Positions 1-24,568 of a stretch of DNA of 24,568 bases are shown here, one piece after another (within the stretch, counting starts at the first letter, position 1; each line of letters starts with the position of its first letter). Source of the stretch: a virus; the IMG/VR virus record IMGVR_UViG_3300008219_000094, positions 1 through 24,568 of that record. One strand, 5' to 3'. The position numbers and the translations under genes are program-made. Under the pieces are notes generated by a model. The model searched no databases. It was not told the DNA's origin and saw only the letters and a program-made list of their open reading frames with translations.

Positions 1-648
1 CACGACGTTAAATTCTTTGGGGCCACTTCTGGTAGGTATATGTTATGGGACGAGTCTGCTGATACTTTACTCCTCCCAGATAATGTAAAAGCTTCTTTTG
101 GAACAGGCTCCGACTTACAAATTTATCACGATGGTTCACATTCTTATATCTCTGATGGAGGAACTGGTTCTTTAGTTATCAAAGCAACTGATCTTTATTT
201 ACAGGATGCTGACGGTGATAGGTTTTTATTCGGAGATCAGGGTGGGGCAGTAGAGCTTTATCATAATGCAAGTGCAAGACTTACGACAACTGCAAATGGT
301 GCTTCTATAACAGGAACTTTGCTGGCAACAACAGACACTGATACGAGTAATACAGGTAGTGTGACGTTAGACTTTAGCACCAATCAGAATTTTGTCCTGA
401 CGTTCACGGGCAATGTAACTTTGGCAAATCCATCCACAGAACAGGTTGGGCAGGCTGGTGTGATAGTTTGTATTCAGGACGGGACTGGAAGCAGAACCCT
501 CAGTCTTGGAAGTCAGTATAAAACCGCTGGAGATGCTGGGATAACACTTAGTACCGCTGCCAATGCAGTTGATATTATACCCTATTTTGTCTCGGCGGCT
601 GATTCAATACTTATTGGTGCAGTTCAACTAGCCTTATCAGGAGCGTAA
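1..648 (+). CDS. Tail fibre / virion structural protein, 5'-truncated
   Basis: The reading frame is open from base 1, so the gene begins before the window; the ATG at 40 is internal, because the residues before it (HDVKFFGATSGRY) match the repeat that follows. About 215 residues remain. The N-terminal part has the repeated marine-phage fibre style (VKFFG, YMLWDESADTLLL, LQIYHDGSHSYI, VELYHNASARLTT), made of short beta-strand units. The last ~100 residues form a separate Thr/Ser/Gly-rich beta domain starting near TGSVTLDFSTNQNF, a C-terminal module I recognise from phage fibres. The likely role is in the fibre or appendage that contacts the host surface. The LamG/SPRY gene follows after 6 bases, consistent with a tail-fibre cassette. 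No catalytic motif is seen. The exact position in the virion is inferred. Confidence 0.75.
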   Translation, partial: HDVKFFGATSGRYMLWDESADTLLLPDNVKASFGTGSDLQIYHDGSHSYISDGGTGSLVIKATDLYLQDADGDRFLFGDQGGAVELYHNASARLTTTANGASITGTLLATTDTDTSNTGSVTLDFSTNQNFVLTFTGNVTLANPSTEQVGQAGVIVCIQDGTGSRTLSLGSQYKTAGDAGITLSTAANAVDIIPYFVSAADSILIGAVQLALSGA

Positions 649-654
649 TATCTG

Positions 655-3072
655 ATGACTATGTTTGGTTCACAATGGTTTGCTAGTCCTAGTTCAACAT
701 ATGAGATTGAGAAGAGCCTTTGCCTTAACTCTCCAGACAGTCCCTATCTGTCCAAAACTTTTGGTAGTGCTGGTAATCAAAAAACATGGACGTTTAGCTG
801 TTGGCTAAAATTGAGTAGGATGTTGACGGGAGACGGCAATTACGGAGGCTTGTTTAGGCAGGGCAATCACTATATCGGTTTTCGTAAAACAGCAGCACTG
901 GGTCGTGCTCATGTTAATGTATCCGGTGTGTGGTCTGGTTTTGGTGGAGCTGCTGACACACATTATCATCGTGACGCTACGGCTTGGTATCACTATGTAC
1001 TTACTTGGGATACAACTGAAAGCACAGCTGCAGATCGAATCAAAATATATGTTAACAACACATTATTAACCCTTGTAACGGAAGGTGGCACTCTTCCATC
1101 AGAAGACTATGATGGAGTGTGGATGGCTGCTTCAGCCCATGAGTTGTTTCGTGCATCAACAAGTGATGCTTATATTTTTGATGGATATGCTGCGGAACTT
1201 GTTGTGTGTGATGGCACCGCTTATACGCCTAGTAGTTTTGCCGAGACAAATGACGAAGGTGTTTGGGTTCCCAAAAAGATAAGCGGTTTATCTTTTGGGA
1301 CTAATGGCTTTCATTTAGATTTTAAAGACAGCAGTTCGTTAGGAAACGATGTTTCTGGAAATGATAATGATTGGACAGTAAATAATCTAGCCGCTGCAGA
1401 TCAGTCCACAGATACTCCTACGAATAATCACTGTACTTGGAACTCTAACTTTCCAAATGACAGCAATATTGTTTTAACCGAAGGAAATAGGAACTTCTCC
1501 CATACTGGTGGTGACCAGCGTAGCACAATTGGCACTATGTTTCCGCGTACAGGGAAGTGGTATTTTGAAGTTAAAATTGTGTCTATAGGAGGTAGTAGTC
1601 CTGCTGGCTTGGTTGGTATTTCACAAGCTGACGTAATATCTCAATTCGATCCGGGAGATGACCGTCACGATAAGACAGGAATTTCACTTGGGTATCGTTT
1701 AGGTGATGGTCAAACATATTTTAACAGTTCTACTGCCAGTTTTGGTGATAGTCTAACAACAAACGATATTTTAGGTATTGCATGGGATGCCGATAATGGA
1801 AAATGTTACTTTGCAAAAAATAATACATGGCAAAATTCTGGTGATCCTACTTCTGGGGCTACTGGTACAGGTGCTTTTAGTACTACATTGAGTTCTGATG
1901 GCCGTGCAGGTGGATGGGGTCCAACAGCAAGCAATGAGGCAAGTGATGTTTACGCGGGCCGTTTCGCAGAAGCAGAATGGAGCTACAGCCCTCCTACAGG
2001 CTACAAGGCTTTCTGTACGGCTAGTCTGGAAGAACCTGCACCGAAAGACGGATCGACTAATTTTCAGGCAGCACTCTTTACTGGGACTGGATCATCAAGA
2101 AGTGTCACTAATGACGGCAATTCAAATATGCAGCCAGATATGATTCTACTTACATCAAGAAGTGACGCATATAATAACGGTTTTTTTGATGCAGCCAGAG
2201 GAGTACAAAAAGAGTTACAGGCAAATTCAACTGCTGCTGAAACTACCTTAACTGCTGGAATAAGTGCATTTGATTCTGATGGTTTTAGCTTTAATGGTAC
2301 AAATTATAATACAAATACATATACTTTTGTAGCTTGGCAGTGGTCTGCTGGTAACTCGGGAGCATCAAATGAAGTTGGAGGCATAAACACAACGACTACT
2401 TATTCCGATGCTACTGCTGGCATTTCTATAAGTACTTATGAAGGGACAGGAAGCGCATCCACTATTGGGCATGGTTTAGGGGTTGCACCGACACTAATTA
2501 TGGTAAAGAACCGCGATGCGACGGATGCTTGGAAAGTGTATCATGCGGGAGTAGCCACAGATCCGCAAACCGATTATTTGGTATTAAATACTAATGCAGC
2601 ACCAGTAGATGATGCAACTGTTTGGAATGATACGGCACCCACAAGTACGGTGTTTTCAATAGGGACACATACGGACGTTAACACAAGTGGTGAAAGCTAT
2701 GTGTCTTATGCATTTGTTGAAGTTGACGGTTTTAGCAAGATCGGCGTTTTTACTGGGAATGCAAGTACTGATGGGCCATTTATATATACAGGATTCAAAC
2801 CAGCGTGGGTTATGTTAAAACGTACAGACAGTGCAGATAACTGGGTTATATGTGACAATAAAAGAAGCCCCTCCAATCCTGCTGCTTTACGACTATATCC
2901 TGACACCACTAATGCTGATATAAGCTCAACTACATTAGACTTCATCTCTGCTGGCTTCAAAATGAGAGCCAGTGATGGAGGAGTAAATGGTAGTGGTGGT
3001 ACATATGCAGTTGTTGCATTCGCAGAAAGTCCCTTTGGTGGTGATGGTGTTGCACCAGCTACAGCAAGATAG
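655..3072 (+). CDS. Large LamG/SPRY-domain tail adhesin-like protein
   Basis: This 805-residue protein has three visible parts. Residues ~20-235 resemble a LamG/concanavalin-like jelly roll (WTFSCWLKL, WYHYVLTWDTT, DRIKIYVNN, then the family signature FHLDFKDSSSLGNDVSGN). Residues ~298-425 are SPRY-like (KWYFEVKIVSIGG, GYRLGDGQ, ILGIAWDADNGKCYFAKN). Residues ~470-805 are a C-terminal module seen in other phage structural proteins (TFVAWQWSAGN, LIMVKNRDATDAW, ending VVAFAESPFGG). LamG and SPRY folds bind glycans or proteins, so a receptor-binding or decorating role on the tail is inferred. The ATG at 655 is preferred over the one at 661 because GGAG at 640-643 is better spaced for it. The gene is A+T-rich relative to the replication end of the window. 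No signal peptide or membrane segment is seen. Confidence 0.75.
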   Translation: MTMFGSQWFASPSSTYEIEKSLCLNSPDSPYLSKTFGSAGNQKTWTFSCWLKLSRMLTGDGNYGGLFRQGNHYIGFRKTAALGRAHVNVSGVWSGFGGAADTHYHRDATAWYHYVLTWDTTESTAADRIKIYVNNTLLTLVTEGGTLPSEDYDGVWMAASAHELFRASTSDAYIFDGYAAELVVCDGTAYTPSSFAETNDEGVWVPKKISGLSFGTNGFHLDFKDSSSLGNDVSGNDNDWTVNNLAAADQSTDTPTNNHCTWNSNFPNDSNIVLTEGNRNFSHTGGDQRSTIGTMFPRTGKWYFEVKIVSIGGSSPAGLVGISQADVISQFDPGDDRHDKTGISLGYRLGDGQTYFNSSTASFGDSLTTNDILGIAWDADNGKCYFAKNNTWQNSGDPTSGATGTGAFSTTLSSDGRAGGWGPTASNEASDVYAGRFAEAEWSYSPPTGYKAFCTASLEEPAPKDGSTNFQAALFTGTGSSRSVTNDGNSNMQPDMILLTSRSDAYNNGFFDAARGVQKELQANSTAAETTLTAGISAFDSDGFSFNGTNYNTNTYTFVAWQWSAGNSGASNEVGGINTTTTYSDATAGISISTYEGTGSASTIGHGLGVAPTLIMVKNRDATDAWKVYHAGVATDPQTDYLVLNTNAAPVDDATVWNDTAPTSTVFSIGTHTDVNTSGESYVSYAFVEVDGFSKIGVFTGNASTDGPFIYTGFKPAWVMLKRTDSADNWVICDNKRSPSNPAALRLYPDTTNADISSTTLDFISAGFKMRASDGGVNGSGGTYAVVAFAESPFGGDGVAPATAR

Positions 3073-3081
3073 GAGAAGATC

Positions 3082-3651
3082 ATGTGGCGTGAAATAGAAA
3101 CTGGGAATCTTGTAAATGCTGGTTCCTCATGGACAGATGCTAGTGGAATAACTCATCCGCGCAACTGGCACATCTGGTCAGCGGATGAGAAAAAAGCTGC
3201 AGGTCTGGAAGAGATTATCCCTGATCCTATTCCGAATAGCATAACATGGTGGTTCACTCAGGATGCGGCTGGCAAAGTAACGAAAACAGCCAAGAACCTA
3301 GACGATGTAAATGCGACAGATGTTGACACGGGAGAATTACTAAAGGATGAAAAGGGTAATCAGGTTGTTAATTTTGGAGTTAAATCTGTTTTAATTGACC
3401 AAGTGAAGAAGCAACAGGGTGACTTTTTAGCACAGACTGATTGGGCCGTCATTCGTAAAGCAGACAAAGGTACTGCAATTCCAAGTAACATCCAGACTTG
3501 GCGGGATGCGATCCGCACTAAAGCTACTGCGATGGAAGATGCCATTAAGGGTGCAGCGGACACAGCAGCAGTAGAAGCATTGTTTGTTACATGGGATAGC
3601 GAAGGAAACAAGACAGGCATTTTGTACGATTGGCCTGAACTAGCTGAGTAG
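3082..3651 (+). CDS. Putative tail-fibre assembly chaperone-like protein
   Basis: A 189-residue soluble protein directly after the adhesin gene, with AGGAGA just before the ATG. Its N-terminal half is Trp-rich (WREIE, SSWTDASG, NWHIWSADEK). The C-terminal half carries a pattern I know from phage tail-assembly proteins of this kind: a helix ending in LAQTDWAVIRKADKGTAIP, then a helical stretch WRDAIRTKATAMEDAI. Such proteins usually help fold or attach fibre subunits and lie just downstream of the fibre gene, as here. Assignment is by pattern and position; no catalytic residues are visible. It could instead be a minor structural protein. Confidence 0.55.
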   Translation: MWREIETGNLVNAGSSWTDASGITHPRNWHIWSADEKKAAGLEEIIPDPIPNSITWWFTQDAAGKVTKTAKNLDDVNATDVDTGELLKDEKGNQVVNFGVKSVLIDQVKKQQGDFLAQTDWAVIRKADKGTAIPSNIQTWRDAIRTKATAMEDAIKGAADTAAVEALFVTWDSEGNKTGILYDWPELAE

Positions 3652-3661
3652 GAGGAGTGTC

Positions 3662-4108
3662 ATGCGATTACTCCCGTTGATCTTTATTCTAGTCATGCTG
3701 TCGCCTGTAAAGGCTACTGCTACACATTTATCGGGATCGTCGCTCCCAAACCATGAACAAAGCATTCAACAAGGTCACCCTTGTAAATTTGCTGGTCGCG
3801 CTTTGGAAAACATCACGAATTTTTTTAAGTATAAATGGGCCGCAAAATATAGGGATTTGCAAGAAGAAGCTGTTCAGGCTTGGATAAAGCATCATTCCCT
3901 AGAAAACATGAACATAACGTTTGTGCGTGTATTTGCATCCCACATGCAACAAAAACTAGCTGTAGTTTCTGCTACAGAAGCCCCTCTTTTTAACGGACAG
4001 AAGTTTCCTTCTCTGTATTGCATAGTTCCGATACAGAGCCAGCTTGTTAAAACATATACTAAGAGCGAGCTTGCCAACATACTGAGGCAACAGGAGAAGG
4101 ACATCTAG
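3662..4108 (+). CDS. Small exported protein of unknown function
   Basis: I do not recognise this 148-residue protein. It starts with a convincing signal peptide: a short basic start (MR), a hydrophobic core (LLPLIFILVML), and an Ala-Thr-Ala site near residues 18-20 for cleavage by signal peptidase I. The mature part has two cysteines (C41 and C120) that could form a disulfide outside the cytoplasm, and an amphipathic helical centre (YRDLQEEAVQAWIKHH). GGAGGAG precedes the ATG. It sits inside the tail cassette between the chaperone-like protein and the hub-like protein. An exported, disulfide-capable phage protein could act in superinfection exclusion, envelope disruption at lysis, or as a virion part that reaches the periplasm; none of these is shown by the sequence. 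No lipobox or second membrane segment is seen. Confidence 0.7.
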   Translation: MRLLPLIFILVMLSPVKATATHLSGSSLPNHEQSIQQGHPCKFAGRALENITNFFKYKWAAKYRDLQEEAVQAWIKHHSLENMNITFVRVFASHMQQKLAVVSATEAPLFNGQKFPSLYCIVPIQSQLVKTYTKSELANILRQQEKDI

Positions 4109-4109
4109 T

Positions 4110-6383
4110 ATGCCTTTAGTAAAGTACGTCTTTAATCCGGGGGTCAACAGAGAGTCTACGTCATACAGTAGCGAAAACAGTTGGTACGATTCAAATTTGA
4201 TACGGTTCCGTAAGGGCCGACCAGAAAAAATGGGAGGTTGGTCGAACCTAACCGAAAATACGTTTGTAGGAACGCCGAGGTCACTCTTTACATGGGCCGC
4301 ATTGGACGGTTCTAAATACATGGCAATGGGCACTGAAGCAAAGTATTACATTGAAGAAGGGGGTGCCTTTAATGACATTACGCCTATACGAAAGACAGCT
4401 ACGGGAACGGCCACATTTTCAGCCACAAATGGGTCTGCGACCATAACAGTAACTGATTCCGGACATGGAGCCCTTGCCGGTGATTATGTCTCCTTTACGC
4501 TGGCGGCATCTCTTGGGGGTAACATCACAGCAGGCGTCCTTAATATCGAGTTTGAAATTCAAACAGTCCCCACCTCTAATACCTATACAATAACGGCTTC
4601 TGCTACAGCCAACGCTTCAGACAGCGGTAACGGAGGCGCTGCTACGGTGGCTAAGTACCAACTAAATAAAGGACTTACTGTACAGTCCTCCGGAACAGGG
4701 TTTGGCACAGCCAACTTTGGAGGCACCGTAGCAGGGGTTTCTGAAACAACACTTAACGGTGCTATAACAGATGCCGCCGCAACTTCTTTCGCACTAACCA
4801 GTGCTACAGACTTTGAGACAGCTTCTACAACTATTTCTGCCAATGTTGCCGTGGACGAAACAGGTAGTATTACCGTGGCGAGTGCTTCCGGCCTACCTTC
4901 TGTAGGAACTATAAAAATAGGTAGCGAAAATATACGCTACGCTTCCAAATCCGGAAATGTGCTAAACGATCTAAGCAGAGGCTCAGATGGAACTACCGCA
5001 GCAGCGCACACCAGCAGTGCTGGTGTTACGTTTGTAGGTTTAATACTAATAGATCAAGAGCTTATTCTATACACAGGTAAATCCACTAACACTATAGATG
5101 CAGGAGTGGTCAGAGGAGCCCGAGGAACCACTGCGGCAACACATGCCGATGGCGCTGCTGTACTAGAGGCAAATTCCTTTGTAACGTTTGGTGGTGCCTC
5201 TTCTATTACTACCACAGATGTTTTACGTTTATGGCAACAGGACAACTGGGGAGAGGACCTTATATTTAATGTGGTAGATGACACCCCTTACTATTGGGAC
5301 AAAACGCTCGGCCTTTCTACAAGAGGAACGACCTTTGCCTCTCAATCAGGTGCTTCGGATGCGCCAACAAAGGTCCGACAACTTCTAGTATCCGGCACGG
5401 ACAGGCATGTTATTGCATTGGGTTCAAATGCGCTAGGTTCCGTTGACCAAGACCTCCTTTTGGTCCGGTGGTCAGACCAAGAATCTCCTTTTGACTGGAC
5501 TCCACAAACTACGAACACAGCAGGAAGCCAGCGCCTTTCTACAGGCTCTGAAATTATCTGTGGTATACGAACAAGGCAGGAGACCCTTATCTGGACAGAT
5601 TCCTCCCTGTATGCCATGAGGTTTACAGGGCCTCCCTTTACTTTTGGATTTGCCTTGGTGTCCATGGGGGTTAAGGCTCTAAACATAAACTCGGTAGTCT
5701 CTGTAGGGGACCGTGTGTTCTGGATGGACAACGAGAATTTTTATGCATGGACAGGTAGTCTTCAGGTTTTGCCCTGCACCGTTCTCCGATATGTTTTTGA
5801 CGACATTAATCTGGAGCAAGCTAGAAAATTCTTTGCCTGTTCCAATAGACTATTTGACGAGATTTTGTTTTTTTATGCATCGTCTTCTTCTGATGAGATT
5901 GATCGCTATGTCAAGTTTCAATACACAGATAACACCTGGGATATAGGGACACTCTCCAGAACAGCTTGGGTAGATTCCGATATTCACAGCAATCCGAGAG
6001 GCGCTGGAGCTTCTGGGGGGACGGAGTTAGTTTACGTACATGAGAATACGGACAATGACGACGGGTCTGCTATGGATTCCTTCATAGAAACGGCTGATTT
6101 TGACATTGAAGATGGCAATAATTTTATGTTCGTCTCGGAAATCATTCCTGACATTGTACTGTCTGGTACGGACCCTACGGTCAGTTATGTTATAAAAACA
6201 AGAAACTATCCGAATGATTCATTAGCCACAGCGGCTACAGCAACGGTGACCTCTTCTACTCAGAAGTCAGATATAAGGTGCCGTGGAAGAACAGTGACTA
6301 TGAGAGTAGCCAGTAATGCTGTGAACACAGCTTGGACATTGGGGGATACACGACTAGCCATACGCCCTGATGGGAGAAGATAG
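4110..6383 (+). CDS. Phage stabilisation / tail hub-like protein (P22 gp10-like) with repeat insertion
   Basis: A 757-residue protein. The N-terminus (GVNRESTSYSSENSWYDSNLIRFRKGRPEKMGGW) and the C-terminal half (VFWMDNENFYAWTG, CSNRLFDEILFFY, YVKFQYTDNTWDIGTL) resemble the packaged-DNA stabilisation family of podoviruses (P22 gp10 type), which plugs the portal-tail channel after packaging. P22 gp10 is about 470 residues. The extra length is explained by residues ~95-350, which are Ala/Thr/Ser-rich beta modules (GDYVSFTLAASLGG, YTITASATANASDSGNGG) followed by two imperfect tandem units of about 41 residues. The C-terminus (IIPDIVLSGTDPTVSYVIKTRNYPN) reads as another beta domain. AGGAGAAGGA precedes the ATG, and the stop codon overlaps the next gene's GTG by one base. 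The family call is from memory of patterns and needs a profile search. Confidence 0.6.
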   Translation: MPLVKYVFNPGVNRESTSYSSENSWYDSNLIRFRKGRPEKMGGWSNLTENTFVGTPRSLFTWAALDGSKYMAMGTEAKYYIEEGGAFNDITPIRKTATGTATFSATNGSATITVTDSGHGALAGDYVSFTLAASLGGNITAGVLNIEFEIQTVPTSNTYTITASATANASDSGNGGAATVAKYQLNKGLTVQSSGTGFGTANFGGTVAGVSETTLNGAITDAAATSFALTSATDFETASTTISANVAVDETGSITVASASGLPSVGTIKIGSENIRYASKSGNVLNDLSRGSDGTTAAAHTSSAGVTFVGLILIDQELILYTGKSTNTIDAGVVRGARGTTAATHADGAAVLEANSFVTFGGASSITTTDVLRLWQQDNWGEDLIFNVVDDTPYYWDKTLGLSTRGTTFASQSGASDAPTKVRQLLVSGTDRHVIALGSNALGSVDQDLLLVRWSDQESPFDWTPQTTNTAGSQRLSTGSEIICGIRTRQETLIWTDSSLYAMRFTGPPFTFGFALVSMGVKALNINSVVSVGDRVFWMDNENFYAWTGSLQVLPCTVLRYVFDDINLEQARKFFACSNRLFDEILFFYASSSSDEIDRYVKFQYTDNTWDIGTLSRTAWVDSDIHSNPRGAGASGGTELVYVHENTDNDDGSAMDSFIETADFDIEDGNNFMFVSEIIPDIVLSGTDPTVSYVIKTRNYPNDSLATAATATVTSSTQKSDIRCRGRTVTMRVASNAVNTAWTLGDTRLAIRPDGRR
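4905..5162 (+). repeat. Two imperfect protein-level repeats inside the hub-like gene
   Basis: Residues 266-306 and 310-351 of the 757-residue protein align by eye. Each has a short strand (TIKIGSENIRY versus LILIDQELILY), a turn, then a conserved end (SRGSDGTTAAAH versus VRGARGTTAATH) and a closing small-residue stretch (SSAGV versus DGAAV). The DNA is diverged, so this is an old duplication rather than a recent one. Confidence 0.7.
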
Positions 6384-6550
6384 TGGCTTCTTTACTCGAC
6401 CATAACCTACCAAGTATTCCGAAAGAATACGACTCTGAGGTTTTTATAAGAATTCTACGGGACTTGGAGATGGCGCTTACAAAAATAGATTTTCCCGCTG
6501 TTGTTAGTGGGGTGGACGAAACCAATGCTTTAAGCTGGTTTATGGAGTGA
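6383..6550 (+). CDS. Small 55-residue virion-module protein, GTG start
   Basis: A short gene starting at GTG 6383, which shares its first base with the upstream TAG (TAGTG), and ending in TGA at 6548-6550. A good ribosome site (GGGAGAAGA, 6372-6380) sits just upstream, so translation is probably coupled to the hub-like gene. The product is MASLLDHNLPSIPKEYDSEV followed by an acidic amphipathic helix (FIRILRDLEMALTKI) and ends SWFME. It fills the space between two structural genes exactly, with one base before the next ATG, which supports it as a real gene. No family is recognised; size and place suggest a minor structural or joining protein. Confidence 0.7.
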   Translation: MASLLDHNLPSIPKEYDSEVFIRILRDLEMALTKIDFPAVVSGVDETNALSWFME

Positions 6551-6551
6551 C

Positions 6552-6872
6552 ATGGCTTCTGCGTACAAAAATGTAGCTACTTTGGTTGGAGCAACAGGAG
6601 ACGTGACTATTTATACCTGTCCCAGCGCCACTGAGGCTGTTGTAAAAAACCTTAATTTGTACAATAATCATAGTGGAGCTGTGGTGGTTTATACCAAAAT
6701 AAATGACAGCTCCTCTTCGACGCTGGTTATACTGGATCAAACCAGTATGGCTGCCGCTGCCGACACGTCCCTCTCCGGTCCTTTCGTATTAGAGACGGGT
6801 GATACGCTCCAGTTAAACTGCGATACTGCAAGCAAGATATACGCATTTGCAAGCGTACTAGAGGTCTCTTGA
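6552..6872 (+). CDS. Conserved small virion-associated protein (hypothetical)
   Basis: A 106-residue protein with a beta-rich, low-charge pattern (VATLVGATGDVTIYTCPS, AVVKNLNLYNNHSGAVVVYTKIN, ending GDTLQLNCDTASKIYAFASVLEVS). Short proteins of this style are common beside tail and internal virion genes in marine podoviruses, possibly as decoration or adaptor subunits; that role is inferred. GGAG at 6544-6547, inside the end of the previous gene, serves the ATG. No signal peptide, membrane segment or catalytic motif is seen. Confidence 0.65.
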   Translation: MASAYKNVATLVGATGDVTIYTCPSATEAVVKNLNLYNNHSGAVVVYTKINDSSSSTLVILDQTSMAAAADTSLSGPFVLETGDTLQLNCDTASKIYAFASVLEVS

Positions 6873-6873
6873 T

Positions 6874-8619
6874 ATGTTACAAACACATATAGAATCTAAG
6901 AACGGTCTGCAGTCTTTTATAGAGGCTTCCCCTGAAGAGGAGTTGTCTCCTTTGGGAATTGCTTCTATCCAAGGTCAGATGAAAAAGATGGCAGATTTTG
7001 GGCGAAACGGTGATATTTACGTGGTCCATGCTGCCGAGGGCGAGACCGTTATTCCACTAGAAGTTTTAAACGCTAATCCAAAGGTAAGGGATCTTCTCTT
7101 CACTCAGATGACAGAGATGGGACTTGATCCGGAAAGATATGTCGTTGGAAATGAGTTAAACAGCCTTAATCCTGTCACAGGGGCACCTGAGTTCTTCTTT
7201 AGCCGAATTTTCAAGAGCGTAAAGAAGCGTGTCAAAAAGTTACGGGGCACCGGAGTATTTACAACCCTCTTGCCACTCCTAGGGCAGGAGATAGGAGTTC
7301 CCGGAGGCCCTCAGTTCCTGAGACCGGGCACAGCTGGTTCCAACTTGATTTGGGGCATGTTGGGAGAGTATCTGGAGCAGGGAAAAGATTTTGATCCGAA
7401 AAAAACCGCCAAGCGTCTGGCTCTGAATTTGGCTAAGGGTGTGGCTCTCAAGGGTGGTCTGAACATACTCGCGGGGCGGGACACTCTTGAGGGAATAGAC
7501 TCCAGCTATTTCACAGGAGAGGGGTATGAAAGTACCGCTGAGAGATTCGGCTTTGGTGACAAGGCAGAAAACATTGGTGCGCTAGAGGCACAAGCAGCGC
7601 TCAGGGAAGATCTCCCTAGCGTAGAAAGACCGGTCCCAGTAATCGAAACAAGACCTCAGTATCTTGGTAACGCTTACACACAACAACCACCCAGCAGCAG
7701 AGGCGAGGATATCCTCGTAGGTAGTGAGGGTGGAGACCAACTACGCCGCACAGGACTCGAACAGCCTTATACAACACAGACGCATAGACCGGGGGATAGA
7801 CCCGGGTCTAGACTCCCGACCACAGATCCGGATGCTGCTGCTCTTTATCAGCAGAATTTAGCTAAACTAAGACTAAACGCTGCAGCAAGAGCATCGGGTA
7901 CAGACAGCCGTGTAGACGCTCGTACGTCTGTAGACACTCCAGAAGTTACAGCGTCCCAAGATCCTTTGCTTAAACGTTATGTAGACAAAATGGCTGTTCA
8001 TAACATAGACCCCAGCTCTAATTTGGGGCGTGATGTGTATAAACAGATGCTAGAAGAGGAAGCAGCAGCAAACAAGACAGGGTTGTTTGGCTTTAAGGGT
8101 CCGCTGGGACTTCCGAGCCTAGCAAGAACCATTGACGAGGATTGGGCTTCAGAGAACAAGGGTCTTACCAATTTAATAGACCTAGGACTGTACGGAACCG
8201 CTGGTTACTTGGGCGCGAAAGAAGCAGGTTTGTTTGACGTTGACGACGACGATAGAGATCAGCCCACTGAGAAGGACCTTGCCGGTTTTGTCGATAGAGA
8301 AACAGGGGCCGACCTTCTTGCAGCAAATCCTGAAAAATACAGGCTTCCAGAAGAGGCTCTGGACCCGACCCTGTTTGCCAGTGCAGCTAAGGGCGGCATG
8401 GTACAGAAAATGGCAACCGGCGGTTTCCCGAGAAGACAGCTTCTTGTTGAGGGGCCCGGAACCGGGACTTCTGATGAAATACCCGCCATGCTCTCTGATG
8501 GAGAGTTTGTTATGACCAATAGGGCAGTAGAAGGGGCAGACCCTTCCGGTAACGGGGACAGATATGCCGGGGCCAAGAACCTTTACGGCATGATGCGTAA
8601 TTTTGAGATGAGGGCCTGA
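6874..8619 (+). CDS. Large virion structural protein, possible ejection protein
   Basis: A 581-residue protein of a type I recognise from marine podoviruses without a biochemical function. Near the N-terminus is a conserved-looking block (GDIYVVHAAEGETVIPLEVL, then MTEMGLDPERYVVGNELNSLNP). It is followed by a strongly basic stretch (KSVKKRVKKLRGTG) and Gly/Leu-rich segments with an amphipathic look. The middle (~250-370) is polar, Pro/Arg/Asp-rich and probably flexible. A second hydrophobic stretch (LIDLGLYGTAGYLGAKEAGLF) lies near residue 440. The C-terminus has the characteristic string KGGMVQKMATGG, then TSDEIPAMLSDGEFVMTNRAV, common in this phage group. GAGG upstream supports the ATG. First of five consecutive genes whose products look like internal virion or ejection proteins. 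Confidence 0.65.
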   Translation: MLQTHIESKNGLQSFIEASPEEELSPLGIASIQGQMKKMADFGRNGDIYVVHAAEGETVIPLEVLNANPKVRDLLFTQMTEMGLDPERYVVGNELNSLNPVTGAPEFFFSRIFKSVKKRVKKLRGTGVFTTLLPLLGQEIGVPGGPQFLRPGTAGSNLIWGMLGEYLEQGKDFDPKKTAKRLALNLAKGVALKGGLNILAGRDTLEGIDSSYFTGEGYESTAERFGFGDKAENIGALEAQAALREDLPSVERPVPVIETRPQYLGNAYTQQPPSSRGEDILVGSEGGDQLRRTGLEQPYTTQTHRPGDRPGSRLPTTDPDAAALYQQNLAKLRLNAAARASGTDSRVDARTSVDTPEVTASQDPLLKRYVDKMAVHNIDPSSNLGRDVYKQMLEEEAAANKTGLFGFKGPLGLPSLARTIDEDWASENKGLTNLIDLGLYGTAGYLGAKEAGLFDVDDDDRDQPTEKDLAGFVDRETGADLLAANPEKYRLPEEALDPTLFASAAKGGMVQKMATGGFPRRQLLVEGPGTGTSDEIPAMLSDGEFVMTNRAVEGADPSGNGDRYAGAKNLYGMMRNFEMRA

Positions 8620-8621
8620 CC

Positions 8622-9602
8622 ATGCCTGAAAGAACCATTCAAGAACAAGTAGTCCGCGAAGCTCCTGAAATAGAGGCCATAAAGTTAGGCCTTCTGGAAG
8701 ATGCCAGGACGCTGGCCGGAATACCCATTGATGTTCCGGAGCAACTAGTTGCAGGGTTCACACCAGAGCAGCTTGAGGCCTTCTCCGCAGCACAGCAGGG
8801 TGTAGGTGCTTTTCTTCCCCAGCAGATAGCCGGAGAAGAAGCTTTGGTCGGTGGTCTGGGCTCCTTGGCAGCAGCACAACTGTCCGCCTTGGGAAGCGCA
8901 CAAAGATTCCAGCCTACAGCGGAAGAGCTACAACAATTTCAAGATCCGTTCCAGCAACAGGTCATTGATGAAACTCTTAAACGTCTCAACGAAGAAGGGT
9001 TGATTGCGGGAACTCAACTTGCGGCCAAAGCTGATTCAGCAGGGTCCTTCGGAGGCTCCAGATTTGGACTGGAATCAGGTCAGTTGCAGGAGGGCCTACA
9101 GGATGCAAGAGCCCGTGCGCTGGCCGCTCTTAATTCCCAGAATTTCTTACAGTCTCTTGGAGCAGCCAGCCAGTCTTTTGAGCAGCAACAGGGTAGACAA
9201 CAGAATCAGGCCAACCTTCTCTCTGGCATAGGGCAGCTTGCCGCTGGAATAGGCGGGCAGCAGATAGGAGCAGGTCTTTCACGTCAACAGGCCGGAATAA
9301 CGGATATAAATACGTTGCTGCAAACCGGGGCACAACAACAAGCACTTGAACAGGCTAGATTTGATGCAGATCAACAAAACAGGACCCGTCAGTTATATGA
9401 ACCTATTGGCAGAGTGAGTTGGCTATCTGACATTTATAAAGGAGCGCCTTCTAGCCAGACTCTTCTTGCTTCCGCCGCCTCCCCATCTCCACGACAGCCC
9501 AGCTCCTTCCAGCAGTTTGCAAGCCTTGGAACAGGCCTTCTAGGTGCCGGTGTCGCGGCCAATAATCTGTCAGGTGGTGGCTTGTTTGGAACACCTGGAT
9601 AA
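8622..9602 (+). CDS. Gln/Ala-rich internal virion-like protein
   Basis: A 326-residue protein with no catalytic motif. It is dominated by Ala/Gln/Leu helices (LEAFSAAQQGVGAFLPQQIA, SLAAAQLSALGSAQ, SFEQQQGRQQNQANLLSGIG) and a central block, FGGSRFGLESGQLQEGLQDA, preceded by LIAGTQLAAKADSAGS. The C-terminus is Ser/Gly-rich with a hydrophobic patch (LGTGLLGAGVAANNLSGGGLF). This composition fits internal virion proteins released during DNA ejection, as does its place between the 581-residue protein and the giant proteins. GAGGG before the stop of the previous gene provides the ribosome site. The product is a virion candidate by context only. Confidence 0.6.
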   Translation: MPERTIQEQVVREAPEIEAIKLGLLEDARTLAGIPIDVPEQLVAGFTPEQLEAFSAAQQGVGAFLPQQIAGEEALVGGLGSLAAAQLSALGSAQRFQPTAEELQQFQDPFQQQVIDETLKRLNEEGLIAGTQLAAKADSAGSFGGSRFGLESGQLQEGLQDARARALAALNSQNFLQSLGAASQSFEQQQGRQQNQANLLSGIGQLAAGIGGQQIGAGLSRQQAGITDINTLLQTGAQQQALEQARFDADQQNRTRQLYEPIGRVSWLSDIYKGAPSSQTLLASAASPSPRQPSSFQQFASLGTGLLGAGVAANNLSGGGLFGTPG

Positions 9603-9624
9603 TGGAACAGATGTATTTTGAACG

Positions 9625-9631
9625 AAGGAGG
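9625..9631 (+). promoter_or_regulatory. Strong ribosome binding site that fixes the next start
   Basis: AAGGAGG lies 7 bases before ATG 9639 and matches the 16S anti-Shine-Dalgarno closely. It favours that ATG over the in-frame TTG at 9618, which lacks a comparably placed site. Confidence 0.75.
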
Positions 9632-9638
9632 GCTTGTC

Positions 9639-10331
9639 ATGCCCCATAACTTACTCAACCGACGGATGTACCGCATGGCAAATGGTGGACCTGTTCCTCC
9701 TATGCCAGCCATGGGCGGTCAAGGAATTCCCCCTGAACTTGCGGCAATGCTAGGAGGAGGCGGAGGACAACCCCCTCCGATGGGAGGAGAACCCCCCCTG
9801 TTAGAGGTAAGCCAGATTCCACCGGAGATTTTGCAAGCTGCGGAAGAAGCTTTACAGGAGACAGGTCAGGAGGCCTTGACAGAAGCAGTGACAGGGGCAG
9901 CAGAAGAAGAGTCCGTTCGTAGTAGGGATAACTTGGAGTCTGCCACAGACTTCCGCGAGATTATGAATGCTGTGTGGGACGAAGACCTCCCCGTAGAGGA
10001 CTACAGGTCCATGCTCGCAGAGGTGGTTGGACAGGAAGACGCAGACAGAACACCGGATTCCGTTTTAACTCTTGTACAACCGACCTTACAACTGGCACAA
10101 TTGGATCAAGGCATAGGTGCGCTGATACAGGAGGAAATGGCTGACACTGGTATAGTTCCTGGAGGTATCACAGACCTTGCCACTAAATCTGCCGTAGCTG
10201 ATAGCATGGCAGCAGAAACAAACTCCCTCGTAGGTGCGGTAGGTGCTGTATCTGGCACACCTCCCATGGAAGACACTTCCGGAATTATGGCTGAGGCACC
10301 ACTGCCCATGGCCCAAGACCCCTATGCATAA
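9639..10331 (+). CDS. Pro/Gly-rich acidic virion-module protein (hypothetical)
   Basis: 230 residues from ATG 9639, chosen because of the strong AAGGAGG just upstream. An in-frame TTG at 9618 would add seven residues (LNEGGLV), which resemble the GG-LV strings in neighbouring virion proteins, so it remains a possible alternative. The N-terminus is basic with Met and Arg (NRRMYRMANGGPVPPMPAMG), then Gly/Pro-rich (GGGGGQPPPMGGEPP). The rest is acidic and helical (PPEILQAAEEALQETGQEAL, FREIMNAVWDEDLPVEDYRS). It ends in a low-complexity Ala/Met/Pro tail. No enzyme motif is seen. It lies between two internal-virion-like genes and is probably a virion or assembly protein, by context only. Confidence 0.6.
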   Translation: MPHNLLNRRMYRMANGGPVPPMPAMGGQGIPPELAAMLGGGGGQPPPMGGEPPLLEVSQIPPEILQAAEEALQETGQEALTEAVTGAAEEESVRSRDNLESATDFREIMNAVWDEDLPVEDYRSMLAEVVGQEDADRTPDSVLTLVQPTLQLAQLDQGIGALIQEEMADTGIVPGGITDLATKSAVADSMAAETNSLVGAVGAVSGTPPMEDTSGIMAEAPLPMAQDPYA

Positions 10332-10343
10332 GAGGCATTAGTA

Positions 10344-13253
10344 ATGGCTGACGTGCTAAAGAGACACCAAGGAATTTCCGAGCTTTTAGAGAAGATTTAT
10401 CCGGAAGCTCCGAGCGGAATACCAGACCCAGAGAAACTGCAAGCAGAGCAGGATTTTCTACAGGATTACTTAGGAGCTACCGACTATGCCGCACAGGACC
10501 GTGAAGCACGGAGGATGCGGAATCTTCAGATAGGCCTCTCTCTTATGGGAAGAGGTTTTGGTGGTGTAGGAGAAGCGCCACGGCGAGGAGAAGCTCCTCT
10601 TTCCACTTTTGGAAGGTCTGTCGTGTCTCCTCTTGCATCCGACCTTATGGGAATCACAGGGCAGGACTACCAGAACCGGGCAGCGAGGAGAGCAGCACAG
10701 GCACAGGAGGAGAGAGCCCTTAAACTATCCGCTTTGCAAAATGTTCAGCAAAGACAAGCAGCAGCTGCCGCCAGAAAAGAAAGCATAGCCACAACAGCCC
10801 TTGGGCTGATTCCACAAGAATCTACACTACTGGATAATCTTACCTATGACGGTGTACCTACGCCTATAATACAAACCATAGATTCAATTACAGGAGAGCC
10901 TACCTTTAGTTCCCTATCTGGTGAGGAACTGGACGGTACGTTGGTGGGGATCAAAGGTGCAGGACTTCCGAAACCTTCCACCACGGCTTTGACTGGGGAT
11001 TGGGAAAAAATAATCAGAGATGAGGATGGCACCATAACAGGGGCCGAGGTAGTCCCCGTTGTCAGAAAAACAATCTACACGGCGGATGCTCCCGAAGGAG
11101 TAAACTCACTGTGGGATGCTTCGGGGGACGGTACACGGTACTATACCTCTGGGGAAGCTAAAAACCTTCAGCCAGCAGGTACTTGGGCGGATAGTCAAAG
11201 TACGGATGCAGCAGAACTGGAGCATCTGTCCGACTATGTCTTAGTGGACAGTAAAAACAAGGCCTTGACAGCAAAACAAGCTGGCGTAGGGGGTGAGGTC
11301 CCACTTGTGTTCAAGCAGTATGAGCAAGATGGTGTGTTACAACAATCCGTACTCATGGAGGACGGAACATATAAACCATGGACAGAGGTGCTGGCTAAGG
11401 ACGAGCCACTAAAAGACTTGGTTCGAGGTTTCCGATTAAAGACCCTTACCGATTATGACGAGAAGCCCACCGCAGATGATCCAATATGGGACAAAGAAGC
11501 TATTCAAAACTTTACACAGGCGGGAAGCATATTCAGTACAAGTCCCGATACAGGCGACAGGGAAGGCTTTAGAATCAACCGAGGGGCATTTTTTAACCAC
11601 ATAGGTGCCGGGGCTACGGGCTTGTATAAACCCGCAGAGGGAGAGCCGGGATTATTTGAACACAAGGGGAACGTTCCCCTTACACAGGAACAGCAGGAGC
11701 ATCTTGAAACTGTGTTCCGGTCCTTTGTCAGTAAGCTGGACAGGTCCTCTGACAGGGAACCAGTAGAGACTGCTATTACTAGGGCGTTAGAGCAGTTTTC
11801 ACAAATGGGGTACTCGGAGGTGTTTGGTGACGGTACTATTGTCGCTACTGACGCTGCACCCACCGTGGGTGAGGCAAGAGCGGTTGACGCAGTCAGGTTT
11901 AGAGAACTTGAGGAGCTAGGTTCTCAAAACCAGCCCGTAGCTGCCCTAGCAAACCCTGACAGCCCCGAGGGTATTAACGTACCTAATTTAGACCCCCGTG
12001 TCCGGCGTAGGGCCTTCCCTATTCTTACAGGCATCAACTACAATCCCAAATTGTTTGCGGTTGACCCCAATGCATTAGATGGGGGAGATACACAATTAAG
12101 GCTTGACGTAGAGGCTGTAGCAGCCGCTGGTGGGGGAGATATAGCCCAAGGAAATCTAGACAGCGAGAATAGGATAGCCTTTGGAAAAGCTTTTACAAAA
12201 TACAGGGATGCAAGAGAAAAAGAGCAACGCTCCGGAACTGCCACAGCCGTAAAAACTTCCGTGGTGGAACAGTTAAATCTCTTAGATGACTTAGATAGCA
12301 TCATAGCAGCCGCCAGCAGGATAGGGTGGGCTGAAGGACCAATAGCGGGGCGGGTAGCAGCCCTGCGAACTGCTATTGGTATGGGGGACCGCGAATTAAA
12401 TAACCTAGTTGCTCGCATGCGCTTATCCGCCAACGGCATTGCCCGGATGCTTGGTAAGCAACTTAACAGCGGCAGGTTGTCGGACAAGGACGTAGAACAA
12501 CAGCGGCAGCTTGCTCCCAACATCACTACCGCAGACAAACTGAACTATAGCTTACTTATGCAGTTACGGGGAGCTGCCGAAAGAATCCTTGAGGGCCTTA
12601 TGTATGAGTCAGGTCATGTAGCGTTTAACGACAACGCGAACAGAAGGATGGCAGAAAGAGGATATCAGATGCAAAACGTCACTCCATCCCTCAATTACCA
12701 CAGTGACTGGTATAAGGGTCAGACTACGGATGCATTAAAAGCAGACATAGAGGGAATGACTCTCTCCAAAATAACGCCGCACAGAGTAAATGGGGTTTTG
12801 GATATTATTTCGGAACGCAGAGGAGATGGGAATAGATATGTTCTTGTTCCTAAGTATGCGGACGTTAATAACCCAAGAAGATCTGACGGCGTTATAAATC
12901 TTAGGGCAAATGAAGAAGAAAACTTTAATGCAGACCTGCTTTTAGAACAGACCTCTGGAGAGCTGGGCCGTGGTCAACCCACAGAAAATGAATTTGCGGA
13001 AATAATACCCCTTGAGGGTGAGGACGGACTGCTGGCGGACTTTGAACTATACCGGAAGGCTCTCGCGCTTCCCCCAGCGAAATTAGCAGGGAACACTGAA
13101 GAAGCTATAGCCGCACGGGATGCTATAGCATACTGGATGGATGTATGGCCTAGGATTAAAGCCATGTACACAAGAGTAGAAAAAAGACCTTACTACAGAA
13201 GGTATTTCGACAGAATTGACATGAAGCAGCTTTCACCAGGAATAACTAACTGA
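10344..13253 (+). CDS. Large internal virion / DNA-ejection-like protein (969 aa)
   Basis: A 969-residue protein. The N-terminus is helical and charged (VLKRHQGISELLEKIYPEAP) with an Arg/Ala/Gln-rich coiled stretch at ~110-150 (RAARRAAQAQEERALKLSAL). The middle is mixed beta/alpha with no recognised enzyme motif. Residues ~640-770 hold a helical block of a type found in large podovirus virion proteins (LLDDLDSIIAAASRIGWAEG, RMRLSANGIARMLGKQLNSG, then APNITTADK). Its stop codon overlaps the start of the next gene by one base (TGATG), so the two are probably translated together. By size, order and composition it is a candidate counterpart of T7 gp15/gp16-type or P22 gp16/gp20-type ejection proteins; this is analogy, not detected homology. 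GAGG lies 7 bases before the ATG. Confidence 0.6.
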   Translation: MADVLKRHQGISELLEKIYPEAPSGIPDPEKLQAEQDFLQDYLGATDYAAQDREARRMRNLQIGLSLMGRGFGGVGEAPRRGEAPLSTFGRSVVSPLASDLMGITGQDYQNRAARRAAQAQEERALKLSALQNVQQRQAAAAARKESIATTALGLIPQESTLLDNLTYDGVPTPIIQTIDSITGEPTFSSLSGEELDGTLVGIKGAGLPKPSTTALTGDWEKIIRDEDGTITGAEVVPVVRKTIYTADAPEGVNSLWDASGDGTRYYTSGEAKNLQPAGTWADSQSTDAAELEHLSDYVLVDSKNKALTAKQAGVGGEVPLVFKQYEQDGVLQQSVLMEDGTYKPWTEVLAKDEPLKDLVRGFRLKTLTDYDEKPTADDPIWDKEAIQNFTQAGSIFSTSPDTGDREGFRINRGAFFNHIGAGATGLYKPAEGEPGLFEHKGNVPLTQEQQEHLETVFRSFVSKLDRSSDREPVETAITRALEQFSQMGYSEVFGDGTIVATDAAPTVGEARAVDAVRFRELEELGSQNQPVAALANPDSPEGINVPNLDPRVRRRAFPILTGINYNPKLFAVDPNALDGGDTQLRLDVEAVAAAGGGDIAQGNLDSENRIAFGKAFTKYRDAREKEQRSGTATAVKTSVVEQLNLLDDLDSIIAAASRIGWAEGPIAGRVAALRTAIGMGDRELNNLVARMRLSANGIARMLGKQLNSGRLSDKDVEQQRQLAPNITTADKLNYSLLMQLRGAAERILEGLMYESGHVAFNDNANRRMAERGYQMQNVTPSLNYHSDWYKGQTTDALKADIEGMTLSKITPHRVNGVLDIISERRGDGNRYVLVPKYADVNNPRRSDGVINLRANEEENFNADLLLEQTSGELGRGQPTENEFAEIIPLEGEDGLLADFELYRKALALPPAKLAGNTEEAIAARDAIAYWMDVWPRIKAMYTRVEKRPYYRRYFDRIDMKQLSPGITN

Positions 13254-16200
13254 TGTCTGACCTACAAATTGAAAATGCAGACTACTTAGGCTTGTCCAAA
13301 GACGGTAAATGGGCCTATGAGGTCACGGACCAAAACCGTAAGACACATACACTACAGTTTCACCCAAAGTTGTGGGGAGCGAAGAAAGGTAACACAGAAG
13401 GGCACAGGGGTGTGCTAAATGCCCTCTCAAACAAAGGGGCTTTTGACACAGACTTTCAAACAAAAGTATTGCAACACGCCTTTAGGAACATGCCCGGAAT
13501 GTTTGCAGATAGCAGAGGCTTCTTTGGCAGAGTTTTTTGGCCGACACTAAAAGGAGCCCCAGCGCAGCTTGTGGGCCTCCCCGCCGACGTAGCCCAGATG
13601 CCTCTTGCAGCAGCTAGTGCAGCTACAGAGGGGGTCGGGTGGCTTAGTGAAAGGTATGGAGAGTTGAGGGGAGGAGCTACAGTACCTGCTGATACCTCTG
13701 CTGTACAAGATCGTATAAAAGCCGCACAGGAAGGACTCGCTACAATAGGCTCCGAAAACCTGCGACAAGCTTTTGAAAATGCCAGCGGTATAGACATGAC
13801 CGCTGACCCCAGAGGGCCTTATGAACAAATTATGGCTTATGCCATGGAGTTTGCCTTGGGAGGTGCTGAGTCAAAATTCTGGGTAGAAACTGCCGGGGCT
13901 TTGAACACGCTTAGTAGGATGGCCCGTAGAGCTTCCCGTGAGAAAGGGGCTGACGCTGCGTCGCCCGATAATGTCGGGTCCATGATGGACAAAGTCAAAG
14001 CAGCGTACCGTGGTAAAGAAGGACGGCAGCGTTTCTATGCAGAAACAGGGTATGGTTTTGGTGCAGGGTTTACTTTTGGAAGTCTGCTGGAAGGCTTTGG
14101 CCTAGAGGACCATCCTTTGGGTCAGGTCGCAGCTATGGCAGGGGCTATAGCGGGCCCTGCGGCTTTAGTAACAGGTGGCAAGTACATTGCCGATAAACCA
14201 GTCATAAATTGGCTGAGTCTCGGTATAATTCCAGCGGCTGTTGGATTGAAAAGATCTTTAGGAAGGACCTTTGTTGGGGAAGAAGCCTTAAAGGAGAGAC
14301 TTCTCAACTCACTTAAAGGTTACGGGGATCACAAGGTCTTACCAGACGGCTCTCCTAATACTAGAAAAAACAGAGGCCACGCGATAGCTAGACTAGCGGA
14401 ACTACAAAAACAGGCTCTTGCACGGGGGGGGGCTTTTGTAGAAGGCACCGAAAACCTTTTCTTCAGCTCACCTGCAAGGTATCGGGGTATCGCTAGGGCG
14501 CTTACTGAGAAAAAGTTTATTTTAGAAAAATCTCTTAGAGACTTGGAAAATCAGCGCAGGATAGAAGGTCCGGATGCTATGCCCGAAGAAGTCTACGCAA
14601 GAGAAAGAGAAAATCTTGAGTTTGACATAGCCCAGACAGAGAGTGACATGGAACTGGCTGATTTCTTTAGTCAAGCTGTAGAAAACATAAGAACATCTAC
14701 ACTTAAAAAAACTGGGCGTAGTCCGGAGGCACTCGCAGAACTAACGAAAAGGGATTTAGAAGAAGTAGTCCATATTAGTGATAACTTGTTTTCTGCTGTG
14801 TACAAAGCCTTTGATGACAGCATTGAAGGCACCACTCTTGGCGGAGAAAAGTTAGCTCTCCGAACAGCGGAGGGCGGCGTAGATGTACGGGGACTTCTTG
14901 ACGAGGACTACAACAAGTTCAAAGATGCCCCTAGAGACTATGTTCCCAAGTACGAGGAAACCAGAGAAAGACTTCTTCGTGAGGGAATAAGAGAAGGTAG
15001 CAAGTGGCAAGAGCTTAAATTTGTAGATGAAGAAACAATTCAGTCTATAGAAAAGAGACTTACGACACATTTCGACCAAATTCTGGAAAGGGACTTTCTG
15101 GAAGCTCGGCAGGACCTTTTGAGGAGTGCTGAAAAACGGCAAAGTACAATTATAGAAAATCTTGATTCTTGGGTAAGAGAAAAAGGTTATGACAGCATAG
15201 AAGAAGCTGCTAAAGATCCCGCACTGAAACTGGTTATAGATGAACGAATACGATCTGCCTATGCCGATGCGGACGATCATTGGAAAGCTTTGCAGACAGC
15301 CTTTTGGGAAAGGATTCCGGGGCTTAAAGAAAAGGTTCGAGGAGACAGTATTAAGTTCCCAGAGAACACTGTTTTTCAGGCTCCGGGTGTAGACAACACC
15401 AAAGTAGATGTCTCTGGTCTTGGTCCCGCAGAGGCAATCGACAAGATCACAAAGGAACTGTCTTCAGCAGCAGGAGTAGATCCCGCATTGTATCTCCCGA
15501 GACAGTTCTTTCAAATTGGCGGTACAAATTCAGCCCGTAACCTAGCAAAAAGTATTCAAGACGAACAAATACTTGCCGCCCAAGTAGATGCTGGTCTTGG
15601 TGCTGGTCGAGTAGCCGCAGAACAAATACCTACAAAAATAGCTAGACTTGAGGAAAATGTTACCACCGCACAAGACAAATTAAATGTAGCCGAAACAGAT
15701 CTCGAAGCGCGACAGGTACTAGAAAGAGAGCAAGTAGACACCGCTGTGACAGACCTCAAGTCCTTTGTACGAGAGATGGTAGAAAATGCAGCAACCGGAG
15801 GGGCTAACGAAGTTGCACAAGCAGGGCTTGTTCGTTACCTCTCAAACTCGGTCCCTGGGACAGCACGTTGGAGTTCTCTAAGAGGTCCTAAAGCCGTGGC
15901 CGACAGGAAAGCATGGCTAGATAACATCCCACAAAGCATTGGAGACGAAGTGGGTATTCCAGACGCACGTTCTCGCCAGCCCTTGGAGCTGACCGAAGAG
16001 AATGCAACTATGCTAGAAAACATAGTAGGGGACTACCGCGCAGACAAGGTTATAAGCGGCGAACTATCTTTAGAGGATGCCGTGGGAGGGGTAATGCGTA
16101 CTCTGGCACCTCCAAAATATGTAGGGTCCGGAGGGACCTGGAAAACCCCCACTAACTACTTGGAAGCTCTCATAGAAAAAAGAACCACGCTGGATAACCT

Positions 16201-18514
16201 TGTAGAAAAACCTAGTCCCACGATTCTAGCTCTTACTAAAAAGCGGGACAACTTTCAAAAAGATCTTCTGAAGAAAGAGTACAAACTAAAGGATGTTTCA
16301 GAGTCTATTTTGTCACAAGAAGGAGGTCCAGTCTTACTAGGAAGGCTTGATGGAGATACCAGCGCAGGAGATGTGCAGGATATTATATCCGAGCTTAAAG
16401 ATTCTAGGTCCATTAACAAAGACACTTGGACACCGGCAAAGAAGGCTAACACCAGAGCCCTAGAAGAGATGTTGCTGTCACTAATTAATGAGGGCAACTT
16501 CCCTGAAATAGATACAGTAGCACTAATGCAAGCCAGACAGGCCACCCGAGCGTACTACCATGTCCAAGATTCTATGGGGGATATTCTTAGTTTAGATGGC
16601 AGTACTCCGTCGATTTCTCCCGAGAGGGTGGCACAGACCGTTCTTCCCGGTAAAACGATCAGTGATCCTGCTGCACAAAGGGAAGCGATACGAAGGTTAC
16701 AAACAGTCCTACAAAGGGTTGACACAAACATTGCAGAGTTTGAGAGGGTGCCTCTGTTAGATAGAAGCGGTAAACCTTTATTAGATTCTAGGGGCCGTCC
16801 TAGGACAACGCAACAGGCAACAATACAGCCAGACCTTCCTTTTAACAATGACACCAAGGATCTTTACAGCCTTGAAGGTTGGCCCTATGAAGTTCAGGAA
16901 ATAGGGCAAGAAAGACGGGCTTTTGGCCTAAGACTTAAAGACGATATTAAGAATGTCGAAGGCACCGCAGCAACAAGAGATGCCGCTGATCTAATTGAGT
17001 ACGTACTTATAGACCAGCTAAGAAGAAGCCTACCGGAAGAGGTTCGCCTAGCGGGAGCTACAAAAATTCACCGCGACATGGTTCCTGTTGATCTTTTAAA
17101 TGAGTTTATGGAGACACATGCGGATGGAATTAACTTTTTAAAAAGGCATGGTAATAAGGAACAAAGAACCTTAGTAGAGGCGCTGGAAGGGGCTCCTGTT
17201 ATAGACAAAGCTTCCGGGGAAATGACAGGTAGAACCCTTGGTCTAAGTACTTTATCCGAGTTTGTAGAAGAACTGATGAAAGCCAACGACCTGAACGCTT
17301 TAGAAGCCATAAATAGGTTACGGGGAAGAGGTGCTTTTGCAGACGAGCTTTCTAACGAAGCTATTCTACATGCACGTAAAATATTAAAAAATGACGATTT
17401 TGAAGTACAGACACTTAAAGAATCTTACGGAGCTGAGTACGGAACTGTTATAGATTCGCTTCTAGACAACATCACCCGTCCGGGCTCTAAGACTCCAGAT
17501 ACGGACATAGACAACTTTCTTAGTGTTCTAAAAGACAGCAAGCTGCAAAAAGATGCTTTTAAGGGAGCCTTGATGCAGAGTGTGTGGAGAAAAATACAAA
17601 CCGCAGTCGAGATACCCGGCGAAAAGCTTCCTCCAGGAGCCATGAGGCGATTAGGGAAACCTGTTAAAAGCCTTGGAGCGGCAGACGAGCTGGCAAAACT
17701 TCTTGATAACGAAAACTTTGTGACGCTTATTCACAAAACCTATGCAGACAACCCGGAGCATGGAGCAAAACTACTTGAAGCACTCGACAAAGTGGTTAAG
17801 GGAATAGGGGATGTGTCATCTGGCCGTATTAGAAACCTACAGGACATGGCCGATTTTGCCCAGACAGAATTGTTCACCAATTTTGGTAGAGCTTTTGCAT
17901 TGGCTGGCGCTAAAGCGACAGGGTTCATTAACGAGTTGTACGCAGCAGGAGCTGGCGGCAGAATCTTTCGACGTTTAGGAGAAGCACTAACCGGAAACAT
18001 CCTTGACGATATGCTGATACTTGCCGCAAAGAATGAAAACGTCCTGCTAAATTTTCTGGAAGACATCAGTGGTTCCCGTGTTAAACAAAAAATGAGAAGT
18101 GATATTCTGGGAACCTTATACACGTTGGTAATGAATGACCTGAACCCGCTGGATATGTTCCGTAGATCTGTCGGACGGGGCGGTGCTGGCCTAGAACTTC
18201 TGACAGAACCTGTTGAAGAAAGAGAAGACCGAGAAAGTATAAGACAGCTAAGATTTGGAAGTCCTACTGCTTCTCTCCAGATGGAGCCTTCTCCAGTACA
18301 GGTTGCACGAGCCGAACCTAACACGGCTTCCGTTCTCAACAAAAGCTTGTTTGATTACGCAAGCCCTGCTCTTAGTAATAACATGGCCTCCGCACAAACA
18401 GACCCAACCACACTGGCTGAAGGCCAGAAATTGTTTGGAGCAACAGACCCTGTCTTCGCCAACAAGGGAGGCATAGTGTCTCTCCGTAAGAAACCGAGGC
18501 AGATGGTCCTTTGA
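13253..18514 (+). CDS. Giant internal virion / DNA-ejection-like protein (1753 aa)
   Basis: At 1753 residues this is the largest gene here. Visible parts: an N-terminal domain with Trp/Phe-rich segments (GFFGRVFWPTLKGAPAQLVG); a Gly/Ala-rich hydrophobic region at ~266-335 (AAMAGAIAGPAALVTGG, INWLSLGIIPAAVGL) that could enter a membrane; coiled-coil-like stretches at ~420-485, ~790-840 and ~970-1020; and a C-terminus with the string NKGGIVSLRKKPRQMVL. No clear lytic transglycosylase or peptidase motif was found by eye. The size and hydrophobic patch fit a protein ejected with the DNA to form a channel through the envelope, as large podovirus internal proteins do; this is inferred. Translation is likely coupled to the previous gene (TGATG). 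It contains a nine-G run at 14424-14432. Its stop overlaps the lysin's TTG start. Confidence 0.65.
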   Translation: MSDLQIENADYLGLSKDGKWAYEVTDQNRKTHTLQFHPKLWGAKKGNTEGHRGVLNALSNKGAFDTDFQTKVLQHAFRNMPGMFADSRGFFGRVFWPTLKGAPAQLVGLPADVAQMPLAAASAATEGVGWLSERYGELRGGATVPADTSAVQDRIKAAQEGLATIGSENLRQAFENASGIDMTADPRGPYEQIMAYAMEFALGGAESKFWVETAGALNTLSRMARRASREKGADAASPDNVGSMMDKVKAAYRGKEGRQRFYAETGYGFGAGFTFGSLLEGFGLEDHPLGQVAAMAGAIAGPAALVTGGKYIADKPVINWLSLGIIPAAVGLKRSLGRTFVGEEALKERLLNSLKGYGDHKVLPDGSPNTRKNRGHAIARLAELQKQALARGGAFVEGTENLFFSSPARYRGIARALTEKKFILEKSLRDLENQRRIEGPDAMPEEVYARERENLEFDIAQTESDMELADFFSQAVENIRTSTLKKTGRSPEALAELTKRDLEEVVHISDNLFSAVYKAFDDSIEGTTLGGEKLALRTAEGGVDVRGLLDEDYNKFKDAPRDYVPKYEETRERLLREGIREGSKWQELKFVDEETIQSIEKRLTTHFDQILERDFLEARQDLLRSAEKRQSTIIENLDSWVREKGYDSIEEAAKDPALKLVIDERIRSAYADADDHWKALQTAFWERIPGLKEKVRGDSIKFPENTVFQAPGVDNTKVDVSGLGPAEAIDKITKELSSAAGVDPALYLPRQFFQIGGTNSARNLAKSIQDEQILAAQVDAGLGAGRVAAEQIPTKIARLEENVTTAQDKLNVAETDLEARQVLEREQVDTAVTDLKSFVREMVENAATGGANEVAQAGLVRYLSNSVPGTARWSSLRGPKAVADRKAWLDNIPQSIGDEVGIPDARSRQPLELTEENATMLENIVGDYRADKVISGELSLEDAVGGVMRTLAPPKYVGSGGTWKTPTNYLEALIEKRTTLDNLVEKPSPTILALTKKRDNFQKDLLKKEYKLKDVSESILSQEGGPVLLGRLDGDTSAGDVQDIISELKDSRSINKDTWTPAKKANTRALEEMLLSLINEGNFPEIDTVALMQARQATRAYYHVQDSMGDILSLDGSTPSISPERVAQTVLPGKTISDPAAQREAIRRLQTVLQRVDTNIAEFERVPLLDRSGKPLLDSRGRPRTTQQATIQPDLPFNNDTKDLYSLEGWPYEVQEIGQERRAFGLRLKDDIKNVEGTAATRDAADLIEYVLIDQLRRSLPEEVRLAGATKIHRDMVPVDLLNEFMETHADGINFLKRHGNKEQRTLVEALEGAPVIDKASGEMTGRTLGLSTLSEFVEELMKANDLNALEAINRLRGRGAFADELSNEAILHARKILKNDDFEVQTLKESYGAEYGTVIDSLLDNITRPGSKTPDTDIDNFLSVLKDSKLQKDAFKGALMQSVWRKIQTAVEIPGEKLPPGAMRRLGKPVKSLGAADELAKLLDNENFVTLIHKTYADNPEHGAKLLEALDKVVKGIGDVSSGRIRNLQDMADFAQTELFTNFGRAFALAGAKATGFINELYAAGAGGRIFRRLGEALTGNILDDMLILAAKNENVLLNFLEDISGSRVKQKMRSDILGTLYTLVMNDLNPLDMFRRSVGRGGAGLELLTEPVEEREDRESIRQLRFGSPTASLQMEPSPVQVARAEPNTASVLNKSLFDYASPALSNNMASAQTDPTTLAEGQKLFGATDPVFANKGGIVSLRKKPRQMVL
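14424..14432 (+). other. Nine-G homopolymer within the giant virion gene
   Basis: Nine consecutive G bases encode part of ALARGGAF near residue 391 of the 1753-residue protein. By hand translation, one added G would lead to a stop about 22 codons later, and one lost G to a stop within a few codons. The frame is intact as given. Confidence 0.9.
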
Positions 18515-18963
18515 GACTTTCCTACAACTTCTCTCTATGGGAAATGACCAAGTCACAGACCGCAGACCGTCTGGGAATTAATAACGAGCCCGACGAAGCT
18601 CAAACAGAAAACCTCAGACTTCTCTGCAAGCACGGTCTGGAACCAGTGCGAAAGCACTACTCTGTTCCAATCAGGCCCTCCAGTGGCTTTAGATCCGCCG
18701 CTCTCAACGAGGCCCTTGGTTCAGGGCCCAATTCCCAGCACACCAAGGGACAGGCAGCAGACTTTGAGGTGCCATGGGTAGACAACATGGCACTAGCCCT
18801 ATGGATCATGGACAACGTAGTATACGACCAGCTCATTCTTGAGTACTACAAGGAGGACGTGCCCAACTCCGGTTGGATACACCTGAGCTACATAGACCCA
18901 CCCTCCAAGAACAGGCGGCAGTCAAAAATATTTGATGGTAAGGTCTGGAAGAAGCTAGACTAG
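18511..18963 (+). CDS. M15-family peptidase, probable endolysin or virion lysin
   Basis: A 150-residue zinc peptidase of the M15_3 type (D-Ala-D-Ala carboxypeptidase / L-Ala-D-Glu endopeptidase relatives), which cuts peptide stems or cross-links of peptidoglycan. Motifs seen: GFRSAALNEALG (59-70), SQHTKGQAADFE (75-86, zinc ligands H77 and D84), YDQLILEY (105-112, probable catalytic Glu) and GWIHLSY (121-127, third ligand H124). The start is taken as TTG 18511, overlapping the giant gene's stop (TTGA), because the family N-terminus (LSYNFSLWEMTKSQTA) begins there; ATG 18544 would remove it. There is no signal peptide, so it needs a holin or acts from the virion; no holin is seen in this window. 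The 3' end overlaps the opposite-strand helicase gene by 9 bases. Confidence 0.85.
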   Translation: MRLSYNFSLWEMTKSQTADRLGINNEPDEAQTENLRLLCKHGLEPVRKHYSVPIRPSSGFRSAALNEALGSGPNSQHTKGQAADFEVPWVDNMALALWIMDNVVYDQLILEYYKEDVPNSGWIHLSYIDPPSKNRRQSKIFDGKVWKKLD

Positions 18964-18964
18964 C
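18954..18964. repeat. Palindrome holding both convergent stop codons
   Basis: GCTAG-A-CTAGC is a perfect inverted repeat. It contains the TAG of the lysin (18961-18963, + strand) and the TAG of the helicase (18957-18955, - strand). The stem is too short, and lacks a T-run, to be an intrinsic terminator. The symmetry follows largely from the two TAG codons facing each other. Confidence 0.8.
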
Positions 18965-20400
18965 CACTCTCTGGCAGACTCTCCAAGAATCTGATTTGCT
19001 ATGTTGATCTTGTCACGCAAGGACTTGACTATCTTTTCGTCAATCGTCTTTGGCGACATAAGGTCGATGTAAGTGACCTTGTTGTTCTGACTAATCCTAT
19101 GGGCACGGTCCTCGCTCTGTAAGCGCAGCTCCAAGTCATAACTGTTCGAGTAATATATTACAGTGTTTGCTGCCGTCAGCGTCAGACCATACCCTCCCGT
19201 TTTTGGATGCCCCACAAGGAACCTCAGCTCAGACTGTCTATCCTGGAAAGTTTCCACAATATGTTGACGTTCCGAGTCTGGGGTCTCCCCGTGGAGCGCT
19301 GAGACCGCTTGTACGCTGTAGCGGTCTCGCAGGGCCTCAACAATCGAGCGTATGTCAGCTGTCCACGTTGCCCATACGATTGCCTTACCCTGTACCTCTT
19401 CACATAAGTCCAAGAGAGACTTGATGCGATTGGAAGAAAGATCGTGAACTTTGCCCTCGTCATCTGTCAGGTGACCGCAGCATATCTGTTGTAGCCGCAT
19501 GATCTGTGTCAGGACACTGTGCGTTGTAGCAAGTTCTCCATTGCTCAGTTGCGCGAGAGCCAACTGCTTCATCTGCTTGTACGCTTTTTCCTGTTCCTTG
19601 GTTAAGGCTACTTCTCTCTTCTCGTAGACCTTATCAGGAAGATCCAGACAGTCTTCTTTCCGCACTCGAAAGGAGCTTTTGGAAAGCTTCTCCGTCAGCT
19701 CGTCCAGCCTCTGGTAACCTATAACTTGATTAAAGATCCTTGCACCCATGTGCTTCTTGTCTAGCAAAGCGTACCGTGACTGAAAGGCATAGAAGTTTTT
19801 GAACCCGAGAATGTCAGGATCAAGGAAACCCATCTGACTGAACAGGTCGAGGGGGCTCTTGGTGACCGGGGACCCTGTTAAAATCCTCCTGTACCGCGCA
19901 CCACGGCCCACTGCACATAGCGCAATTGTCCGCTGGGCTCCACGGTTTTTGATAGTCGTACTTTCATCAACCACCATGATCGCCTTAAACATTTTGATAA
20001 AGGCCTTTGCAACGTCAGTACCTTTCTCAGTGGAGAATGCTTCCACATTCATAAGCAAAAACTTGAGCTTCCCTGTTTTAGTGTACAGCGCCCGTAGCGA
20101 CTTCTTGACCTTGTCTGTCAGATTGGGATTCCACAAAAGAACTTCCCGCTCTATGCGCGGAGGGAGGTGCGTTTCAATCTCGGCCACCCAGTTTGCAATC
20201 ACCCCCTTTGGAGCAACCACTACAGCTATGTCTATCTTTTTCTCTTCAAACAAGAGCCCGATAGTATCAATAGTTACCTTGGTCTTGCCGGTGCCCATGT
20301 CCATAAGCAATGCATAGTTGGTTTGCTCCGAGCTTTTGTCGAAGGCTTCTCTCTGATGAGCGTAGGGCTCGGTGAAGAATTTGAATTTTTTATCTTGCAT
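18955..20400 (-). CDS. SNF2-type superfamily 2 DNA helicase/translocase
   Basis: A 481-residue SF2 ATPase starting at ATG 20400-20398 (MQDKKFKFFTEPYAHQREAF). Motifs in order: Q-like EPYAHQ; Walker A DMGTGKTK (34-41); Ia APKGVIANW; Walker B VVDEST (143-148); III ILTGSPV (173-179); then lobe-2 motifs LHGETP, GYGLTLTAANTVIYY (from ~403) and VI QSEDRAHRISQ (428-438), the SNF2 signature. Such proteins move along double-stranded DNA; in phages they may help replication, recombination or removal of bound proteins. The frame extends 61 codons upstream, but those residues lack homology-like features and run antisense into the next gene, so they are excluded. It is the only - strand gene here, transcribed towards the lysin with a 9-base tail overlap. 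AGGACT sits just before the ATG, an unusually short ribosome-site spacing. Confidence 0.9.
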   Translation of the reverse strand: MQDKKFKFFTEPYAHQREAFDKSSEQTNYALLMDMGTGKTKVTIDTIGLLFEEKKIDIAVVVAPKGVIANWVAEIETHLPPRIEREVLLWNPNLTDKVKKSLRALYTKTGKLKFLLMNVEAFSTEKGTDVAKAFIKMFKAIMVVDESTTIKNRGAQRTIALCAVGRGARYRRILTGSPVTKSPLDLFSQMGFLDPDILGFKNFYAFQSRYALLDKKHMGARIFNQVIGYQRLDELTEKLSKSSFRVRKEDCLDLPDKVYEKREVALTKEQEKAYKQMKQLALAQLSNGELATTHSVLTQIMRLQQICCGHLTDDEGKVHDLSSNRIKSLLDLCEEVQGKAIVWATWTADIRSIVEALRDRYSVQAVSALHGETPDSERQHIVETFQDRQSELRFLVGHPKTGGYGLTLTAANTVIYYSNSYDLELRLQSEDRAHRISQNNKVTYIDLMSPKTIDEKIVKSLRDKINIANQILGESAREWLV

Positions 20401-20413
20401 AGTCCTAGGATTA

Positions 20414-20442
20414 CCTATACAAGTTACGTGACCGTCCGTCAA
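20414..20442 (-). promoter_or_regulatory. Putative sigma70 promoter for the SNF2 helicase
   Basis: On the - strand, TTGACG (20442-20437) and TATAGG (20419-20414) are separated by exactly 17 bases. They match the consensus at 5 of 6 and 4 of 6 positions. Transcription would begin near 20407, only about 6-7 bases before the ATG, so the mRNA leader would be very short. This is a prediction from sequence only. Confidence 0.5.
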
Positions 20443-20448
20443 GACGGT
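20431..20448. promoter_or_regulatory. Inverted repeat flanking the -35 box, candidate operator
   Basis: ACCGTC (20431-20436) and GACGGT (20443-20448) are perfect inverted 6-base half-sites with a 6-base spacer. The spacer is exactly the TTGACG -35 hexamer of the helicase promoter on the - strand. The geometry fits a dimeric repressor site. It could also fold as a short hairpin in an RNA reading through. It sits in the only non-coding gap longer than 50 bases. Confidence 0.4.
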
Positions 20449-20477
20449 AGAAACAAGAAACATTAGGAAAGGAAAGT

Positions 20478-21056
20478 ATGAAAGACATATTAGATCAGAT
20501 GGCATCTGATGCCAACACATCTTCCTCAGACAAAATCGACAAGCTTGAGGATGGGAAACTGGATAAGGTCTCCCGTCTAGCAAATGAAGCTGCCCGATTG
20601 CAGGAAGATGTGGATAATGCCGAAGACTTGTATAAGAACTTCAAGAAATCCTTGAAGAAGGTTACAGACGAACTTCTCCCCGATGCGATGGAGGAGTTGG
20701 GTATTGAAAACCTTACCCTTTCGGACGGAAGCCGTATCGAAATCAAGCCCGTCTATTCGGCTACCATTTTGGTAGACAAGAAAGAAGAAGCCTTCAAGTT
20801 TATCCGCCAATGTGGTGACGATGACATTATAAAAAATAATGTAACTGTCACGTTTGGTCGTGGAGAAATGAACGAGGCAGAGGCTTTTACCGAATGGGTT
20901 GCGGATAAAGGTCTGATTCCAAACCAGACTCAAAAAATTGAGCCCTCCACGTTGAGGGCTTGGTTCAAGAGTCGCGTGGAAGACGGCTTACCTGTGACCA
21001 CAGACGCGATAACCACTTACATGTCTAACCATGCGAAAATAACGAGGAAACGATAA
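20478..21056 (+). CDS. Conserved phage protein, coiled-coil N-terminus, unknown function
   Basis: A 192-residue protein starting the replication module, with AGGAAAGGA before the ATG. Residues ~20-75 are a charged helical coiled-coil (DKVSRLANEAARLQEDVDNAEDLYKNF). Residues ~75-150 form a compact alpha/beta domain with a pattern I recognise in marine phage proteins encoded beside replication genes (AMEELGIENLTLSDGSRIEI, FIRQCGDDDIIKNNVTVTFG). A C-terminal basic helical part (STLRAWFKSRVEDGLPVTTD) ends in RKR. No catalytic motif is visible. The next gene follows after only 2 bases, so the two are probably co-translated and work together, perhaps on single-stranded DNA; that role is inferred from context. 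Confidence 0.65.
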   Translation: MKDILDQMASDANTSSSDKIDKLEDGKLDKVSRLANEAARLQEDVDNAEDLYKNFKKSLKKVTDELLPDAMEELGIENLTLSDGSRIEIKPVYSATILVDKKEEAFKFIRQCGDDDIIKNNVTVTFGRGEMNEAEAFTEWVADKGLIPNQTQKIEPSTLRAWFKSRVEDGLPVTTDAITTYMSNHAKITRKR

Positions 21057-21058
21057 AG

Positions 21059-21844
21059 ATGGCAAGAACAGCAGTTGCTAAAAAGAAGAAAGCTGAAGTA
21101 ATAGCGTTTAATCCCGATATGTTTTCGGCGGACGCTGGTGCTGGCTTAACGAACCTGGGAACCGAGGATTTGGCAATGCCTTTCCTCAGAATTCTCCAGA
21201 AGACTTCACCCGAGCTGGATGAAATAGACGCTCGGGCTGGAGACATCTATAACACGGTCACCAAGGAAGTCATCAACGGCTCTGATGGTTGCCGAGTAAT
21301 TAATTGTGCTTACCGGCTAGAGCATATTGAGTGGGAGCCGTTGGGCCAAGGATCAAAGGCTCCTTTCAACATTTATCCAGCAGGGACTGCCCTACCAGAC
21401 ACCTTCCGCAATGATGACGAGAAGGACTTTAACGACTACGTTGTGGATGGCGATGGAAGGTATCTAGAGCGTACTGCTCAACACTATGTTCTTACGCTAG
21501 ATGGCGAGGGGATGACGCAGCAAGCTCTGGTTTCCATGAAAACGACTCAGTTTAAGAAGTCAAAGCAGTGGAACTCCGCATTGAAAGCGGCAAAAATGAA
21601 AGACAGCAAAGGCCACCTTTTTGTGCCGCCTCGGTATGCTCAAATCTTTCGTCTCAAGACGCACAAGGAGGAGAACAAGAAGGGCAGCTGGTTTGGCTGG
21701 GAGATTAGCAAGGAAGGCTACATCGACAATGCCAACCTGTACGCTGAAGCCAAGATGTTTGCAGAAAGCATAAGCGCAGGACAAGTCAACGTCCAACATC
21801 AGCGCGAAGAGTCTAAGGTTAAACAGGAAGAAGTACCCTTTTAA
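21059..21844 (+). CDS. Candidate phage single-stranded DNA-binding protein
   Basis: A 261-residue protein with a Lys-rich N-terminus (AVAKKKKAEV), a central beta-rich body (MPFLRILQKTSPELDEID, GCRVINCAYRLEHIEWEPLG, QHYVLTLDGEGMTQQALVSM, MKTTQFKKSKQWNSALKAAK) and a C-terminus ending KQEEVPF. An acidic tail finishing in Pro-Phe is the hallmark of bacterial and phage SSBs (E. coli SSB ends DDDIPF), where it recruits partner proteins. I do not recognise an OB-fold motif with certainty, so the call rests on the tail, size and position between the module's first gene and the primase. An intrinsic terminator immediately downstream would let this gene be expressed more highly than the primase, as expected for an SSB. 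It could instead be a recombination mediator or another DNA-binding protein. Confidence 0.5.
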   Translation: MARTAVAKKKKAEVIAFNPDMFSADAGAGLTNLGTEDLAMPFLRILQKTSPELDEIDARAGDIYNTVTKEVINGSDGCRVINCAYRLEHIEWEPLGQGSKAPFNIYPAGTALPDTFRNDDEKDFNDYVVDGDGRYLERTAQHYVLTLDGEGMTQQALVSMKTTQFKKSKQWNSALKAAKMKDSKGHLFVPPRYAQIFRLKTHKEENKKGSWFGWEISKEGYIDNANLYAEAKMFAESISAGQVNVQHQREESKVKQEEVPF

Positions 21845-21851
21845 GGGTGTT

Positions 21852-21883
21852 GCGAGGGGGGTAAAACCTCCTCGCTATTTTTT
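21852..21883 (+). terminator. Intrinsic terminator abutting the primase start codon
   Basis: GCGAGGGGG (21852-21860) pairs with CCTCCTCGC (21867-21875), giving nine pairs including one G-U round the six-base loop GTAAAA, followed by TA and a run of six T (21878-21883). It lies 8 bases after the stop of the SSB-like gene. The primase ATG (21884) begins directly after the last T, so read-through is needed to make full primase mRNA. Confidence 0.85.
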
Positions 21884-23428
21884 ATGGAAAGGGAACTCAT
21901 ACAAAGATTCGCGCTCCTATTCCGGGGGCTCGACATGGCCTACGGCACCTTTGTCGTAACGGGGAAAAAAGCCAGCGGCAAGTCCGAGGGTAAGGCTACC
22001 TTTGTAAAAGAAAAACGGAACACAAATACTTTTGCCTCGCACCTTAACGGGGAACGCAGTGTCGGAATTGTCCCCATAAACGAGGACAGCCAGTGCTGGT
22101 GGGGCTGCATTGACATTGACATCTATCCGCTCGACCATTCCAAACTTGTACAAAAGATACACAAACTTAAACTCCCCCTTGTGCTGTGCCGTTCCAAGAG
22201 TGGAGGAGGTCACGTCTTCCTCTTTCTTAAAGAACCTATCCCGGCAGAGGCTCTGCAAAACAAGCTGAAGGAGATAGCATCAGAACTTGGCTGTGCTAAA
22301 GGCACCGAGATTTTTCCAAAGCAGATTGTTCTTGTTCTCGAACGAGGGGACAAGGGCAACTTTCTAAACCTACCTTACTTCAACCATGAGAACGGACTCC
22401 GGTACGCCTTCAAGCCAAACGGCGAGATGGCTACCCTTCAGGAATTTGTGGAGATGGCGGAGGCTTCCGCCGTTATGCCCGATGCTCTGGACAAGCTTCT
22501 GGTTAAGCAGACTCCGGAGGTTGACGAGCGGCTCAAGGATGGACCTCCCTGTTTACAGGTGCTTTTACGGCAGGGCTTCCCCGAGGGCACACGGAACAAT
22601 GGCCTGTTTAACCTGGGAGTGTACCTGAGAAAGGCGTACCCTGATGATTGGGAAACTAAAATCCTTGAGTATAACCAAGCAATTATGGACCCTCCTCTTG
22701 ATCTTAAAGAGGTTAACATTGTCGCTGCTCAGTTGCATAAGAAAGACTATCAGTACAAGTGTGAAGACCAGCCAATTTGCAATTTTTGCAATCGGGACCG
22801 TTGCCGTTCTCGCCGGTATGGTGTCGGGGGTGACATCAATACCGCAAGCATTGCGAACCTTCGTAAATACGATTCTGAGCCACCTCTCTGGTTCCTAGAC
22901 GTAAACGGCTCACCCGTGGAACTTGACACAGAAGCACTTCAACGTCAGCCAAAGTTTCAAATCCTCTGCATGGAACAGATCAACCACATGCCACGCACCA
23001 TTGCCCGACAGGCTTGGGAGTCGCAGATGAATGCACTTTTAAAAACCATGGTGGAGACAGAAGGTGCTATCATTACAACTTCCGAAGACACAAGTCTGCG
23101 AGGTCAGTTTTACGAGATGCTAGAAGAGTTCACCACGCACATGCAGTCCGCTCTTGATAAAGAAGAGATCCTGCTTCGCCGCCCATGGACCAATGAGACA
23201 ACCCATCGTACCTACTTCCGGTTGAAGGACTTTGAGGGTTATCTCAAACGCAACAAGTTCACTGAGTACCGTTCCAACAAGATTGCACAAAGGCTGCGCG
23301 ACATTGACGGACAGTCAGAGCAGCTACGGATAAACGGCAGACCTATACGATGCTGGAGCATTCCAGCCTATGAGGAGATCGAACAGGAGTTCAGTTCTCG
23401 CTTTGAAGGACCCGAGGAGCCCTTCTAA
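21884..23428 (+). CDS. Archaeo-eukaryotic-type primase (TOTE-primase-like) with zinc cluster
   Basis: A 514-residue protein. Residues ~10-170 match the AEP primase domain of the TOTE conflict-system type: LFRGLDMAYGTF, then WGCIDIDIY (metal-binding D77 and D79), SKSGGGHVFLF (H110, the sGxH motif), EIFPKQ (143-147) and GNFLNLPYF (158-166). Residues ~215-290 resemble a helical primase C-terminal domain (GFPEGTRNNGLFNLGVYLRK), followed by a Cys cluster C293, C299, C302, C307 that could bind zinc. Residues ~330-514 are a further helical domain ending GPEEPF. It probably makes RNA or DNA primers for phage replication. ATG 21884 is the only possible in-frame start after the previous stop; it has no ordinary ribosome site, as the only G-rich stretch is inside the terminator stem. 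ATG 21935 would cut the domain. The stop overlaps the next ATG (TAATG). Confidence 0.8.
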   Translation: MERELIQRFALLFRGLDMAYGTFVVTGKKASGKSEGKATFVKEKRNTNTFASHLNGERSVGIVPINEDSQCWWGCIDIDIYPLDHSKLVQKIHKLKLPLVLCRSKSGGGHVFLFLKEPIPAEALQNKLKEIASELGCAKGTEIFPKQIVLVLERGDKGNFLNLPYFNHENGLRYAFKPNGEMATLQEFVEMAEASAVMPDALDKLLVKQTPEVDERLKDGPPCLQVLLRQGFPEGTRNNGLFNLGVYLRKAYPDDWETKILEYNQAIMDPPLDLKEVNIVAAQLHKKDYQYKCEDQPICNFCNRDRCRSRRYGVGGDINTASIANLRKYDSEPPLWFLDVNGSPVELDTEALQRQPKFQILCMEQINHMPRTIARQAWESQMNALLKTMVETEGAIITTSEDTSLRGQFYEMLEEFTTHMQSALDKEEILLRRPWTNETTHRTYFRLKDFEGYLKRNKFTEYRSNKIAQRLRDIDGQSEQLRINGRPIRCWSIPAYEEIEQEFSSRFEGPEEPF

Positions 23429-23772
23429 TGCGGAAAAAGAAAGTCTTCTGCCGACACTGCTACAAAGCCGCTGTTACCGTGGTCTCTGAAGTACCACTTT
23501 GTCCCGAGCACTATTTCCTTGGCGTGGCAGAGGAAGTCAAGACATATAACAACGAGCAACAGGACCATTGGTCCGCTCTTCTTAGGGAGTTGCGGCTGGA
23601 GAAAAAGCTATCACAAAAGGAACTGGCAGACCGCACGTTTTTGTCGCAGCGCACTATATCCGAATACGAAAATACAAGTAAGCCACGCCAACTCTCCATC
23701 TATAAAGTCGAAAAAATGCTTCATGCCATGGGGTACGATTTAGATGCCATTGTAAGGAAACGAGATGATTAG
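23428..23772 (+). CDS. Zinc-knuckle plus XRE helix-turn-helix regulator
   Basis: A 114-residue protein. The N-terminus has C8-x2-C11 (CRHC) and C25-x2-H28 (CPEH), spaced like a small zinc ribbon or knuckle. Residues ~49-107 form an XRE/Cro-type helix-turn-helix (LLRELRLEKKLSQKELADRT, then RTISEYENTSKPRQLSIYKV). It is probably a DNA-binding regulator, perhaps acting on the phage's own promoters. It starts at the ATG overlapping the primase stop (TAATG), with GAGGAG just upstream, and its 3' end overlaps the UvrD-like gene by 8 bases, so all three are likely translated from one mRNA. A HTH protein inside a replication operon, rather than beside a divergent promoter, is unusual. Alternative: a replication accessory factor using the HTH for origin binding. 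Confidence 0.8.
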   Translation: MRKKKVFCRHCYKAAVTVVSEVPLCPEHYFLGVAEEVKTYNNEQQDHWSALLRELRLEKKLSQKELADRTFLSQRTISEYENTSKPRQLSIYKVEKMLHAMGYDLDAIVRKRDD

Positions 23773-24568
23773 AATATTTGGACCACCCGGAACTGGAAAG
23801 ACAACAACCCTGCTTAACCATGTTGAGAAGCTTCTGGCAGATGGCGTGAAGGCAAATGAAATAGGCTACTTTGCATTCACCAAGAAAGCGTCCAACGAAG
23901 CTCGGGACAGAGCCGTAGCAAGATTTAATCTGGACCCGGAAAAAGACTTCCTGTTTTTCCGAACCCTACACTCCATGGCGTTTCAGTCCCTAGGCCTCAG
24001 CTCCGCCGATGTCTTGAAAGAGAGCCACTTAAAAGAGTTTAGCGAGAAGGTCGGCGTGAACCTTGTGGATGGAGTAGAGATATCCGAAGACGAAGGCTTT
24101 GTTACTTTCCGCAGCAGCCATCCGATAATGAGAGCGATTGACTTAGCACGGACCACGCTCCACGGCCCTCGGTGGGCTTACAACAATACAGACCTTCTGG
24201 AGCCCTTCTATCATTTTGAACATATCTTCAATGAGTACGAAAGCTTCAAGCAAGCCAACCACCTTACTGACTTCACAGACATGTTGTCTAAACTTGCAGC
24301 GTCCCCGGAGCTTGTCCCAAAACTGAAAGTAGTCTTTCTGGATGAGGCGCAAGATCTCACGCCGTTACAGTGGGAGATCGCTCATATCTTAAATTCAAAA
24401 TGTGAGCGGATGTACATAGCGGGAGATGATGACCAAGGTATATTTGGGTGGAATGGGGCGGAGATAAAAAAGTTCATAACACTTGAAGGAAGCAGTGAGG
24501 TTCTTAGTCAGAGCTATCGCGTTCCTTGGAAAGTTTTTGAACTAGCCAACCGGATTGTCAACCGCATA
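23765..24568 (+). CDS. UvrD/Rep-like SF1 DNA helicase, 3'-truncated by window end
   Basis: The frame is open from ATG 23765 to the last base (268 codons), so the gene continues past the window. AAGGA before the ATG serves as ribosome site, and the start overlaps the regulator gene by 8 bases. Motifs: Walker A GPPGTGKTTT at residues 6-15, almost at the N-terminus; Ia IGYFAFTKKASNEAR; a helicase-specific FRTLHSMAF; Walker B VVFLDEAQD (189-197); III AGDDDQGIFGW (219-229); IV SQSYRVP. This is the UvrD/Rep family, a 3'-5' translocase on single-stranded DNA, here probably the replicative or recombination helicase working with the primase. Subdomain 1B is short compared with E. coli UvrD. The C-terminal motifs V and VI lie beyond the window. 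Confidence 0.88.
   Translation, partial: MIRIFGPPGTGKTTTLLNHVEKLLADGVKANEIGYFAFTKKASNEARDRAVARFNLDPEKDFLFFRTLHSMAFQSLGLSSADVLKESHLKEFSEKVGVNLVDGVEISEDEGFVTFRSSHPIMRAIDLARTTLHGPRWAYNNTDLLEPFYHFEHIFNEYESFKQANHLTDFTDMLSKLAASPELVPKLKVVFLDEAQDLTPLQWEIAHILNSKCERMYIAGDDDQGIFGWNGAEIKKFITLEGSSEVLSQSYRVPWKVFELANRIVNRI

Follow-up and report, generated by a model that had tools for sequence, protein, structure and literature searches.

How does a phage whose priming enzyme matches a family named after TOTE defence systems copy its DNA, and does that name tie its genes to defence? We addressed this question in IMG/VR record IMGVR_UViG_3300008219_000094; the whole 24,568-base virus fragment is referred to here as the window. 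An earlier note on this DNA had described a replication module built round an AEP-type primase at 20478-24568, and had suggested that such phages were either a source of TOTE systems or had captured the enzyme from them. We read the region as a tailed phage's early replication module, operating as proposed below, with a probability of roughly three in four.

Gene content of the module

The ORFs were found at the positions given earlier (Table 1), and the genes previously listed as an SSB candidate, a coiled-coil protein, an HTH protein and a UvrD-like helicase matched gp34-like, gp33-like, HTH_3 and UvrD-helicase profiles. The stop/start overlaps reported from the primase onward were likewise present: 1 nt between the primase stop and the HTH gene start, and 8 nt between the HTH gene and UvrD. 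The UvrD ORF is open at the contig end (24568), and only its N-terminal part is present. Two features had been absent from the earlier description, a divergent SNF2 helicase gene and a strong terminator hairpin just 5′ of the primase gene.

The SNF2-type helicase also matches the phrog_62 helicase (E 2e-121) and probably starts near 20400 (Met-Gln-Asp-Lys). Its gene is divergent from the gp33-gp34-primase operon, adjoins the module in most relatives with enough sequence to show it, and is part of the replication module. Only 18 of the scanned loci yielded the HTH gene; it is a lineage-specific member of the module and was rejected as a core part.

Table 1. Features of the replication module in the window
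Feature	Position	Strand	Evidence
SNF2/HepA-type SF2 helicase	18955..20583	minus	SNF2-rel_dom E 1.1e-28, Helicase_C E 2.3e-13
gp33-like coiled-coil protein	20478..21056	+	PF23984 DUF7307 'Pam3 gp33-like' E 8.7e-25
gp34-like protein, predicted OB-fold ssDNA-binding	21059..21844	+	PF23977 E 3.2e-55
gp34 SSB-Ct-like tip ..QEEVPF	21824..21841	+	PF end in 73/96 relatives
Terminator-like hairpin + T-run	21852..21883 (hairpin 21852-21875)	+	9-bp stem, -18.8 kcal/mol, z -4.1
AEP primase, 514 aa	21884..23428	+	PF22548 E 3.8e-15; weak PriCT_1; phrog_21866
Motif I D77-I-D79, metal binding	22112..22120	+	Both Asp invariant, 36 relatives
Motif II KSGGGH (H110)	22196..22213	+	S106, G108, H110 invariant, 36 relatives
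Motif III FPKQ (F144-P-K-Q147)	22313..22324	+	P145 invariant; K146, Q147 in 34/36
Cys cluster C293..C302..C307, after AEP domain	22760..22804	+	Cys in 35, 32, 33 of 36 relatives
Primase SSB-Ct-like tip ..PEEPF	23411..23425	+	PF end in 84/118 relatives
Small HTH protein, Cys-rich N-terminus	23428..23772	+	HTH_3 E 1e-10
UvrD/Rep-like SF1 helicase, N-terminal part	23765..24568	+	UvrD-helicase E 5e-30; phrog_1967 DNA helicase E 1.8e-50

Identity of the primase

A profile search placed the protein at 21884-23428 in the AEP family, with 56.6 bits against AEP-TOTE (PF22548; cut-off 27) and 331 bits against phrog_21866 'primase' (E 3.7e-98); a non-AEP placement, which the earlier note had named as a refutation, did not arise. 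The DID, sGxH and FPKQ motifs recognised in the earlier note proved invariant or nearly so when conservation was scored across 36 diverse relatives. The Cys cluster that follows the AEP domain is a putative metal site in a PriCT-like region. A PDB sequence search returned the 7nqf/7nqd CAPP group as its sole match, which was marginal (E 0.018), and the single-sequence AlphaFold model (pLDDT 36) was too low in confidence for use. Judged by its sequence, the protein is an AEP-family primase inside a phage replication module; we infer its priming activity.

Relation to TOTE systems

The Pfam family AEP-TOTE is broad, taking in replicative MGE primases and CRISPR prim-pols as well. PMC12458937, citing Aravind 2022, gives the TOTE components as TPR, OB, TBP and Effector. 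If the module were a TOTE-like defence or counter-defence cassette, its Pfam domain name would be explained, and SNF2 and UvrD do have relatives in defence systems (PADLOC matches). However, Pfam searches of the six module proteins gave no match to TPR, TBP or an effector nuclease; the OB fold predicted for gp34 belongs to an SSB-like protein. The module genes form a conserved replication core and are not accessory. The cellular TOTE-type AEPs that we scanned were fusions of AEP with an SF2 helicase, sometimes with DUF559 in addition (about 230-350 bits), whereas the window primase has no helicase domain. In an unrooted tree, a single 100/99 branch separated phage and MGE proteins from cellular TOTE/CAPP/RT proteins; the window primase fell outside the cellular TOTE AEP group, and 7nqf (MpCAPP) grouped on the cellular side. 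Architecture and tree led us to reject the defence reading, which we consider very improbable.

The link to TOTE is largely one of family name, and the special relationship suggested earlier, whether as source or by capture, is not supported, given the breadth of the family, the cellular fusions and the 100/99 branch. Because phage/MGE and cellular proteins lie on opposite sides of that branch, these sequences give no support for recent capture either way; because the tree is unrooted, it leaves the direction of TOTE/phage evolution undecidable. The label 'AEP-TOTE' does not imply a defence system.

Distribution and synteny

The module is common, occurring in 24 public phages and hundreds of IMG/VR contigs. 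The order SNF2 / gp33-gp34-primase-UvrD was kept in 54 loci, and variants of it were also found. Carriers include HTVC023P-type pelagiphages, which are widespread and marine, and phages of Acinetobacter, Klebsiella, Salmonella and roseobacters. The short-tailed-phage setting implied in the earlier note is too narrow, since the module also occurs outside short-tailed phages. A scan of viral contigs with the DMU1 primase yielded only three relatives. Members of the primase family already carry the annotation 'primase', whereas for gp33 and gp34 most annotations read 'hypothetical' or DUF.

Priming and polymerase genes in relatives

The Toprim_2 profile was found in 0 of 18 relatives' records (9 public genomes and 9 IMG/VR contigs), the DnaG zinc ribbon in 0 of 18 records, and DnaB_C in 0 of 26 distinct records (9 in one search and 17 in another). 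A second canonical primase-helicase, which the earlier note had named as evidence against its reading, was not found by these searches in relatives. The family-A DNA polymerase PolA was present in 17 of 18 records. The complete phage DSL-LC04 has the same gene order with PolA directly after UvrD; by this order, the family-A polymerase of the window's phage would lie past the contig end. A family-A polymerase is encoded in the nearest complete relatives, and neither DnaG parts nor a DnaB-type helicase was found; the AEP enzyme is therefore very likely the sole primase of the phage.

The AEP enzyme might instead serve as a repair, restart or translesion prim-pol, with genome priming left to host DnaG or transcripts. 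Many repair roles are described for AEP enzymes (PMC4538821), and that no phage hexameric helicase was found would suit such a role. However, diverse phages retain the AEP gene next to SSB, helicases and PolA, and it is the sole primase type found in 18 records; we regard a repair or restart role as improbable.

gp34-like protein as a predicted SSB

The AlphaFold2 model of the gp34-like protein had a pLDDT of 88.9, falling to about 57 over the last 20 residues. Its structural matches in VIA-align were mostly OB-fold ssDNA-binding proteins, including the RB69/T4 gp32 core (Z 6.2 over 160 residues), BRCA2, RPA and bacterial SSBs. Foldseek returned no match to the model at E ≤ 0.001. The modelled likeness to OB/SSB proteins is at the level of the fold, and we predict gp34 to be an ssDNA-binding protein with an OB fold. 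Its tail (..QEEVPF) is acidic, aromatic-ended and, by its low pLDDT, disordered.

Matching C-terminal tips of gp34 and the primase

The primase and the likely SSB share a type of acidic Pro-Phe C-terminal tip, an observation that looks new. A PF end was present in 71% of primases (84/118) and 76% of gp34 proteins (73/96) but in only 4 of 932 other ORFs of the same contigs (0.4%); elsewhere in the module it was found in none of the UvrD (0/97), SNF2 (0/71) or gp33 (0/89) proteins. Only two residues are strictly common to both tips and the sequences upstream differ, as would be expected of coincidence or composition bias. The enrichment over other ORFs led us to reject that cause, to which we give almost no credence.

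The last two residues were identical between primase and gp34 in 16 of 56 dereplicated genomes (6.0 expected; p 5e-5), and in 7 of 47 after removal of PF/PF pairs (2.4 expected; p 0.004). A phylogeny-aware test on 9 independent pairs gave 3.1 in the same direction vs 0.3 in the opposite direction (median p 0.25); with so few pairs it fell short of significance, and its support for co-variation is only suggestive. On the whole, the primase and gp34 tips tend to change together. The shared tip is not universal: in the HTVC023P clade the primase lacks it (..KFRT) although gp34 still ends in PF, and mismatches (PF/VF, PF/PW) were seen in several pairs.

By analogy with T7 gp4 and gp2.5, both tips may dock on one common partner. 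Alternatively, they might mimic host SSB and dock on host SSB-interacting proteins (clamp loader chi, PriA, RecQ, DnaG and others), drawing host machinery onto phage DNA. The commonest tip in these phages, D/E..PF, is of the bacterial SSB-Ct type, and DDDIPF binds DnaG among others (PMC5872125). However, in several lineages both proteins lose PF together, giving the matched variants PY/PY, NY/NY, EF/EF and II/II. This pattern is more in keeping with a phage receptor that co-evolves than with a host pocket, for which the SSB tip is nearly fixed. We consider docking on host proteins rather unlikely.

Terminator-like hairpin upstream of the primase

The hairpin in the gap between gp34 and the primase resembles an intrinsic terminator and ranked best of the terminator-like sites; 13 of 52 representatives had similar sites at this place. 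It separates gp34 from the primase, so that transcription probably does not run unbroken through all five genes. The hairpin is a candidate attenuator that may lower primase relative to SSB.

Proposed mechanism

In the replication module as we picture it, the stand-alone AEP primase would lay primers that the phage family-A polymerase extends. UvrD-type SF1 and SNF2-type SF2 motors would unwind and remodel the DNA; no DnaB/T7 gp4-type hexamer was found. The gp34-like OB-fold protein would coat ssDNA, and the terminator hairpin probably keeps it in excess over the primase. Both C-terminal tips would bind, one after the other, to a single surface of a common partner, with the phage polymerase as first candidate. 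More tentatively, and somewhat less likely than not, the module may represent a widespread class of phage replisome without its own DnaG-type primase or hexameric helicase. In it, AEP primase, family-A polymerase, SF1/SF2 motors and OB-fold SSB would be held together by a co-evolving C-terminal 'plug', shared by primase and SSB, that competes for one phage-encoded socket. A role for gp34 as SSB, together with the likeness of the primase and SSB tips, gives a testable scheme for DNA copying in these phages.

Comparison with known systems

The closest systems are the phages with phrog_21866 AEPs (DSL-LC04, HTVC023P-type pelagiphages, Nanhaivirus R5C/Pan1 and the Acinetobacter phage DMU1 group). 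Their primases belong to the same family (66-98% of the query, E ≤ 6e-30) and their gene neighbourhoods are the same or reshuffled; the window differs in being a divergent branch, with 52.8% identity to the nearest public phage, and in the HTH gene between primase and UvrD. In Pbunavirus (PB1-like, e.g. JG024 gp52-gp54), the gp33-like, gp34-like and SNF2 helicase genes are likewise adjacent, and gp34 also has an acidic-aromatic end (..EAEEF). Unlike the window, Pbunavirus records were unmatched in the AEP primase search, and the polymerase beside their module is different (1035 aa, with a separate 3′-5′ exonuclease gene).

TOTE AEPs and the window primase have homologous AEP domains, and one profile matches both across the motifs. 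The cellular TOTE proteins are set apart by the helicase fusion and tree position described above. The CRISPR-associated prim-pol MpCAPP (7nqf) likewise has an AEP domain followed by a Cys-containing PriCT-like region. Unlike the window primase, MpCAPP carries an N-terminal TPR domain, and CAPPs adjoin Cas1-Cas2 (PMC8211822); the window primase has SNF2, gp33, gp34, HTH and UvrD genes as neighbours. CAPPs have been suggested to derive from viral replicative prim-pols (PMC8211822).

The T7 replisome likewise combines a family-A polymerase, a phage SSB and a primase. In T7, the gp2.5 tail docks on gp5. The acidic C-terminal tails of gp4 bind gp5 too (PMC12593628). The T7 primase is DnaG-type and fused to a hexameric helicase, whereas the window primase is an AEP and no hexameric helicase was found. 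If the shared-tip proposal is right, the scheme would be convergent with the primase/SSB/polymerase hand-off of T7, and tail docking would have been invented independently on an unrelated primase.

Gene content and distribution of the module

The 24,568-base window is a complete IMG/VR virus record and is itself a fragment. The ORFs described in the earlier note were found at their positions, and Pfam identified the coiled-coil, HTH and UvrD genes that it had placed beside the primase. A divergent SNF2-type helicase gene and a hairpin between gp34 and the primase gene had been overlooked. The profile search placed the primase in the archaeo-eukaryotic primase (AEP) family PF22548, in agreement with the proposed AEP type, and a PHROGs search matched phrog_21866 ('primase', E 3.7e-98).

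Features of the module and adjoining region
Feature	Position	Strand	Assignment
969-aa protein	10344-13253		Pfam: zero matches
1753-aa protein	13253-18514		Pfam: zero matches
Peptidase M15 protein	18511-18963		PF08291, E 9.5e-15; likely endolysin
SNF2-type helicase, divergent	18955-20583	minus	module member
gp33-like coiled-coil protein	20478-21056	plus	PF23984, E 8.7e-25
gp34-like protein	21059-21844	plus	PF23977, E 3.2e-55; probable SSB (predicted OB fold)
Hairpin	21852-21883		9 bp, then T-run
Primase, 514 aa	21884-23428	plus	AEP-TOTE PF22548, 56.6 bits (cut-off 27)
HTH protein	23428-23772	plus	HTH_3
UvrD helicase	23765-24568 (contig end)	plus	N-terminal part only

The Peptidase M15 ORF adjoins the SNF2 gene and overlaps the 3′ end of the 1753-aa ORF. 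The two very large proteins match in position the 'DNA transfer'/internal virion proteins of phage DSL-LC04, the 1753-aa one being much longer than its counterpart. In DSL-LC04 (locus L002) a PD-(D/E)XK nuclease gene (16037-16747, minus strand) adjoins SNF2; at the corresponding place in the window, no ORF of similar size lies on the minus strand.

By tblastn, 24 public phage records contain the primase, and in 23 the match covers at least 80% of its length; the best identity was 52.8%, in DSL-LC04. A contig scan found at least 588 relatives in viral contigs. Of the loci examined, 54 show the order SNF2 (minus strand), gp33, gp34, primase, UvrD, and the remainder are mostly truncated or rearranged forms of it. 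In the complete phage DSL-LC04 the genes are ordered identically, and a DNA polymerase I gene comes immediately after UvrD. The same genes also occur in HTVC023P-type pelagiphages, described as Podoviridae (PMC9599517), in siphophage R5C (PMC5454422), and in Acinetobacter and Salmonella phages. The module is therefore not restricted to short-tailed phages.

Standard bacterial-type machinery was searched for in 9 public genomes and 9 large IMG/VR contigs, all with this primase. Toprim_2 and the DnaG zinc ribbon were found in 0 of these 18 records, and DnaB_C in none of the 9 public genomes and none of 17 IMG/VR contigs; positive controls matched in the expected reference genomes. Since all three are absent there, the relatives gave no sign of a second canonical primase-helicase, which the earlier note had named as evidence against its proposal. 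Of the 18 records, 17 encode a family-A DNA polymerase.

Relationship to TOTE systems

TOTE denotes TPR, OB, TBP, Effector (PMC12458937); Pfam gave no TPR, TBP or nuclease match in the module proteins. Above 200 bits, the AEP-TOTE matches in 888 genomes sampled from three phyla were mostly cellular proteins of full length, at about 230-350 bits; members of the phage/MGE type reach about 40-60 bits. Four cellular examples scanned were AEP-SF2 helicase fusions, one also with DUF559. Other PF22548 members bear reverse transcriptase (RT), PriCT_2, AAA_25 or DUF5906 domains, so the family is wider than its name.

When 84 AEP domains were placed in a maximum-likelihood tree, one branch (support 100/99; bootstrap not fully settled, RT and PriCT rows long) separated all 56 phage/MGE sequences from 25 cellular TOTE sequences, the CRISPR-associated prim-pol (CAPP) structure sequence 7nqf and two RT/PriCT fusions. 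A special link of the phage primase with TOTE defence, by recent capture in either direction, was not borne out: this branch parts the two groups, and no recent phage-cellular exchange was seen among the sampled sequences. Because the tree is unrooted, it does not give the direction of descent and fits phage origin of TOTE and the reverse alike. Derivation of CAPP from viral prim-pols has already been published as an idea (PMC8211822).

A cellular 998-aa protein (L207:6665-9658, minus strand) is a fusion of reverse transcriptase and AEP-TOTE domains, with no Pfam match outside these two. Fusions of phage-type AEP domains with AAA_25 (RepA-like) or DUF5906 (L127:7872-10055, L123:7977-10151) probably serve satellites or plasmids as replication proteins.

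gp34 and the shared C-terminal tip

An AlphaFold2 model of gp34, built from 33 relatives, had pLDDT 88.9. Foldseek alone gave no significant match. VIA-align matched the BRCA2 OB region (Z 6.4), the RB69 and T4 gp32 core (6.2 over 160 residues), RPA and many bacterial SSBs; individual Z values were middling, and OB-fold ssDNA-binding proteins predominate among the matches listed. By these fold-level matches, gp34 is probably the SSB of the module. Its last 20 residues were modelled at low confidence, as expected of a flexible tail. The top match was the PhiC31 recombination directionality factor fused to integrase (PDB 9teh chain I; Z 8.3 over 153 residues), which, judged from the model, may be a relative of the gp34 family.

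gp34 ends in ..QEEVPF and the primase in ..PEEPF, tips of the SSB-Ct type known from E. coli (DDDIPF; PMC5872125). Of the proteins in phage relatives, 84/118 primases and 73/96 gp34 proteins end in PF, against 4/932 other ORFs and no UvrD (0/97), SNF2 (0/71) or gp33 (0/89). The tips covary (PY/PY, NY/NY, EF/EF, II/II), and MW202510 has one extra residue on both (..PFV and ..PFA). After clustering at 65% primase identity (56 representatives), the last two residues were identical in 16, versus 6.0 expected (p 5e-5); with PF/PF pairs left out, in 7/47 versus 2.4 (p 0.004), both by shuffling that ignores relatedness. A tree-based pair test likewise leaned towards covariation (3.1 in the same direction versus 0.3 opposite), with too few pairs for significance. 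HTVC023P-clade primases are an exception, ending in ..KFRT with PF on their gp34.

The module is best read as part of a phage replisome, which would combine the AEP primase and PolA with SF1/SF2 motors and an SSB of OB fold. Because primase and SSB share a tip, they may use one socket in turn. The tips could dock on host SSB-interacting proteins; however, both depart from PF together in several lineages, and for this reason we prefer, from sequence comparison, a putative phage-encoded socket.

The hairpin upstream of the primase gene had a folding energy of -18.8 kcal/mol versus -8.9 for shuffles (z -4.1) and ranked first among terminator-like sites of the region. Comparable sites were present in the gp34-primase gap of 13/52 representative relatives and in no gp33-gp34 gap, which is usually too short for the test. 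Such a hairpin might lower primase relative to SSB.

Comparison with known systems

Both the primase family and the synteny were already known, or at any rate annotated. A limited search of open-access papers, with non-exhaustive coverage of gp34, showed neither an OB-fold assignment for gp34 nor a tip shared by primase and SSB.

gp34-like proteins range more broadly than the primase (478 public records, mostly Pbunavirus-type Pseudomonas phages). As in the window, the gene in Pbunavirus-type phages adjoins gp33-like and SNF2 genes; unlike in module relatives, a different polymerase lies beside them. JG024, from this well-studied group, has such a trio (L432:10628-13887), and its gp34 ends in ..EAEEF, so an acidic-aromatic tip persists without this AEP.

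T7 is a precedent for tail docking, its gp4 and gp2.5 both binding gp5 by their tails; here the primase and gp34 carry a shared tip. The acidic C-tails of T7 gp4 bind basic patches of gp5 (PMC12593628).
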